The notes beneath the pieces were generated by a model that was given only the letters and a program-made list of their open reading frames with translations, was not told the origin of the DNA and searched no databases. Shown here piece after piece: positions 1-64,000 of a stretch of DNA of 64,000 bases (positions are counted from its first letter, which is position 1; the number at the start of each line of letters is the position of its first letter). Origin of the DNA: Actinomycetospora endophytica (GTDB taxonomy: Bacteria > Actinomycetota > Actinomycetes > Mycobacteriales > Pseudonocardiaceae); contig NZ_JAJNDB010000001.1 in the NCBI RefSeq assembly GCF_021026375.1, positions 1,364,001 through 1,428,000 on the forward strand, read 5' to 3'. Made by a program: the position numbers and the translations under genes.

Positions 1-411
1 CGTGATCAGGAACCAGACCCCGAACACCGCGGCGGCCCCGGTCTCGGTCGGTCCGCCGAACGGGAACCACACCCCGACGACGACGGCGAGCACCCCGCTG
101 AGCAGGCCGGCCGTCACCAGGACCCGGCCGAGGCGGCGGTGCCCGACGAGGTGGCGGGACCGGAACCGGCCCGAGAGCTGGAACAGCGCTCCCAGCAGGA
201 AGACCATCCCCGGCACGATGTGCACGTAGGCGGGCACCGGGTGCGCCACGTAGCGGTACTGGAACGAGTCGGCGCGCGGGAGCACGCCCGTCACCACGCC
301 CGGGACGTCGGTGACCAGGCGCACGGCGAAGAAGACCAGCACCACGCCGGCGAGCACCCCGACCACGACCCACACCCCACGGCGCCGCCCTGCCCAGGAC
401 CGCATCGCCAT
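1..411 (-). CDS. DUF2306-like membrane protein, 3' end outside window
   Basis: The visible 137 codons begin with a basic N-terminus (MAMRSWAGRRRG) and a hydrophobic helix at about residues 13-30. A loop with YVAHPVPAYVHIVPG follows, and then two further membrane segments. The HP...H..PG loop followed by a helix resembles the small DUF2306 membrane proteins. No catalytic residues can be named. Two in-frame ATGs exist, at 411 and 405. A GGTGAGG element lies only 2 nt before the first but 8 nt before the second, so translation may start at 405. The gene reads off the left edge, so its C-terminus is unknown. Confidence 0.6.
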   Translation of the reverse strand, partial: MAMRSWAGRRRGVWVVVGVLAGVVLVFFAVRLVTDVPGVVTGVLPRADSFQYRYVAHPVPAYVHIVPGMVFLLGALFQLSGRFRSRHLVGHRRLGRVLVTAGLLSGVLAVVVGVWFPFGGPTETGAAAVFGVWFLIT

Positions 412-628
412 GCCCTCACCGTTCCGTGACCGGTCGGCGAGATCCACCCCGGGCGTCCAGGTCGGCTCGGCGAGGGAGCCGCTGCACGTCGAGCGGATCT
501 CCGATCAGCCCCACAGCGGCTCCCTGATCTTCGACGTCCCACGACCCGACCGAACGCACACAGCGCCGGCCACGAGGGCGAACCGTCGTGACCGGCGCCG
601 TCGTGCACCGCCGGGGAGCGGGGTCCGA

Positions 629-1840
629 TCAGGCGATGTGCCGCCCGGAGATGGAGCGGGCGATGACGAGCTGCTGGATCTGCTCGGTGCCCTCGAAGAT
701 GTCGTAGATCTTGGAGTCGCGGTGCATGCGCTCCACCGGGTGCTCCCGGGAGTACCCGGCGCCGCCGAGGACCTGGATCGCGCGCTCGGTGGCCCACACC
801 GCGGTGCGGCCGGCCTTGAGCTTGGACATCGAGCCCTCGCCCGCCTCGAACGGCACGCCGTTGCGGCCCATCCACGCCGCGCGCCAGACGAGCAGCCGCG
901 CCGCGTCGATCTCGGTCTTCATGTCGGCGAGGGTGAACGCGATCGACTGGTTGTCGATGATGGGCCGCCCGAACGTCTCGCGACCCTTCGCGTACTCCAG
1001 CGCGTACTCGTACGCCGCCCGCGCGATGCCGATCGCCTGCGAGCCGACGGTCGGCCGCGAGAGCTCGAAGGTCTGCATCGCGGCCGAGCCCGAGGACCGC
1101 TGGCCCTCGCGCGCCCGGGCCAGACGCTCGTCGAGCTTCTCCTTGCCGCCGAGCAGGCAGGAGCCGGGGACGACGACGTCGTCGAGGAAGACGTCCGCGG
1201 TGTGCGAGGCGCGCAGCCCCATCTTCTTGATCTTGCGGGTCGACTCCAGGCCGGGCGTCCCCGGCGGCACGACGAACGCGGCCTGGCCGCGGCTGCCGAG
1301 CGAGGAGTCGACGACCGCCTGCACCACGTGGATGTTCGCGATCCCGCCGTTGGTCGCCCAGGCCTTCTGGCCGGAGAGCGTCCACTGGTCCTTGGCCTCG
1401 TCGTAGACCGCCCTGGTCCGCATCGCCGAGACGTCGGAGCCCGACTCCGGCTCGGACGAGCAGAACGCGGCGACCTGGACGTCGGAGGCGTCGCCGTAGC
1501 ACTGCGGGATGAACTCGACCATCTGCTCGGGCGTGCCCGACGAGAAGATGCCGGCGACGGCGAGGGTGGTCCCGAAGATCGCCATCCCGATGCCGCCGTC
1601 GCCCCAGAAGAGCTCCTCGTTGACGATCGGCAGCGACAGCCCGGTCTCGTCACCCCAGAAGGACGCGAGCGTCTCGAAGTTGTAGAGCTCGATCTTCGCG
1701 GCCTCCTGCAGGACGGGCCACGGAGTCTCCTCGCGCTCGTCCCACTCCGGCGCGGCGGGCCGGATCACCTCCTCGGCGAAGCCGTGCGCCCAGTCGCGGA
1801 GGTCGGTGTGGTCCTCGGACAGTTCCATCGAGAACGCCAT
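629..1840 (-). CDS. acyl-CoA dehydrogenase family protein
   Basis: A 403-residue flavoprotein predicted to oxidise an acyl-CoA thioester at the alpha-beta bond using FAD. The acyl-CoA dehydrogenase layout is present. The first half is helical. A middle beta segment carries CSSEPESGSDVSAMRTRA and WTLSGQKAWATNGG, the flavin and substrate-binding signature. A C-terminal helical domain has GRPIIDNQSIAFTLADM and ends near QVLGGAGYSREHPVERMHRD and IYDIFEGTEQIQ, where the GTEQIQ motif is typical of the family. It lies 30 bp downstream of the SCP2-domain gene on the same strand, so the two are probably one transcript from the divergent promoter near 2490. The acyl chain specificity cannot be read from the sequence. 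Confidence 0.9.
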   Translation of the reverse strand: MAFSMELSEDHTDLRDWAHGFAEEVIRPAAPEWDEREETPWPVLQEAAKIELYNFETLASFWGDETGLSLPIVNEELFWGDGGIGMAIFGTTLAVAGIFSSGTPEQMVEFIPQCYGDASDVQVAAFCSSEPESGSDVSAMRTRAVYDEAKDQWTLSGQKAWATNGGIANIHVVQAVVDSSLGSRGQAAFVVPPGTPGLESTRKIKKMGLRASHTADVFLDDVVVPGSCLLGGKEKLDERLARAREGQRSSGSAAMQTFELSRPTVGSQAIGIARAAYEYALEYAKGRETFGRPIIDNQSIAFTLADMKTEIDAARLLVWRAAWMGRNGVPFEAGEGSMSKLKAGRTAVWATERAIQVLGGAGYSREHPVERMHRDSKIYDIFEGTEQIQQLVIARSISGRHIA

Positions 1841-1870
1841 GTCAGCGCCTTTCCGTGTCGCGAGGCCGGG

Positions 1871-2419
1871 TCAGGCCGACGGGATGGTGAACATCTTCTG
1901 CAGGGCGGTGGCGAACCCGACGTCGCCGGAGACCTTGAGCTTGCGGGTCATGAACAGCGTGATCGGGTTGGCGTTGTTCGTGACGACCTTGAGGAACTCC
2001 GTGCCGTTCATGAACAGCTCGGTGCGGGGGTCCTCGTCGAGGCTGGTGGAGACCGCGCAGGAGCCGTGCTGCATCGCGGTCTGGTAGTCGTCGCTGCCGC
2101 CGCCGGGCGCGCCGGTGACGTGCCAGTGCACGACCTGACGCTTCGAGCTCGCGCCCGACGACGAGTAGAACTCGCTCATCCGGCCGAAGATCGCGTCGAT
2201 CACGGGGCGACGCGCATCGGAGTTCATGACGGCCTCGAGCTGGGACTTGCTCGCGCCCTTCACGAGGCGGGCGAAGACCGAGGCGTCCACGGTCTTCGCG
2301 CCCTCGGGCTCGGCGAGCGCGTCGCGCATCGTCGCGACCAGGTCGTCCTCGGAGAGCGTCTTCAGGTCGACGCTGCGACCCAGCTCGTTCACGTCGATCT
2401 TCTCGGCCACGGCCTTCAC
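1871..2419 (-). CDS. SCP2 sterol-binding domain protein
   Basis: A 182-residue protein. The C-terminal 100 residues look like an SCP2 sterol-carrier domain, a small alpha-beta fold that holds lipids or acyl-CoA in a hydrophobic tunnel. The segment TELFMNGTEFLKVVTNNANP followed by a final amphipathic stretch (VSGDVGFATALQKMFTIPSA) is typical. The N-terminal 80 residues are helical and without a recognised motif. The start is GTG at 2419; another in-frame GTG lies 9 nt downstream. The gene sits directly upstream of the acyl-CoA dehydrogenase and divergently from a TetR regulator, which suggests a regulated lipid or fatty acid oxidation pair. The ligand is unknown. Confidence 0.75.
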   Translation of the reverse strand: MKAVAEKIDVNELGRSVDLKTLSEDDLVATMRDALAEPEGAKTVDASVFARLVKGASKSQLEAVMNSDARRPVIDAIFGRMSEFYSSSGASSKRQVVHWHVTGAPGGGSDDYQTAMQHGSCAVSTSLDEDPRTELFMNGTEFLKVVTNNANPITLFMTRKLKVSGDVGFATALQKMFTIPSA

Positions 2420-2480
2420 TCCGGCATCGTCGTCAGGGGTGGACGCGGGTTTCCGGTACCCCCGGTCCCGCCTTCGCTCG

Positions 2481-2512
2481 CTACTTTACGCAGTAGTAGA
2501 TAAGATGCAAGC
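2481..2512. promoter_or_regulatory. overlapping divergent promoters with a palindromic operator
   Basis: On the minus strand, -35 TTGCAT (2510-2505) and -10 TAAAGT (2488-2483) are separated by 16 bp and face the SCP2 gene. On the plus strand, TAAGAT (2501-2506) lies 6 nt before the GTG of the TetR gene, as in a leaderless transcript. An inverted repeat CTACT-N6-AGTAG (2481-2496) covers the minus-strand -10 and spacer. A TetR dimer bound there would block the SCP2/dehydrogenase promoter and probably its own. The hexamers and palindrome are seen; the regulation is inferred. Confidence 0.55.
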
Positions 2513-3145
2513 GTGACCCCCACCGCCCGTCGTCGCCTCGCCCCGGAGGTCCGGCGGCGCCAGGTGCTCGACGCCGCGATCGCGGTCTTCTCCGAGGAGG
2601 GACTGCACGGCGCGTCGATGGACGCGATCGCCGCGCGGGCCGGGGTGTCGAAGCCGTCGGTCTACGCGCACGGCGGCACCAAGGACGAACTGTTCGCCGC
2701 GTGTCTGGCCCGCGAGGCGGAGCGGTTGATGACGGCGATGACGACGGCCGTCGGGTCCGCCGGCGACGGCGAGGGTCCCGACGACGCCGAGGCGCGCCTG
2801 TTCCGCGCGCTGCGCGCCTTCTTCCACGCGGTGACCACGCATCGCCAGGGCTGGACGGTGCTCTACCGGCAGGCCTCCACGGGGGAGTTCGCCGGCCGGG
2901 TCGACGCGGCCCGGCGCGCGATCGTGCGCCGCGCCGCCGAGCTGCTCGCGGCCGAGCTCGGCGGGTCGGTCGAGGCGGCCGAGCCGGTCGCGCACACCCT
3001 GGTCGGCGCCGCGGAGGGGCTCACCGACTGGTGGCTCGGGACCGAGCACCCGGCGACCGACGAGCCACCGGCCGACGTCCTCGCCCGGATGCTCACCGCC
3101 GTGGTGTGGCCGGGTCTGGACCGGCTCCGGGCACTCCCGATGTGA
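2513..3145 (+). CDS. TetR/AcrR family transcriptional regulator
   Basis: A 210-residue repressor-type protein. Residues 10-60 form the TetR helix-turn-helix: RRRQVLDAAIAVFSEEGLHG, then SMDAIAARAGVSKPSVYAH and a GTKDELFAACLA segment. The C-terminal 130 residues are the helical ligand-binding and dimerisation domain, which varies in this family. The GTG start follows the -10 hexamer TAAGAT by 6 nt and has no Shine-Dalgarno, so the mRNA is probably leaderless. It is divergent from the SCP2 and acyl-CoA dehydrogenase genes, which are its likely targets, so the effector may be an acyl-CoA or related lipid. The TGA stop lies inside the left arm of a palindromic element. Confidence 0.9.
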   Translation: MTPTARRRLAPEVRRRQVLDAAIAVFSEEGLHGASMDAIAARAGVSKPSVYAHGGTKDELFAACLAREAERLMTAMTTAVGSAGDGEGPDDAEARLFRALRAFFHAVTTHRQGWTVLYRQASTGEFAGRVDAARRAIVRRAAELLAAELGGSVEAAEPVAHTLVGAAEGLTDWWLGTEHPATDEPPADVLARMLTAVVWPGLDRLRALPM

Positions 3146-3196
3146 GCGAATGGCACCTTCGGTCGACCAGACCGAGCGACGGTGCCCTTCGCTCAC
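3142..3196 (+). repeat. long palindrome overlapping the TetR stop codon
   Basis: The left arm GTGAGCGAATGGCACC and right arm GGTGCCCTTCGCTCAC pair with one mismatch. A smaller nested stem, TCGGTC with GACCGA, sits in the loop. The left arm contains the TGA stop of the upstream gene. It shares the GAGCGAA/TTCGCTC arms with the elements at 3248-3270 and 24676-24698. The likely role is transcription termination or mRNA 3'-end protection. Confidence 0.65.
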
Positions 3197-3216
3197 AACG
3201 CCCCGCCGACCGAGAT

Positions 3217-3270
3217 TCCGGCGAGGGGCGCCCACCGCCGGATAGATCGAGCGAAGGGACCCTTCGCTCG
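3217..3270 (-). repeat. 54-bp double-hairpin repeat element, copy 1
   Basis: Two palindromes lie side by side. Read on the minus strand, the first is CGAGCGAAGG with its complement around GTC (3270-3248). The second is a CCGGCGG/CCGCCGG-type stem (3240-3217). The copy at 24676-24729 has the same length, order and spacing, and 43 of 54 bases match. It lies between the TetR and AAA ATPase genes. No protein-coding capacity is seen. Confidence 0.65.
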
Positions 3271-3302
3271 GAATCGGGCCGTATCCGCTCGTCTAGCTCG
3301 AG

Positions 3303-3393
3303 CGCTAGACACCGCTAGAACTCCCGATCGGGCGACACGCCGATCGCCGTTTCTCGTGACGTATCGGGCGATCGCTAGAGAGGCCCATACTGT
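3303..3393 (+). promoter_or_regulatory. upstream region of the AAA ATPase with repeated CTAG and CGATCG motifs
   Basis: CGCTAGA occurs three times (3303, 3313, 3373) and CGATCG three times (3325, 3341, 3369). Two of the latter form CGATCGCC...GGCGATCG, an inverted repeat with an 18-nt spacer. CTAG is generally scarce in GC-rich actinobacterial DNA. A possible -10, TACTGT (3388-3393), lies 8 nt before the ATG at 3402. A regulator may bind here; none can be named. Confidence 0.35.
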
Positions 3394-3401
3394 TCGAGGG
3401 C

Positions 3402-4592
3402 ATGGACCCGGTGCGCAATCCGTTCGCCCCCGGGGCCGGCCAGCGCCCACCCGAGCTGGCCGGCCGCGACAAGGAGCTGACCGCGTTCGACGTCGTGCTC
3501 GAGCGCGTCGCCCGCGGACGCCCGGAGCGCAGCCTCGTGCTCACCGGGCTGCGCGGGGTCGGCAAGACGGTGCTGCTCGGCGAGCTGCGCTCGATGGCGG
3601 TCCGCGCCGGATGGGGCGCGGGGAAGATCGAGGCCCGCCCGGACGCCGACCTCCGGCGCCCGCTCGCCGCCGCCCTGCACCGTGCGGTCCGCGACCTGGC
3701 GGTCCGGCACCGCGCCCCGGACCGGGTGGAGGAGACCCTCGGCGTCCTCAAGGCGTTCGCGCTCAAGGCGACCCCGTCCGACGCCAAGCTCAAGGACCGG
3801 TGGCAGCCCGGCATCGACGCGCCGGTCCAGAACGGCCGCGCCGACTCGGGCGACATCGAGATCGACCTCGTCGAGCTGTTCGGGGTGGTGGCCGAGCTCG
3901 CCGCGGACGTCGGGGTGGGGGTGGCCCTGCTCATCGACGAGATGCAGGACCTGCAGGTCGACGACGTCTCGGCGCTGTGCGCGGCCTGCCACGAGCTCTC
4001 CCAGTCCGGGGCACCGCTCGTCGTCGTCGGCGCCGGTCTGCCGCACCTGCCCGCGGTCCTCTCCGCCTCGAAGTCCTACTCCGAGCGGCTGTTCCGGTAC
4101 GTACGCATCGGTCAGCTCGACCGGGCCGACGCCGACTTCGCGCTCACCGCCCCGGCCGAGCGCGAGGACGCGAAGCTGACCCAGGAGGCGCTCGACGCGC
4201 TCTACGAGGTCTCCGGCGGCTACCCGTACTTCGTCCAGGCCTACGGCAAGGCGGCCTGGGACGCGGCGGTGCAGAGCCCGATCGACGCCGAGGACGTGCG
4301 GGTCGCCGCCCCGGACGCGGGCGCCGAGCTCGCCGTCGGGTTCTTCGGCTCCCGCTACGAGCGGGCCACGCCCGCCGAGCGCGAGTACCTGCAGGGGATG
4401 GCCGAGCTGTCCGACGGCACCGACGACGCGGTCCTGACCTCCGAGCTCGCGAAACACCTCGGCAAGCGGGCCTCATCGCTCTCACCGGCCCGCGACAGCC
4501 TGCTGCGCAAGGGGCTGGTGTTCTCCGCGGAGCGCGGCTGGATCGCCTTCACCGTCCCGCACTTCGGCCGGTTCCTGCTCGGACGCCACTAG
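3402..4592 (+). CDS. orphan AAA-type ATP-binding protein
   Basis: A 396-residue ATPase of the STAND/Orc1-like type. The Walker A motif GLRGVGKT lies at about residues 49-56 and the Walker B motif ALLIDEMQDL at about 170-179. A sensor-like strand with LVVVGAGLPHLP follows, then a lid region ending ALYEVSGGYPYFVQAYG. The last 90 residues look like a winged-helix domain (LTSELAKHLGKRASSLSPARDSLLRKGLVF), which usually binds DNA. No toxin, nuclease or helicase partner is nearby. The gene is flanked by palindromic elements upstream and a strong hairpin downstream, so it is an isolated single-gene unit. The function is unknown; DNA-linked NTPase activity is the reasonable inference. Confidence 0.75.
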   Translation: MDPVRNPFAPGAGQRPPELAGRDKELTAFDVVLERVARGRPERSLVLTGLRGVGKTVLLGELRSMAVRAGWGAGKIEARPDADLRRPLAAALHRAVRDLAVRHRAPDRVEETLGVLKAFALKATPSDAKLKDRWQPGIDAPVQNGRADSGDIEIDLVELFGVVAELAADVGVGVALLIDEMQDLQVDDVSALCAACHELSQSGAPLVVVGAGLPHLPAVLSASKSYSERLFRYVRIGQLDRADADFALTAPAEREDAKLTQEALDALYEVSGGYPYFVQAYGKAAWDAAVQSPIDAEDVRVAAPDAGAELAVGFFGSRYERATPAEREYLQGMAELSDGTDDAVLTSELAKHLGKRASSLSPARDSLLRKGLVFSAERGWIAFTVPHFGRFLLGRH

Positions 4593-4692
4593 ACCGGGCA
4601 CGGAGCGTGGGCGTCACCGTGGCTCCTGCGCTGTCCGGGTGAAGCTGACGAGAGCGGTAACGAACGGCGGCCCCGGGACGACACACCACACG

Positions 4693-4744
4693 AGCCCCGT
4701 GGCGCTGCCGGACCCCCGACCTGGCAGAGCCACGGGGCTTCTTC
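4693..4744 (+). terminator. strong hairpin followed by a short U-rich tail
   Basis: AGCCCCGTGGCGCTGCC (4693-4709) pairs with GGCAGAGCCACGGGGCT (4723-4739) with one mismatch, and TTCTT follows. This is the best intrinsic-terminator shape in the window. It lies 100 bp after the AAA ATPase stop and 77 bp before the GroES-like gene, so it could end the ATPase transcript or a short untranslated RNA. Confidence 0.7.
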
Positions 4745-4820
4745 ATGTCCCGGTCAAGATCACCCCACGTCCGGGCGACCGGCCGGACCGGGCGATCCGA
4801 CCTCCCCGTACGATTCCGAC

Positions 4821-5147
4821 GTGTCGGACCCCCGGCTGGAAATCCAGATGCTGCACGATCGTGTGCTCGTCTGCCCGACCCCCGGCGAGGGCGAACGGCG
4901 CAGCACCGGCGGCATCGTCATCCCCGCCACCGCCTCGGTGTCGAAGCGGCTCGCGTGGGGCGAGGTCCACGGCACGGGGAACCACGTCCGGACGGTCAAG
5001 GTCGGGGACCGCGTCCTCTACGGACCCGACGACCACGCCGAGGTGGAGATCGACGGCACCTCGTACGTCGTGCTGCGGGAGCGCGACCTGCACGCCGTGG
5101 CCAGCGAGAAGATCGAGCCGACGAGCGGGACGGGGCTCTACCTGTGA
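4821..5147 (+). CDS. GroES-like co-chaperonin (Cpn10) family protein
   Basis: A 108-residue protein with the Cpn10 fold: LHDRVLVCP at the N-terminus, a mobile-loop region with STGGIVIP, and VKVGDRVLYGPDDHAEVEIDGTSYVVLRERDLHAV at the end. Classical GroES binds GroEL to close the folding chamber. No groEL is present here and the gene is coupled to a VanW-family gene, so this is probably a secondary, diverged copy. The GTG at 4821 follows the -10 hexamer TACGAT (4809-4814) by 6 nt, which indicates a leaderless mRNA. The last codon and stop overlap the GTG of the next gene. Confidence 0.8.
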   Translation: MSDPRLEIQMLHDRVLVCPTPGEGERRSTGGIVIPATASVSKRLAWGEVHGTGNHVRTVKVGDRVLYGPDDHAEVEIDGTSYVVLRERDLHAVASEKIEPTSGTGLYL

Positions 5148-7078
5148 CGACTCCTCCGAATCCGACCCCACCGGGCGGCACGCGGACCGACGACGACCCG
5201 TTCGGCGACGACGCCACCCGGTCGCTGGCCGCCGAGCCCGCCCCGGAGTCCGACGCCGAGACGACGGTGCAGCTCCCGCCGGTCCCGGGCCCGGCGGAGA
5301 CGTCGACCACCGGAGGAGGCGGGGCCGGCCGCACCCGGAGGCGGCTGCTGATCGGGAGCGGGGCCCTCGTCGGGCTACTCGTCCTGCTCTACGTCGTCGA
5401 CCTGCTCGTCTCGGCCACCGACGTGCCGCGCGGGGTCACCGTGGGCGGCGTCGCGATCGGCGGGATGAACCGGCTCGCCGCCGAGAGCGCGCTGCGCAGC
5501 GACCTCGAACCGCGCGTGACCCGCCCGGTCACGCTCGTCGCGGGCACCGACGCCGGCGCCCCGACCGCCACCATCGACCCGCGATCGGCCGGGCTCGACC
5601 TCGACGTGGACGCCACGATCGACCAGGCCGGCGAGCAGCCGCTGAACCCGTTCACCCGGCTGTCGTCGTTCTTCACCGACCGCGAGGTGCCCCCGATCAG
5701 CAAGGGCAACCCGGTCGCCGTCGGGCAGGCCGTCGACCGGGTCCGCCCCCAGCTCGACCGCCCGTCGGTCGAGGGCACCATCCGGTTCGACGGCGACCGC
5801 CCGGTGCCGGTGCCATCCGCCCCGGGCCACGTCGTCGACACCGGTGCCGCCCCCGCCGTCGTCCTCGAGCACTGGCTCGACCCCGCCCCGGTCGCGCTGC
5901 CCGTCACGCCCCAGCCGGTGTCGGTCACGCAGGAGGGCATCGACACCGCGATGCGCGACGTGGCGCAGCCCGCGGTGGCCGCGCCGGCCTACGTCGTCGG
6001 GTCCGGGCGCAACGCCACGCTGTCCCCCGGCGAGATCGGCTCGTTCCTGAAGTTCGACCCCGACGGGTCCGGTGGGCTGAAGCCGCGGGTCGACGTGCCG
6101 ACCGCGCAGGCGGTCGTCGACAAGGACCTCTCCTCGACCGAGGCCGAGCCCAAGGACGCCACGTTCTCGTTCGCGGGGGACGCCGCGACCGTCGTCCCCG
6201 CCGTCACCGGGCGCACCATCGACTACCAGAAGACGTTCGCCGGCCTCCTCGACGCGCTGGGCAAGCAGGGCGACCCGACCCCGCCGACGACCTTCACGCC
6301 ACCGCCGGTCCCGCCGGGTGGCACCCGCGCCGACCCGCCGCCCGCCACCGGCCGCGCGGTCAACGCCGTCTACACGACGACGCCGCCGAAGGTCACCACC
6401 GAGGCGCTGCAGGCCATCGGCCCGGCCACCGTCATCGGCGAGTTCCAGACCACCGGCTTCGCCGCGGACTCCGGGCAGAACATCAAGCGGGTCGCCGACC
6501 AGGTCAACGGCGCGACGGTGAAGCCGGGCGACACGTTCAGCCTGAACGACTTCACCGGCCCACGCGAGGCCGCCCAGGGCTACGTCGAGGCCGGGATCAT
6601 CGAGGACGGCGTGCCCGACCGCGGCGTCGGCGGCGGCATCTCGCAGTTCTCGACGACGCTCTACAACGCGACCTACTTCGCCGGGCTCGACGAGGTCGAG
6701 CACAAGGAGCACAGCTACTACATCAGCCGCTACCCGGCCGGCCGCGAGGCGACCGTGTTCGACGGCGTGATCGACCTGAAGTTCCGCAACGACGGGACCA
6801 CGCCGATCCTCATTCGGACCCTCTGGACGCCGTCGTCGATCAAGGTCCAGATCCTCGGGCAGAAGCGGTACGACGTCACCTCGCAGACCGGGAACCGCAC
6901 CAACCCGGTGCCCGCGGGCGTCAAGAGCCTCGCCGGCAACCCGAAGTGCAAGCCGTCCAAGGGCGTCGACGGGTTCACGATCACCGACACCCGGGTGCTC
7001 AAGGACGTGAAGACCGGTCAGACGACGTCCGAGCCGCGGACCGTGCGCTACAACCCGGAGCCGCAGATCACCTGCTAA
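5144..7078 (+). CDS. VanW family membrane-anchored protein
   Basis: A 644-residue protein. The N-terminal 65 residues are disordered and cytoplasmic. One membrane helix follows (LLIGSGALVGLLVLLYVVDL, about residues 66-85). The extracellular part has two copies of a YoaR-type putative peptidoglycan-binding module, then the VanW domain (about residues 425-620) with FSLNDFTGPREAAQGYVEAG and GGGISQFSTTLYNATYFAGL. VanW proteins occur in vancomycin-resistance clusters and on many Gram-positive surfaces, but their reaction is not established. The GTG start overlaps the upstream stop as GTGA, so the two genes are translationally coupled. The 46-bp palindrome follows 2 bp after the stop. Confidence 0.85.
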   Translation: MTTPPNPTPPGGTRTDDDPFGDDATRSLAAEPAPESDAETTVQLPPVPGPAETSTTGGGGAGRTRRRLLIGSGALVGLLVLLYVVDLLVSATDVPRGVTVGGVAIGGMNRLAAESALRSDLEPRVTRPVTLVAGTDAGAPTATIDPRSAGLDLDVDATIDQAGEQPLNPFTRLSSFFTDREVPPISKGNPVAVGQAVDRVRPQLDRPSVEGTIRFDGDRPVPVPSAPGHVVDTGAAPAVVLEHWLDPAPVALPVTPQPVSVTQEGIDTAMRDVAQPAVAAPAYVVGSGRNATLSPGEIGSFLKFDPDGSGGLKPRVDVPTAQAVVDKDLSSTEAEPKDATFSFAGDAATVVPAVTGRTIDYQKTFAGLLDALGKQGDPTPPTTFTPPPVPPGGTRADPPPATGRAVNAVYTTTPPKVTTEALQAIGPATVIGEFQTTGFAADSGQNIKRVADQVNGATVKPGDTFSLNDFTGPREAAQGYVEAGIIEDGVPDRGVGGGISQFSTTLYNATYFAGLDEVEHKEHSYYISRYPAGREATVFDGVIDLKFRNDGTTPILIRTLWTPSSIKVQILGQKRYDVTSQTGNRTNPVPAGVKSLAGNPKCKPSKGVDGFTITDTRVLKDVKTGQTTSEPRTVRYNPEPQITC

Positions 7079-7080
7079 CG

Positions 7081-7126
7081 CATGTGAGTGGATTTGGTCG
7101 TGGGAACGACCAAATCCGTTCACATG
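7081..7126. repeat. 46-bp palindromic intergenic element, copy 1
   Basis: A 21-bp stem with two G-T wobble pairs and a 4-nt loop, beginning CATGTGA and ending TCACATG, with TTGGTCGT/ACGACCAA in the arms. It lies between the convergent VanW and argG stops, so it can serve as a bidirectional terminator. A second copy of identical length is at 19190-19235. Confidence 0.75.
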
Positions 7127-7137
7127 GGCCGCAGGCC

Positions 7138-8592
<1,455 letters not shown>

Positions 8593-8611
8593 TCACCCTT
8601 CGCCTGAGGCA

Positions 8612-8653
8612 CGTGCGTGCGTTTCCGTGCCTGAGCACGGAAACGCACGCACG
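8612..8653. repeat. perfect 19-bp hairpin element
   Basis: CGTGCGTGCGTTTCCGTGC (8612-8630) and its exact complement (8635-8653) flank a 4-nt loop, CTGA. It lies 17 bp past the stop of the acyl-CoA dehydrogenase gene on the minus strand and about 60 bp before argG. A half-decayed relative is at 50105-50150. It is a likely terminator. Confidence 0.75.
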
Positions 8654-8670
8654 AGGCCGAAGGCCGACGA

Positions 8671-10530
8671 TCAGAACGAGGCGATGTCCACGTCCATGAT
8701 CGCGTTGTCCGCGCCCTCGACGATCGCCCGCCGGGCGGTCAGCTCGGGCAGGACGTTGCGGGCGAAGAACCGCGCGACGGCGATCTTGCCCTCGTAGAAC
8801 GCGGTGTCCTTCGCCGAGGCCCCGCCGTCGAGCGCGCCGATGGCGACCTCGGCCCCGCGCAGCAGCAGGTAGCCGATGAGCATGTCGCCGACACTCAGCA
8901 GGAACCGGACCGCGTGCTGACCGACCTTGTAGAGGCTGGTGACGTCCTCCTGCGAGGAGGTCAGGTAGCCGATCATCGAGCCGAGCATCGCCTGGACGTC
9001 GCCCAGGGCGGTCGCCAGGAACGCGCGCTCCTCCTTGAGCCGGCCGTTCCCGCCCTCGCTCTCGAGGAAGCCCTGGACGAGGCCGGCCACGTGCATGAGC
9101 GCCTGGCCGTTGTCCTTGACGATCTTGCGGAAGAAGAAGTCCTGCGACTGGATCGCCGTGGTGCCCTCGTAGAGCGAGTCGATCTTGGCGTCGCGGATGT
9201 ACTGCTCGACGGGGTAGTCCTGCAGGTACCCCGAGCCACCGAGGGTCTGCAGCGCCTCCGTGAGCTTCTCGTACGCCCGCTCGGAGCCCACGCCCTTGAC
9301 GATCGGCAGGAGCAGGTCGTTGACCTTCTCCGCGAGCGCCAGGTCCTCGGCCGAGACCGTGCCGGAGTCGGCGTCCGGGGCCTCGCCGAGGCGCACCGTG
9401 TCCTGGTAGGTCGCGGTGAACGCGTAGACGGCCCGGAGCCCCTCGGCGTACGCCTTCTGCGTCATGAGCGCGCGACGGACGTCCGGGTGGTTCGTGATCG
9501 GCACGCGCGGCGCGGCCTTGTTGGTCTGCTGGGTGAGGTCGGCGCCCTGGATGCGCTCCTTGGCGTACTCGAGGGCGTTGAGGTAGCCCGTCGAGAGGGT
9601 GCCGATGGCCTTCGTGCCGACCATCATCCGGGCGTACTCGATGACCTGGAACATCTGCGCGATGCCGTCGTGCACCTCGCCGAGCAGGTACCCGGTGGCC
9701 GGCACGCCGTTGCCCGAGAAGGTGAGCTCGCAGGTGGCGGAGGCGTTGAGCCCCATCTTGTGCTCGACGTTCGTGACGAAGGCGCCGTTGCGCTCGCCCG
9801 GCTCGCCGGTCTGCGGGTCGAAGTGGAACTTCGGCACGAGGAAGAGCGAGAGGCCCTTGGTGCCCGGCTTCGCGCCCTCCGGGCGGGCCAGCACCAGGTG
9901 CAGGATGTTCTCGACGAGGTCGTCGGAGTCGGCCGAGGTGATGAAGCGCTTGACGCCCTCGATCGTCCAGGTGCCGTCGCCGTTGTCCCTGGCCTTGGTG
10001 CGCCCGGCGCCCACGTCCGACCCGGCGTCGGGCTCGGTGAGCACCATCGTCGCGCTCCAGGCGCGGTCGACCATGACCTGCGCCCAGTGCTTCTGCAGCT
10101 CGGTGCCGTTGCGGTAGATCACCGAGGCGAAGTTCGGGCCGGTCATGTACATGAACACCGGCGCGTTGGCGCCGAGGATCATCTCGGCGGCCGACCACTG
10201 CACGGACGGCGGCACGCCCATCCCGCCGATCGCGTTGTCGGCCGAGAGGCGCCACCACTCCGCGTCCCACATCGCGCGGTAGGACTTCTTGATGCCCTCG
10301 TCGAGGTGGGCGGTGTGGGTCTGCGGGTCGAAGCGGACCGGGTTGCGGTCACCGGACTCGTAGGACGCGGCCAGCGGGCCCTCCGCGAGCGCGGCGGCCT
10401 CGTGGAGCAGCGCCCGCGCCGTCTCCTCGTCGGTCTCGGCGAACGGACCGACCCCGAAGCGGTCCTGCACGCGCAGGAGCTCGAAGAGGTTGAACTCGAT
10501 GTCGCGGACGTTGGCGCGGTAGTGACTCAT
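8671..10530 (-). CDS. acyl-CoA dehydrogenase with C-terminal extension
   Basis: A 619-residue FadE-type flavoprotein. It is longer than the 380-400-residue core because it carries N- and C-terminal extensions, as in the acyl-CoA dehydrogenases that act on long chains. Core signatures include [76 protein letters not shown] and [16 protein letters not shown]. The final 130 residues are helical and match the extra C-terminal domain of this subfamily. ATG at 10530 is preferred over longer forms because the family N-terminus ([19 protein letters not shown]) starts there and a GGAG lies upstream. A promoter with an embedded TTACC-N4-GGTAA palindrome lies at 10602-10630. Confidence 0.9.
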
Positions 10531-10601
10531 CCGGATCTCGCTCCGTCTCGAAGGTCGGCGCCCGGCAGGGGCACGAGCCGGTCGTACCGGCGGGTAACCA
10601 C

Positions 10602-10630
10602 AGAGTATTACCGGGTGGTAACCCTGTCGA
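10602..10630 (-). promoter_or_regulatory. promoter with palindromic operator for the acyl-CoA dehydrogenase
   Basis: On the minus strand, -35 TCGACA (10630-10625), a 17-bp spacer and -10 TACTCT (10607-10602) face the gene at 10530. The spacer holds a perfect inverted repeat TTACC-N4-GGTAA (10608-10621). A further GGTAACC half-site lies at 10593-10599. Such a layout is typical of repression by a TetR-type regulator, which is not encoded next to it. Confidence 0.55.
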
Positions 10631-10729
10631 GAGCCGCCTGGCGCACCGTCGTCGCAGCCGTCGGCCGCGGCCGGGACGTGGGACACTCCCGGCCCGGGGA
10701 TCCGGGGTCACGAGGAGGGGACTCACACG

Positions 10730-13150
10730 GTGCGGGTGGCCACGACGCGGGCACTGGAGTCCCTGCGCACGCTGCTGGTCACGGCCGATCCGGGGCTCGC
10801 GCGGCTGCGGCTGGCCACGGTGGCGGTGGCCTCGATGGCGCTGGCGGCGGGGCTCGTCTCGCTCGGCCGGGCGACCGTGCTCACCGGCGAGCCGGTCACC
10901 ATCGTGCTGTTCGCCGGCGTGCTCGCGATGATCTCCAACCTCGCGGTCAACGAGACGTCGCTGCCCCGCCAGCGGGTCACCACCGTGCTCATGACGGTCC
11001 CGGCGCTCGTGGCGACGGTCGCCGGCACGCTGCTCTCGCCGTACCGGGTGGTCGCCGACGTCGTCTTCGTCCTGGTCATGGTCGGCGCGGTCTACGTGCG
11101 CCGCTTCGGGCCGCGCGGGTTCGCGCTCGGCCAGGGCGCCTTCATGGCCTTCTTCTTCACGCAGTTCCTCAAGGCCCAGCCGGCCCAGGTGCCCGCGCTC
11201 TGCGTGGCCGTCCTCCTCGGGATCGGCTCGACGCTGCTGCTGCGCGGGGTGCTGTTCGCCGAGCGGCCGGAGCGGACGCTGCGCCGGCTCGTCGACGCGT
11301 TCCGGGCCCGGGCGCACGAGATGGTCCTGCGGGTCGACGACGTGCTGGAGGCCGCGCAGGAGAGCGTCCCCGAACACCCCGTCGCCGGCCGGTCCCCGGG
11401 TGCCGAGCACGAGCAGGTCGGCGAGGTCGTCCTCGAGCGGCTCTACCGCGCGCGGCGGCGTCTCAACGAGACCGCCCTGCTGGTCGAGGACCAGCTCGAG
11501 CGCACCACGGCCGAACGCGTCTGGCCCGGCCTGGAGAACGACGTGCTCGCCCTGCGGGTCGTCGACACCGAGCTCGGGCTGGAGCGGCTCGGGGTGGCGG
11601 TGCGGCGGATGGTCCGCACCGGCGAGCCCGGGTCGGGGGAGGCCGACCAGCGCCCGACCCCGCTCGCCCTCACCGCGCTGCGCACCGGCCTGGTGCACCT
11701 CGGGCGCGCGCTGGAGCGGCGCGTCCCGCACCGCCGGGTCCTCGGTGAGCTCGCCGACGCGCGGGGGGCGGTCGCCGGGCTGGTCGCCGACATCCGCCCC
11801 GGGCACGAGCGGGTGCAGCGCGCGGCGTTCGCGGTCCGCCGCGTCTCCGACTCCGTCGAGTACGCCCAGCGCGACGCCCCGGCCCGCCCGGGCGACGCCA
11901 CGACCGAGGGCATCGCCCTGCCCGGTGTGCCGCGCAGCGCGTCCCCGGTCGAGGTCGCGGGGGAGGCCGCCGGCGACGGCATCGCCGACGGCCGGCCGGA
12001 TCCGCCGGGCACGGCGGGCGGCGCCGAGGAGGAGAAGCGCGACGCCGGGCTGCTGCTCACCACGCGCCAGGCGGTGCAGGTCGGGGTCGGGACGACGCTC
12101 GCGATCGTCATCGGCGAGCTGCTCGCGCCGCAGCGCTGGTACTGGGCGGTCATCGCCGCCTTCGTCGTGTTCGCCAACACCAACAGCCGCGGCGACCTGC
12201 TCTCGCGGGGCTGGGGCCGCGTCGTCGGGACCGTCGGCGGGGTGGCCGCCGGGATGGCCCTGGCCGCGCTGACCGCGGGCAACCAGACCGTCTCCCTGAT
12301 CCTGCTGTTCGTGTGCGCGTTCCTCGCGCTGTACCTGGTCCGGGTCTCGCCCGGCATGCTGGCGTTCTGGATCACCGCGGTGCTCGCGCTGGTCTACGGG
12401 CTGATCGGCCAGTTCAGCGTCGAGACGCTGCTGCTGCGCATCGAGGAGACCCTGGCCGGGGTCGTGGCGAGCGTCCTGGCGGCGTTCCTCGTGCTGCCCA
12501 AGGGCACCCGGGAGGCCTTCGGCGAGTCGGTCGAGGCGTTCGTCGACACCGCCGACGACGTCCTCACCGGCGCCGTCGGGACCATCCTCGGGCAGAGTTC
12601 GACGCCGCCGCTGGAGCGCGCGCGGGACATGGACACCGCGCTGGCGACGCTGCGGGCCCGGGTGCGGCCGCTGCTCGTCGACACCCCCAAGCGCCGCGGA
12701 CGCTCCAGCCACCGCCGGGCGCTGCGGGTGTTCGTCGTCGTCGACCACTACGCCCGGGCGCTCGCCCGCCTCGCCGCCGACCTCGGCACCACGCCCGATC
12801 CCGGCTGGTCCCCGACGCTCTCCCCGGCCCTGCAGGCGGTGCGGGACAACCTCGACGGCCTGCGCGACGTCGTGGTGCGCGGGAAACGGCGCTCCGACGG
12901 CGGACAGGTCCTGGTCGGTTCCGCCGAGGAGCTCGTCGACCGGGCCGAGGCGTACGCCGCCCGCGGCCAGGACCCGCACCGCCGCCAGGACGCACTCGTC
13001 GTCACCCGGCTGCTGCGCCGCATCGACCAGGCCGTCGTCGCGCTGGCCGTCGACCTCGGGGCCGCCCGGGACGAGGAGGCCGAGGAGGTCCGTCAGTCGC
13101 CGAGCACCCGGGCCAGCGCCGGGTTGGTGAACACCCGGTCCGGGTCGTAG
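10730..13150 (+). CDS. FUSC-family integral membrane protein
   Basis: An 806-residue membrane protein. The N-terminal set of about six helices lies at roughly residues 25-190. A long soluble region (about 190-440) contains helical coiled segments. A second set of helices follows (TLAIVIGELLAPQRWYWAVIAAFVVFANTN, then to about residue 590), and then a soluble C-terminal tail. The second set, with RWYWAVIAAFVVF and RGDLLSRGWGRVVGTVGG, is typical of FUSC/aromatic acid exporter-like proteins. The substrate is unknown. The GTG start at 10730 has GAGGAGG upstream. The last 58 bp overlap the 3' end of the convergent oxidase gene. Confidence 0.75.
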   Translation: MRVATTRALESLRTLLVTADPGLARLRLATVAVASMALAAGLVSLGRATVLTGEPVTIVLFAGVLAMISNLAVNETSLPRQRVTTVLMTVPALVATVAGTLLSPYRVVADVVFVLVMVGAVYVRRFGPRGFALGQGAFMAFFFTQFLKAQPAQVPALCVAVLLGIGSTLLLRGVLFAERPERTLRRLVDAFRARAHEMVLRVDDVLEAAQESVPEHPVAGRSPGAEHEQVGEVVLERLYRARRRLNETALLVEDQLERTTAERVWPGLENDVLALRVVDTELGLERLGVAVRRMVRTGEPGSGEADQRPTPLALTALRTGLVHLGRALERRVPHRRVLGELADARGAVAGLVADIRPGHERVQRAAFAVRRVSDSVEYAQRDAPARPGDATTEGIALPGVPRSASPVEVAGEAAGDGIADGRPDPPGTAGGAEEEKRDAGLLLTTRQAVQVGVGTTLAIVIGELLAPQRWYWAVIAAFVVFANTNSRGDLLSRGWGRVVGTVGGVAAGMALAALTAGNQTVSLILLFVCAFLALYLVRVSPGMLAFWITAVLALVYGLIGQFSVETLLLRIEETLAGVVASVLAAFLVLPKGTREAFGESVEAFVDTADDVLTGAVGTILGQSSTPPLERARDMDTALATLRARVRPLLVDTPKRRGRSSHRRALRVFVVVDHYARALARLAADLGTTPDPGWSPTLSPALQAVRDNLDGLRDVVVRGKRRSDGGQVLVGSAEELVDRAEAYAARGQDPHRRQDALVVTRLLRRIDQAVVALAVDLGAARDEEAEEVRQSPSTRASAGLVNTRSGS

Positions 13151-14427
13151 GCGTCGCGGACCCGCAGGAAGTCGCCGAGCCGGGGGTAGGCGGCCGCGAC
13201 GTCGTCGGGCGCGAAGTCGTGGCGGGTGCCCCAGTGCGGCCGGCCGCCGTGGTCGCGCAGCACCGCCGACGCGCGGTCGAGGACCGGCCCGGGGTCGGTG
13301 CCGCGGGGGACGCGCACCGCGAGCCACCCGGTCGGGCGGCCGTGGGCGGGGTGCAGCCAGCCGGGTTCGGGCGGCCCGACCCGCATCCGGATCGGCAGCC
13401 CCGTCTCGAGCCCGTCGGCCAGGCCGGTGAGCAGGTCGCGGAGCCCGTCGGCGAGGGCCTCGCGCGGCAGCGCCCACTCGGTCTGCTCGTAGCGCACGGC
13501 CGGCGGGTCGGACAGCACGCGGTGGCCGGCGCCGGTGGCGGACACGGTCCGCGCGAGGCGGGACACCACCCGGTTCAGCGACGGGGCGAGCCGCGGCAGG
13601 GCCCGCTCGACGACGACCGCCCCGCCCAGCGCCGTCCGCCCGGTGGCGCCCGCGCTGGTGATCCCGACAGTGCGCTCGCGCGCGTCCTTCGGGTCGGCCT
13701 CGTCCTCGGAGCCGGGCTCCTCGACCGGCTCCGCCGGGTCCACGTACTCCGCCCAGCGGGCCAGAGCGGTCGGGGAGGAGGGGAAGAGGGCGGCCTCCGC
13801 GAGGTCGTGGCCCTCCCAGAAGGCGGGGTCGAGGATCTCGTCGAGTGGCCGGGAGGAGCGCGTGACCCGCACCGGGACGGCGGGCACCGCCGCGAGCTCG
13901 ACGTCGAGCACGACCCCGAGCGCGCCGAGCGCGGTGCGGGCGGCGTCGAGGTCGGCGCGGGGCACGTCGCGGACCTCGCCGCGGCCGTCGACGATGCGCA
14001 TCCCGAGGACCTGGTCGGAGAGCGATCCGTGGCCCGCGGCGCTGCCGTGGGCGCCGACCGCGAGGGCACCGCCGACGGTGGGCTCCCGCAGGTCGAGCGG
14101 GACCGCGAGCGCGAGACCGCGCTCGGCGAGGGCCTCCTGCAGCTCACCGACGGTGGTGCCGGCCCGGACCCGCACGGTGGCCTGGCCGCTGCCCGGACCG
14201 CCGGCCGAGACCGCCGTGATCCCGGAGAACGCGGAGGCGTCGAGGTGGACGCCGTCGGTGACGGCGAGGTCGGAGAAACTGTGGCCGGAGCCGACGGGGC
14301 GGACGGTCTGGCCGCGCTCGGCGGCGCGGCGGACCACCCCGGCGACCCCGGCCTCGTCGAGCGGCCGCGCGGTCGCCACGGGCCGGCACCGCTGCCCGCC
14401 CGACCAGTTCGTCCACATCCGGGTCAC
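13093..14427 (-). CDS. D-arabinono-1,4-lactone oxidase family FAD protein
   Basis: A 444-residue FAD-linked oxidoreductase of the aldonolactone oxidase family, which oxidises sugar lactones such as gulono- or arabinono-lactone. The FAD-binding PCMH-type region is at residues 15-180, with the start MWTNWSGGQRC, the motif RPVGSGHSFSDLAVTDG and the segment LREPTVGGALAVGAHGS. The C-terminal part ends with HWGTRHDFAPDDVAAAYPRL, containing the HWG signature of the family. The acceptor could be oxygen or a carrier; this cannot be decided here. It overlaps the FUSC gene tail-to-tail by 58 bp. Confidence 0.85.
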   Translation of the reverse strand: MTRMWTNWSGGQRCRPVATARPLDEAGVAGVVRRAAERGQTVRPVGSGHSFSDLAVTDGVHLDASAFSGITAVSAGGPGSGQATVRVRAGTTVGELQEALAERGLALAVPLDLREPTVGGALAVGAHGSAAGHGSLSDQVLGMRIVDGRGEVRDVPRADLDAARTALGALGVVLDVELAAVPAVPVRVTRSSRPLDEILDPAFWEGHDLAEAALFPSSPTALARWAEYVDPAEPVEEPGSEDEADPKDARERTVGITSAGATGRTALGGAVVVERALPRLAPSLNRVVSRLARTVSATGAGHRVLSDPPAVRYEQTEWALPREALADGLRDLLTGLADGLETGLPIRMRVGPPEPGWLHPAHGRPTGWLAVRVPRGTDPGPVLDRASAVLRDHGGRPHWGTRHDFAPDDVAAAYPRLGDFLRVRDAYDPDRVFTNPALARVLGD

Positions 14428-14493
14428 CCTATGACCCCGCGGGTCCGGTGCGAGCGGGGTCGGCGGTGACCGACCCGTGCGTCCGCGCGCGTG

Positions 14494-15096
14494 TCAGGCG
14501 ACGAACTTGCCGATCGCGACGTCGACGCCGTCGCGGACCGTCGCGGCCGTGGTGCCCGCGGCCGTGCGGGCGCCCTCGGCCCACTCGCTGACCTCGGACC
14601 CGACGTCGGACGAGTGCCCGCCCAGGCTCTCGGTCTTCTTGACGAGCTTGCGACGGGCCCGGCGGGCACGCCAGCCCAGCGACGGCTTTCCCTCGGTGTC
14701 CACCGCGGCGAGGATCAGGCCGCCGAGCAGGCCGAGGTTCTTGAGGAAGTGCGTCTGCTGGGCGCTGCGCTCGGCCGGGTCCTTGGCCTCCCAGAAGGGG
14801 TGCGCGGTGACCGTGGTCGGGATGACGCTCCCGGCCAGCAGCAGCGAGGCGAGACGCGGGAACTTGCCGAGGGCCAGCAGCACGCCGCCCCCGATCTTCA
14901 CGCCCGCGTCGATCCGGACGAGCTGCTCGGGCTCGGTCGGCACCTGGGACGGGAGCTTGTCCCCGACGGCGTCCTGGGCCTGCGCCACCTTGGGCGCGAT
15001 CATCCCGACGCGCGGCTCCGGGTTGAGCAGGGTGTCGATCCCGCCCTTGATGAACACCGCGGCCAGCATGGGCCGGGCGAGGCGACGGACCAGCAT
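14494..15096 (-). CDS. DoxX family membrane protein
   Basis: A 200-residue protein with the DoxX fold: MLVRRLARPMLAAVFIKGGIDTLLNPEPR at the N-terminus, then GVKIGGGVLLALGKFPRLASLLLAGSVIPTT, a loop HPFWEAKDPAERSAQQTHFLKNLGLLGGLI, and a basic C-terminal tail. DoxX-like proteins are small quinol- or redox-associated membrane proteins whose partner varies. ATG at 15096 is chosen because GGAGG lies 9 nt upstream and the family N-terminus begins there. The tail beyond residue 140 is soluble and lacks a known motif. Confidence 0.8.
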   Translation of the reverse strand: MLVRRLARPMLAAVFIKGGIDTLLNPEPRVGMIAPKVAQAQDAVGDKLPSQVPTEPEQLVRIDAGVKIGGGVLLALGKFPRLASLLLAGSVIPTTVTAHPFWEAKDPAERSAQQTHFLKNLGLLGGLILAAVDTEGKPSLGWRARRARRKLVKKTESLGGHSSDVGSEVSEWAEGARTAAGTTAATVRDGVDVAIGKFVA

Positions 15097-15242
15097 GGGC
15101 AAGACCTCCGACGGCAGGGATGGGTGGCCGGGGCGATACCCGGCGCCGGGTCGGGGCACACCTCACCACGCCCGGCCGCCACCGTCGTGCGGACCCCTGT
15201 CGACGGTCCGGTCCGCCCGGCGTCGTGCCCCGGACACACGAC

Positions 15243-15285
15243 GAGGGGCACCCCCGACCGCTCCCCAGCCGCGGAGGTGCCCCTC
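15243..15285. terminator. GAGGGGCACC hairpin
   Basis: GAGGGGCACC (15243-15252) pairs perfectly with GGTGCCCCTC (15276-15285) around a 23-nt loop. It lies downstream of the minus-strand gene ending at 15404 and upstream of the DoxX gene. The 307-bp stretch 15097-15403 otherwise holds only the 14-bp tandem repeat and no credible gene. Confidence 0.5.
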
Positions 15286-15291
15286 TAGCTC

Positions 15292-15355
15292 GTGTCGCCT
15301 ACCCCGTGTCGCCTCCCTGATGTCGCCGGTCCGATGTCACGTGTCTCGTGTCGCC
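15292..15355. repeat. five degenerate 14-bp tandem repeats
   Basis: The core RTGTCGCC recurs at 15292, 15306, 15320, 15334 (as ATGTCACG) and 15348, exactly 14 bp apart each time. The repeat lies between the hairpin at 15243 and the end of the gene at 15404. No coding function is apparent. Confidence 0.6.
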
Positions 15356-15403
15356 GCTGCGTCGCGGCCGTTCCGGACTCCCCCGACGGGACCGGACCGG
15401 TGA

Positions 15404-16012
15404 CTAGCGACGCAGGACGTGGCGCCCGCTGTCGGGCTCGACCCGGGGGCGACGACGCCGCTCGGCGCGACGACGCATCTCGTCCTCGGCCGACGCGGCG
15501 TGGTGCCGGTCGTCGTCGTGACGGATCTCGTCCTCGTAGCGCGGCGGCGGGGGCGGCGCCGTCTCCACCGGGGCGAGCCCCCGGCGTGACCGGCCCTGCG
15601 CCGGGAAGGGTCCCGACCCCGGGTGGGGCTCCGGGATGCTCGGCTCGGCGGGGCGACGCCGCTCCTCGAGCCGGTCGTACCGGTCGTCGTGACGCCCGCG
15701 ACCCCGCTCGTCGGCCGACGTCCGGACCTCGTGCGCGATCGACCGGAAGATCGGCGTCGCCTCGAGCTCCGAGAGCGCCGGCAGGGCGGTCAGCGCCGGA
15801 CGGGCGCCCTCCGCCCGGGCGCGCCGGGCCCGCTCGTAGCGCTCCTGCTCGTACCGTTCGTGCGCGAGCCGCTCGTGCGCCAGCCGCTCCGAGTCGGCCG
15901 GCTGCCTCGGGGCGCCGACACGCTCGAGCCGCGCGGGCTCGTCATACGTCCACTGCCCGTACGAGTCGAGACGCCATCCGCCGCGCACCGACTCCTCTCG
16001 CCACACCCACAT
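15404..16012 (-). CDS. hypothetical charged protein with a conserved N-terminus
   Basis: A 202-residue protein without a recognised fold. The N-terminus MWVWREESVRGGWRLDSYGQ is aromatic and looks conserved. Residues 40-80 contain tandem HERLAHERYEQERYERARRA and are probably a helix or short coiled coil. The remainder is rich in Arg, Asp, Glu and Pro and is probably disordered. There is no signal peptide or membrane segment. ATG at 16012 is preferred over a GTG 9 nt upstream because GGAGG is correctly spaced for the ATG. Its role is unknown. Confidence 0.6.
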   Translation of the reverse strand: MWVWREESVRGGWRLDSYGQWTYDEPARLERVGAPRQPADSERLAHERLAHERYEQERYERARRARAEGARPALTALPALSELEATPIFRSIAHEVRTSADERGRGRHDDRYDRLEERRRPAEPSIPEPHPGSGPFPAQGRSRRGLAPVETAPPPPPRYEDEIRHDDDRHHAASAEDEMRRRAERRRRPRVEPDSGRHVLRR

Positions 16013-16392
16013 GTCTTCCACCTCCGCCGTTGCACCACACGGTTGTGCTGACGCTGGGGCGAACGGCCCCGTTCGCTCGCGTCAACAGGCCCAACGGCAG
16101 CTGTGTGGCGCACCTTGTGGGCGACGCGCCGAGTCAATCGCGACACGCCCGAACACCCCCTGACCGTGTGTCACTCCACTGGTGCAGGAGGGAGGGGCGT
16201 TCTCGGCAGATGCCCGATCTCACCGTCCGTCACATCGACCCGCTCGACAGGGGCACCCGGGTGAGTCGTCCGGATCCGCGACGCGCGTACGGCCGGTCGC
16301 CCACCGGATCGAGTGGATGCGCACGGTGGTGGCACACCCCGTCGAGCGATCGGCGGCGGCCACCCGGGCGCCGCGCCCTCTACGGTGCCGGG
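16013..16392. promoter_or_regulatory. 380-bp divergent intergenic region
   Basis: It separates the minus-strand hypothetical gene from the plus-strand AI-2E-type gene. It contains the perfect palindrome GCGAACGGCCCCGTTCGC (16059-16076) and, at its right end, the -10 hexamer TACGGT (16381-16386) exactly 6 nt before the GTG of the next gene. I see no convincing gene inside it. Confidence 0.45.
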
Positions 16393-17499
16393 GTGCAGAC
16401 GCCGACCGCGCGACGGCCCGGGCCGGTGGTCGTCGGGACGCGGGCGATCCGCCTGCTGGCCGTCGTCGCGGTGGCGGCCGGGACGGCCGCGCTGCTCGCC
16501 CGCCTCGCGCTCGTCGTCGTGCCGGTCGCGGTGGCGATCGTGCTGGCCGGCCTGCTCACGCCCCCGGTGCGCCTGCTCGTCCGTCACCGGGTGCCCCGCC
16601 CGCTCGCGGCCGGTCTGGTGCTCGTGGCCGCGCTCGCGGGACTCGCCGGGCTCGCGACGGTGCTCGCCGGGGCCGTCGGCGACTCCCTGCCCGCCCTCGT
16701 CGCCGAGCTGAGCCGGGGCCTGGCCGCCGTCGTGGACGCCGCGTCGGGCGTCGACACCGCGACGGGCGGTCTCCCGGCCCGCGCCGTCACGACCACGCTG
16801 GTCACACTCGCCCGGGACGGACTCGCGGTGCTCGCCGGAGACCCGCAGGCGGTCACCGCCGCCCTCGGCGCCGGCCTCGTCCCCACCCTGCTCGGGCTCG
16901 TGGTGACGGTCGCGGTCGTCGTCTTCGCGGCGCTGCTGACCGTCTTCGTGCTCGCGGTCCTGCTGAACGAGGGGCCCCGGGTCTGGTGGTTCCTGCTGCG
17001 CGCCGTGCCGGCGGAGCGTCGTCCGGCCGTCGCCGAGCGGGGCGCGCGGGCGTTCGCCGCGCTCGTGGCCCACCTGCGGGGCGTCCTGGTGGTGGCGTTC
17101 CTCGGCGCGGTCGGCAGCGGCGTCGTGCTCGGGGCGCTGGGCAGCCCGCTCGCCGGACCGGTGGCGGCGACGGTGCTGCTGGGCGGGTTCGTGCCGGTGG
17201 TCGGGCCGCTGGTGGCGGGCGCGGCGACGGTGCTGGTCGCTCTCGCGACGGCGGGTCCGGTCGGGGCCGGGGTCACGGCCGCCGTCGGGATCGGGCTCTC
17301 GCTCCTGGGGCACCGGGTGGTCGTGCCCCGCGTGCTCGGCGGTCGTGCCCCGGCGGGGGCGCGACCGAACCCCGTGGCCGTCGTCCTCGCCGTGGCGGCC
17401 GGGATCGTCCTGGCCGGGGCGATCGGGGCGCTGCTCGCCGTGCCCGCGCTCGTGGTGCTCACCGCACTGCGCGTCGGGCCCCCGGACGACGCCGGGTAG
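16393..17499 (+). CDS. AI-2E/TqsA-type permease family protein
   Basis: A 368-residue integral membrane protein with about eight helices. The paired N-terminal helices (LLAVVAVAAGTAALLARLALVVVPVAVAIVLAG), a soluble amphipathic region with LPALVAELSRGLAAVV, and a C-terminal block with LGGFVPVVGPLVAGAATVLVAL fit the AI-2E transporter family. Members of this family export small molecules or exchange cations, and the name does not prove autoinducer transport. The GTG start lies 6 nt after a TACGGT hexamer and has no Shine-Dalgarno, so a leaderless mRNA is likely. Confidence 0.75.
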   Translation: MQTPTARRPGPVVVGTRAIRLLAVVAVAAGTAALLARLALVVVPVAVAIVLAGLLTPPVRLLVRHRVPRPLAAGLVLVAALAGLAGLATVLAGAVGDSLPALVAELSRGLAAVVDAASGVDTATGGLPARAVTTTLVTLARDGLAVLAGDPQAVTAALGAGLVPTLLGLVVTVAVVVFAALLTVFVLAVLLNEGPRVWWFLLRAVPAERRPAVAERGARAFAALVAHLRGVLVVAFLGAVGSGVVLGALGSPLAGPVAATVLLGGFVPVVGPLVAGAATVLVALATAGPVGAGVTAAVGIGLSLLGHRVVVPRVLGGRAPAGARPNPVAVVLAVAAGIVLAGAIGALLAVPALVVLTALRVGPPDDAG

Positions 17500-17561
17500 T
17501 CCCCGCCGCGCCGTAGTCCCTCCCCACTGCGCCGCCGACCGCGAGCGGCGACGATGCCCGG

Positions 17562-19196
17562 GTGCGATGCGTGGTCACCGGTGCGACCGGCTACATCGGC
17601 GGGCGACTCGCCCCGCGGCTCGTGGCCGAGGGCCACACGGTGCGGTGCGTGGTGCGCACCCCCGCGAAGATGAAGGACATCCCGTGGGCGCAGCAGGACG
17701 GGGTCGAGACCGTCCGGGGCGACGTGCTCGACCCGGACGCGATGCGGGACGCCTGCGAGGGCGCCGACGTCCTCTACTACCTCGTCCACTCGCTGTCCGA
17801 GTCCGGGTTCGCCGAGGTCGACCGGCACGCCGCGCTCATCACCGCCGAGGCCGCCCGGAAGGCCGGGGTGGGCCGCGTCGTCTACCTGGGCGGCATCCAC
17901 CCGGAGGGCGTCGAGCTCTCCGAGCACCTCTCGTCGCGGACCGAGGTCGGCGAGATCTTCCTGCGCTCCGGGGTCCCGACGGCCGTGCTGCAGGCCGCCG
18001 TGATCCTCGGCTCGGGCTCGGCGAGCTTCGAGATGCTGCGCTACCTCACCGAGCGGTTGCCGGTGATGCTGACGCCGTCGTGGGTGCACCACCGCGTCCA
18101 GCCGATCGCCATCCGCGACGTGCTGCACTACCTGACCCAGGTGGTCCATCTCCCGGCCGACGTGAACCGGACCTTCGACATCGGCGGGCCCGACGTCCTG
18201 ACCTACCTGCAGATGATGGAGGGGTTCGCCCAGGTCGAGGGGCTGCCGCGGCGCACGATGCTGCCCGTCCCGGTGCTGACGCCGCGCCTGTCGTCGCACT
18301 GGGTCAACCTCGTGACGCCGGTCCCGCGGTCGACGGCGGTCCCGCTGATCGACTCGCTGGTCCACGAGGTGGTGGCCGCCGAGTCGGACATCGACTCCTA
18401 CGTCGACCCGCCCGCCGCGGGCCTGACCGGCTTCCGTACCGCGGTCGACCTGGCGCTCACCCGGATCCGCGAGGGTCAGGTGGAGACCCGGTGGTCGGGG
18501 GCCAACGCGCGCTACGCCCCGTCGGAGCCGATGCCGTCCGACCTGCTGCCCTCCGACCCGGACTGGGCGGGCGGCACCGTCTACACCGACGTGCGGGAGC
18601 GCGGGTGCGCGGCGCCCGCCGAGTCGCTGTGGCACGTCGTCGTCGGGATCGGCGGGGAGCGCGGCTGGTACTCGTTCCCGCTCGGCTGGCGGGTCCGCGG
18701 GATCCTGGACCGCCTGGTCGGCGGGGTGGGTCTGCGCCGCGGCCGGCGCGACGCGAACGCCCTGCAGGTCGGCGACGCGCTCGACTGGTGGCGCGTGGAG
18801 GAGCAGGTCGAGGGCACCGCCGCCGCGCCCGACTCGGTCCCGGACCTCGAGGAGGGTGAGTACCTGCTGCGCCTGCGCGCGGAGATGAAGGCGCCCGGGC
18901 TCGCGTGGCTGGAGCTGCGGGTCGCCCCGCGCGGGAACGGCTCGCTCTACCGGCAGCGGGCCGTCTTCCTACCGCGCGGGCTCGCCGGGCATGCCTACTG
19001 GTGGGCGATCGCCCCGTTCCACGTCCTGGTGTTCGGGGACATGGAGCGGCGGATCGTCGCGGCGGCCGAACTCGAGGAGGGGAGCGGCCCGCTGGCCGTT
19101 CCCGACGACGGGCGCGGCCCGGTGGCCGCATGGCGCCGGCACCGTCGGGACCGGGCCGTGCGGGATGCGGCGAAGGCGAGGCCTGCGGCCATGTGA
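17562..19196 (+). CDS. NAD(P)-binding SDR protein with C-terminal DUF2867 domain
   Basis: A 544-residue two-domain protein. Residues 1-300 are an atypical extended SDR/NmrA-like Rossmann domain that begins RCVVTGATGYIGGRLAPRL, with the dinucleotide motif GATGYIGG. Typical later segments are ADVLYYLVHSL and VVYLGGIHPEG. Residues 330-520 are a DUF2867-type domain with WHVVVGIGGERGWYSFPLGW, LDWWRVEEQV and a closing AYWWAIAPFHVLVFGDM. This fusion is common in actinobacteria; the substrate is not known. The stop TGA lies inside the 46-bp palindrome. The GTG start is 6 nt after a weak -10 (GACGAT). Confidence 0.8.
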   Translation: MRCVVTGATGYIGGRLAPRLVAEGHTVRCVVRTPAKMKDIPWAQQDGVETVRGDVLDPDAMRDACEGADVLYYLVHSLSESGFAEVDRHAALITAEAARKAGVGRVVYLGGIHPEGVELSEHLSSRTEVGEIFLRSGVPTAVLQAAVILGSGSASFEMLRYLTERLPVMLTPSWVHHRVQPIAIRDVLHYLTQVVHLPADVNRTFDIGGPDVLTYLQMMEGFAQVEGLPRRTMLPVPVLTPRLSSHWVNLVTPVPRSTAVPLIDSLVHEVVAAESDIDSYVDPPAAGLTGFRTAVDLALTRIREGQVETRWSGANARYAPSEPMPSDLLPSDPDWAGGTVYTDVRERGCAAPAESLWHVVVGIGGERGWYSFPLGWRVRGILDRLVGGVGLRRGRRDANALQVGDALDWWRVEEQVEGTAAAPDSVPDLEEGEYLLRLRAEMKAPGLAWLELRVAPRGNGSLYRQRAVFLPRGLAGHAYWWAIAPFHVLVFGDMERRIVAAAELEEGSGPLAVPDDGRGPVAAWRRHRRDRAVRDAAKARPAAM

Positions 19197-19235
19197 ACGC
19201 TCTTGGTCGTCCCAGCGACCAAAAGCGTTCACATG
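19190..19235. repeat. 46-bp palindromic intergenic element, copy 2
   Basis: The same length and design as the element at 7081-7126: the outer arms are CATGTGAACGC and GCGTTCACATG, with TTGGTCGT and a CGACCAA-type arm inside. It includes the TGA of the upstream gene and ends 2 bp before the stop of the convergent aldo/keto reductase gene. Confidence 0.75.
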
Positions 19236-19237
19236 CG

Positions 19238-20206
<969 letters not shown>

Positions 20207-20258
20207 TCACCCCGCCGCTGCCACTGAAGTGACACCTCACCGTGTCAGTTCCCGCAGG

Positions 20259-21704
20259 TCACAGGCGTGCCGGCGTCGCCTCCTCGGCGAACAGATCGGA
20301 CACCCGGTCCGCCGTCGCCCGGGCGCGGGCAGTGGTGGCCAGGACGCCGATCACCCCGATGAGCAGCGTCGCCGCCGCGACCACCCACCACGCCGTCGAG
20401 ATGCCGGTCTCGATGACGGCCGCGCCGGCGACGATCGTGCCGCTCACGGCCACCCCGAGGGACTGGCCGATCTGGCGGCTCGTCGAGGCGACCGCGGCGG
20501 CCACCCCGGCCTGGCTGCGGGGCATGCCGCTGACCGCGGTGTTGGTGATCGGCGGGTTCACCAGGCCGAAGCCGACCCCGTAGACGCCGTAGGCGACCAG
20601 CAGCACCCACAACGGCGTCGTGGGACCGCTCAGCGCGATGACGACCGCGACCGCCGTCGTCGTGACCCCCGCGACGACGAGCGACGGGCGCGGCCCCCGG
20701 GAGGCGACCAGTCGGCCGGACAGCGGCGCGCAGATCGTCGCGGTGACCGCCGCGGGCAGCAGCGCCAGCCCGGCGTGCAGAGCGGAGAGGCCGCGGACGT
20801 CCTGCAGGTAGAGCGTCGAGAGGAAGAGGAACGAGCCGAACGCCGCGAAGGCGCAGACCGCCACGACCGTCGCCGACGAGAACGGCACGCTGGAGAAGAA
20901 CCGCAGCTCGATCAGCGGCTCGCGCCGGCGGCGCTCCCACACCAGCAGCGCGACCAGCGAGACGAGGGCCAGCCCGCCGAGCCCGACGATGAGCGGCGAG
21001 CCCCAGCCGAGTCGGGTCCCCTCGATCACGCCGGTCACCACCGAGGCGAGCAGGACGACGACGAGCACCTGACCGACCGGGTCGGGACGGCGGGCGTGCG
21101 GCGCCCGGGACTCCGGGACGTACCGCGCGGTCGCCGCGATGGCGACCAGGACCACCGGGACGTTCACCCAGAAGATCGCGCGCCAGCCCACGGTCTCGGT
21201 GAGCACGCCGCCGAGGACCGGTCCGAGCCCGAGCGAGATGCCGACCACCGAGCCCCAGATGCCGATCGCGCGCGCCCGCTCCCGGGGGTCGGTGAAGACG
21301 TTGGTGACGATCGACATCGCGACCGGGTTGAGCATCGTCCCGCCGAGACCCTGGACCGCCCGCGCGCCGATGAGCCAACCGATCGAGGGCGCCAGGCTGC
21401 ACAGCAACGAGCCCAGACCGAACAGCGCGAGCCCGACCTGGAAGGTCCGATTGCGGCCGACCCGGTCACCCGTCGCGCCGGCCAGCATGAGGAAGCAGGC
21501 GAGCACCAGGGTGTAGGCGTCGACGGTCCACTGCAGGCTGGTGATCGACGCCCCGAGGTCGGTCCGGATCACCGGCAGCGCGACGTTGACGATGGTGTTG
21601 TCCATCGAGACGACGAGCAGGCTCGTGCAACAGATCAGGAGCACGAGGATCCGGCGGCGCAGGGTCGACGTGTCCTGCCGGTCCAGGTCGTTGCGCACGC
21701 TCAC
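20259..21704 (-). CDS. MFS drug transporter, DHA2 (14-helix) type
   Basis: A 481-residue proton-driven exporter. The first helix carries LLICCTSLLVVSMDNTIVNV followed by ALPVIRTDLGAS, the DHA2 motif. The loop between helices 2 and 3 has GDRVGRNRTFQVG, and helix 5 has GSVVGISLGLGPVLGGVLTE. A central linker and eight further helices follow, giving about 14 in all. Such pumps expel dyes, antiseptics or antibiotics; the specific cargo is not known. The start is GTG at 21704, or at 21698 two codons later. It is divergent from the SHS-type transporter gene, with a promoter between them. Confidence 0.85.
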   Translation of the reverse strand: MSVRNDLDRQDTSTLRRRILVLLICCTSLLVVSMDNTIVNVALPVIRTDLGASITSLQWTVDAYTLVLACFLMLAGATGDRVGRNRTFQVGLALFGLGSLLCSLAPSIGWLIGARAVQGLGGTMLNPVAMSIVTNVFTDPRERARAIGIWGSVVGISLGLGPVLGGVLTETVGWRAIFWVNVPVVLVAIAATARYVPESRAPHARRPDPVGQVLVVVLLASVVTGVIEGTRLGWGSPLIVGLGGLALVSLVALLVWERRRREPLIELRFFSSVPFSSATVVAVCAFAAFGSFLFLSTLYLQDVRGLSALHAGLALLPAAVTATICAPLSGRLVASRGPRPSLVVAGVTTTAVAVVIALSGPTTPLWVLLVAYGVYGVGFGLVNPPITNTAVSGMPRSQAGVAAAVASTSRQIGQSLGVAVSGTIVAGAAVIETGISTAWWVVAAATLLIGVIGVLATTARARATADRVSDLFAEEATPARL

Positions 21705-21783
21705 GAGCGTAGGCCGCCAGGCACGGCCGCTGGGTGTGAGACGGAGCGAACCCGGACGCTGCGTGACCAACCGGACGTCCGGC

Positions 21784-21812
21784 GTGACGATGGTGCTTGC
21801 ACGGCCTAAATT
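21784..21812 (+). promoter_or_regulatory. promoter of the SHS-type transporter gene
   Basis: -35 GTGACG (21784-21789), a 17-bp spacer and -10 TAAATT (21807-21812) are followed 8 nt later by the ATG at 21821. There is no Shine-Dalgarno, so the transcript is probably leaderless. Confidence 0.5.
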
Positions 21813-21820
21813 CCTCCGGC

Positions 21821-23074
21821 ATGGCGGCTCCCGGACTGTTCGAGCAGGCACGCGGGCTGACCCGCGAGCAGCGCAACGCCTTCCTGGCCGCGTGGCTCGG
21901 CTGGGCGATGGACGCGTTCGACTACTTCCTCGTCGTCTTCGTGGTCTCCGACATCGCCAAGGAGTTCGGGGAGTCCACGACGACGGTGGCGTTCCTGGCC
22001 ACGGCCACGCTCATCGCGCGGCCGATCGGTGCGCTCGGGTTCGGGATCTGGGCCGACAAGAAGGGCCGCCGCATCCCGCTGATGGTCGACGTCCTCTTCT
22101 ACTCGGCGATGGAGGTGCTCTCCGGCTTCGCGCCGACGTTCACGGTCCTGATCGTCCTGCGCTTCCTGTTCGGCCTCGGCATGGGCGGCGAGTGGGGCCT
22201 GGGCGCCTCGCTGGCCCTGGAGAAGATCCCGCCGGAGAAGCGGGGCTTCTGGTCCGGGCTGCTGCAGCAGGGCTACCCGGTGGGCTACCTGCTCGCGACG
22301 CTCGCCAACTTCGCGGTCACCCCGTACCTCGGCTGGCGCTGGCTGTTCGTGCTCGGCGCGATCCCCGCGCTCATCGCGTTCCTCATCCGCACCCGGGTCG
22401 GCGAGTCCGAGGCGTGGGAGCGGACCCAGGAACGGGTCCAGCTCACGCAGGTCGGTCCGGGCCAGGTCTTCCTGCAGCCGAAGGTGCTCCGGCGGTTCCT
22501 CTACCTGATCGTGCTCATGACGCTGTTCAACTTCATGAGCCACGGGACCCAGGACTACGTGCCGACGTTCCTCAAGCAGGACTTCCACGCCGGCACGGGC
22601 ACCGTCACGCTGATCGCGATCATCTACAACGTCGGCGCCATCCTCGGTGGGGCCTACTTCGGAGCGCTCTCGGAACGGGTCGGCCGCCGGCGGACGGCCG
22701 CGTTCTGCGCGATCCTCGGCATCCCGGTGGCATTCCTGTTCGCCTACTCGACGGTGCTGGGGCTGGTCACGCTCGGCGCGTTCCTGCTGCAGATCGTGGT
22801 GCAGGGCGGCTGGGGCGTCGTGCCCGCGCACCTCACCGAGCTCTCCCCCGACGAGGTCCGCGGCTTCTACCCCGGCGTGACCTACCAGCTCGGCAACGCG
22901 TTCGCGGCGTTCGTGCTGCCGATCCAGACCTCGCTCGCGGACAGCCACGGCGGCTCGTTCGCGCTCGCGGCCGTGATCGTCCCGGTCCTGATCCTCACCG
23001 CGGTCGTGCTCCTGATCGGCCCGGAGGCCAAGGGCAAGGTGTTCGGGGCGCGCGAGGAGCAGACCGTCCGGTAG
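21821..23074 (+). CDS. MFS transporter, SHS (sialate/lactate) type
   Basis: A 417-residue transporter with 12 helices. The motif WLGWAMDAFDYFLVVFVVSD in helix 1, GFGIWADKKGRRIPLMVDV between helices 2 and 3, and RFLFGLGMGGEWGLGASLAL in helix 4 identify the SHS family, which includes lactate/pyruvate and sialic acid proton symporters. The substrate here is therefore probably a monocarboxylate, by family inference only. The ATG at 21821 fits a leaderless promoter. The cutA gene begins 7 bp downstream, so the two may share a transcript. Confidence 0.85.
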   Translation: MAAPGLFEQARGLTREQRNAFLAAWLGWAMDAFDYFLVVFVVSDIAKEFGESTTTVAFLATATLIARPIGALGFGIWADKKGRRIPLMVDVLFYSAMEVLSGFAPTFTVLIVLRFLFGLGMGGEWGLGASLALEKIPPEKRGFWSGLLQQGYPVGYLLATLANFAVTPYLGWRWLFVLGAIPALIAFLIRTRVGESEAWERTQERVQLTQVGPGQVFLQPKVLRRFLYLIVLMTLFNFMSHGTQDYVPTFLKQDFHAGTGTVTLIAIIYNVGAILGGAYFGALSERVGRRRTAAFCAILGIPVAFLFAYSTVLGLVTLGAFLLQIVVQGGWGVVPAHLTELSPDEVRGFYPGVTYQLGNAFAAFVLPIQTSLADSHGGSFALAAVIVPVLILTAVVLLIGPEAKGKVFGAREEQTVR

Positions 23075-23081
23075 GACTCCG

Positions 23082-23438
23082 GTGGTGACCGCTTCTCCCG
23101 GAACCGACACCGTCGTCGTCGTCACCACCACCGACTCCGACGCCGAGGCCGAGCGCCTCGCCCGCGGCCTGGTCGACGCACACCTGGCCGCGTGCGTCCA
23201 GATCGTCGGCCCGGTCCGCAGCGCCTTCCGGTGGGAGGGCGCGGTGTCGGTCGAGACCGAGTGGCAGCTGGTGGCGAAGACGGCCGCCGACCGGGTCGAC
23301 GACCTCACCGCCTGGATCGCCGCCGAGCACTCCTACGACGTGCCCGAGGTGATCGCGCTGCCCGTCGTGGGCGGCCATGCGCCGTACCTGGGGTGGGTGA
23401 TCGAGGAGACGCAGCGCGAGGGGGCCCCGGACGCTTAG
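23082..23438 (+). CDS. cutA: CutA divalent-cation tolerance family protein
   Basis: A 118-residue protein of the CutA1 family, small trimeric ferredoxin-like folds linked to copper tolerance in E. coli and structurally akin to PII proteins. The hallmarks are VVVTTTDSDAEAERLARGLVDAHLAACVQIVGPVRSAFRW with the conserved Cys, and HSYDVPEVIALPVVGGHAPYLGWVIEET. The true cellular role is uncertain. It starts with GTG 7 bp after the SHS transporter and overlaps at its stop with the -10 of the next gene. Confidence 0.9.
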   Translation: MVTASPGTDTVVVVTTTDSDAEAERLARGLVDAHLAACVQIVGPVRSAFRWEGAVSVETEWQLVAKTAADRVDDLTAWIAAEHSYDVPEVIALPVVGGHAPYLGWVIEETQREGAPDA

Positions 23439-23449
23439 CCTGGACAACG

Positions 23450-24703
23450 ATGTCCGTATCGACGAGTGCCGTCGCCACCGGCCTGCAGCGCGGGGACCCG
23501 GGGTTCCGGCGGATCTCGGTCGGGCTCTTCTTCGCCGGGTTCACGACGTTCGCGCTGCTCTACGCGACCCAGCCGCTGCTGCCGACCCTCGTCGACGTGT
23601 TCGGAGTGTCGCCGGGCGCGGCGTCGCTGTCGGTCTCGGTGACGACCGGCGGCCTCGCGATCGCGATCATCCCGGCGTCGGCGGTGTCCGAGCGGTGGGG
23701 CCGGCGGCCGGTGATGCTGTGGTCGCTGCTGGGCGCGGTGGTGTTCGGGCTGGCTGCGGCCGTGGCGCCGTCGTTCGGGCTGCTGCTGGTGCTGCGGGCA
23801 CTCGAGGGGGTCGCGCTCGCCGGGCTGCCCGCCGTCGGCATGGCCTACCTCGCGGACGAGATCGACGCGGGCCACCTCGGCGGGGCGATGGGGCTCTACA
23901 TCGCGGGCAACTCGGTCGGCGGGTTCGGCGGGCGGATCGTGGTCAGCGCGATCGGGGACCTGTCCGGCTCCTGGCGGGCCGCCCTCGGCGGGATCGCCGT
24001 GGTCTCGGGGCTCTGCCTGGTCGTGTTCTGGCTGGTGCTGCCGGCGTCCCGGCGGTTCACCCCGAGCCCGGTGGCGGTGCGGGAGCTGGCCGGCGAGGTG
24101 GTGAGCCACCTGCGCGACCCGGTGCTGCGGCGGCTGTTCGCGATCGGCCTGCTGCTGATGGGCACGTTCGTGTGCGCCTACAACTTCGTGGCGTTCCGGC
24201 TGCTCGGCCCGCCGTTCTCGCTGCCGGACCTGATCGTCGGGTTCGTCTTCGTGCTCTACGCCGCCGGGACCGTCACCTCGACCGCCGCGGGCCGGCTCTC
24301 GGCACGGTGGGGGACCCGCACGACGGTGCTGGTCGCGGCCGGGGTGGCCGCGCTCGGAGCGGTCGCCATGCTCGCGCCGGTGCTGGCGCTGGTGATCGGC
24401 GGGCTCGCGCTGCTGACGGTGGGGTTCTTCGCCGGGCATGCGGTGGCGTCGGCGGCGGTCGGGCGGCGGGCGACGCACGGGCGCGCGGTGGCGTCGGGGA
24501 TGTACCTGTTCAGCTACTACGTGGGCTCGTCGGTCGGCGGCACGCTCGGCGGGGTGGTGTTCGGGGCGGCGGGCTGGTCGGCGACGGTGGGCTTCCTCGT
24601 CGCGCTGCTCGCGCTGGCCGCCGTCGTCGTGGCGGGGCTGCGCGGAGCCGCTGCGCGAGGGGAGCCCGCCGTTTCCGAGCGAAGGGCACCTTCGCTCGAA
24701 TAG
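23450..24703 (+). CDS. MFS transporter, YnfM-like
   Basis: A 417-residue transporter with 12 helices. The start ISVGLFFAGFTTFALLYATQPLLPTLVDVFGVSPGAASLSVS, the SERWGRRPVMLWSLL loop and RALEGVALAGLPAVGMAYLADEI match the YnfM/arabinose-efflux-like group. The substrate is unknown. ATG at 23450 lies 8 nt after TAGCCT (23436-23441), which contains the cutA stop. The last codons, ending in SERRAPSLE, are encoded by the left hairpin of the 54-bp repeat element, which also supplies the TAG stop. The original C-terminus has probably been extended by the element. Confidence 0.8.
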   Translation: MSVSTSAVATGLQRGDPGFRRISVGLFFAGFTTFALLYATQPLLPTLVDVFGVSPGAASLSVSVTTGGLAIAIIPASAVSERWGRRPVMLWSLLGAVVFGLAAAVAPSFGLLLVLRALEGVALAGLPAVGMAYLADEIDAGHLGGAMGLYIAGNSVGGFGGRIVVSAIGDLSGSWRAALGGIAVVSGLCLVVFWLVLPASRRFTPSPVAVRELAGEVVSHLRDPVLRRLFAIGLLLMGTFVCAYNFVAFRLLGPPFSLPDLIVGFVFVLYAAGTVTSTAAGRLSARWGTRTTVLVAAGVAALGAVAMLAPVLALVIGGLALLTVGFFAGHAVASAAVGRRATHGRAVASGMYLFSYYVGSSVGGTLGGVVFGAAGWSATVGFLVALLALAAVVVAGLRGAAARGEPAVSERRAPSLE

Positions 24704-24729
24704 AGCGGCGAGGGGCGCCCTTCGCCGGA
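24676..24729 (+). repeat. 54-bp double-hairpin repeat element, copy 2
   Basis: CGAGCGAAGG-GCA-CCTTCGCTCG (24676-24698) is followed by a second palindrome, CGGCGAGGGGCGCCCTTCGC plus CGG (24706-24728). The same pair of hairpins in the opposite orientation is at 3217-3270. The first hairpin encodes the end of the MFS protein and its stop codon lies 3 nt beyond it. Confidence 0.7.
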
Positions 24730-24764
24730 ACCTCTCGAGCGCCCGATGCGGCAGACTCCACGGC

Positions 24765-25787
24765 ATGGACGGCGCGTCGACCCTCACGGACGACGACCTC
24801 ACGGCTGCCCGCGCCGGGGACGACGCGGCGTTCGAACGGCTCGTCGCACCGCTGCGCCGGGAACTGCACGCGCACTGCTACCGGATGCTCGGCTCCACCC
24901 ACGACGCTGACGACGCGCTGCAGGACGCCCTGCTGCGGGCCTGGCGCGGGATCGCCCGGTTCGAGGGGCGCAGCACGGTGCGGTCGTGGCTCTACACCGT
25001 CGCGACCCGGACCTGCCTGGACCTCGTCGAGGCTCGGCGCAGGCGGGCACTGCCGATGGACCTCGGGCCGTCGTCGTCGGAGCCGGTGCTCGACGACGCC
25101 CCCGCCGGCGAGATGGCCTGGCTGACCCCCTACCCGGACACCGCGCTCGCCGTCGAACAGCGCGAGTCGGTCGAGCTCGCGTTCGTCGCCGCACTCCAGC
25201 ACCTGCCCGGCAACCAGCGCGCGGCGCTGCTGCTCTTCGAGGTGCTCAGCTACTCGGCGGCCGAGATCGCCGCGATGATGGAGACCTCGACGGCCTCGGT
25301 GAACTCCGCGCTCCAGCGGGCCCGGCGCATCGTCGCCGAGCGCGTCCCCCCGGTGTCCCAGCAGCGCACGCTGGCGGACCTCGACGACGCCCGGCTGCGT
25401 GCCGTCGTCGACGGGTACGCGCGGGCGCTCGAGCGACGCGACGCCGAGGGGCTGGTCTCGCTGCTCACCGACGACGTCACGTGGTCCATGCCCCCGCTGC
25501 CGAGCTGGTACTCCGGGCGCGAGGCGGTCATGGCGTTCGCCCGCGCGGTGCCGCTCGGGGACTGCGGCGAGTGGCGGACCGTGACCACCCGGGCCAACGG
25601 ACAACCCGCCGTCGCGCTCTACCTCGACGGACCCGCGACCCACCGGGACCACGACGACGGCGGCCGCTTCCGCGCCTGGTCGTTGACGGTGCTGACCCTG
25701 CGGGACGGCGCCATCTCGGAACTCACGTCGTTCATCGGACCCGAGGTCTTCCGCGCGCACGGACTGCCATCGGCGCTCGCGGAGTGA
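24765..25787 (+). CDS. RNA polymerase ECF-type sigma factor with C-terminal SnoaL-like domain
   Basis: A 340-residue sigma factor. Region 2 spans about residues 20-90 (LHAHCYRMLGSTHDADDALQ, then LLRAWRGIARFEGRSTVRSW). Region 4 spans about residues 140-190 (LQHLPGNQRAALLLFEVLSY and a helix-turn-helix MMETSTASVNSALQRARRI). The last 120 residues form a SnoaL/NTF2-like domain, which in this ECF group modulates activity in place of a separate anti-sigma factor. It is most like the SigG-type actinobacterial factors. No anti-sigma gene is adjacent. A DUF574 methyltransferase follows 71 bp downstream. The start is ATG at 24765. Confidence 0.85.
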   Translation: MDGASTLTDDDLTAARAGDDAAFERLVAPLRRELHAHCYRMLGSTHDADDALQDALLRAWRGIARFEGRSTVRSWLYTVATRTCLDLVEARRRRALPMDLGPSSSEPVLDDAPAGEMAWLTPYPDTALAVEQRESVELAFVAALQHLPGNQRAALLLFEVLSYSAAEIAAMMETSTASVNSALQRARRIVAERVPPVSQQRTLADLDDARLRAVVDGYARALERRDAEGLVSLLTDDVTWSMPPLPSWYSGREAVMAFARAVPLGDCGEWRTVTTRANGQPAVALYLDGPATHRDHDDGGRFRAWSLTVLTLRDGAISELTSFIGPEVFRAHGLPSALAE

Positions 25788-25858
25788 CCACCCGTCCTCC
25801 CGACGCGGGCTCGACGTCGGAGATCCCAGACTGGACGGCACCGAGGAGAGGGGCGTCG

Positions 25859-26704
25859 ATGGGATCCGACGACGAGGCCGCGCGACCCCGCGTCGGCACC
25901 AACCTGGCCAGCATGCTGACGCTGTCCGAGGTGGGGATCGACTTCGACCGGGCCAACGCCGCCCGGATCTACGACTACTTCCTCGGCGGAGCCCACAACT
26001 TCGCCAGCGACCGCGCCCAGGCCGCCCGGATCGTGGCCGCGAACCCCGACATGCCGCGCGTCTGCCGGGTCAACCGCGACTACCTGGGACGGGTCGTCCG
26101 CTGGTGTGTCGAGGCGGGCATCGACCAGTTCCTCGATCTCGGCTCCGGGGTGCCCACCGTCGGGAACGTCCACGAGATCGCGCTGCGCCTCGCCCCGGGC
26201 GCCCGGATCGCCTACGTCGACTTCGAACCGGTGGCCGTCCAGCACGCCCGGGAGATCACCGAGGGGCTCGACGGCGTCTCGGTCACGCAGGCCGACCTCC
26301 GCCAGCCCGAGGAGGTCCTGCGCGCGCCGACCGTCGCGGGCCTGCTCGACTTCACCCGGCCCGTCGCGGTCCTGGCCATCGCCGTCCTGCACTTCATCGA
26401 CGACGACGTCCCGGCGATCTTCGGCCGGTACCGCGAGGCGCTGAGCCCCGGTAGCGTCCTGGCGATCAACCACGGCAGCTCCGACCAGGACGACCCCGTG
26501 CTCGCCGAGGCGGTCCGCAACATCGAGCGCGGCTACCGCGGCAGCGCGACCCCGGTCGTCCTGCGCGACCGCCGCCAGATCCGCGACCTGCTCACCGGCT
26601 TCGAGCTCGTGCCGCCCGGCCTCGTCGACCCGGTGCACTGGCCCGCGGCCGACCCCGAGGTCGAGCCGATCGGCGCCTACGCCGGCATCGGGCGCCTGCC
26701 CTGA
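25859..26704 (+). CDS. SAM-dependent methyltransferase, DUF574 family
   Basis: A 281-residue protein. The N-terminal ARIYDYFLGGAHNFASDRAQ is the family signature (PF04672), followed by FLDLGSGVPTVGNVHEIA, the S-adenosylmethionine motif I, and AYVDFEPVAVQHAREI. The family is abundant in actinobacteria, usually with unknown substrates. ATG at 25859 has GAGGAGAGGGG upstream. Its last four bases overlap the CTG start of the Nudix gene, so the two are probably translationally coupled. Confidence 0.88.
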   Translation: MGSDDEAARPRVGTNLASMLTLSEVGIDFDRANAARIYDYFLGGAHNFASDRAQAARIVAANPDMPRVCRVNRDYLGRVVRWCVEAGIDQFLDLGSGVPTVGNVHEIALRLAPGARIAYVDFEPVAVQHAREITEGLDGVSVTQADLRQPEEVLRAPTVAGLLDFTRPVAVLAIAVLHFIDDDVPAIFGRYREALSPGSVLAINHGSSDQDDPVLAEAVRNIERGYRGSATPVVLRDRRQIRDLLTGFELVPPGLVDPVHWPAADPEVEPIGAYAGIGRLP

Positions 26705-27171
26705 GCCCCGACGTCAGCTGGACGCCCCCGGACGGTGGGCTGTTCTCGCTGCGGGTCGGGGCGATCCTCGTCCGCCACGGGCGCGTCCTGCTCACCCGGA
26801 CCGACGGCGAGGAGCACTGGTTCCTGCCGGGGGGTCGCGTGAAGCTGGGCGAGCCCGCGGTCGTGGCGCTGCGCCGGGAGATGCACGAGGAGCTCGGCAT
26901 CACGGTGGAGGACGTCCGGATCCGGATCGTCGCGGAGAACTTCTTCGCCCGGCCCGACGGATCGGTCGTCCACGAGCTCGGGCTCTACGGCGAGTGCGCG
27001 GCGGACGGGCTTCCCGACGACGGCGAGTTCGTCGGACCGGAGGGCCCGGGCTCGGTCTTCCGGTGGGCGTCCGCCGGGGAGCTGGCCGGGCTCGACGTGC
27101 GGCCGCGGCCGGTCGCCGACCTGCTCCTCGCGTTGCCCGACCACCCGGTACACCTGCAGTTGGGTCGCTGA
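26701..27171 (+). CDS. Nudix hydrolase with an apparent CTG start
   Basis: A 156-residue protein with a complete Nudix box, GRVKLGEPAVVALRREMHEE plus LGI (about residues 45-67), matching GX5EX7REUXEEXGU. It should hydrolyse a nucleoside diphosphate linked to another group. The only ATG or GTG in this frame near the start lies inside the Nudix box and would remove its first residues. The frame is open upstream to CTG at 26701, which overlaps the preceding stop as CTGA. A non-canonical CTG start with coupling is therefore the best reading. Confidence 0.7.
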   Translation: MSPDVSWTPPDGGLFSLRVGAILVRHGRVLLTRTDGEEHWFLPGGRVKLGEPAVVALRREMHEELGITVEDVRIRIVAENFFARPDGSVVHELGLYGECAADGLPDDGEFVGPEGPGSVFRWASAGELAGLDVRPRPVADLLLALPDHPVHLQLGR

Positions 27172-27182
27172 TCCCGGTCGGT

Positions 27183-27515
27183 TCAGGCACCCGGCCGTTG
27201 GTAGGTGCCGCGAGCATTCCCCGCCACGCGCAGGACGCCCGGCAGATCCACGGCGTCGATCAGCTGAGTGGTCTGCACCGAGTCGAATGCACCGGTGCTG
27301 TTGACGGCGAGGGCCAGCGCGGCCGCGGTACCCGTGTCAGGGACGGAGAAGAGAACGAATCCGTCCTTCTCTCCCATCATGAAGTACAGGGAGTCCAACT
27401 TGCCCCCCACCCCTTCGACCGCCGCGGACACGGCCGACGTGCGGTCCTCGGGTTTCGCCATCATCTTCGCCCACGTCTCGGGGCTGTACGAGAAGAACAT
27501 CGCGAATTTCTGCAT
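27183..27515 (-). CDS. GYD domain protein
   Basis: A 110-residue protein starting MQKFAMFFSYSPETWAKMMA. The later segment VEGVGGKLDSLYFMMGEKDG, then VLFSVPDTGTAAALALAV, matches the GYD family, a small ferredoxin-like fold of unknown function. It has no catalytic residues that can be named. ATG at 27515 has GGAGG 7 nt upstream. It is divergent from trpS with a 371-bp leader region between them. Confidence 0.75.
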   Translation of the reverse strand: MQKFAMFFSYSPETWAKMMAKPEDRTSAVSAAVEGVGGKLDSLYFMMGEKDGFVLFSVPDTGTAAALALAVNSTGAFDSVQTTQLIDAVDLPGVLRVAGNARGTYQRPGA

Positions 27516-27745
27516 GAATCCTCCAGGGTCTCGGTTCGCCGAGTGTGGCCACGGCTCGCACACCAGTCAGTAGGTGAACGGCGGCGGTAGATGCCGGCCG
27601 ACTCGACTCTCCGGCCCAGCGATCCGTCACGAATTCCCCCGCGACGGGGAATCAGCTCGTCCGGTCATTCGGCTCACGAGCCCGGGCTCGCCGTCCGGCT
27701 CGTTCCGGCTGGTCACCGGGCGGGTCCCGGTGGGACAGTCGCCCC

Positions 27746-27796
27746 GTGTCCCGTTGCACGCAGTCCTGGTGGTGGTCGCCTTCCCGGCGACCGTGA
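27746..27796 (+). CDS. tryptophan leader peptide of trpS
   Basis: A 16-codon reading frame, MSRCTQSWWWSPSRRP, with three consecutive TGG codons at 27767-27775 and TGA at 27794-27796. It begins with GTG and ends 90 bp before trpS. The Trp run and the following alternative hairpins form the standard leader of a ribosome-mediated attenuator. A weak -10, GACAGT, lies 6 nt before the GTG, which would make the leader mRNA leaderless. Translation is inferred from the layout. Confidence 0.7.
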   Translation: MSRCTQSWWWSPSRRP

Positions 27797-27831
27797 CTGC
27801 TGCCCGCATCCGGCCGCCTCACGGCGGCCGG
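27774..27831 (+). promoter_or_regulatory. tryptophan attenuator: protector, antiterminator and terminator hairpins
   Basis: The 1:2 hairpin pairs GGTCGCC (27774-27780) with GGCGACC (27786-27792). The 3:4 terminator pairs CCGGCCGCC (27810-27818) with GGCGGCCGG (27823-27831). The 2:3 antiterminator pairs CCGTGA (27791-27796) with TCACGG (27819-27824), reinforced by GGC with GCC. Pairs 1:2 and 3:4 each exclude 2:3. A ribosome stalled on the Trp codons covers arm 1 and frees arm 2, so low Trp-tRNA allows read-through into trpS. The stems are seen; the switching is inferred. Confidence 0.65.
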
Positions 27832-27886
27832 CGCGACGACTCCTGACGCGCACGCGTGAGGTGGCCTCTCCCGAGAGGAACCCCTC

Positions 27887-29071
27887 ATGACGAACGTCCC
27901 GTCGTCCGATCCCTCGCTCGAGGCCCGCATCGCCGCGGACCCGCACCGGTTCCGTGTGCTGACCGGTGACCGCCCGACCGGAGCCCTGCACCTCGGGCAC
28001 TACTTCGGCACCCTCGCCAACCGGGTCCGGCTGCAGGACCACGGCGTCCAGACCTACCTCGTCGTCGCCGACTACCAGGTCATCACCGACCGCGACCTCG
28101 CCGGCGACCTGCCCGGCAACGTCCACGAGATGCTGCTCGACCAACTGGCCGCCGGGATCGACCCGGAGCGGGCGACGATCTTCACCCACAGTGCGGTCCC
28201 GGCCCTCAACCAGCTGCTGCTCCCGCTGCTGTCGCTGATCTCGGTCGCCGAGCTGCAGCGCAATCCCACGGTGAAGGCCGAGGCCGCGGCGAGCGGCACC
28301 CGGGCGATGAGCGGGCTGCTGCTGACCTATCCGGTGCACCAGGCCGCCGACATCCTGTTCTGCTCGGCCCATGTGGTGCCGGTCGGCCGCGACCAGCTCG
28401 CGCACCTCGAGGTCGCCCGAACCCTCGCCCGACGGTTCAACGACCGCTACGGCCGCGTCTTCACGGTCCCCGACCCCCTCGTCGGGGACGCCCCGGTCCT
28501 GCTCGGGATCGACGGCACGAAGATGAGCAAGAGCCGCGGGAACGCCATCGAGCTGCGGGCCACCGCGGACCGGACGGCTGCCCTCATCCGTCGGGCGAGG
28601 ACGGACGGCGTCCGACGCGTCACCTACGAGCCCGCGACCCGCCCCGAGGTCGCCAACCTGCTCGAGCTGGCCGGGCTCTGCCTCGGCGAGGAGCCCGAGG
28701 ACCTGGCGGACCGCATCGGGGACCGGGGCGCGGCCGGGCTCAAGGCGCTGGTCACCGATGCGGTCAACGACCACTTCGCCCCCTTGCGACGACGTCGGGC
28801 CGAGCTGGCGGCCGACGCCGCCGCCGGCGGGCTGGACGAGATCCTCGCCCGCGGGAACGACCACGCCACCCTGATCGCCGAGGCGAAGCTCGACGAGGTC
28901 CGCGCCGCCATGAACATGAGCTACCGCCGGTCGGCCCCGGCTCAGAAGGCGGAGTGCTCCACCTCGGAGAGCGCGAAGAAGTCGCGGATCAGGCCGACCG
29001 CACGGTCCGCGTCGAACGCCGTGCACGTGAAGACCACGACGGCGAGGAAGCGGCGCTCGGACCACACGTAG
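27887..29071 (+). CDS. trpS: tryptophanyl-tRNA synthetase, auxiliary type
   Basis: A 394-codon class I aminoacyl-tRNA synthetase. The HIGH-type motif is in TGDRPTGALHLGHYFG (residues 26-41) and the KMSKS motif is intact in GTKMSKSRGNAIE (about 206-218). The motif LTGDRPTGALHLGHYFGTLA resembles the second, often indolmycin-resistant TrpRS class rather than the housekeeping one. The family usually ends near residue 345; here the frame continues for about 45 extra residues (after MSYRRSAPAQ) because no stop occurs, and this tail is antisense to the SpeD-like gene. The Shine-Dalgarno GAGAGGA lies in a CCTCTC/GAGAGG hairpin (27864-27877). Expression is probably controlled by the Trp attenuator upstream. 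Confidence 0.9.
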   Translation: MTNVPSSDPSLEARIAADPHRFRVLTGDRPTGALHLGHYFGTLANRVRLQDHGVQTYLVVADYQVITDRDLAGDLPGNVHEMLLDQLAAGIDPERATIFTHSAVPALNQLLLPLLSLISVAELQRNPTVKAEAAASGTRAMSGLLLTYPVHQAADILFCSAHVVPVGRDQLAHLEVARTLARRFNDRYGRVFTVPDPLVGDAPVLLGIDGTKMSKSRGNAIELRATADRTAALIRRARTDGVRRVTYEPATRPEVANLLELAGLCLGEEPEDLADRIGDRGAAGLKALVTDAVNDHFAPLRRRRAELAADAAAGGLDEILARGNDHATLIAEAKLDEVRAAMNMSYRRSAPAQKAECSTSESAKKSRIRPTARSASNAVHVKTTTARKRRSDHT

Positions 29072-29298
29072 AGCGAGATGCCGGAGTCGATCAGCGGGAC
29101 GAACGCGTCGTAGCCCTCGTTGTCCGCGCGTCCCGCGCCGCCGGGGGCGTGGACGGTGGCCTCGCCGTAGGTCCGCAGCTCGAGGACCGCGGGCAGGTCT
29201 CGCAGGAAGTCCCGCACCACCGACTCGTCGACGTCCCGGGTGTAGAAGCCCTCCACCAGCAGCCGTTGGCGGGTGATGTCCGGGGCGAGGTCGCGCAC
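28942..29298 (-). CDS. SpeD-like (S-adenosylmethionine decarboxylase fold) protein, altered active site
   Basis: A 118-residue protein. The segment DSGISLYVWSERRFLAVVVF plus TC (residues 71-92) aligns with the pyruvoyl-forming core of SpeD (ES-H-IS-H-W..E...VDVFTC). Ser72 would supply the pyruvoyl group and Cys92 matches the conserved Cys (20 residues after Ser, as in the enzyme). The Glu before the Ser is Asp71, and the His needed for processing (five residues after Ser) is Tyr77. It may therefore be unprocessed or have a different activity. The GTG start is weakly supported. It overlaps trpS tail-to-tail by 130 bp. Confidence 0.6.
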   Translation of the reverse strand: MRDLAPDITRQRLLVEGFYTRDVDESVVRDFLRDLPAVLELRTYGEATVHAPGGAGRADNEGYDAFVPLIDSGISLYVWSERRFLAVVVFTCTAFDADRAVGLIRDFFALSEVEHSAF

Positions 29299-29325
29299 GC
29301 CGGCACGGTAGCCGCGCAGGTCGGG

Positions 29326-30063
29326 TCAGAGCACCCGGTTCGGGTGGGCGGCGAGCGCCGCGCCCACGGCGCGTTCGACGAGCACGGGGAGGAACTCGGT
29401 GATCGTGGCGTCCCGGAAGCGCTCGGCGGTCCGCGCGACCAGCCGGCGGATGACCGCCGCGCGGGCGGGGTCGTCGTCGGCACCGTGGCGGTCCAGCAAC
29501 CGGGCGTTCACCGCGGCGAGGGCCGCGGCCGGCAGCGGGGTCAGCCGGCCGGGCCCGACGGTGGCGAACGGCTCGTGCCCGTCGCTGACCGCCCGGTGGA
29601 GCCAGTCGGCGGTCGTCCACGCCTGTTCGACCACCTCCGGCGGATATCCCATGCTCACCCGCCGGGACTCGAACTGGTCCTGGTCGATGAGCGCGACCCG
29701 ACGGTCGCGGTAGCGGACCACGTCGAGGTCGAGGTCGACCGCCCACAGCCCGCCGGTCGCGGTGGTCAGTACCGGCGTGGTGACGTCGCAGTAGAGCGCG
29801 AACTCGCCGTCGAGGGCCCAGCGGGCGATCCATGAGCCCGTCCGGGGCACCAGCAGGAGCTGATCGCGGCGGGGTCGTTGCGGCGGCCCGCTGCGGCGGG
29901 TCATCACGTGCCCGGCCGGCCACCGGTACCAGCGCCCGAAACGGTCGGTGTCCAGCGTCAGCAGCGGGATGGTCTTGCTGGTCGTGCCGTCCCACTTGTC
30001 CAACCGCAGCTCACAGCGCCCCGGTTCCCGGCTGTCGGGTTCGCGGGTGACGGGCTCGGCCAC
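29326..30063 (-). CDS. DUF402 domain protein
   Basis: A 245-residue protein. The middle third has VTTPVLTTATGGLWAVDLDL plus DVVRYRDRRVALIDQDQFE, the Asp-rich DUF402 signature shared with FomD, a phosphodiesterase/nucleotidyl hydrolase-like beta barrel that uses divalent metal. The C-terminal 90 residues are helical. DUF402 proteins act on nucleotides or phosphonate conjugates in other bacteria, but no activity can be assigned here. It lies 27 bp downstream of the SpeD-like gene's start side on the same strand and 9 bp after the following gene's stop, so it is in a minus-strand run. Confidence 0.7.
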   Translation of the reverse strand: MAEPVTREPDSREPGRCELRLDKWDGTTSKTIPLLTLDTDRFGRWYRWPAGHVMTRRSGPPQRPRRDQLLLVPRTGSWIARWALDGEFALYCDVTTPVLTTATGGLWAVDLDLDVVRYRDRRVALIDQDQFESRRVSMGYPPEVVEQAWTTADWLHRAVSDGHEPFATVGPGRLTPLPAAALAAVNARLLDRHGADDDPARAAVIRRLVARTAERFRDATITEFLPVLVERAVGAALAAHPNRVL

Positions 30064-30072
30064 GACGTGCCC

Positions 30073-30483
30073 TCACCGCTGCGGCGGCAGGGCCGGCATG
30101 ACGGGCCTGGTCATCCACGCCAGTCCGGCGACGGCGGCGATCACGGGCGCCTCGACGGCACCCATCAGCGCCAGGACGCCGAGCCCGCCGTAGGCCACCA
30201 CCTCGTGGGGCGACACCGACCAGATCCCGTCCGTGGACGCGCGCACGAAGCCCTCCGCCCGCAGCCCGACCGCGCGTCGGAGCCCGGACAGCTCGGCCTC
30301 CACCCGGTCCGGAACCAGCCACGCCCAGGTTCCCGAGCCGCCGCCGACCGGGCGGTGATCGGTCCCGGCGCGACCGCCCGGAGCGTCGTCGTCGGGTGCC
30401 CCGCCACCGGGTCCCACCAGCACCGGCGAGGTGACCGTCTCCACGACCCGTAGCTGCCTGGTTCGCCGCTGCCTGTCCGTCAT
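30073..30483 (-). CDS. small conserved membrane-associated protein
   Basis: A 136-residue protein of unknown function. Residues 1-50 are polar and disordered. Residues 55-90 contain WLVPDRVEAELSGLRRAVGL, a helical segment. The C-terminal part EVVAYGGLGVLALMGAVEAP plus VIAAVAGLAWMTRP is a hydrophobic hairpin or single helix. ATG at 30483 has GAGGAG at a good distance. It is the first gene of a minus-strand run with the DUF402 and SpeD-like genes. Confidence 0.6.
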   Translation of the reverse strand: MTDRQRRTRQLRVVETVTSPVLVGPGGGAPDDDAPGGRAGTDHRPVGGGSGTWAWLVPDRVEAELSGLRRAVGLRAEGFVRASTDGIWSVSPHEVVAYGGLGVLALMGAVEAPVIAAVAGLAWMTRPVMPALPPQR

Positions 30484-30828
30484 GGTCCGCTCCTCGCCGC
30501 CCTGAGCCCCAACGGCCGGGGCGCGGGCCGCGCATTCGCCCGACTCGACCGTCCGGATGGCCACGGAACGATACCGCCGTCCGCCGGACGAAGGCACCCT
30601 CCGACAGGACGGCAGCCCGTCCGACATGGTGTCAGAGCTGCTTGGCGAGGAACTGCTCGCTGTGACGGTCCGGATACCGGTCGAGCTCGCTCTGGAGGAT
30701 CCCGCACCCGACTGTCGCGGCCGTGACACAACGACAGTCACGACGGGCGCAGACCCGGGGGCCGTCGCGGAGCACTCTTCATCCCATCGACGCCGACCAC
30801 GACGTCGCCCCAGATGAAGGAGCCCGCC
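30484..30828. promoter_or_regulatory. 345-bp divergent intergenic region with inverted repeats
   Basis: GACTGTCG (30710-30717) and CGACAGTC (30732-30739) form a perfect 8-bp inverted repeat with a 14-nt spacer. CGTGAC (30722-30727) and GTCACG (30737-30742) overlap it. They lie about 90 bp before the plus-strand gene at 30829 and are candidate operators. No gene was recognised in this stretch. Confidence 0.4.
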
Positions 30829-31242
30829 ATGTCCGTCCCCACCGTTCCCTCGGTTCCCTCCTCCACCCCCGCTCCCGCCGGGCTCACGGCGCCGTTCGAC
30901 GGCCGGCAGATCGATCCCCGGACCCAGGTGCCGGGCCCCCGACGGCGACGGACCGGGGTGGTGCTGACGGTCGTGCTGTCGGTGGCCACCCTGATCGCCG
31001 CGGTCGTCGTCGCCGCCCTCGCCTTCCTCGGGGGGACGACGAGCGTGCCGGCCGCGAGCGTCGGCGAGCAGCTCAGCCGGCAGTTCGGCGCCCCGGTCAG
31101 CTGCACCGAGGACCTGCCCGCGAAGGTCGGCGCCACCACGATGTGCACCGGCACCGACGACCAGGGCGTCCACCACGTGCTCGTCACGGCCACCTCGGTC
31201 GACGGGTCGCAGGTGGGCTTCACCGGCACCGTCCAGGACTGA
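30829..31242 (+). CDS. DUF4333 domain membrane protein
   Basis: A 137-residue protein. A proline-rich cytoplasmic N-terminus (about 40 residues) is followed by one membrane helix (TGVVLTVVLSVATLIAAVVV, then AALAFLGG). An extracellular DUF4333 domain follows: VGEQLSRQFGAPVSCTEDLP, KVGATTMCTGTDDQGVHHVL and a closing VTATSVDGSQVGF. Two Cys residues in the domain probably form a disulfide. ATG at 30829 has AAGGAG 8 nt upstream. The function is unknown. The next gene begins 25 bp downstream. Confidence 0.75.
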   Translation: MSVPTVPSVPSSTPAPAGLTAPFDGRQIDPRTQVPGPRRRRTGVVLTVVLSVATLIAAVVVAALAFLGGTTSVPAASVGEQLSRQFGAPVSCTEDLPAKVGATTMCTGTDDQGVHHVLVTATSVDGSQVGFTGTVQD

Positions 31243-31267
31243 GCTCCGGCACCGCGGGAGAGACGTC

Positions 31268-32044
31268 ATGCGTCCCGGCCGGATGTTCTGGGCCGTCCTC
31301 GTCAACGGACTCTGGGCCGTGCTCATCGCGGGCTCGGCCGGCGCGGCGATCACCGCGTCCGGCCGACCCGACGCCCCGATCCGGGTGGGCCTCTCCCTGG
31401 GATGGGTCCTGATCGGGCTCGCCCTGCTGGCGGTCACCCTGCCGTTCCTCACCGGGGCCCTGCGGTGGCAGCGCACGGCGGCGACGTGGCTGGCGGACCC
31501 GTTCCCGACGGCGCCGGCGTCCTTCTTCTCCGTGGAGGAGGCGGCGGACGGATCGGCGTCGGTGTGGTGCGACGGCCGGCACATGGTCACCGCGGTCCCG
31601 CTCGACCGCCGTCGACTCGGGGACTGCGTGATCCGGGCAGACGGTCGCGACCTGCACGTCGATCGGGCACCCACGGGTGAGCTGGCGGTCCTCGACGGGG
31701 ACGCCGTCGTCGGCGAGCTGCACCAGGTGGGACGGATCGCGCCCTACCTCGTGCTCATCGTCGGCGAGTCACGGCTCCTCTCCCCGCCGTCGATCGCGCG
31801 TACTCAGTGGGACTGCCTCGACCGCTCGGGGCAGGTCCGCACCGTGGACTTCTCGGAGGTCCCGGTGATCGCGGACAGTGGCGACCGTCGCTCGGTCCTG
31901 CGTACCGAGCTCCCAGGTGGTGACGACCCGCAGGCCTGGGCGTGCCTGCTCTGGATCGCCATGCGCTGTCGGTCGATCTCCATCGAGCGCGCCCGGTCCC
32001 GGACGTCGGACGGCTACATCCCCATGGTGGTGTCGTCGTCCTGA
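31268..32044 (+). CDS. hypothetical membrane protein
   Basis: A 258-residue protein with two N-terminal membrane helices (FWAVLVNGLWAVLIAGSAGA at residues 7-26, and VGLSLGWVLIGLALLAVTLP at about 40-59). The remainder is a soluble domain rich in beta strands with no recognised motif (for example ASVWCDGRHMVTAVPLDRRR). It appears to be cotranscribed with the DUF4333 gene, from which it is separated by 25 bp. Its role is unknown. Confidence 0.6.
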   Translation: MRPGRMFWAVLVNGLWAVLIAGSAGAAITASGRPDAPIRVGLSLGWVLIGLALLAVTLPFLTGALRWQRTAATWLADPFPTAPASFFSVEEAADGSASVWCDGRHMVTAVPLDRRRLGDCVIRADGRDLHVDRAPTGELAVLDGDAVVGELHQVGRIAPYLVLIVGESRLLSPPSIARTQWDCLDRSGQVRTVDFSEVPVIADSGDRRSVLRTELPGGDDPQAWACLLWIAMRCRSISIERARSRTSDGYIPMVVSSS

Positions 32045-32057
32045 CGTCGTGCGACGG

Positions 32058-32729
32058 TCATTGCTCGAAGGCCCACGTCACCATCAGCGGGAACTCCTGT
32101 CGCCAGAACCCGTCGCCGTGGGATCCGACCCGCTCGGTCATGACGACGTCGGCGCCTGCTCCGCGCAGCGCGTCGGCCCATCTCGTCGCGTTGTCGAGGA
32201 AGAACGGTTCCTGCGTCCCGGCGACGAGGTAGGCGCGGGGGAGCGGCCCGGGCATCGCGGCCGGCGGGCGGTAGCCCGCTCCGGGCGAGGCGCACAGGAC
32301 CGTGCCGTAGACGTCGGGATGCCGGAGCCCGGCCGCGAGGGCGAACTCGCCGCCCGCCGACGCCCCGAACACCGCGGTGCGCGCCGCGGGCAGGGCCACG
32401 CCGAATCGCGACCTCACCCACCGGCGGACCTCATCGACGAAGAACGTCTCGTGTGCCGCGAACCGGTCCGGGTCGAAGCCGGGCGAGTACTCGTGGAGCC
32501 GCATCGTCTCGTCGGCCGTCCGGTGAACCCCGACGATCATCGTGGACGCCATGCCGGCTGCCTCGAGATCGCCGCCCCACGGCGAGATCTCCTGGCCGTC
32601 GGCCGCGAACACGACCGCCACTGGTGGCTCGGGAGGCACGTAGACCGTGACCTGGCGTCCGCCGTCGTAACCGAACGTCCCGGTCAGGAGCTCGCCCGAG
32701 ATCCCCCCGCCCACCGGTCGATCATCCAC
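32058..32729 (-). CDS. putative esterase, alpha/beta hydrolase fold
   Basis: A 223-residue hydrolase of the esterase D/enterochelin esterase type. The nucleophile elbow is AVFGASAGGEFALAAGLRHP (GASAGG, Ser at about residue 125). A C-terminal His is in VGSHGDGFWRQEFP. The N-terminal strand region has VVFAADGQEISPWGGDLEAA, a possible oxyanion loop. It would cleave an ester, but the substrate is unknown. It is convergent with the preceding gene (13 bp between stops) and lies downstream of dnaB. Confidence 0.8.
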   Translation of the reverse strand: MDDRPVGGGISGELLTGTFGYDGGRQVTVYVPPEPPVAVVFAADGQEISPWGGDLEAAGMASTMIVGVHRTADETMRLHEYSPGFDPDRFAAHETFFVDEVRRWVRSRFGVALPAARTAVFGASAGGEFALAAGLRHPDVYGTVLCASPGAGYRPPAAMPGPLPRAYLVAGTQEPFFLDNATRWADALRGAGADVVMTERVGSHGDGFWRQEFPLMVTWAFEQ

Positions 32730-32800
32730 CCTCGTATCCGATCGGCGAGAACCACGCCGAGCCTCGGTGGCAGCACTCGGGCGTTCCCCTCCCGGCCGGC

Positions 32801-34210
32801 TCAGCCCCGGGCGATGTCCGCGAACCGGCTGTAGTGCAGCTGGTGGGCCACGGTGATCGTCGCCGTGGGCCCGTTGCGGTGCTTGGCCAGGATGAGGTCA
32901 GCCTCGCCCGCGCGGGGATCGTCACGCTCGAAGGCGTCGGGGCGGCTGATGAGCATGACCATGTCGGCGTCCTGCTCCAGCGACCCCGACTCACGCAGGT
33001 CGGAGAGCATCGGCTTCTTGTCGGTGCGCTGCTCCGGACCACGGTTCAGCTGGCTGATCGCGACCAGCGGCACCTCGAGCTCCTTGGCCAGCAGCTTGAG
33101 CTGCCGGGAGAACTCCGAGACCTCCTGCTGGCGGCTCTCGACCTTCTTGCCCGAGGTCATCAGCTGCATGTAGTCGAGGATGATCAGCTTCAGGTCGTGG
33201 CGCTGCTTGAGCCGCCGCGCCTTCGCCCGGATCTCCATGATCGTCATGTTCGGCGAGTCGTCGATGAACAACGGCGCCTCGGAGATCTCGCTCATCCGCC
33301 GGGCCAGCCGGGTCCAGTCGTCGTCGGTCATCGAGCCGGAGCGCATGTCGGCCAGCCGGATCTTCGCCTCGGCCGACAGCAGGCGCATGACGATCTCGGT
33401 GCGCCCCATTTCCAGAGAAAAGAATGCCGAAGTCAATCCGTGTTTGATGCTCGCCGAGCGAGCGAAATCCATTCCCAGAGTCGATTTCCCGATTCCAGGT
33501 CTGGCGGCGACGATGACCATCTGCCCGGCGTGCAGACCGTTCGTCACCTCGTCCAGATCGGCGAATCCGGTCGGCACCCCGAACGAGACCCCGCCCCGCG
33601 ACGCGATGGCGTCGATCTCGTCCATCGTCGGCTGCAGGATGTCCTCGAGGGCCACGTAGTCCTCGGTGACCCGCCGGTCGGTCACCTCGTAGACCGCGGC
33701 CTGCGCGCGGTCGACGATGTCGTCGGTGTCCGCGCCCTCGCCGCCGTGATACCCGAGCTGCACGATCCGCGTGCCCGCCTCGACGAGCCGGCGCAGGATC
33801 GCCCGGTCGGCCACGATCTCGGCGTAGTACGCGGCGTTCGCCGCCGTGGGCACCGCCGCGATGAGCGTGTGCAGGTACGGCGCCCCGCCGACGCGCAGCA
33901 GCTCGCCGCGGCGCTCGAGCTCCGCGGACACCGTCACCGGGTCCGCCGGCTCGCCGCGCCCGTAGAGATCGAGCACGCACTCGTAGACCGTCTGATGTGC
34001 GGGCCGGTAGAAGTCGTCCGGCTTGAGCATCTCGACGACGTCGGCGATCGCGTCCTTGCTCAGCAGGATGGCGCCGAGCACCGACTGTTCGGCGGTGATG
34101 TCCTGCGGCGGCTGCCGATCGAACTCCGGGCGCGAGCCCTCGGAACCGGATCCGGCGGAGCGGGGGCCGCCGTCACGGCCGCCTGCCCCCCGCTCGTCGA
34201 GCACCGCCAC
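32801..34210 (-). CDS. dnaB: replicative DNA helicase
   Basis: A 469-residue DnaB-type hexameric helicase that unwinds DNA at the replication fork. The N-terminal domain has QPPQDITAEQSVLGAILLSK and DVVEMLKPDDFYRPAHQTVY. The Walker A motif ARPGIGKSTLGMDFARSAS is at about residues 230-248. Motif H3 ILDYMQLM and the end QLNRGPEQRTDKKPMLSDLR, plus ESGSLEQDADMV, are intact. No intein is present. GTG at 34210 is chosen over ORF extensions because GGAGGAG lies about 7 nt upstream. The bases 33404-33503 have atypical, AT-richer codons around Walker A. Confidence 0.95.
   Translation of the reverse strand: MAVLDERGAGGRDGGPRSAGSGSEGSRPEFDRQPPQDITAEQSVLGAILLSKDAIADVVEMLKPDDFYRPAHQTVYECVLDLYGRGEPADPVTVSAELERRGELLRVGGAPYLHTLIAAVPTAANAAYYAEIVADRAILRRLVEAGTRIVQLGYHGGEGADTDDIVDRAQAAVYEVTDRRVTEDYVALEDILQPTMDEIDAIASRGGVSFGVPTGFADLDEVTNGLHAGQMVIVAARPGIGKSTLGMDFARSASIKHGLTSAFFSLEMGRTEIVMRLLSAEAKIRLADMRSGSMTDDDWTRLARRMSEISEAPLFIDDSPNMTIMEIRAKARRLKQRHDLKLIILDYMQLMTSGKKVESRQQEVSEFSRQLKLLAKELEVPLVAISQLNRGPEQRTDKKPMLSDLRESGSLEQDADMVMLISRPDAFERDDPRAGEADLILAKHRNGPTATITVAHQLHYSRFADIARG
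33404..33503 (-). other. AT-richer patch inside dnaB at the Walker A region
   Basis: About 100 bp with roughly half A+T in a gene that is otherwise above 65% GC. The codons include AGA, AAA, ACT, TTT, TCT, GAA, TTG and GGA, which are rare elsewhere here. The patch encodes the stretch from RPGIGKST to SLEMG. Confidence 0.7.
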
Positions 34211-34720
34211 GGACTGCTCCTCCCCATCGCCGTGGACGCCCGGGCCGCCCCCGGCACGTCCGGCCTGCCCCCTTCTACCGCGAGGCACCGACACCGCCGC
34301 CGACCGCGCGAGCACGGCCCGGGACGAGGTGTCCGACGCACGCTAGGTCGGGGTCGTCCCGGCGGGCCAGGCGGTGCTGTTGATGTCCCTGTTGATGGCC
34401 TGGGGACGGATCCGGGAGCACAGGCTCCCCAGGTGGGCACACCTGGGGACAACCTGTTGGCAACCGCTCCTGATCAGGCGTCGTCGCAGGTCACACGACT
34501 GTGCATCCTGTGGACAACAAGTGGATCGGCATGTCGGCGAACACTGCCGCCCGGCGTGTCGCATCACGGCCACGACGCGCGGAGACGACCGGCCGCCGTC
34601 GGGCGCCGGACGGCCGGGTGACGACCGGGCGACCATCCGGCGCCCCGGGTGGGCGACGGCCCGTGCTGTCCACAGCCCGCCCACCCACGCACTCACCGAT
34701 GCTCCATACGACCCCGGACA
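34211..34720. promoter_or_regulatory. dnaB upstream region with DnaA-box-like sites and hairpins
   Basis: A perfect actinobacterial-type DnaA box, TTGTCCACA, lies on the minus strand at 34509-34517. Near matches are CTGTCCACA (34666-34674, plus) and TTGTCCCCA (minus, 34444-34452). CCCCAGGTG-GGCA-CACCTGGGG (34427-34448) is a strong hairpin, and the CCTGGGGA motif occurs three times (34399-34450) in alternating orientation. The stretch before the terminator at 34721 has no recognised gene. Confidence 0.5.
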
Positions 34721-34765
34721 CACCTCGGGCCCCGGACCGCGCGTGGCGGTCCGGGGCCCGAGGTG
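34721..34765. terminator. perfect 20-bp hairpin after rplI
   Basis: CACCTCGGGCCCCGGACCGC (34721-34740) and its exact complement (34746-34765) flank the 5-nt loop GCGTG. It lies 15 bp past the rplI stop on the minus strand. There is no U-tract, as is usual for actinobacterial terminators. Confidence 0.8.
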
Positions 34766-34780
34766 AGGACGGTGAGGCGC

Positions 34781-35233
34781 TCAGACGCCCTGGACGTCCA
34801 GCGGGAGCTCGACGGCGACGTCCGGGTGCAGCCGGACGGTCACCTGGTGGGCACCGGTGGTCTTGATGTGGCCCTTGGTGTCGACCAGGCGCTTGTCGAG
34901 GTTCGGCCCGCCCGAGGTCCGGACCGCGCCGACGATGTCGGCCGGCGACACGGAGCCGAAGAGCTTGCCGCCCTGGCCCGCGGACTTCGCGGTGACGGTC
35001 ACGGTGCCGACGCCCTGGAGCTCGCCCGCGATCTCCTTGGCGTGGTCGAGGTCCCGGATCCGCTTGCCCTCCTGGGTGCGGCGGATCGTCTCGACCTGCT
35101 TCATCGCGCCGCGGGTGGCGACGATGGCCAGCCCGCGGGGCAGCAGGAAGTTGCGGCCGTAGCCGTCCTTGACGTCGACCAGGTCGCCGGGGCCACCGAG
35201 GTTGGCGACGTCGGCGGTGAGGATGAGCTTCAT
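34781..35233 (-). CDS. rplI: 50S ribosomal protein L9
   Basis: A 150-residue L9. The N-terminal domain has [20 protein letters not shown] and [19 protein letters not shown], and the long central helix and C-terminal domain follow ([16 protein letters not shown]). It binds 23S rRNA near the L1 stalk base. It is the last gene of the rpsF-ssb-rpsR-rplI operon and is followed by a strong hairpin. The start is ATG at 35233, after GGAAGGGG. Confidence 0.97.
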
Positions 35234-35250
35234 CGCGTGGGTCCCCTTCC

Positions 35251-35487
35251 TCAGCGCGCGGTCGACGTGTAGGGCAGCAGCGCCATCTCACGCGAGTTCT
35301 TCACGGCGACGGCGACGTCCCGCTGGTGCTGCGAGCAGTTGCCCGAGACCCGGCGGGCGCGGATCTTGCCGCGGTCCGAGATGTACTTGCGGAGGAGGTT
35401 GGTGTCCTTGTAGTCGATGATCTGGTTCTTGTCCTTGCAGAACGCGCAGACCTTCTTCTTGGGCTTGCGCACCGGCGGCTTCGCCAT
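35251..35487 (-). CDS. rpsR: 30S ribosomal protein S18
   Basis: A 78-residue S18 ([20 protein letters not shown]). The pair CAFC plus a later Cys in GNCSQHQ suggests the zinc-binding form, since many actinobacterial genomes also hold a Cys-free copy. The segment [20 protein letters not shown] plus [16 protein letters not shown] is characteristic. It lies between ssb and rplI, 17 bp before rplI. Confidence 0.97.
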
Positions 35488-35532
35488 GGTGTTTCTATCT
35501 CCTAGCCGAAATTCTGGGGATGTCGAGAGAGA

Positions 35533-36093
35533 TCAGAAGGGAGGCTCGTCGTCGTAACCGCCGCCGCCGGAACCGGATCCGGACGATCCCGCGACGGGCG
35601 CCGAGGCCCACGGGTCGTCGCCGCCGGACTGGCCGCCGCCGTAACCACCACCGCCGCCGCCTCCGTAGCCACCGCCGCCGCCCCCGTTCGGGGCGCCGCC
35701 GTAGCCACCACCACCGCCGCCGCCTCCGCGGCTGGCCTTGGTGACCGACGCGGTGGCGTAGCGCAGCGAAGGGCCGACCTCGTCGACCTCGAGCTCGATG
35801 ACGGTCCGCTTCTCACCCTCGCGGGTCTCGAACGAGCGCTGCTTGAGCCGTCCCTGCACGATGACCCGCGCACCACGGGTCAGGGTCTCGGCGACGTTCT
35901 CCGCCGCCTGACGCCAGATGTTGCAGCGCAGGAACAGGGCCTCGCCGTCCTTCCACTCGCCGCTCTGGCGGTCGAAGGTGCGGGGGGTCGACGCGACGGT
36001 GAAGTTCGCGACGGCAGCACCGGACGGCGTGAACCGCAGCTCCGGGTCGGCGGTGAGGTTGCCGACCACGGTGATGACGGTGTCGCCGGCCAT
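35533..36093 (-). CDS. ssb: single-stranded DNA-binding protein
   Basis: A 186-residue SSB. The OB fold spans residues 1-115 ([40 protein letters not shown]). A long disordered tail of Gly-Tyr repeats (GGYGG units) follows, and the acidic tip DDEPPF recruits partner proteins. The length and tail are typical of actinobacterial SSB. Its ATG overlaps the rpsF stop by one base (TGATG), so the two are translationally coupled. Confidence 0.97.
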
Positions 36094-36416
36094 CAGGCAG
36101 CGCCGGCCTTGCCCCGCCGCGCGACGGCGGCCGGGTCACGACGCATGACCTTGGTGCGCAGCACCGACTCGTTCAGCGCGAGCTGGCGGTCCATCTCCTT
36201 GATGGTGGCCGGCTCGCAGTTGACGTCGAGGACCGCGTAGATGCCCTCGGCGTTCTTCTCGATCTCGTAGGCGAGCCGACGACGTCCCCAGACGTCGACG
36301 TTCTCGACGGTCCCGCCGTCCTTGCGGATGACGTTGAGGAACGTCTCCAGCGAAGGCTGCACGGTGCGCTCGTCGAGACTCGGCTCGAGGATCACGACCA
36401 TTTCGTAGTGGCGCAC
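36093..36416 (-). CDS. rpsF: 30S ribosomal protein S6
   Basis: A 107-residue S6 starting [20 protein letters not shown], with the central [20 protein letters not shown] and ERDP-like C-terminal basic tail. It is first in the rpsF-ssb-rpsR-rplI operon. GTG at 36416 matches the usual family N-terminus. A GTG three codons upstream (36425) is an alternative that sits closer to the GGAGG. Confidence 0.95.
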
Positions 36417-36514
36417 GAGTACCACTCACCTCCCATGGGCTGGCGGCCACGGACGGTCCGTGACAGGAGGGTTCTCGGTCGTCCCAGCGTACGTGGTACG
36501 CCACGGACGACGAC

Positions 36515-36557
36515 GGGCGGGCCGGGTCCGGCCGGGTCGGCCGGACCCGACCCGCCC
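36515..36557. terminator. GC-rich hairpin between the 36602 gene and rpsF
   Basis: GGGTCCGGCC (36524-36533) pairs with GGCCGGACCC (36539-36548) around a 5-nt loop, and an outer GGGCGGG/CCCGCCC stem extends it. It lies downstream of the secreted-protein gene on the minus strand. Confidence 0.65.
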
Positions 36558-36601
36558 GGGTCGGTCCACATCGGGTGACCCCCTCGGGGGTCGGACGCTT
36601 C

Positions 36602-37630
36602 TCAGCGCGTGGTGGTTCCCATCAGCTCGGTGTCCTCGTGCTCGTCCCGCGCGGCCGGGAAGCCCAGGGCGGGCGACTCGGGCGCCGGGGAGCGGACCTC
36701 GGTGAGGGCGTCCATCGAGATGGCGTCGTAGGCCTCGTCGTCCTCCGGGGCCTCGTCGACCGGGGCCTCGTCCACCGGGGCGGACGTGGCGGAGGCGGAC
36801 GTGGCGCGGCGCAGCACCATCGACCGGACGACGAAGGCCGCGACGCCGGCGAGCGCGAGCACGGCGAGCATCACCGGGACGCCCATGCCCTTGGACATGC
36901 CGTCGACGGGGAGGGCCTGGACCTGGCTGGCCGTGGTGACCGCGCTGGCCGGGTCGTAGCCGAGGTAGGCCGGGGCGCCGGCCTTGAGGCCCGGGAACGC
37001 CGACCCGAAGAGCTGGCCCGCGTCGTAGCTCGAGGCCAGGCCCGAGGGCGCCGACGACGGCGCCGCGGCACCGAGGAACGACGAGGGCAGCGTGTTGAAC
37101 GACGGCGCGAAGGCCGGCGCCGAGGCCGCGAGCGCGGTGGGCGAGAGGGCCGTCGGAGCGACCGGCGCGATGGGCGCGGACTGCGGGGCGGCCGCGGCGG
37201 GGGCGGGGGCCTGCGCGGCGGGCGCCGGGGACGCGGGCGCCGGACCACCGAGCGCGGTGCGGGAGCCCTTCTCGACGGCGCCCGCGACCGGGGCGAGCTG
37301 GGGAGCGGCGGCGGCGACCCGCGTCGTCACCGGCTGGACCAGCTGCACCTGCACCTGGCACAGCGAGCCGGCGATCGTCTGCGTGATCGACTGGAACGGC
37401 CCGGCGGCGCTGCCGATCGGGACGTTGAACGGGAGGCCGAGCAGCGGCTTCACCTGGACGGTGTCGCCCGGCTGGGCCGCGACCGTCGTGCCGCACGCCG
37501 CGGGGACGACCTGCCCTCCGGCGGTGGGCGTCGGCGCGGCGGACGCCACTCCCGCCCCGAACAGCAGCGAACCGGTGATGACACCCCCGGCCGCCGCGAC
37601 GGACACCAGGCGCGAGAACCGCGTACCCAT
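36602..37630 (-). CDS. secreted, membrane-anchored Ala/Pro-rich protein
   Basis: A 342-residue protein with a signal peptide (MGTRFSRLVSVAAAGGVITG then SLLFGAGVASAA, cleavage near residue 31). Residues 32-120 are a small domain with two Cys (about 46 and 91) that may form a disulfide. An Ala/Pro-rich spacer runs to about 200. One membrane helix at about 251-271 (VPVMLAVLALAGVAAFVVRS) precedes a charged, acidic cytoplasmic tail. ATG at 37630 has AAGGGG upstream. It is flanked by the GT87 gene and rpsF and is probably a lineage-specific envelope protein. The function is unknown. Confidence 0.7.
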   Translation of the reverse strand: MGTRFSRLVSVAAAGGVITGSLLFGAGVASAAPTPTAGGQVVPAACGTTVAAQPGDTVQVKPLLGLPFNVPIGSAAGPFQSITQTIAGSLCQVQVQLVQPVTTRVAAAAPQLAPVAGAVEKGSRTALGGPAPASPAPAAQAPAPAAAAPQSAPIAPVAPTALSPTALAASAPAFAPSFNTLPSSFLGAAAPSSAPSGLASSYDAGQLFGSAFPGLKAGAPAYLGYDPASAVTTASQVQALPVDGMSKGMGVPVMLAVLALAGVAAFVVRSMVLRRATSASATSAPVDEAPVDEAPEDDEAYDAISMDALTEVRSPAPESPALGFPAARDEHEDTELMGTTTR

Positions 37631-37836
37631 GCAGGACCCCTTATGTGGAACGACGTCTGCGGTTCCCGGCCCCGGAGCACGAGGCCCGGGCCCCACGCGG
37701 CGGGGGCAGGCATCGGCGTCGTCGGACGGGCTCCGACGACCGGCTCAACGAGGCACTGCTCCGGAGGTGACGCACGGATCACCGGTCCGTCACGGGCGGG
37801 CCACGCGCCGTGCCCGCCGCACTGGGCCGCGAGGGC

Positions 37837-39453
37837 TCAGGTTCGACCGGATCGGGTGGCCGTACCGGCCGGCACCCGGGGGAGATCCTCCCGGCGGTCA
37901 CGGCGCCAGCGGGCGAACCAGGCGGCGTCGGACGCCCCGTCGAGCACTCCGCCGTCGGGATCGGCGCCGATCACGGGCATCCCCGGGCGCCCGGAGCGGG
38001 CACGGACCGGGTCGAGCTCCGGACGGAGCACGCTGCGCACGATCAGGACGGCGATGGCCACGACCGCCAGGTCGCGCAGCAGGACGGCCCCGTAGAACCA
38101 CGGCGCGGGCAGGCCCTTGTTCGAGGTCCCGAGGTAGTAGTACATCCGCGGCACCCACACGAACGCGTCGACCGCCATCCACGCCAGCAGCGGTCGCCAC
38201 CGCGGGTAGGCGAGCACGGCAAGCGGGATGAGCCAGAGCGAGTACTGCGGGCTCCAGACCTTGTTGGTCAGCAGGAACGCCGCGACCACCAGGAACGTGA
38301 TCGACGCGAGCCGCGGCCGGACCGGCGCCCGACGGACCAGCTCCGCGACCCCGGCACAGCACGCCACGAAGGCGACCGCCGTGACGGCGTTGAGCACGCT
38401 CGGGGTCTGGCCGGACGCGAGCGGGCCGTCGAACCCGGCCCAGCCGGTGAGCCCGGAGACGATGTTGTAGATCGAGTCGGGATCGGCACCCCGGGTGGAG
38501 TTGAGCCGGAAGAACTCCCACCAGCCGGCGGGCGCGATGACGGCGATCGGGACGTTGACCACGGCCCACGTCGCGAGCCCGGTGGCCGTCACCGCCCACC
38601 AACTTCGCAACCGCCCGGCCCGCAGGCACAGCAGCAGCAGCGGGAAGAGCAGGAAGAGCGGATAGAGCTTCGCCGCCGCGCCGAGCCCGAGCAGCACCCC
38701 GGCGAGCCCGGGTCGTCGTCGGGACCAGGCGAGCATCCCGAGGGTCGCGCCGGCGACGGCGAGGGTGTCGAAGTTGGTGAATGCGTGGACGGCCACGAGC
38801 GGGGAGGTCGCCGCGATCGCCGCGTCCCAGGGCCGGCCCGGTCTCAGCCGGACCATCGCCCAGACCGTCCCGAGCCACGCGAGCGCCAGCCAGAACGCGG
38901 AGAGGTCGAAGTAGACGACGACGGCCAGGCCGCCCGGCAGCAGGCCCGCGCCGGCGAGGCCGAGCCAGCCCGCGGCGAGCCGCGCGTTCATCCACTGGAA
39001 GAACCCGGTGAGCACCGGGTACTCCATGTACCGCACCTGCTGGGAGCCGTCGTCGCGCTGCTCGGTCCAGCTCGTCACGTAGGGGACGCCGCCGGAGTCG
39101 AGCCGCTCCGCGGTGTAGAGCGGCACCGTGTCCGAGTAGCACATCGCGACGTACTGCCGGTTGTCCCGCCAGTCCAGCTGGGTCTGGCCGTTGTCGTCGA
39201 CGTACTGCTGCAGGCACGGCGACTTCGCGAACCAGGCCAGCGCCAGCACGATCGTCGCGAGCAGCAGGACCACCCGCAGCGGGGTGAAGAACCGGGCCCG
39301 CCCGACGACGGCGTGGGCCCCCACCGGGCCCCCGGTGGCGGCGCTGGCGGCGCGGACGAACGGGTCCTCGTGAGCGGGCAGCACCCGGGACGAGGCGTCG
39401 AGCGACGCCGGGTCGTGGGTGCGGCTGCGCTCCGGTGCGGCCTCGGAGGTCAA
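37837..39453 (-). CDS. glycosyltransferase family 87 (polyprenyl-sugar-dependent) protein
   Basis: A 538-residue integral membrane protein with about 11 helices. Conserved pieces are the periplasmic loop after helix 1 with [20 protein letters not shown] and the motif [20 protein letters not shown], then [20 protein letters not shown] and [20 protein letters not shown]. This fits GT-C glycosyltransferases of the GT87 type, which use polyprenyl-phosphate sugars, often mannose, to build envelope glycans. Its position after the PBP gene matches the mycobacterial Rv0051 type. The first 55 residues are cytoplasmic and polar. Confidence 0.85.
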
Positions 39454-39471
39454 CGGTGCCCGGCGCGCGAC

Positions 39472-42357
39472 TCAGAAGCCGTTGGGGAACAGGTCGCGAT
39501 TGCCGTCGCCCCCGTTGCCGCCGTTGCCGTTGCCACCGTTGCCGTTCCCGTTGTTGCCGTTCCCGTTTCCGTTGCCGTTGTTCCCGTTGCCGTTCCCGTT
39601 GTTGTCCTGGCCGTCGTTGTTGCCGTTGTTGTTCTGGCCGTCGTTGTTGCCGTTGTTCTGGCCGTTGTTCTGGTTGTTCTGGCCGTTCTGGTTGTTCTGC
39701 CCGTTGCCGGTGGTGGTGCAGACACCGTTGACGCAGACCTGACCCTGACCGTTCGGGTTGTTCGGGTCCGGGGTCGGGGTGGCCGGGGCGGGCGGCGCGG
39801 GCGGTGCGCCGATGGCCTCGAAGTCGGAGAACTGCTGGGCCGGCTCGTTGCGCAGCGCCTGGTTCATGAACCGCTGCCAGAGCTGGCCGGGGACGCCGCG
39901 ACCGTAGATCGGCGCGCCCTGCTTGGTCTTGATCGGCGAGTTGTCGTCGGTACCGACCCACACCGCCGTCGAGAGCTGCGGGGTGTAGCCGACCGTCCAG
40001 GCGTCGTTGTTCTGGCCCTTCTGCGCCGACTGCACGGTGCCGGTCTTCGAGGCCACCGGACGCCCGCCGGCGAGCGGGATCTGGGAGTGCGAGGCCACGT
40101 CGAGCATCGACTCCGTGACGTTGCGGGCGAGCTGCTGGCTCATCCGCTGCTCGGGCGCCGTGACGCCGCCGTCGTAGAGGATGCGGCCGTCCGAGGTCGT
40201 CACCCGGGTGACCATGTGCGGGCGGTGGTAGACGCCGTCGGCGGCGAAGGTCGAGTAGGCCGACGCCATGTCGCCCGGACGGACCTCCTTGTCGCCGATC
40301 GCGATACCGCCGGTGGGCTTGTCCAGCGGCGCACTGATCCCGGCCTGGTGCGCGGCGTCGGCGACCTTCTGCGGGCCGACCTGGATGCCCAGCTGGTAGA
40401 AGACCGTGTTGATCGAGAGCGTCATCGCGGTCTTCAGGTCGCAGTTCGGGCAGCTCTCGCCGTCCGAGTTCTCGACCCTCGTGCCGGCGATGGTCTGCGG
40501 GGTGCCGCCGTCGAACTGGGTCCCGAGACCGATCGGCGGTTGGCGCTCGAGCCCGGCGAGCAGCACGAACGGCTTGAACGACGACCCGGGCTGGCGCACG
40601 GTCTGCGCGTAGTCGAAGCCCGATCCGTCGTTGCCGCCGTAGTAGGCGAGGACGGCTCCGGAGCGGGGGTCCTCCGAGACCAGGGCGGTCCGCAGGTTCG
40701 TCGGCTGCCCGTCGAGGGTCTTCGACGCGGTGTCGGCCGCCTGCTGCTGGAGCTTGGGATCGACGGTGGTCTCGACCTTGAGCCCCTCCTGGTTCACCTG
40801 CTGCTCGGTGATCCCGTAGGAGGCGAGCTCGTTCTTCACGGCCGCGACGATGTGCCCGCGGTCGTTGTCCGGGATGCCGGTCTTGCGCGCCGACGGCGGC
40901 AGCACGTTCGGGAACACCGCCGCCTTCCGGTCGGCCGGTGAGAGCCACTTCTGGTCGACCATGCCGTCGAGCACGTAGTTCCAGCGCTGCTCGGAGCCGG
41001 CCCGGTCCACCGCGGGATCCCACTTCGACGGCGACTGGATCAGGCCCGCCAGCACGGCGCCCTCGGCTGGGCTCAGCGTGTTCACGTCCCGGCCGTAGTA
41101 GGCCTGGGACGCCGCCTGGATGCCGTACGCGCCGCGGCCGAAGTAGATCGTGTTCAGGTAGTTCTCGAGGATCTGCTCCTTCGACTCCTCCTGATTGATC
41201 TTCGCCGCGATCACGACCTCGCGGTACTTGCGCGAGTAGGAGTGCTCGTCGCCGACCAGCACGTTCTTGACGTACTGCTGGGTGATCGTCGAGCCACCGC
41301 CGGAGCCGCCCTGGGCCTGGTTCCAGGCCGCGCGGGCGATGCCGATCGGGTCGAAGCCGTAGTTCGTGTAGAAGCTGCGGTCCTCGGCCGAGGCGACGGC
41401 GTGCTGCACCCACGGCGGGACCTGGGAGAGCGGCACCTTGATCCGGTTCCCCTGGGCCTGCGCGAGGCTCGCCATCGTCGAGCCGTCGGAGTAGTCGATC
41501 GTCGCGACCTGGTTGTTGGTCGCGTCGTCGGGCGAGGGGATGCGGAACACGATCCAGCCGATCGCGAAGGCCACGATCGGCCCGATGATCGCGAGGCCGA
41601 GCACGACGTAGCCGATGCGCCGGCCGCGGCGCCAGCGCCGCTGGCTCGGGGTGAGGCCGGCGAGCTTCGCCTGGCGCTTGCTCAGCGGCTCGCCGTCGTC
41701 CCCGGTGCCGTTGCCGCGGCCGCCGTTGCCGCGGTCCGGCGGGTCGTCGGTCGGGCGGGTCCGGCCGGGTGCGGCGGAGTTCGGGACGACCTCGGTGGCG
41801 ACGGTCGGCGCGGTGCCGGGGCGGGAGCCGCCGGCGGTGCGGGTCGCGGTCGAGGTGGTCGCGCCGGCGGCGGCGTACGAGCGCCCGCCGTCGTGGGTCA
41901 GGAGGCGCGGTTCCTGCCGTTCGGCCCCCCACGTGTCCTGACGCTCGGGACCGCGGGGCTCGGGCGCCCGGGTGTCCGGCGCGGGGCCGACCCGGGTGGC
42001 GTTCGGACCGGCGGCCCGCGGTGGCTGCCCGTTGGGGGGCTGGCCGTTGGGGGCGTGCCCGTTCGGGGGCTGGCCGTTCGGGCCGTGGCCGCTCGGGGGC
42101 TGGCCGTTCGGTGGCGGGGGCGGCGGCCCGGGCGGGCCCTGACCACGGGGCCCCGGGGCCGGCGGGCCCTGCGGTGGCGGGCTGCCCTGCGGGGGACGGC
42201 CGTTCGGGGCCTGACCGTTGCGCTCGCCGGGCGGGACGTTGGTCCAGCCCGGGGGCAGGTTCCTCGGCGGCGCCGGCGGGGGAGGGGATCCCCCCTGCCG
42301 GGGCGGAGCGGCGGCGCCGCTGACGGGACGACGGTCCGTTCGACGGTCGTCGGTCAC
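39472..42357 (-). CDS. bifunctional class A penicillin-binding protein
   Basis: A 961-residue peptidoglycan synthase. The N-terminal ~230 residues are a Pro/Gly/Asn-rich cytoplasmic tail with PNGQPPNGHAPNGQPP repeats. One membrane helix is at about residues 244-266. The transglycosylase domain has SAEDRSFYTNYGFDPIGIAR and STITQQYVKNVLVGDEHSYS. The transpeptidase has SSFKPF (SXXK), SIN and SKTGTV. A PASTA-free C-terminal tail ends with about 75 residues of Asn/Gly-rich repeats (39478-39720), which is unusually N-rich for a GC-rich genome. It corresponds to PonA1 (Rv0050). Confidence 0.93.
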   Translation of the reverse strand: MTDDRRTDRRPVSGAAAPPRQGGSPPPPAPPRNLPPGWTNVPPGERNGQAPNGRPPQGSPPPQGPPAPGPRGQGPPGPPPPPPNGQPPSGHGPNGQPPNGHAPNGQPPNGQPPRAAGPNATRVGPAPDTRAPEPRGPERQDTWGAERQEPRLLTHDGGRSYAAAGATTSTATRTAGGSRPGTAPTVATEVVPNSAAPGRTRPTDDPPDRGNGGRGNGTGDDGEPLSKRQAKLAGLTPSQRRWRRGRRIGYVVLGLAIIGPIVAFAIGWIVFRIPSPDDATNNQVATIDYSDGSTMASLAQAQGNRIKVPLSQVPPWVQHAVASAEDRSFYTNYGFDPIGIARAAWNQAQGGSGGGSTITQQYVKNVLVGDEHSYSRKYREVVIAAKINQEESKEQILENYLNTIYFGRGAYGIQAASQAYYGRDVNTLSPAEGAVLAGLIQSPSKWDPAVDRAGSEQRWNYVLDGMVDQKWLSPADRKAAVFPNVLPPSARKTGIPDNDRGHIVAAVKNELASYGITEQQVNQEGLKVETTVDPKLQQQAADTASKTLDGQPTNLRTALVSEDPRSGAVLAYYGGNDGSGFDYAQTVRQPGSSFKPFVLLAGLERQPPIGLGTQFDGGTPQTIAGTRVENSDGESCPNCDLKTAMTLSINTVFYQLGIQVGPQKVADAAHQAGISAPLDKPTGGIAIGDKEVRPGDMASAYSTFAADGVYHRPHMVTRVTTSDGRILYDGGVTAPEQRMSQQLARNVTESMLDVASHSQIPLAGGRPVASKTGTVQSAQKGQNNDAWTVGYTPQLSTAVWVGTDDNSPIKTKQGAPIYGRGVPGQLWQRFMNQALRNEPAQQFSDFEAIGAPPAPPAPATPTPDPNNPNGQGQVCVNGVCTTTGNGQNNQNGQNNQNNGQNNGNNDGQNNNGNNDGQDNNGNGNGNNGNGNGNGNNGNGNGGNGNGGNGGDGNRDLFPNGF

Positions 42358-42420
42358 GTGGCGCCTCCCAGGGACTGCACGGTCGGCAACGGATCCGGCC
42401 CCGTCACGCCCCCGCCGGCG

Positions 42421-42828
42421 TCAGGGCGAGGCCGTTCGACGCCGACGGCGGCCGCCACCCGAGGTGTCGTCCGCTCCCAAGACGTAGGACTGTACGAGGT
42501 GGTTCCAACGGCACGTGCGGCAGACCTCCACCACGTGCACGGTGAACTCGCCGGCCGCGTCGTCCAGTCGAGCGATCTCGTCGCCCGAACGGGCGGAACC
42601 GGACACCGGGCCGAGCCGCTCACCGAAGACCCACGACACGTTGACCACCTCGTCGCGGCGGCAGAGCGGGCACGGCGTCGTCGTCGGGACACCGTGATAG
42701 GTGGCGGCCTGGAGCAGGTACGCCCCGGCGTCGCAGGCGTCCTCACCGGAGATGCGCCCCGCGGCCACGTCGGCGAGATGCGCGCGACGACGCAACGCGT
42801 AGTCGACGACCTGGCGGGGGGTTCGCAC
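42421..42828 (-). CDS. DUF5318 zinc-ribbon-like protein
   Basis: A 135-residue protein (RTPRQVVDYALRRRAHLADV). Two CXXC knuckles, CPLC and CRTC, suggest a bound zinc. The C-terminus is basic. The neighbour order DUF5318-PBP-GT87 is conserved in actinobacteria (as Rv0049-Rv0051). The GTG at 42828 follows TACGCT (minus strand, 42841-42836) by 7 nt, which indicates a leaderless mRNA. The function is unknown. Confidence 0.8.
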   Translation of the reverse strand: MRTPRQVVDYALRRRAHLADVAAGRISGEDACDAGAYLLQAATYHGVPTTTPCPLCRRDEVVNVSWVFGERLGPVSGSARSGDEIARLDDAAGEFTVHVVEVCRTCRWNHLVQSYVLGADDTSGGGRRRRRTASP

Positions 42829-42903
42829 GCGCCTCAGCGTAGCCAGCGTCGCCCGACGGTGCGCTGCCGTCGTGTGACGAGATCCTCGCACTCCACGTCG
42901 ATG

Positions 42904-42916
42904 TATCGGCGCGATA
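42904..42916. promoter_or_regulatory. candidate PadR operator TATCG-GCG-CGATA
   Basis: A perfect inverted repeat with 5-bp arms lies in the divergent promoter region between the DUF5318 and PadR genes. PadR proteins commonly repress their own promoter at such sites. Assignment to this PadR is inferred. Confidence 0.5.
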
Positions 42917-42990
42917 TGGTGGGACGAGAGGTTGCTCGTACGGGGTGGCCGGTCGCGCGGACGTGCGGACGTTCCGGGAGGGGAGGCGCG

Positions 42991-43596
42991 GTGCTCGAGC
43001 TCGCGGTCCTCGGCCTCCTGCACGAGGCACCGATGCACGGCTACGAGCTGCGCAAACAGCTCCACGCCCGGCTCGGATCGCTGCGCGCGTTCTCGTGGGG
43101 CTCGGTGTATCCGACCCTGCGCCGCCTCCAGCGGGCCGGGCTCATCGCGGAGCGGGACCCGGAGTCCGCCGCGGCGGGCGCCGTCCGCCCGACCTGGGGC
43201 CGCCGTGGCCGGCGGGTGTACGAGATCACCGCGGAAGGGAAAGATCGACTCGACGAACTGCTCGCCGAGGCCGGTCCGCAGGCCTGTGACGACGAGAGCT
43301 TCGGCGTGCACCTGGCCTTCTTCTCCCGGACCCCCGCGGAGGTGCGCATGCGCATCCTCGAAGGCAGGAGACGGCGCGTCGAGGAGCGGCGCGACGGCCT
43401 CCGCACGACCATGACCAGAGCCGGTGAGCAGATCGACCGCTACACCCGCGAGCTGCACCGGATCGGCCTCGACACGACCGAGCGCGAGGTCCGGTGGCTC
43501 AACGAGCTCATCGACCACGAGCGCTCGCTGGGCCAGGCCGCCACGCCCGAGCACAGACCGGAGCACCCCGACCGACCCGTGGGTCCGTCGGGCTGA
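42991..43596 (+). CDS. PadR family transcriptional regulator
   Basis: A 201-residue regulator. The winged-helix domain starts [20 protein letters not shown] and has [20 protein letters not shown], then a wing ending [20 protein letters not shown]. The C-terminal half (to about residue 180) is a PadR-type dimerisation coiled coil, [20 protein letters not shown]. The GTG start has GGGAGGGGAGG upstream. It is adjacent to ino1 and resembles Rv0047c, which lies next to ino1 in M. tuberculosis, so inositol or envelope control is possible. Confidence 0.88.
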
Positions 43597-43736
43597 GCGG
43601 CCCGGCCGCCGGAGCGGACGTCGACGTCCAGCCCGGTACCCCTGCACCCCATCCACCGCGCAGGACGACACCTGCACGTCAGACACGCCCCGACACCGAC
43701 CGTCGACCGGGGCACGAAGAGCGAAGGAGACCATCC

Positions 43737-44810
43737 ATGGGTCAGGTCCGAGTGGCCGTCGTCGGCGTGGGCAACTGCGCCGCATCGCTGGTCCAGGGCG
43801 TCACGTACTACGCCGACGCCGACCCGGCCACCCGTGTGCCCGGGCTCATGCACGTCGACTTCGGCGGCTACCACGTGCGCGACCTCGAGTTCGTGGCCGC
43901 GTTCGACGTGGACGCCAAGAAGGTCGGGCGTGACCTCGCCGAGGCCATCACCGCCAGCGAGAACAACACGATCAAGATCGCCGACGTCGCGCCGACCGGC
44001 GTCACGGTGCAGCGCGGGCACACCCTCGACGGGCTGGGCCGCTACTACCGCGAGATCATCACCGAGGCCGACGAGGAGCCGGTCGACATGGTCGCGGCGC
44101 TGCGCGAGTCGCGCGCCGACGTGCTCGTCTCCTACCTGCCCGTGGGCAGCGAGGACGCCGACAAGTACTACGCCCAGTGCGCGCTCGACGCCGGCGTCGC
44201 GTTCGTCAACGCGCTCCCGGTGTTCATCGCCTCCGACCCGGAGTGGGCGGCGAAGTTCACCGAGGCCGGCGTGCCGATCGTCGGCGACGACATCAAGTCC
44301 CAGGTCGGCGCCACGATCACCCACCGCGTCCTCGCGAAGCTGTTCGAGGACCGCGGCGTGCAGCTCGACCGCACGATGCAGCTGAACGTCGGCGGCAACA
44401 TGGACTTCCAGAACATGCTCGAGCGCGAGCGCCTGGAGTCGAAGAAGACCTCGAAGACCCAGTCGGTGACCTCGCAGGTCGACCGCGACATGGGCAAGGG
44501 CAACGTCCACATCGGGCCGTCGGACTACGTGCCGTGGCTCGACGACCGCAAGTGGGCCTACGTCCGCCTCGAGGGCCGCGCGTTCGGGGACGTGCCGCTG
44601 TCGCTGGAGTACAAGCTCGAGGTCTGGGACTCCCCGAACTCGGCCGGGATCATCATCGACGCGGTGCGCGCGGCGAAGATCGCGAAGGACCGGGGGATCG
44701 GCGGCCCGCTGCTCAGTGCCTCGTCGTACTTCATGAAGTCGCCGCCCGAGCAGTACCGGGACTCGGTGGCGTACGACCGGGTCGAGTCGTTCATCCGCGG
44801 CGAGGACTGA
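43737..44810 (+). CDS. ino1: inositol-3-phosphate synthase
   Basis: A 357-residue NAD-dependent enzyme converting glucose-6-phosphate to inositol-3-phosphate, the first step to inositol used in mycothiol and phosphatidylinositol. The Rossmann start [19 protein letters not shown] (GXGNCA motif), [20 protein letters not shown] and [20 protein letters not shown], then [20 protein letters not shown], are the family hallmarks. ATG at 43737 has AAGGAGA upstream. It is the short actinobacterial form. Confidence 0.96.
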
Positions 44811-44823
44811 GCCCCTCCGTCCC

Positions 44824-44873
44824 GCACGAGGGGAACCTTCGTGCTGCTAGAGCGACGGGATTCTCCCCTCGCG
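44824..44873 (+). repeat. 50-bp repeat, copy A
   Basis: It matches the reverse complement of 45938-45987 at 46 of 50 positions. It begins GCACGAGGGGAACC and continues through CTGCTAGAGCGAC to CTCCCCTCGCG. It starts 13 bp after the ino1 stop. A partial third copy starts at 44891. Confidence 0.75.
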
Positions 44874-44901
44874 TCTGGGCGTCGTCCCAGCGCGAGGGGA
44901 G
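44863..44901. terminator. long hairpin between ino1 and the 44923 gene
   Basis: CTCCCCTCGCG (44863-44873) pairs with CGCGAGGGGAG (44891-44901), and CTGGG/CCCAG continues the stem to a 6-nt loop, 16 bp in all with one bulge. It lies between convergent genes, so it can stop both transcripts. Confidence 0.75.
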
Positions 44902-44922
44902 CCCTCGTATGGATGGAGCGAC

Positions 44923-45930
44923 TCACCTGGCCTCAGCTTCACGCGCGACCAGGGGCGGACGCGGGCGCCGCCCGGCGCGTTCGTAGGCGGCTCGAAGGTC
45001 GGCCTTGACCTCGTCCTTCGCGGTGCGCAACCGGCTCGGCCGGTGCTCGACGAGGACCACGTCGTGCCGGTTCATCAGCGCGCGCCGGCGATAGGAGCGT
45101 TCCTGGTCCTCGGGTGACAGGTGGTACTCGACGGACTCGATCTCCCAGGCGACCGCCACCTCGTCGATCCACCCGTCCGGATCGAACAGCCGCTCGCCGG
45201 TCTCCAGATGGATCGCCCGATTCCACTCGACCCGCGGGAACGACTCCTCGGCGGCCATCTCGAGCGCGATCTCGCGAGCCCACGCCTCCGGGGCCGACCG
45301 GACACCGTCGCGGATCTCGACGAGCGCGATCCGCGGGAAGCGACTACCGCGCTGGCTGCCCACCGCGAGCTCCGCCGAGAGCCGTGGTTCGGTCGTGAAC
45401 CCCCGCTGCACGGCCTCGGCGATGAGCGCCCGCACCGGGTCCAGGCGGCGCATTCGGCGCGCGGTGTCGAGGACGGCGCGCTCCAGTGGCGCGCACGGGA
45501 ACCCGCCCCGGACGACTGCGGGGGGCGGCCTGTGCGTGCGTTCGAGCACCACGTCCCCGTCGTCGCTCCGGCGCCTCTCGTGGGGCACGAGAACGAGGAG
45601 CGTCGGCCCCTCGGGGAGCTTCGTCAGCCCGTAGCGCCGACAGGCGGCGGCGCCACTGATCACCGCTCCCTCGCCCGCCAGCCGTAGTGCACTGTCGAGG
45701 CGCTCCTCCTCGGTCGGCGCCCCTGACTGAAGCCGGACCTGCCCGCGCAGGCCCGGCTCCCACATCCCAGACTTCGTCCGAGCGGCGACGGTGCCCGATC
45801 CGACGCCCAGCTCGGCGAGCTCGGCCCGGCGGATCGCCCCGTGTGGCGCCGCCTCGCGAACGGCGCGCCAGTCGATTTTCGCTCTCTTCGGCACGTCCTG
45901 GTGACGCAGCTCTGGGCTGTCCGGATCCAT
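44923..45930 (-). CDS. AbiEi/DUF559-like protein flanked by inverted repeats
   Basis: A 335-residue protein. The N-terminus (RAELAELGVGSGTVAARTKS) looks like the wHTH of AbiEi-type antitoxins and DUF559 nuclease-like proteins. The C-terminal part, VEWNRAIHLETGERLFDPDG plus WIDEVAVAWEIESVEYHLSP, has the D...E.E pattern of a restriction-endonuclease-like (PD-D/EXK) fold. It is sandwiched between inverted 50-bp repeats and has no visible toxin partner. A defence or regulatory role is possible but unproven. The stretch from ino1 to leuS is otherwise conserved, so this gene looks inserted. Confidence 0.55.
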   Translation of the reverse strand: MDPDSPELRHQDVPKRAKIDWRAVREAAPHGAIRRAELAELGVGSGTVAARTKSGMWEPGLRGQVRLQSGAPTEEERLDSALRLAGEGAVISGAAACRRYGLTKLPEGPTLLVLVPHERRRSDDGDVVLERTHRPPPAVVRGGFPCAPLERAVLDTARRMRRLDPVRALIAEAVQRGFTTEPRLSAELAVGSQRGSRFPRIALVEIRDGVRSAPEAWAREIALEMAAEESFPRVEWNRAIHLETGERLFDPDGWIDEVAVAWEIESVEYHLSPEDQERSYRRRALMNRHDVVLVEHRPSRLRTAKDEVKADLRAAYERAGRRPRPPLVAREAEAR

Positions 45931-45937
45931 TTGATTT

Positions 45938-45987
45938 CGCGAGGGGAGGATCCGGTCGCTCTAGCAGCGCGAGGGTTCCCCTCGTGC
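45938..45987 (-). repeat. 50-bp repeat, copy B
   Basis: Reverse-complement partner of 44824-44873 (46/50). It begins 27 bp downstream of the leuS stop on the minus strand and 7 bp before the start of the flanked gene. Both copies have the same orientation relative to the 3' end of the neighbouring conserved gene. Confidence 0.75.
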
Positions 45988-46014
45988 AGAGGGCAAGAGG
46001 GGGAAGAGCCCGGG

Positions 46015-48948
46015 CTACTTGACGATGTTCACCAGGCGGCCGGGCACCACGATCACCTTGCGCGGCTCCGCCCCCTCGAGCAGCTCCACGACCTTCTCCT
46101 CGGCCAGCGCAGCGGCCCGCACCTCGTCCTCCGACGCGGACGCCGGCACCGTGATCCGCGAGCGGACCTTCCCGTTGACCTGGATCGGGTACTCGACCGA
46201 CTCCTCGACCAGCAGCGCCTCGTCCGCCACCGGGAACGGCGCGTAGGCCAGCGACTGCGGGTGGCCGAGCATCGACCACAGCTCCTCGGCCAGGTGCGGG
46301 CACAGCGGCGAGAGCATCAGCACCAGCGGCTCCGCGACCGACCGGTGCAGACCGCCCTCGGGGTAGGTCTTCGTCAGGTGGTTGGCCAGCTCGATCAGCT
46401 TGGCGGCCGCGGTGTTGTAGTGCATCGCCGGGAAGTCGGCGCGCACCCCGTCGATGGTGCGGTGCAGCAGGCGGAGCGTCTCCTGCGACGGCTCGCCGGC
46501 GTCGGCGACCCGCAGCGACCCGTTGTTCTCGTCGACCATCAGCCGCCACACGCGCTGCAGGAAGCGCTGCGAGCCGACGACGTCGCGCGTCGACCACGGG
46601 CGCGAGGCCTCCATCGGCCCGGTCGACATCTCGTAGAGCCGGAAGGTGTCCGCCCCGTAGGTCGCGCACATCTCGTCCGGGGTCACCACGTTCCGCAGCG
46701 ACTTGCCCATCTTCCCGTACTCCCGGGAGACCGGCTCACCGTTCCACGTGAATCCACCCCCGGGCTCCTCCACGACCTCCTCGGCGGGCACGTAGACCCC
46801 CCGCGAGTCGGTGTAGGCCCACGCCTGGATGTAGCCCTGGTTGAACAGCCGGCGGAACGGCTCGGACGCGGAGACGTAGCCGAGGTCGAACAGCACCTTC
46901 TGCCAGAACCGCGCGTACAGCAGGTGCAGCACCGCGTGCTCGACGCCGCCGACGTAGAGGTCCACCCCGCCGGGGTCGTCGGGCCCGAAGACCTCGGGGC
47001 GCGGGCCGAGCCAGAACCGCTCGACGTCGGGGTCGACGAACCGCTCGGTGTTGGTCGGGTCCAGGTAGCGCAGGTGGTACCAGCACGAGCCGGCCCACTG
47101 CGGCATGGTGTTCGTCTCCCGGACGTACCGGGCCCACGCACGCTCCGGGTCCGACGCCAGGTCCTCGGAGAACGACGTCCACTCCGTCGCGCGGGCCAGC
47201 GGCGACTCGGGCGCGGAGTCGCGGTCGTCGGGCGCGAAGGTCTTGGGCGCGTACTCGTCGACGTCGGGCAGCAGCACCGGCAGGTCGGACTCGGGCAGCG
47301 CGCGCGGGATGGACGGCCCGCCGTCGGACTCGCCGTCCGCGGCGTAGGCCACCGGGAACGGCTCGCCCCAGTAGCGCTGGCGGCTGAACAGCCAGTCGCG
47401 CAGCTTGTACTGCACGACCGCCTCGCCGTCCCCGCGCCCGGCCAGCCACCCGATGATCGCGGCCTTGGCCTCGTCGACGCCCAGGCCGTTCAGCGAGATC
47501 TCGGAGTTCGCCGAGTTGATCGCGGCGCCCGCGCCGACGTAGGCCTCGCCGTCGAAGTCCTCAGGCGGCTGCACCGTCCGGCGGATCGGCAGGCCGAACA
47601 CGCTCGCGAAGTCCCAGTCGCGCTGGTCCTGGCCGGGGACCGCCATGATCGCGCCGGTGCCGTAGCCCATCAGGACGTAGTCGGCGACGAAGACCGGCAG
47701 TTCCTCGCCGTTGACCGGGTTGACCGCCCAGGCCCCGGTGAAGACGCCGGTCTTGTCGCGGGCCTCCTGGCGCTCGAGGTCCGACCGGGACGCGACCACG
47801 CTGCGGTAGCCGGCGATGGCCGCCGTCGGGCTGTCCGCGCCGCCGGTCCACCGGCCGTCCAGGGCTGCCTCGCCGCCGGGCGACGGCCACGCCGACGGCA
47901 CGATCGCGTCGACCAGCGGGTGCTCCGGGGCCAGGACCAGGTACGTCGCGCCGAACAGGGTGTCCGGCCGCGTCGTGAAGACCTCGATGTCCTGACCGGA
48001 CACCGACTCGCGGAACCGCACCGACGCGCCCTGGGAACGGCCGATCCAATTGCGCTGCATGGACTTGACCGAGTCGGGCCAGTCGACGCCGTCCAGGTCG
48101 TCGGCCAGCCGGTCCGCATAGGCGGTGATCCGCATCATCCACTGACGCAGCTGGCGCCGGAAGACGGGGAAGTTGCCGCGCTCGGAGCGCCCGTCGGCGG
48201 TGACCTCCTCGTTGGAGAGCACCGTGCCCAACGCCGGGCACCAGTTCACGGGCGCGTCGTCCAGGTAGGCCAGGCGGTACCCGTCCAGCGTCCGGTCCTG
48301 CTCCGGCCGGGTCAGCTCCGACCACGCGCGGCCGTCCGGCAGCGACCGGGTCCCGGCGGCGAACTCGGCCTCGAGTTCGGCGATCGGCCGGGCCCGGCCG
48401 ATCTCGGTGTCGAACCACGACCCGTGGATCTGCAGGAAGATCCACTGCGTCCAGCGGTAGAACTCGATGTCGGTGGTGGAGACCGACCGTCGCTTGTCGT
48501 GGGCCAGCCCCAGGCGGCGGATCTGGGCGCGGTAGCGCTCGATGTTCGCCTCGGTGGTGGCGCGCGGGTGCGTCCCGGTCTGCACCGCGTACTGCTCGGC
48601 CGGCAGCCCGAACGCGTCGAAGCCCATGGTGTGCAGCACGGTGCGCCCGGTCATGCGCATGAAGCGGCCGAGCACGTCGGTGCCGATGAAGCCCAGCGGG
48701 TGGCCGACGTGCAGTCCCGCACCGCTCGGGTACGGGAACATGTCCATCAGGTAGTACTTCTCGGCCGGGTCGAGCGTCTCGCCGTCGGACAGCGGTCCCT
48801 CGGGGTTCGGCGTCGAGAAGGTCTGCTCGGCCTCCCAGCGGTCCTGCCAGCGGGCCTCGATGTCGCTCGCCAGCGCCGCCGTGTAGCGGAACGGCGGGGT
48901 GCCGCGTCGGTCGGCGTCGGCGGTGGCGACGTCGGGCTGGGCGGTCAC
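46015..48948 (-). CDS. leuS: leucyl-tRNA synthetase
   Basis: A 977-residue class I synthetase. The HIGH motif is in [20 protein letters not shown] and the KMSKS-type motif in [12 protein letters not shown]. The catalytic and editing (CP1) domains ([20 protein letters not shown] and [20 protein letters not shown]) are intact, and the C-terminal anticodon domain ends [20 protein letters not shown]. The GTG at 48948 has AGGAGGA 7 nt upstream. It lies near YqgE, as in mycobacteria. Confidence 0.97.
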
Positions 48949-49082
48949 GGCGTTCCTCCTGGTCACCACGGATGCGCTGCGCCCGGCGCCCGCACGACGG
49001 GTGCGACGGCGACCGGGGCGGCCCGCGCCGACGGCGGACGTCTGGCCGCGGGTCTCTCGAAGGTCGAGCCTACTCTGGGGGC

Positions 49083-49583
49083 ATGGTCGTCCCCGTCCTG
49101 GCCGCCGTGCTCGTCGTGGCCGCCGCCGCCGTCCTCGTCGTCGGGATCCTGGCGGCGACGCACCGCCTGCGCCGCAACCGTGTGATCGGGGTGCGGACCA
49201 GCTGGACGATGGCGCGGGTGGACTCGTTCCGCCGCGCCAACCGCGTCGCGGCACCCGCGTTCGTCGCGGCGGGCGTGGTGGGGGTCGGCGCCGGGACCGC
49301 CGCGGTACTGGCCCCGACGACGGCGGCCGGCGTGACGCTGCTCGTCGTCGGGCTCGTGGGGCTGGTGACGCTGCTCGGGGTCGGCGGCAGCGTCGGCGCC
49401 CGCTACGCCGAGGCCGACCGGGTCGAGACCCTCGAGGCCGAGAGCCGCGCCTCCGGTCCCTGCACGCTGGGCCAGGAGAGCGAGGAGCCGGCCGATGCGT
49501 GCGGGACGACCGCGGGCGCCTGCGGCGGGGCGTGCGCGCTGTGCCCGCGGGCCGGCGCCGCGGCGGGCGAGGAGGACGGCTGA
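49083..49583 (+). CDS. SdpI family membrane protein with Cys-rich tail
   Basis: A 166-residue protein with about three helices and the SdpI signature [20 protein letters not shown] followed by [11 protein letters not shown]. SdpI proteins are immunity or sensory membrane proteins in Bacillus; here no toxin gene is visible. The cytoplasmic tail has five Cys in about 30 residues. ATG at 49083 lies 6 nt after TACTCT, which implies a leaderless mRNA. It is convergent with the DUF427 gene, with 12 bp between stops. Confidence 0.72.
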
Positions 49584-49595
49584 GGCGCTACCGCC

Positions 49596-50096
49596 CTACC
49601 AGCCCCAGCTCCCCGGGCCGCCCTTGAACGGCCCGACGACGTCGGCGGTGATCCACCCGCCGTAGAACCCGCCGGGCTGCGGGACGACCCGCTCGCCGTC
49701 GAGCGTGATCTCGTCGAACGGCGCCGGGTAGAGCGAGACCCGGTCGGCGAGCTCCGGATAGGTCGCCGAGACGTCGCCCTCCGGGTACCACCAGCCGACC
49801 GCCTCGAGGACCGTCCCCGGCACGACGATGTCGACGTAGCGCGCGGTGCCCTTCCACTCGCACACCGTCCGGCGCTGCGCCGGCCGCAGGACGCCCTCGG
49901 CGAACGCGGTGCGGGGCAGGTAGAAGGTCGGCGGGTGGCTGGTCTCGAGGACCCTCACCAGGTCGGCGGTGTCGACGACGACCGTGCCGGCGAGGGTCAC
50001 GACGGCGCGGCGGGTGTCCCGCTCGGCACGCGGCGGCCGGGGGTAGTCCCACACCGACTCCTGGCCCGGTCCCGGCTGCTCCCGCGTGATGCCCAC
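49596..50096 (-). CDS. DUF427 domain protein
   Basis: A 166-residue protein of the DUF427 family: FYLPRTAFAEGVLRPAQRRT, the signature CEWKGTARYVDIVVPG and WWYPEGDVSATYPELADRVS, ending GGFYGGWITADVVGPFKG. The function is unknown; the fold is a small beta barrel. GTG at 50096 is chosen because the family N-terminus (GITREQPGPGQESVWDYPRP) starts there. It lies downstream of YqgE on the same strand. Confidence 0.8.
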   Translation of the reverse strand: MGITREQPGPGQESVWDYPRPPRAERDTRRAVVTLAGTVVVDTADLVRVLETSHPPTFYLPRTAFAEGVLRPAQRRTVCEWKGTARYVDIVVPGTVLEAVGWWYPEGDVSATYPELADRVSLYPAPFDEITLDGERVVPQPGGFYGGWITADVVGPFKGGPGSWGW

Positions 50097-50104
50097 CCCG
50101 CCGA

Positions 50105-50150
50105 GTGTGCGTGCGTTTCCGTGTCCTGGCACGGCAGAGACACAGCACGC
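50105..50150. repeat. decayed relative of the 8612 hairpin
   Basis: The left part GTGTGCGTGCGTTTCCGTGT matches the left arm at 8612 almost exactly, and GCACGG follows. The right arm has diverged (CAGAGACACAGCACGC). It lies 24 bp past the YqgE stop. Confidence 0.5.
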
Positions 50151-50173
50151 CGACAGGGCACGCAGGTGCGCAG

Positions 50174-50800
50174 CTAATTGCGCGACGGCTCCGACACGTG
50201 CGTCGCGAGCAGCGCCAGCGGGACGCCCTGGCGGCGCAGGACACCGCCCCAGAGGTCGTGGCGCACCGGCGCGAGCAGGTCGTCGGGCAGCGCGGGCACG
50301 ACGTACCAGTCGCCGCGTGAGATCTCCCCCGCGAGCTGCCCGCGGTCCCACCCGGAGTAGCCGGCGAACACCCGCAGGCCGCGCACCCGGGGGGCCAGCG
50401 AGCCCGGGTCGCCGTCGAGGTCGACCAGCGCCACCGGACCCCGCACCCCGACCACGCCCTCGGTCCGCTCCGGGTCCTGCCCGGTCCGCAGCGCGGCCAG
50501 GCACAGCGCCGTCTTCTGCTCCACCGGGCCGCCGACGAAGATCGCGTTCGGGCGCGTGGTGTACGGCCCCCAGGCGGGCAGGACGTCACCGACGGCGACC
50601 TCGCTCGGCCGGTTCAGCACGACCCCGAGCGTCCCCTCGGGTCGGTGGTCGATCACGAAGACCACCGAGCGGACGAAGTTCGGATCGGTGAGAGCGGGGG
50701 CGGCGACGAGGAGCGTGCCCGCCTCGACGGCGTCGGCCGAGCGTTCGGTGGGCTCGTCTCTCGTTCCCTCGGCCACGACCCCATCGTGGCACTCCGCCAT
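50174..50800 (-). CDS. YqgE/AlgH family protein (DUF179)
   Basis: A 208-residue protein. Conserved segments are TLLVAAPALTDPNFVRSVVF, GTLGVVLNRPSEVAVGDVLP, FVGGPVEQKTALCLAALRTG and VRVFAGYSGWDRGQLAGEIS. The family is widespread with no firm role; Rv0038 is the mycobacterial member next to leuS. ATG at 50800 is preferred. The divergent MFS gene starts 123 bp upstream. Confidence 0.85.
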   Translation of the reverse strand: MAECHDGVVAEGTRDEPTERSADAVEAGTLLVAAPALTDPNFVRSVVFVIDHRPEGTLGVVLNRPSEVAVGDVLPAWGPYTTRPNAIFVGGPVEQKTALCLAALRTGQDPERTEGVVGVRGPVALVDLDGDPGSLAPRVRGLRVFAGYSGWDRGQLAGEISRGDWYVVPALPDDLLAPVRHDLWGGVLRRQGVPLALLATHVSEPSRN

Positions 50801-50922
50801 GACGCCGGGCAGCCGGGCCACCCCCTCGTCACACCCCTCGTTCCCGTCCGGACGGAGGGGGACGGAGTCCGGTCCGGGCACCCGAGTCCGTTCCGCCGGG
50901 CGGGCGCGTAGCGTCACGGGTC

Positions 50923-52422
50923 GTGCCCGTTCCTCCCTCCGCACCGGAGCAGTGCTCGACGGTGCCCGGGCACGCCGACACTCCCCGGATCCGGCGCCGG
51001 GAGCTCGCGGCCCACCCCGGATTCGTGCGCCTGCTGGTGGTCCGCCTCGGCGCGCAGTGGGGCGACGGCGTCTTCCAGGCCGCCCTCGGCGGAGCGGTGC
51101 TGTTCAATCCCGAACGCCAGTCCGACCCGGTGCTCGTCGCCCTCGGCCTCGCCGTCGTGCTGCTGCCGTACTCGCTGGTCGGTCCGTTCGCGGGCGCGCT
51201 GCTCGACCGCTGGGACCGGCGCCGGGTCTTCGTCGTCGCCGGGCTGTGCAAGGCGGTGCTCACGCTGGCCACCGCCGCCGTGGTGGCCGCGGGCGTGACC
51301 GGCGCGTGGCTCTATCTCGGGGCGCTCGCGACCATCGGGGTCAGCCGGTTCGTGCAGGCCGGCCTCTCCGCGGCCCTTCCCCACGTCGTGACGCCCCGTC
51401 GGCTCGTAGCGGCGAACTCGCTGGTCACGACGAGCGGGGCGGTGGCCGCCGCGGTCGGGGCGTCCTGCGCGTTCGCCCTCACCGGGGTGATCGGCGCGGG
51501 CGACGCCGGGTCGGGCATCGCGACCGCCGCGTCGGTGGTCGGCTCGGCGGTGATCGTCGTCGTCGCGCTCGGTTTCGTCCGCGGCGCGCTCGGGCCCGAC
51601 GGTGCCGCCCCCGACGAGACCGCGGTCCGGGCGGTGGGTGCGGTCGCCCACGGGCTGGCCGACGGCGCGCGGGCGGCCCGGTCCGCACCCGGCGTCGTGG
51701 CGGCGTTCTGGGCGGTCGCGGCGCACCGCCTGGCGTTCGGCGTCGCGACGCTGGTGATGCTGCTGCTCATGCGCCACGGCCTCACCGACTGGGGCCCGTT
51801 CCGAGCCGGGATGGCGGGCCTGGGCGAGACCGTCGCCGTCGCCGCCGCCGGGCTCGGCGTCGCCGCGGTCGTCACGCCCTGGCTCACCGCGCGGCTGGGC
51901 CGCCCGGCGACGGTGCGGATCATGCTGGTGCTCGCCGCCGCCGCGCTGCTGGCGTTCGGGCTGCCGATGACGATGCCCACGCTGCTCGCCGCGTCCTTCC
52001 TGCTCGGGCTCGTCGGGCAGGCGATCAAGCTCTGCTCGGACGCCGCGGTCCAGCGCGAGGTCGACGACGCGCACCGCGGCCGGGTGTTCGCGCTCTCCGA
52101 CACCGTCTTCAACGTCACCTACGTCCTCGCCGTCGCCGCCGCGGCGCTGTTCTCGCCGCTGAACGGCCGCTCGGTCCCGCTGATCGCGGTCTCGGCGGGC
52201 ATCTATCTGCTCGGACTGGTCGTCCACGAGGTCGCGCTGCGGACCGGGCGGCACCCCGGCGACACCCGCGGTCCCGACGGCGGGTCCCGGCAGGCCGGTG
52301 AGGTTCACGGCGGCAGCCAGCCCGGCGCGCCCTCGGTCGCCACGAGGTCGACCGCGCCGTCGCCGTCGACGTCCGTGAGCAGCACGTCCCAGCGGGCCGA
52401 GCCGGCGTCGGACGTCGCGTAG
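50923..52422 (+). CDS. MFS transporter, Rv0037-like
   Basis: A 499-residue transporter with about 12 helices. The N-terminal PGFVRLLVVRLGAQWGDGVF, VLLPYSLVGPFAGALLDRWD, and the last helices LALRTGRH match the actinobacterial MFS next to YqgE. The substrate is unknown. Its last ~40 residues (QAGEVHGGSQPGAPSVATRS onward) overlap the 3' end of the next convergent gene by 118 bp, so they probably represent read-through of antisense DNA. Confidence 0.78.
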   Translation: MPVPPSAPEQCSTVPGHADTPRIRRRELAAHPGFVRLLVVRLGAQWGDGVFQAALGGAVLFNPERQSDPVLVALGLAVVLLPYSLVGPFAGALLDRWDRRRVFVVAGLCKAVLTLATAAVVAAGVTGAWLYLGALATIGVSRFVQAGLSAALPHVVTPRRLVAANSLVTTSGAVAAAVGASCAFALTGVIGAGDAGSGIATAASVVGSAVIVVVALGFVRGALGPDGAAPDETAVRAVGAVAHGLADGARAARSAPGVVAAFWAVAAHRLAFGVATLVMLLLMRHGLTDWGPFRAGMAGLGETVAVAAAGLGVAAVVTPWLTARLGRPATVRIMLVLAAAALLAFGLPMTMPTLLAASFLLGLVGQAIKLCSDAAVQREVDDAHRGRVFALSDTVFNVTYVLAVAAAALFSPLNGRSVPLIAVSAGIYLLGLVVHEVALRTGRHPGDTRGPDGGSRQAGEVHGGSQPGAPSVATRSTAPSPSTSVSSTSQRAEPASDVA

Positions 52423-52904
52423 GCCCGCTCGGCGCGGCCGTCACCGTCCGCGTCCACGAGCAGCTGGTCGGCGGTCCCGTCGCCGTCGAGGTCGCACACC
52501 GTCTCGCGGGTCGCCGGGTCGTGGTCGGCCTCGACGACGGCCCCGTCGGGAACCCCGTCGCCGTCGGTGTCGATCACGGCCCGGGTGGACGCCTCCCGGC
52601 CGCGGACGTCGCTGAACCGGACCGCGCCGCCGACCGCCGCATCGGCCGGCGTGTCCCAGACCCCGCGGCCGGACGGGTCGGCGAAGATCCGCTCCGGGCG
52701 GCCGTCGTCGTCGAGGTCGAGCACCGCCCGGTCGGCCACGCCGTCGCCGTCGGAGTCCCAGAGCGCGTCGTCGACCCGCCCGTCGCCGTCGAAGTCGAGC
52801 CGGACCGCGTCGAGCCCGGCGACCGCCCCGCCGGGCAGGTCGAGGTCGGCGGGCGAGGCGTGCCGGTGCACGGGCCCGTGACCGGTGCCGAAGTGGTAGC
52901 GCAC
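52305..52904 (-). CDS. small protein with seven DxDGDG calcium-binding-like repeats
   Basis: A 199-residue acidic protein. Motifs of the form D-x-D-G-D-G-x-x-D recur seven times (for example FDGDGRVDD, SDGDGVAD, TDGDGVPD, ADGDGRAE, VDGDGAVD), each like a loop of EF-hand or thrombospondin type 3 repeats. The N-terminus (RYHFGTGHGPVHRHASPADL) has no obvious signal peptide. It may be an actinobacterial DUF6802-like protein; this is a guess. GTG at 52904 has a weak Shine-Dalgarno. Confidence 0.55.
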   Translation of the reverse strand: MRYHFGTGHGPVHRHASPADLDLPGGAVAGLDAVRLDFDGDGRVDDALWDSDGDGVADRAVLDLDDDGRPERIFADPSGRGVWDTPADAAVGGAVRFSDVRGREASTRAVIDTDGDGVPDGAVVEADHDPATRETVCDLDGDGTADQLLVDADGDGRAERAYATSDAGSARWDVLLTDVDGDGAVDLVATEGAPGWLPP

Positions 52905-52973
52905 GGGATGTCGACGCGGGCCGGTGCCCGGCGGTTCCGGATCTCGCGGGGCCGCCGCCGAGGATGTGGAGTT

Positions 52974-52992
52974 GCTGACGTCCAGCGTCAGC
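52974..52992. terminator. short hairpin after pcnA
   Basis: GCTGACG (52974-52980) pairs with CGTCAGC (52986-52992) around TCCAG. It lies 30 bp past the pcnA stop on the minus strand. Confidence 0.4.
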
Positions 52993-53022
52993 GACGCCGC
53001 ATCGCTGGCAACCGGAGCACCC

Positions 53023-54519
53023 CTACTCGGACAGGATCCCCTCCGCGCGCGCCCAGGCCAGCAGCTCCGCCTCGGCCTCGTCGCGGTCGAGCGGCCCCCG
53101 CTCGAGGCGGACGTCCTTGAGGTGCCGCCACGCACGGCCCACCACGGGACCGGGCTCCACCCCGAGCAGCTCCATGATCGCGTTGCCGTCGAGATCCGGG
53201 CGCACCCGCGCGAGGTCCTCCTCGGCGGAGATCCGCGCGATCCGCTCCTCGAGGTCGTCGTAGGTCCGCTGCAGCGCCGCCGCCCGCCGCTTGTTGCGCG
53301 TCGTGGAGTCCGAGCGCACCAGCTTGTGCAGCCGGTCGAGCAGCGGCCCGGCGTCGGTGACGTAGCGCCGGACGGCGGAGTCGGTCCACTCGCCCTTGCC
53401 GTAGCCGTGGAAGCGCAGGTGCAGGAAGACCAGCTGGGAGACGTCGTCGACCAGCGCCTTCGGGTAGCGCAGGTCCCGCAGCCGCTTGCGGGTCATCTTC
53501 GCGCCGACCACCTCGTGGTGGTGGAAGCTGACCCGGTTGCCGGACTCGACCTTGCGGGTGGCCGGCTTGCCGATGTCGTGCAGCAGCGCGGCGAGGCGCA
53601 GCGTGAGGTCCGGGCCGTCGGCCTCGCGGTCGATGGCCTGCTCCATGACCGTGAGCGAGTGCTCGTAGACGTCCTTGTGCTGGGCGTGCTCGTCGATCTC
53701 CAGGCGCATCGCCGGGACCTCGGGCAGCACGACGTCGGCGAGGCCGGTGTCGACCATGAGCTCGATCCCGCGCCGCGGGTGCGCGCCGAGGATCAGCTTG
53801 GTGAGCTCGGCCTGGACCCGCTCGGCGGTGATGCGGGCGAGCTGCGGGGCCATCGCGCTCATCGCCTCGCGCACCCGCGGCGCGACCTCGAACCCGAGCT
53901 GGGAGACGAAGCGGGCGGCCCGCAGCAGCCGCAGCGGGTCGTCGTCGAAGGAGCGCTCCGGCTCGACCGGCGTGTCGAGCACCCCGCGGGCCAGCGCGGC
54001 CAGCCCGCCGCAGGGGTCGACGAACGTGCGGTCGGGCAGTGACACGGCCATCGCGTTCGCGGTGAAGTCGCGCCGGACGAGATCGCCCTCCACGGTGTCC
54101 CCGAAGGCGACCACCGGGTTGCGGGTGACGCCGTCGTAGGAGTCCGCGCGGAACGTCGTGACCTCGAGGGTCACCCCGTGGCGGGCGAGGCCGATGGTGC
54201 CGAACTCGATCCCGGTCTCCCAGACCGCCTCCGCCCAGCCCGAGACGATCTTCTTGACGGCGGCCGGGCGCGCGTCGGTGGTGAAGTCGAGATCGCTGGA
54301 GAGCCGGCCGAGCAGGGCGTCCCGGACGCTGCCGCCGACGAGGTACAGGCGGTGCCCGGCCTCGGCGAACCGGCGGCCGAGCTCGTCGGCCACGGGGGAG
54401 TACCGCAGGAGCTCCACCACCGCAGTCTGACCGCCGTCCGGGGTCGCGCGCTGCGCATTCCCGGGCCCTGACAGGGCGGACGGCGATGTCGGCGAGGCGG
54501 TCTGAGCGGCTGATGGCAC
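53023..54519 (-). CDS. pcnA: CCA tRNA nucleotidyltransferase
   Basis: A 498-residue class II nucleotidyltransferase that adds or repairs the 3' CCA of tRNA. The head motif [23 protein letters not shown] carries GGSVRD and [17 protein letters not shown] and [20 protein letters not shown] follow. The C-terminal HD domain ([13 protein letters not shown]) is intact. It matches Rv3907c (pcnA). GTG at 54519 lies about 8 nt after TAAGCT, so a leaderless mRNA is possible. It is divergent from the mutT4-like gene. Confidence 0.92.
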
Positions 54520-54659
54520 GGCGAGACAGCTTAACCCGGACAGGACGGTCACCCGGCCCACCACCCCGCGCGCGGCTCCCCACCCACGACCGTGTCACCG
54601 CCCGCCCACCGCCCGGTGCGACACCCCCGCCGGTCCGTCGTCGGCCGTACGATCGCGGA

Positions 54660-55145
54660 ATGCCTCCGTCGTCGCGACGCTCGGCCGACCGCCGTCGGCG
54701 CGGCCCGCGGCGACGCATGCGCACGGTCGACGAGTACTCGGCCGGCGGGCTCGTCGTCGACTCCGGACGGGGCTGTGCCGCGCTGATCGGGCGGCTCGAC
54801 CGGCGCGGCCGGCTGCTGTGGTCGCTGCCCAAGGGGCACATCGAGGACGGCGAGACCGCGGAACAGACGGCGGTGCGCGAGGTCGAGGAGGAGACCGGCA
54901 TCATCGCGGCCGTGCAGGCCCCGCTCGGCAGCATCGACTACTGGTTCGTCGCCGAGGACCGGCGCGTGCACAAGACGGTGCAGCACTTCCTGCTCTCGGC
55001 GCGGGGCGGCGAGCTCTCCGACGAGGACGTCGAGGTCACCGAGGTCGCCTGGGTGCCCCTGGCCGAGCTCGGCTCCCGGCTGGCCTACGCCGACGAACGG
55101 CGGCTGGTGCGGCTGGCCGCGGAGATCCTGGAGGAGTCCGCGTGA
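54660..55145 (+). CDS. Nudix hydrolase, MutT4-like
   Basis: A 161-residue Nudix protein with the box [20 protein letters not shown] plus TGI. The N-terminal ~20 residues are basic ([20 protein letters not shown]). It corresponds to Rv3908 (MutT4), a probable nucleotide hydrolase. ATG at 54660 lies 6 nt after TACGAT, without a Shine-Dalgarno. Its stop overlaps the next start as GTGA, so it leads a four-gene run toward sigM. Confidence 0.85.
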
Positions 55146-57526
55146 TCCCCCGAGGACCCGCGGCGGGGGCCGACCGGGTCCTCGTCCGGGGCGGGGCCGT
55201 CCTGGTCGTCGGCGTCGTGGCCGCGCTCGTCCTGCTCCTGCCGGGGCTCGCCGCCGCCCAGGACGCCACGCCGGGGTCGGTGACCCTCACCCTCGACAGC
55301 ACCGTCCCCCGCATCGTCACCTCGGACGGCCCGCCCGAGCTCGTCGTCACCGGTCACGTCGACAACCACGGCGCGACGCCGGTGCGCGACGTCGGGGTGC
55401 GGGTGCAGCGCGGCGACTCGGTGGCCACCGACCGCGAGGTCGGGCACGCCCTCGACGGGTCGGTGTCCGCGGACGGGCCCGGCGGGGCGGCCCCGGCGTT
55501 CACCCCGGTCGCCGAGGAACTGGACCCCGAGGCCGACGTGCCGTTCACCGTCCGTGTACCGCTGCGCGGGCCGGCCGACTCGTCGCTGGCCCTCGCGACG
55601 CCGGGCGTGTACCCGCTGGTCGTGGACGTCAACGGCACCCCCGGGACGGCGGGTGCTCCCGCCCGGGTCGCGTCCGACCGGATGCTGCTGCCCGTCACCG
55701 GGGTGCCCGGCGGCGCCGGCGCGCCGGTCCCGGCTCCGGGGCGCGCCCCCACCACGTCCGTGCTCTGGCCGCTGGCCGACCAGCCGCGGCGCCTCCCGGT
55801 CCCGCCGGGCGCCCCGGCACTGCTCGCCGACGACAGCCTGGCGACCTCGTTCGCCCCCGGCGGCCGCCTCGAGGGCCTGGTGGCCGCGCTCGACCGCTCC
55901 GCCCCGCTCGGCAGCCCCGCCGCCGCGTCGGTCTGCCTCGCGGTGGACGCCGACCTGCTCGAGACCGCCGCGGACATGAGCGGCGGCTACCAGGTGCGCA
56001 CGCCCACCGGCTCCCGGCCGGGCGCGGGCGCGGCGGCCGCGGGCGCGTGGCTCGCCTCGGTCCGCGACGCCGCGCGCGGCCGCTGCGTGGTGGCGCTGCC
56101 CTACGCGAACGCCGACCTGCTCGCGACCTCCCGCGGGAACATGAGCGACCTCACGACGGCGGCCCGCACGCTCGGCGAGCGCCGGGTCGCCGACCTGCTC
56201 GGCACGCCCGTCGTGCCGGACGCCACGGTGCCCGCGGGCGGGCTGGTCGACGAGCGCAGCCTCGCCGACCTCGCCGGCGGTGGCGCCCGGTCGCTGGTCC
56301 TCGACGGCGCGACGCTCGCGGGCGGGGTCCCGCCGGGCGCGGTCGGGCGCTTCGCCGGGGAGAGCGGCGCCGCCCCGCTCGCCCTGGCCACGGACCCGCT
56401 CGCCCGCGAGGCCCTCGCGCCCCGGCCCACCGCGTCCGACGGCTCGACGAGCCCGGCCGGGACCGGTGCGGGCCTCTCGACCGAGGACGCGCTGGGCGTC
56501 GTCACCCTCCGGGCGCTGGCCCCCACCCCGGTCCCCGCGACCACCGTGCTCGCCCCGCCCGCCGACTGGGCCGCGAACGAGGCCGAGGCGAGTGCCCTGC
56601 TCAGCGGCGTCGGCGACCTCGCCCGCCGCGGCCTGACCGTCCCCGTCGACGCCGGCACGCTGCTCACCACCGGAGCGGCGCGGGGCGCGGCGCTCCCGCC
56701 CGTCGTCCTGGGCCCGGGTGACCGGTCCGGGGTCTCCGACCAGTCCACGGCCGTCCTCGACGAGATCCGCGGAGTGCGCGACGACCAGCGGGATCTGCTG
56801 GCCGCGAGCCGGCAGGACCATACCGGGGCACCCACGCCGTCGGACTACGTCGAACCGCTGACCGGCGCGCTGCTGCGCAGCCTCTCCGCCGCCGGACGGG
56901 GGGAGCCGGCGCTGCAGCAGGCCGCCGCGAACGACGTCGCCGCGCAGATGCACACCCTCCGCGGCCTGGTCCGGGTGGTGCAGCCGGCCGGCACGTACTC
57001 CCTCGGGTCGAGCGACGCGCCGCTGCTGCTCACGGTCGAGAACCAGCTGCCGGTCGCGGTGGACGTCACGGTCGCGCTCGAGCCGACCCCGGGCGTGCGG
57101 GTGTCCCCGGTCCCGGTGCGTCAGGTGCCCGCGTTCGGGAGCGTGCAGTTCCAGGTGGCGCTCGACGTCGGGCGCTCCGGGCAGTTCACGGTGGACGCCA
57201 CGGCTCGCACGCCCGGGGGTGATTCACTCGGGCCGACGAGTCGTCTGCTGCTGCGATCGACCGCCTACGGCACCATCACGGTGTGGTTGACCGCGTCCGC
57301 AGCCGTCGTGCTGGTGACCCTGGCGAGCCTGCGGGTGGCTCGCCGGGTGCGCCGGGCGCGACAGGACCGGCGGTCCCGGCCCAGCCCGCGGCACGCGACC
57401 GGTCCGATCCCGACGGTGGATCCGGACGGCACGGCGACGACGGGTACCGGCCCGACGACGGGCGGGGCGGCGCAGGACGGGGACACCTCGACGGGCGGAC
57501 CGGGCCGCCAGCTGCAGGACCGATGA
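55142..57526 (+). CDS. DUF6049 family membrane-anchored envelope protein
   Basis: A 794-residue protein. An N-terminal signal-anchor ([20 protein letters not shown]) and a large extracellular region (about 35-690) with beta-strand modules are followed by a C-terminal membrane helix at about 700-722 ([20 protein letters not shown]) and a Pro/Thr-rich tail. It is the Rv3909 type, and the conserved order mutT4-DUF6049-murJ suggests a role in cell-wall assembly. The stop overlaps the next start as ATGA. Confidence 0.8.
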
Positions 57527-59979
57527 CCGCGCGCCCCGACCGCGGCGCGCCCCATCCGACGCGCCCGGGTCCCGACGACGGCCCCGGCCGACCGGACGAC
57601 CGCGACCCCGAGGACCAGGGTCCCGACGGCCGGCGCTCCGGCGCGCCGGCCCCCGGTGACGACCTCGCCGTCGTGCCGCCCCCGCCGCCACCGGCCGACG
57701 GCATCGTGCCGCCACCGCCCGCCCCCGAGCACCCGGTCACCCGGGCCTCCGGGCCGCCCGGACGTGCCCCCGAGCAGCCGCTGCGCGACGGCCGCGGGCC
57801 GTTCCCGCCGCGCGGCGGGCCCGGCGCGCCGCCGCCCGGTCCGCCGGACGGGCGTGCTCCGGGCCGTCCGGCCGGACCACCGCCCGGCCGGGGTCCCGGT
57901 CGCGGTCCGGGTGGCCCGGGCGGTCCGGCTCCCGGACAGGGCCCGCCGCCGGGCCGTGGACCGGCGGCGCCGCCGCGCGGACCGGGGCCGCCCGGATCGG
58001 GTCCCCCCGGTCCCCCGCCACGAGGCCCGGCCGGACCCCCGCCCGGGGGACCCGGGTCCCCCGCCGGCGGTCGCGCGCCCGACCCGGGCGCGACCCGACC
58101 CATCGATCCCGCCGGCCCCGAGGCCGAGACCGTGCCGGGCCGGGCGCTCCCGGGCCGCGCCGCGATCCCGCCCGCCGACCGGACGACCGAGACCAACGTC
58201 GTGCCCGGCCGCGTCGAGGAGGCGACGGCCCGGATGGCGGCCCTCGCCACCCAGGGCGGGACCGACCGGTCCGCCCCGCTCGCCTCCTGGACCGTCGGCG
58301 ACTCGCCGGACGAGACCGTGCTGCTCCCGCGCCCGCCGCTGGAGCAGGACGCGCCCGCTGTCCCGGCGCCCCGCACCCCGAGCGACGACCGGGACGACTC
58401 CTCGCTGGTCAAGGCCTCCAGCGGGATGGCGGTGGCGACGCTCGTCAGCCGCCTCACCGGCTTCCTGCGCACGCTCGCGCTGGCCGCGACCATCGGCCTC
58501 GGGCTGGTCGGCAGCTCGTTCAACATCGCGAACACGCTGCCGAACATCATCTTCGAGCTGCTGCTGGGCGGCGTGCTGACCAGCGTCGTCATCCCGGTGC
58601 TGGTCCGCGCCGCGAAGGAGGACGGCGACGACGGCGACGGGTTCGCCCAGAAGCTGCTGACCGGGGCCGCCGTGGTCCTGTTCGTCGCGACGGTGATCGC
58701 GGTCCTCGCGTCGCCCCTGCTCATCCAGCCCTACATCGAGAACGAGGCGAACCGGCCGCTCGCCACCGACTTCGCCTACCTGCTGCTGCCGCAGATCTTC
58801 TTCTACGGCATGGGAGCGCTCTTCGGCGCGATCCTCAACGCGCGCGCCGTGTTCGGGCCCGCCGCCTGGGCGCCGGTCCTCAACAACGTCGTCGTGCTCA
58901 TCTCGCTGGCGATCTACTGGGTGCTCCCGAGCCCGACCGACGGCAGCCCGATCAGCACCACACAGCTGCTGGTGGTGGGCGTCGGCAGCACCGTCGGCAT
59001 CCTGCTGCAGGCCGCCGTGATGCTGCCGGCGATGCGGCGCACCGGGTTCCGCTGGCGGTGGCGGTTCGGCTGGGACCCGCGGCTGTCCTCGTTCGGCGGC
59101 CTCGCCGCGTGGGTCATCGCCTACGTCGTGGTGAGCCAGATCGGGCTCACCGTGATCCTGCGGGTGGCGTTCAACGCCAGCGACGGCGGCCCGTCGATCT
59201 ACTCCAACTCGTGGCTGCTCATCCAGGTCCCCTACGGCGTGCTCGGGGTCTCCCTGCTGACGGCGCTCATGCCGCGGATGAGCGCGGCGGCGGCGAACGG
59301 CCGGCTGGACCAGGTGGTCGAGGACCTCTCGCTCGGCTCCCGGCTCTCCACCGTGACGCTGCTGCCGGTGAGCGTCATCCTCACCGTCTTCGGCTCGCAG
59401 CTCGGCGTCGCGATGTTCTCCGTCGGCAAGTCCGGCGGGGCGTCGGCGGAGGCCCTCGGCGCCGCGCTGGCGTCCTCGGCGTTCGGACTGCTGCCGATGG
59501 CCGTGGTCATGCTGCAGCTGCGCGTCTTCTACGCGATGGCGGACGCCCGCACGCCGACGCTGATCATGGTGATCATGACGGCGGTGAAGGTGCCGCTCGC
59601 GTACCTGTGCCCCGTCCTGCTGGCCCCCGACCAGGTCGTGCTCGGCCTGGCCGCGGTCAACGCGTTCGGGTTCGTGGTCGGCCTCGTGGTCGGCGACATC
59701 TGGCTGCGGCACCGGATCGGCCGGCTCGACACCCGCCGGGTCGCCCGCACCATCCTGCTCACCGGGATCGCCTCGGTGGTGTCGGTGCTGACCGCCGTCG
59801 TCGTGGTCACCCTGCTCGAACGCCTCCTCGGGGGTGCCGGGACGATCGCGAAGGCCTGGTTGTCCGTGGGTGTGGGCGGGCTCGTCTCGCTCGGCGTGCT
59901 CGTGGTCGCGATGCGGCTGCTGCGCGTCCCCGAGCTCGACCCGGTGGTCTCGCGCCTGCGTCGCCTCGTCGCCCGGTGA
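57523..59979 (+). CDS. murJ: lipid II flippase MurJ with long Pro/Gly-rich N-terminus
   Basis: An 818-residue protein. Residues 1-295 are a cytoplasmic Pro/Gly/Arg-rich extension (PPGRGPGRGPGGPGGPAPGQ). The MurJ core begins at about 300 with SSGMAVATLVSRLTGFLRTL, GLGLVGSSFNIANTLPNIIF and VLVRAAKEDGDDGDGFAQKL, and has about 14 helices. It flips lipid II across the membrane. In M. tuberculosis (Rv3910) MurJ is fused to a pseudokinase; here that part is a separate downstream gene. Confidence 0.92.
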   Translation: MTARPDRGAPHPTRPGPDDGPGRPDDRDPEDQGPDGRRSGAPAPGDDLAVVPPPPPPADGIVPPPPAPEHPVTRASGPPGRAPEQPLRDGRGPFPPRGGPGAPPPGPPDGRAPGRPAGPPPGRGPGRGPGGPGGPAPGQGPPPGRGPAAPPRGPGPPGSGPPGPPPRGPAGPPPGGPGSPAGGRAPDPGATRPIDPAGPEAETVPGRALPGRAAIPPADRTTETNVVPGRVEEATARMAALATQGGTDRSAPLASWTVGDSPDETVLLPRPPLEQDAPAVPAPRTPSDDRDDSSLVKASSGMAVATLVSRLTGFLRTLALAATIGLGLVGSSFNIANTLPNIIFELLLGGVLTSVVIPVLVRAAKEDGDDGDGFAQKLLTGAAVVLFVATVIAVLASPLLIQPYIENEANRPLATDFAYLLLPQIFFYGMGALFGAILNARAVFGPAAWAPVLNNVVVLISLAIYWVLPSPTDGSPISTTQLLVVGVGSTVGILLQAAVMLPAMRRTGFRWRWRFGWDPRLSSFGGLAAWVIAYVVVSQIGLTVILRVAFNASDGGPSIYSNSWLLIQVPYGVLGVSLLTALMPRMSAAAANGRLDQVVEDLSLGSRLSTVTLLPVSVILTVFGSQLGVAMFSVGKSGGASAEALGAALASSAFGLLPMAVVMLQLRVFYAMADARTPTLIMVIMTAVKVPLAYLCPVLLAPDQVVLGLAAVNAFGFVVGLVVGDIWLRHRIGRLDTRRVARTILLTGIASVVSVLTAVVVVTLLERLLGGAGTIAKAWLSVGVGGLVSLGVLVVAMRLLRVPELDPVVSRLRRLVAR

Positions 59980-60149
59980 CGGGCAGGTCACGGCCCCGGG
60001 GGTTGCCCCGTCGTGACAGGTGTCGCCGGGACGCGCCGGGTCCACGACGCCCGGGCCCGTGTCCCGTACGCTCGGGGCCCCGAACAGGGGTGCGCGGCCC
60101 GGGGTACGAGGCTGCGCCGGGGGTGTCGGAAATGCGCCGGAGGTGAGGG

Positions 60150-62117
60150 GTGGACGACGCGATGGCCGGCCGCCGCGCGCCAGGGGCACCGCGAGGCGCC
60201 GTCGCCGAGTCGTCCGGACCGGTGGACGCCCCCGACGAGGACGAGATGCCGCCCGACCCCGCCCCTGACGGCGAGACCCCGGCCGGCGAGCACCTCGAGG
60301 ACGGCGCGACCGGCCCGGGCGAGGCGCCCGACGGCCCGTCCGCGAACGACGACGACTCCCCGACGACGGCCGTCCCCCCGGTGAGCGGCGGCAGCCCCGG
60401 GATCGACGGCCCGACGACGTTCATGCCGGGCGGCAGCCGCCGCGGCGGCACCGGCCGACCCAGCCCGGGACGCCGCGGTGACTCCGGGCGGCGCGAGGGG
60501 AACGGCGCCTCCGGCCGCCGTCCGGCCGCGCCGTGGGGCCCGCGCGCTCCCGCCTCCGGCCCGATCCCGGTCGGTCGCGGCGGCGCGATCGTGCCGGGCA
60601 CGGTCATCGCCGACCGCTACCGGCTGGTCGCCGAGGTCGGCCGCGACCGCTCCGCGGACGCCGTGCTGTGGCGGGCCCGGGACACCACGCTCGAGCGCGA
60701 CGTCGCGATGACGTTGCTGGTCGGCGGCTGGCAGGCCGACGCGCGGGCGTCGTCGGCGCTCTCCCGCGCGACCCGCTCCGCCCACTTCTCCCACCGCCAC
60801 GCCGCCCGCGTGCTCGACGTCATCCAGCCCGGCTCGACCCGGCTGCCCTCCGGGGTCCTGGGCGCGGCGGTCGCCGAGTGGACCCCCGGCCGCGACCTCG
60901 CCGAGCTCGTCGCGGGCGGCCCGCTGAGCCCCAGCGCCGCACTGCGGGTGGTCGAGCCGCTCGCGCAGGCGGTCGCCGACGCCCACCGCGCCGGCCTCGT
61001 CCTCGGGATCGACCACCCGCAGCGCGTCCGGGTCACCGCCCGGGCGAACGCGCGGTTGGCGTTCCCGATGCCGCGCGGCGAGGCGACGGTCGACGACGAC
61101 GTCCGCGGCCTCGGCTGCGCGCTGTACCTGCTGCTCACCGCCCGCTGGCCCTCCGCCGACGGGAGCACCCCCGCGGGTCTGAAGGCCGCGACGCGGACCG
61201 CCTCCGGGGCCCCCGTCGGGGTCCGTGACCTGCGGCCCGGGCTCCCCGTCGGGCTGGCCGCGCTCGTCGACCGGACCCTGGACGACACCGGCGGCATCCG
61301 CACCGCGGCCGCGGTGCACGGCCTGGTGCGCCAGCTGCGGGAGGGCGCCGAGGACGACGGCGTGCTGCTGCCGCTGACCGAGGACGGCGTCCAGCTCGAC
61401 GACGGCGGGAGCACCGTCTGGCACCCGGACGACGACGACGCCCCCGAGGAGCGCGACCCCGCGACCCGCCGCAAGCTGCGCATCGGCGTGACGCTGCTGG
61501 TCGTGGCCGTCCTGGCGATCATCGGGTTCGTCGCGTTCCAGGCCGTCTCGCTCGTCGGGGGCGGACCCTCGTCGGGACCACCGCTGGTCATCCCCACCTC
61601 CGCCGCGCCCGCCGCCGCACCGGCGACACCGGGGCAGCCGGCCGCCCCCGCCCCGTCGCCCGCCCCCGCGCCCACCGGGCCGGTGCAGCTGTCCAGCATC
61701 GCGGTGTACGACCCCTCCGGGGACCCGGACGACCCGGGCAAGGTGGGCCGGGCGGCGGACAACGACCCCGGCTCGACCTGGTCGACCTCGCAGTACGACC
61801 AGCAGTTCCCCTCGCTCAAGCAGGGCATCGGGCTCATGACGACCTTCCGGACGCCGTCCAAGGTCTCCCAGGTGATCATCCGGTCGCCCAGCCCGGGCAC
61901 GAAGATCGAGATCCGCTCGGCCGCCGCGCCGAACGTCCCGCTGGCGCAGACCCAGCTGCTGGGCACGGGCACGGTGTCCGGGGACACCACGACGATCCCG
62001 CTGCAGGCGATGCCCGCCCCGACCGGGAACCTGCTCGTCTGGATCACCGGGCTGGCCCAGTCGGGCGATCAGTACCGCAGCCAGATCGCCGAGGTCACGG
62101 TGATCGGCGGGAGCTGA
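60150..62117 (+). CDS. pseudokinase with membrane helix and C-terminal discoidin-like domain
   Basis: A 655-residue protein. Residues 1-145 are disordered. A protein-kinase-like domain at about 149-410 has ADRYRLVAEVGRDRSADAVL but lacks the catalytic Lys (T188 in DVAMTLL) and the HRD/DFG residues, so it is a pseudokinase. One membrane helix lies at about 444-466, and an extracellular domain follows (about 510-655; AVYDPSGDPDDPGKVGRAAD, the N-terminal motif of a carbohydrate-binding-like fold). In mycobacteria the equivalent part is fused to MurJ and binds FhaA. The GTG start is approximate. Confidence 0.75.
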   Translation: MDDAMAGRRAPGAPRGAVAESSGPVDAPDEDEMPPDPAPDGETPAGEHLEDGATGPGEAPDGPSANDDDSPTTAVPPVSGGSPGIDGPTTFMPGGSRRGGTGRPSPGRRGDSGRREGNGASGRRPAAPWGPRAPASGPIPVGRGGAIVPGTVIADRYRLVAEVGRDRSADAVLWRARDTTLERDVAMTLLVGGWQADARASSALSRATRSAHFSHRHAARVLDVIQPGSTRLPSGVLGAAVAEWTPGRDLAELVAGGPLSPSAALRVVEPLAQAVADAHRAGLVLGIDHPQRVRVTARANARLAFPMPRGEATVDDDVRGLGCALYLLLTARWPSADGSTPAGLKAATRTASGAPVGVRDLRPGLPVGLAALVDRTLDDTGGIRTAAAVHGLVRQLREGAEDDGVLLPLTEDGVQLDDGGSTVWHPDDDDAPEERDPATRRKLRIGVTLLVVAVLAIIGFVAFQAVSLVGGGPSSGPPLVIPTSAAPAAAPATPGQPAAPAPSPAPAPTGPVQLSSIAVYDPSGDPDDPGKVGRAADNDPGSTWSTSQYDQQFPSLKQGIGLMTTFRTPSKVSQVIIRSPSPGTKIEIRSAAAPNVPLAQTQLLGTGTVSGDTTTIPLQAMPAPTGNLLVWITGLAQSGDQYRSQIAEVTVIGGS

Positions 62118-62124
62118 TCGGGCC

Positions 62125-62170
62125 CGGTTCGTCCGAACCGCACCCTTCCCGGGCGGGCCGCGTCTAGCGT
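62125..62170 (+). promoter_or_regulatory. sigM promoter with palindrome
   Basis: CGGTTCG-TC-CGAACCG (62125-62140) is a perfect inverted repeat 8 bp after the pseudokinase stop. TAGCGT (62165-62170) lies 7 nt before the GTG of sigM, which suggests a leaderless mRNA. The palindrome may be an operator or a terminator. Confidence 0.45.
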
Positions 62171-62177
62171 CCGCTGC

Positions 62178-62795
62178 GTGGCCGACCCACGCTCCGACCA
62201 GGAGCTCATGGCCGCCCACGTGGCGGGCGACACCCGCGCGTTCGACGAGATCTTCCGCCGGCACGGGGAGCGCCTGTGGGCGTTCGCGGTCCGCACCCTC
62301 GGGGACTCCCACGAAGCTTCGGACGCGGTGCAGGAGGCGTTCCTGTCCGCCTTCCGCGCGGCGGCCCGGTGGCGCGGCGAGGCCTCGGTCTCCACGTGGC
62401 TGCACCGGATCGTCTTCAACGCCTGCCTCGACCGCGTCCGGCGGCGGCGCAGCCATCAGGCCGACCCGTTGGACGAGGACGCCGACCTGCCGATGCCCCG
62501 GGACCCGATGGCGGACCGCATGACCGTCCTGGCGGTCGACGAGGCCCTCGGGCGGCTTCCGCTCGCCCAGCGCGCGGCGGTGGTGCTCATCGACATGGAG
62601 GGACTCTCGATCGCCGAGACCGCGCAGGTCCTGGGCGTGCGGGAGGGGACGGTGAAGAGCCGGGCGGCGCGGGGTCGGTACCGGCTCGCGGTACTCCTCG
62701 GGCACCTGCGTCCCGGCGCAGGGAACGACGACGGCCCCGCGGACGTCGAACCCCCGGGAGGCGACGTGTCGAGCCGTGCGGGAGGTGAGCGATGA
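62178..62795 (+). CDS. sigM: ECF sigma factor SigM
   Basis: A 205-residue extracytoplasmic-function sigma factor. Region 2 spans about residues 20-85 (FDEIFRRHGERLWAFAVRTL, AFLSAFRAAARWRGEASVST) and region 4 spans about 130-180 (RLPLAQRAAVVLIDMEGLSI, TVKSRAARGRYRLAVLLGHL). It is the Rv3911 ortholog by position, upstream of an anti-sigma gene that overlaps it by ATGA and of trxB. It controls envelope or oxidative stress genes in relatives. Confidence 0.88.
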   Translation: MADPRSDQELMAAHVAGDTRAFDEIFRRHGERLWAFAVRTLGDSHEASDAVQEAFLSAFRAAARWRGEASVSTWLHRIVFNACLDRVRRRRSHQADPLDEDADLPMPRDPMADRMTVLAVDEALGRLPLAQRAAVVLIDMEGLSIAETAQVLGVREGTVKSRAARGRYRLAVLLGHLRPGAGNDDGPADVEPPGGDVSSRAGGER

Positions 62796-63553
62796 CGGAG
62801 GGATACGGCGGCGGCCGGGAGGACCCGGCGACCGACGACGCGGCGCGCCGTCACGGCGACGGCGAGGCGCCGCGGCCGGGCGAGGAGGACCTGTTCGCGG
62901 CGCTCGAGCGCACCCGGGCGGAGCTCGGCGCCGCGCCGGCTCCGCGCCCGCCCGAGGACTTCGCATCCCGGATGCAGGCCGCGCTCGCCGCTGAACGGTC
63001 CGCCGGCGGGCCCCCGGCGACCGCCGCCGGCGGGCCCGGCCACCCCAAGCCCCGGGCCCTGCGCGCCGGTCGGACCCGGTCCCGCCCGCCCGGACGACCC
63101 GGCCCGCCGTCGCGCCGGCGCCGGGTCGTCGCCGGGGGCGTCGTCGCCCTGGCGGTCGCGGCCGCCGTGGTGGCCGGCCTCGCCGTCGGGACCTCCTCGC
63201 CCGGAAGCCCGGCGCCGACCGCCGCGCCCCCCGTGACGACGGGTCCGGCGAGCACCCCGAGCCCGGTGCCGGTGTCCGGCGCGGACCCGGTCCGGGCCCT
63301 GCGCAGTGGTCTCGGGGCACGGGATCCCGGGCCGCTGTCCGACCCGGCCCGCCGCTCCGCGTGCCTGGTCGCGCACGGTCTCCCGGCCGACACCGTGCCG
63401 GTGGGGAGCCGGCAGGTGCTCGTCGACGGGACCCCCGGCACGCTGCTGGTCCTGCCGACCGGGCGGGCGGCGCGGTTCCGGCTGCTCGCCGTCGGTCCGG
63501 CGTGCGCGCCCGGGAGCCCGTCGACCCTCGTCGACCTCACGGTGGGCGGGTGA
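62792..63553 (+). CDS. anti-sigma-M-like membrane protein
   Basis: A 253-residue protein that overlaps sigM by 4 bp. The cytoplasmic N-terminus (residues 1-105) should bind the sigma factor, one membrane helix lies at about 113-135 (VVAGGVVALAVAAAVVAGLA), and the extracellular part has two Cys (about 191 and 234). No zinc-binding anti-sigma motif is seen. It corresponds in position to Rv3912 (RsmA). Confidence 0.78.
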   Translation: MTEGYGGGREDPATDDAARRHGDGEAPRPGEEDLFAALERTRAELGAAPAPRPPEDFASRMQAALAAERSAGGPPATAAGGPGHPKPRALRAGRTRSRPPGRPGPPSRRRRVVAGGVVALAVAAAVVAGLAVGTSSPGSPAPTAAPPVTTGPASTPSPVPVSGADPVRALRSGLGARDPGPLSDPARRSACLVAHGLPADTVPVGSRQVLVDGTPGTLLVLPTGRAARFRLLAVGPACAPGSPSTLVDLTVGG

Positions 63554-63567
63554 GTGCTGATCAGCAC
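63554..63567. promoter_or_regulatory. perfect palindrome GTGCTGATCAGCAC
   Basis: A 14-bp perfect palindrome immediately follows the anti-sigma stop and precedes trxB by 45-60 bp. It could be an operator for trxB. The regulator is unknown. Confidence 0.4.
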
Positions 63568-63611
63568 GGGCCGTGGGGAATCCTGGACCCGTGGCGGACG
63601 TTGCAGCGGGC

Positions 63612-64000
63612 GTGAGTGAGCAGACGATCCACGACGTGATCATCGTGGGTTCCGGACCGGCGGGATACACCGCGGCGACCTACTCGGCGCGGGCACAGCT
63701 CGACGTCGTGGTCTTCGAGGGCAGCCAGTTCGGCGGTGCCCTCATGACGACGACCGAGGTCGAGAACTACCCCGGCTTCGCCGAGGGCATCCAGGGCCCG
63801 GAGCTCATGGACCAGATGCGCCGGCAGGCCGAGCGGTTCGGCGCCGAGCTGCGCCCGGAGGACGTCGACGCGCTCGACGTGACGGGTGACGTGAAGACGG
63901 TCACCGTCAACGGCGCGACCCATCGCGCGCGGGCCGTGATCCTGGCCATGGGCGCCGCACCGCGCTACGTCGGCGTGCCCGGCGAGGAGAAGCTCCTCGG
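63612..64000 (+). CDS. trxB: thioredoxin reductase, 3' end outside window
   Basis: The first 129 residues of an FAD-dependent NADPH-thioredoxin reductase. The N-terminal [20 protein letters not shown], then [17 protein letters not shown], has the FAD GXGXXG motif. [20 protein letters not shown] and the segment [14 protein letters not shown] follow. The CATC active site lies beyond the edge. GTG at 63612 gives the conserved MSE-like N-terminus; GTG at 63591 in the same frame is an alternative. Confidence 0.93.

Follow-up and report, generated by a model that had tools for sequence, protein, structure and literature searches.

Attenuation by tryptophan (Trp) leaders is a textbook RNA switch, and U-run terminators are often absent from high-GC Actinobacteria. 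For Streptomyces coelicolor trpRS1, a Trp leader attenuator was reportedly described by Vecchione and Sello in 2010. The closest described systems are the leaders of auxiliary genes for tryptophanyl-tRNA synthetase (TrpRS) in Streptomyces, namely S. avermitilis trpS2 (PMC1262725) and S. lividans trpL2/trpS (PMC8079986). As described in the relevant parts of these papers, they combine a Trp leader, competing hairpins and a second TrpRS, all of which are also found at the locus presented here. The S. lividans leader, again like ours, has no uridine-rich stretch, and it is reported to be transcribed leaderless (PMC8079986). Furthermore, indolmycin resistance has been reported for Streptomyces TrpRS1, at least in the pertinent sections of PMC9437257 and PMC6804068. 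The attenuators of trpE and the trp operon in Corynebacterium and Streptomyces share the UGG repeats and the alternative pairings 1:2, 2:3 and 3:4, but in the corresponding part of PMC1262725 they precede another gene and their terminators have poly-U tracts, which the leader described here lacks.

Other leaders set translation initiation. The anti-TRAP mechanism of Bacillus subtilis, for instance, rests on a terminating ribosome and is not known to involve a hub segment that can pair either with a hairpin arm or with a segment directed against the ribosome site. In this system (rtpA), a stall caused by uncharged tRNA-Trp determines downstream translation initiation, as we propose below, but the leader works together with a T-box, unlike ours (Chen and Yanofsky, 2003, 2004, as summarized in part of PMC11255114). 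In the B. subtilis trp operon under TRAP, one leader serves both termination and Shine-Dalgarno sequestration, which again parallels our proposal, except that the section concerned in PMC11255114 describes a Trp-binding protein as the switch, where we propose a stalled ribosome. Likewise, the translational ileS T-boxes of Actinobacteria place a hairpin over the Shine-Dalgarno sequence of an aminoacyl-tRNA synthetase gene and have no terminator; unlike the leader described here, they sense uncharged tRNA directly and have no leader peptide, according to the passage devoted to them in PMC1262725.

Here we analyse the leader of an auxiliary-type trpS in a 64,000-nucleotide stretch of Actinomycetospora endophytica DNA, referred to as the window, whose numbering is used throughout. 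The most plausible reading of the region 27734-27889 is a Trp attenuator that works through the ribosome, a kind already known. It differs from the Streptomyces auxiliary trpS leaders by its three consecutive Trp codons (WWW), by a longer C-terminal part of the leader that overlaps a stem, and by a conserved segment 5, which goes unmentioned in the relevant parts of PMC1262725 and PMC8079986. With a probability of about 0.6, we propose that this region is a sensor of tRNA-Trp charging, a six-segment attenuator that would also, or mainly, gate translation initiation. Attenuation of trpS by Trp leaders is known from Streptomyces; our searches of open-licence PMC papers turned up no description of segment 5 or of a stall-driven hub that pairs with a hairpin arm or with such a segment.

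Loci and tests

The comparison covers 111 loci: 3 congeneric ones, 28 others of the family (30 of 52 places) and 80 named ones (the best 80 of at least 527). Duplicates (L044, L152, L156 and L090, equal to L114, L120, L113 and L165, respectively) and long spurious frames (L053, L059, L097) were left out of the counts. By our rule, a hairpin follows the leader at 126 leader-bearing loci, and three others lack it (L049, L078, L212). In class A (68 loci, 24 representatives), the hairpin is followed by a U-run; in class B (58 loci, 40 representatives), at most two T occur in the 8 bases past it, the window having 0 T. Representatives are those with TrpRS sequences less than 80% identical (n=64). 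Hairpin arms were set by hand for six bulged loci (L075, L083, L091, L094, L101, L206), as was the start codon for L003, L024, L039, L041, L049, L110 and L121; L088, being too short, was left out of the test of pairing 3:5.

For a second set, two families were sampled, yielding 58 unseen loci, of which 52 were usable and 51 were kept. Those dropped had no leader (L214, L233, L235, L238, L252), no start (L277) or no Shine-Dalgarno sequence (L221).

The trpS gene and its leader frame

The gene at 27887..29071 (+) matches the TrpRS profile TIGR00233 with 222 bits (cut-off 177), and its product has its best PDB matches in 1yi8 (TrpRS) and 2a4m ('Tryptophanyl-tRNA synthetase II'), both of which we take to be from Deinococcus. 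The 6.98-Mb genome encodes a second TrpRS, which is 34% identical to that of the window. The window protein is nearer to TrpRS II than to the other TrpRS of its genome, which bears out the auxiliary type assigned to it in the first-pass annotation, a reading of the DNA without database searches. At its 3' end, the similarity to relatives stops near residue 360 of 394; the frame extends some 30-40 codons beyond the end of its relatives, overlapping a reverse open reading frame (ORF; 28942-29298, -) and apparently lacking the usual stop.

Upstream of trpS lies a leader ORF of 16 codons plus TGA, VSRCTQSWWWSPSRRP (27746..27796, +), which starts with GTG at 27746, stops with TGA at 27794-27796 and encodes MSRCTQSWWWSPSRRP. 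Direct reading confirms the frame as first annotated, including the three consecutive Trp codons at 27767..27775 (+), the putative stall site, where the congeners have two. Such a run of codons for the regulated amino acid within a short leader ORF is typical of trp-type attenuators. Within the limits of our scan (ATG or GTG start, stop at most 9 codons from the Trp run), no other short frame with WWW occurs on either strand of the 64 kb, and WW occurs in 5 frames.

This frame is conserved, as the first-pass annotation had demanded of a genuine leader. All three congeneric copies of the auxiliary trpS, those of the window and two congeners, are preceded by a short Trp-Trp leader, with WW in the same place in both congeners, and a WW or WWW leader precedes the related TrpRS at 71 of 111 loci among the matches listed. 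In the upstream regions of the housekeeping trpS of the genus, 1 of 18 was scored as having a leader, and that one frame enters trpS itself. The leaders recur in two forms: a short one ending in WWRS or WWPS and a stop, and a longer one, to which the window belongs, whose codons 3' of the Trp run build a stem. The leader fold is mildly stabler than its shuffles (z -2.1, 6/200). In 27640-27960, no Rfam family matched above its gathering score, even at E<=5, and on this ground a T-box or riboswitch reading of the leader was set aside.

The leader frame is probably leaderless in the window, with a transcript that starts at the leader GTG. A TANNNT motif precedes the leader start by 6-8 nt at 68 of 71 listed loci (6 nt in 46, 7 in 21, 8 in 1), a somewhat favourable count, given that the motif helped to pick the start where several in-frame starts were available. 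The control is its near absence elsewhere, with 7 hits in total at all remaining scanned offsets of the 71 loci; in the second set, it lies at 6-7 nt in 51 of 51. The three exceptions are the window and the two congeneric loci. In place of TANNNT, the window has GACAGT (27734..27739, +), a candidate -10 element 6 nt 5' of the leader GTG; a consensus scan of 27640-27960 returned no sigma-70 promoter.

Alternative pairings of segment 2

Segment 1 (27774..27780, +) and its partner 27786-27792 form a 7-bp protector stem (-12.7 kcal/mol), which folding placed at 27774-27792, just where it had been annotated. Segment 2 (27786..27793, +) can pair with segment 1 or with segment 3. The latter pairing, the conserved antiterminator 2:3, joins 27786-27793 to 27811-27818; it comprises 7 pairs and one A.C mismatch in the window and a full 7-bp match in both congeners (GGCGGCC and GGCCGCC). 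When partners were swapped between loci, which disrupts common descent along with pairing, z was -5.4 in class B (0/10,000) and -3.2 in class A (14/10,000), so that the stem covariation in relatives, named at first pass as a test, was found.

The antiterminator had originally been placed elsewhere, at 27791-27796 with 27819-27824. This pairing exists as a full 6-bp match in the window (-7.8) and belongs to the lowest-energy fold of 27784-27889 (-50.9), but it is peculiar to the window: it does not covary in the class-B swap (z +0.2, 5734/10,000), and just 4 of the 40 representatives can form it with 6 bp or more. The swap rules it out as a conserved antiterminator, and it may at best be specific to this locus.

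The spacing between the Trp codons and segment 2 is narrowly conserved. The distance from the first TGG to the start of segment 2 is 14-20 nt in 63 of 64 representatives (shuffles 28%) and 19 nt in the window. Given usual ribosome footprint sizes, stalling on either of the first two Trp codons would cover 27774-27780 and leave 27786-27793 exposed, and a ribosome at the leader stop would hide 27786-27793 and leave 27810 onward exposed. The leader thus has two further characteristics of trp-type attenuators, namely mutually exclusive, covarying pairings 1:2, 2:3 and 3:4, with the one mismatch in 2:3 of the window, and a distance from stall to segment 2 that would hide segment 1 and not segment 2.

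A terminator-like hairpin without a U-run

Segment 3 (27810..27818, +) is the hub of the leader, open to pairing with segment 2, 4 or 5. With segment 4 (27823..27831, +), it forms a terminator-like hairpin (27810-27831) of 9 bp and -20.6, whose loop UCAC (27819..27822, +) is the complement of GUGA, the 4 nt with which segment 5 begins. No U-run follows, with 0 T in the 8 nt 3' of 27831, and a terminator consensus scan found 0 sites in 27640-27960. Of the terminator annotated here at first pass, the hairpin stands, and termination is putative. Compared with the intrinsic terminator of trp-type attenuators, a hairpin plus U-run, the window thus has the hairpin only. The leader works like a ribosome-mediated attenuator, with putative attenuation of transcription.

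An ordinary transcription attenuator would be one way to understand the locus: 3:4 would terminate despite its missing U-run, or do so with the help of Rho, the antiterminator would form upon stalling, regulation would be confined to read-through, and segment 5 and the hairpin over the ribosome-binding site would be incidental. The strength of 3:4 in the window and the U-runs of class A relatives speak for this, and there is precedent in the leaderless S. lividans trpS leader, which has two hairpins, lacks a uridine-rich stretch and is called an attenuator in the part of PMC8079986 that deals with it. For Actinobacteria, the corresponding part of PMC1262725 likewise reports or predicts that trp genes and S. 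avermitilis trpS2 are attenuated. We nonetheless consider this explanation rather unlikely, given that the U-run is absent not just from the window but from its class, and that pairing 3:5 and the ribosome-site hairpin, described in the following, covary, which is not expected of incidental sequence.

Segment 5 as a further partner of segment 3

Segment 5 (27856..27866, +) is an additional conserved RNA partner that lies immediately 5' of the ribosome-binding site of trpS. It can pair with segment 3 and the loop or join the hairpin over that site. In the window, pairing 3:5 connects 27812-27822 with 27856-27866 through 11 bp, including one G.U, a match that 0 of 400 dinucleotide shuffles equalled. 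This complementarity was first spotted by eye in about 12 loci and tested afterwards; against shuffles, it reached p<0.05 in 23 and p<0.01 in 14 of 39 class-B representatives, so that 16 of the 39 miss p<0.05, and it did so in 6 and 1 of 24 in class A, respectively. One of the weaker cases is L162, a 69%-identical relative with a helix of just 7 bp (p 0.167).

Swapping partners, with the same proviso about common descent, changed the mean helix energy in class B from -19.2 (native) to -14.1 (z -9.2, 0/10,000), and gave z -3.1 in class A (21/10,000). With arm 4 excluded and class B thinned to below 72, 66 and 64% identity (n=21, 11 and 7), 0, 0 and 10 of 10,000 swaps, respectively, did as well. 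The loop bases alone extend the class-B helix by 1.87 nt, compared to 0.77 nt with exchanged loops (0/1,000). This continuation cannot be explained by copying of arm 4, and covariation with segment 5 would explain the loop sequences of the U-poor hairpins. By contrast, 2:3 makes little use of the loop (0.35 bases on average vs 2.30 in 3:5) and is the weaker pairing, with a mean of -15.2.

Segment 5 ends 15-27 nt before the start codon in 25 of 40 class-B representatives (shuffles 28%). Selection of these 25 placed loci required 3:5 to span 7 bp or more; within the helix, each of nine central positions is paired in 21-25 of them and shows several types of pair. When the window RNA 27784-27889 was forced into alternative folds, 3:4 came to -48.7, 3:5 to -44.8 and 2:3 to -43.8. 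Because equilibrium favours 3:4 and the free fold given above, 3:5 would have to win by timing in the window.

A hairpin over the trpS ribosome-binding site

The second possible partner of segment 5 is a hairpin (27855..27889, +; -17.2 kcal/mol) that closes the trpS ribosome-binding site, with the Shine-Dalgarno-like GAGAGG of segment 6 (27873..27878, +), and the start codon. The first-pass annotation had described the layout as complete, a description that missed both the leaderless promoter-to-start spacing and the two segments that link the 3:4 hairpin to this site. We tested the region from -40 to the trpS start codon. Exchanging hairpin halves costs 2.6 kcal/mol in class B (z -7.5, 0/10,000); the same exchange gave 1061 of 10,000 in class A, 133 at 60 loci without a leader and 8266 at 18 housekeeping trpS. 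Accordingly, fold z values below -1.65 occur in 16 of 40 class-B representatives, compared to 2 of 24 in class A, 7 of 60 without a leader and 0 of 18 housekeeping genes. At least 3 bases of segment 5 are common to 3:5 and this hairpin in 18 of the 25 placed loci. Two other tests gave less: a simpler and stricter one for an ungapped Shine-Dalgarno helix was weak (p<0.05 in 6 of 40 class-B representatives, swap 39/10,000), and a search of the whole spacer for the best duplex with the Shine-Dalgarno zone, loops allowed, gave a noisy picture, with p<0.05 in 17 of 71 and a median p of 0.22. The boundary between the classes is not clean, because class A shows some 3:5 signal and loci without a leader peptide show some ribosome-site signal.

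The U-poor hairpin and the covarying ribosome-site hairpin would also fit a leader that acts on translation alone, in which 3:4 never terminates, the mRNA is always full-length and the stall just opens the ribosome-binding site. The translation of anti-TRAP under tRNA-dependent ribosome stalling provides a precedent, as described in the respective section of PMC11255114. Yet 3:4 is strong throughout class B, as expected if it also acted on RNA polymerase, and class A relatives of this trpS resemble real terminators; hence, we regard action on translation alone as quite unlikely and continue with the proposed six-segment switch, in which both levels may be served.

The second set of loci agrees with this proposal for the most part. 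All 51 loci belong to one family, that of an Oerskovia genome, and as Oerskovia was among the loci that prompted the 3:5 idea, they are new sequences, not a wholly new lineage; within this scope, 3:5 reaches p<0.05 in 43 of 51, the end of segment 5 falls 15-27 nt 5' of the start codon in 49 of 51, and the 3:5 swap yields z -9.7 (0/10,000). Exchange of the loops reduces their contribution from 2.89 to 1.84 (0/5,000). The ribosome-site hairpin is weaker than in the first set (swap z -2.9, 28/10,000; fold z < -1.65 in 10 of 51). After thinning to 12 representatives below 80% identity, the values were 0/10,000 for 3:5, 3/5,000 for the loop and 5/10,000 for the ribosome-site hairpin. Most of these hairpins are U-poor, with at most two T following in 35 of 51 and at least four in 5 of 51.

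A proposed switch acting on translation initiation

Comparison with relatives supports the Trp codons, their spacing to segment 2, the -10 spacing, pairings 2:3 and 3:5, and the ribosome-site hairpin. From these parts, together with the assumed ribosome footprints, we infer the transcription start, the order of switching, the extent of termination and the physiological sign, the last (on when starved) because of the role of the gene and the reported indolmycin link of Streptomyces TrpRS1. The leader would keep a backup TrpRS off until Trp charging fails. As long as charged tRNA-Trp is plentiful, a ribosome at the leader stop would cover segment 2, allowing 3:4 to form, and the newly made segment 5 would fold over the trpS ribosome-binding site. 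Upon Trp starvation, a ribosome stalled on the Trp codons would hide segment 1, and segment 2 would hold segment 3. The emerging segment 5 could then grab the loop bases left free by 2:3 and take over segment 3, and the resulting 3:5 helix would both block the 3:4 hairpin and leave the trpS ribosome-binding site open. The switch would thereby act at translation initiation, together with or in place of transcription termination.

More tentatively, and at somewhat less than even odds, the U-poor Trp leaders of Actinobacteria, that of the window included, may share this design: their hairpin would chiefly be a selector for translation, and the loop-first strand exchange from segment 2 to segment 5 would amount to a ribosome-driven toehold switch. 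The alternation of segment 5 offers a testable way of routing the read-out of a stall to translation initiation. If it holds true, U-runs would be the wrong target in searches for actinobacterial leaders, and anti-ribosome-site segments the right one.

Copies and origin of the auxiliary trpS

The auxiliary trpS occurs in 3 of 18 congeneric genomes and is absent from 15, and because of this distribution, horizontal gain or repeated loss appears likely. In a quick tree, the window TrpRS groups with copies from Cellulomonadaceae, Geodermatophilaceae, Jiangellaceae and Promicromonosporaceae (SH-aLRT 90, below the level that the program stars), and the other listed Pseudonocardiaceae copies are placed apart from it, among class-A relatives that include Streptomyces and Actinomadura. 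Both other congeneric genes are damaged: in G002 (L004), the match breaks past residue 161 and resumes near residue 295 in another frame, and in G008 (L003), about 43 residues are gone in frame. Both retain the Trp leader and hairpins, their deletions lying near the C-terminal half.

This state of the gene raises the question of whether the leader could have arisen by chance or have degenerated, its WWW frame being a coincidence within a GC-rich spacer. Selection may be relaxed in a genus in which most members do without the gene and two of three copies are damaged, and the -10 element and 2:3 of the window are imperfect. Against this, the leader and its pairings are conserved across families, and 3:5 of the window surpassed every shuffle, so that we judge such an origin very improbable and retain the proposed charging sensor.

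Across the 111 listed loci, a leader is present in 65 of 71 genomes with at least two TrpRS, compared to 6 of 40 whose one TrpRS is of the auxiliary type, although 3 of these 6 are MAG records and may be incomplete. In five of the 6 multi-TrpRS genomes without a Trp-Trp leader, its position is occupied by a single-Trp leader, which would bring the count to 70 of 71. We set this association aside as support, as it comprises too few independent changes on the tree (5 for the leader, 2 for the copies); of four independent pairs, 1 points the same way, 0 against and 3 show no difference. Several Pseudonocardiaceae genomes (G142, G215, G279 and others in genus code g26) have three TrpRS genes, and one has four. 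Elsewhere in the window, at 4688-4744 (+), there is a match to the Rfam F6 small RNA, a family named for M. tuberculosis, with 55.2 bits (gathering score 46).
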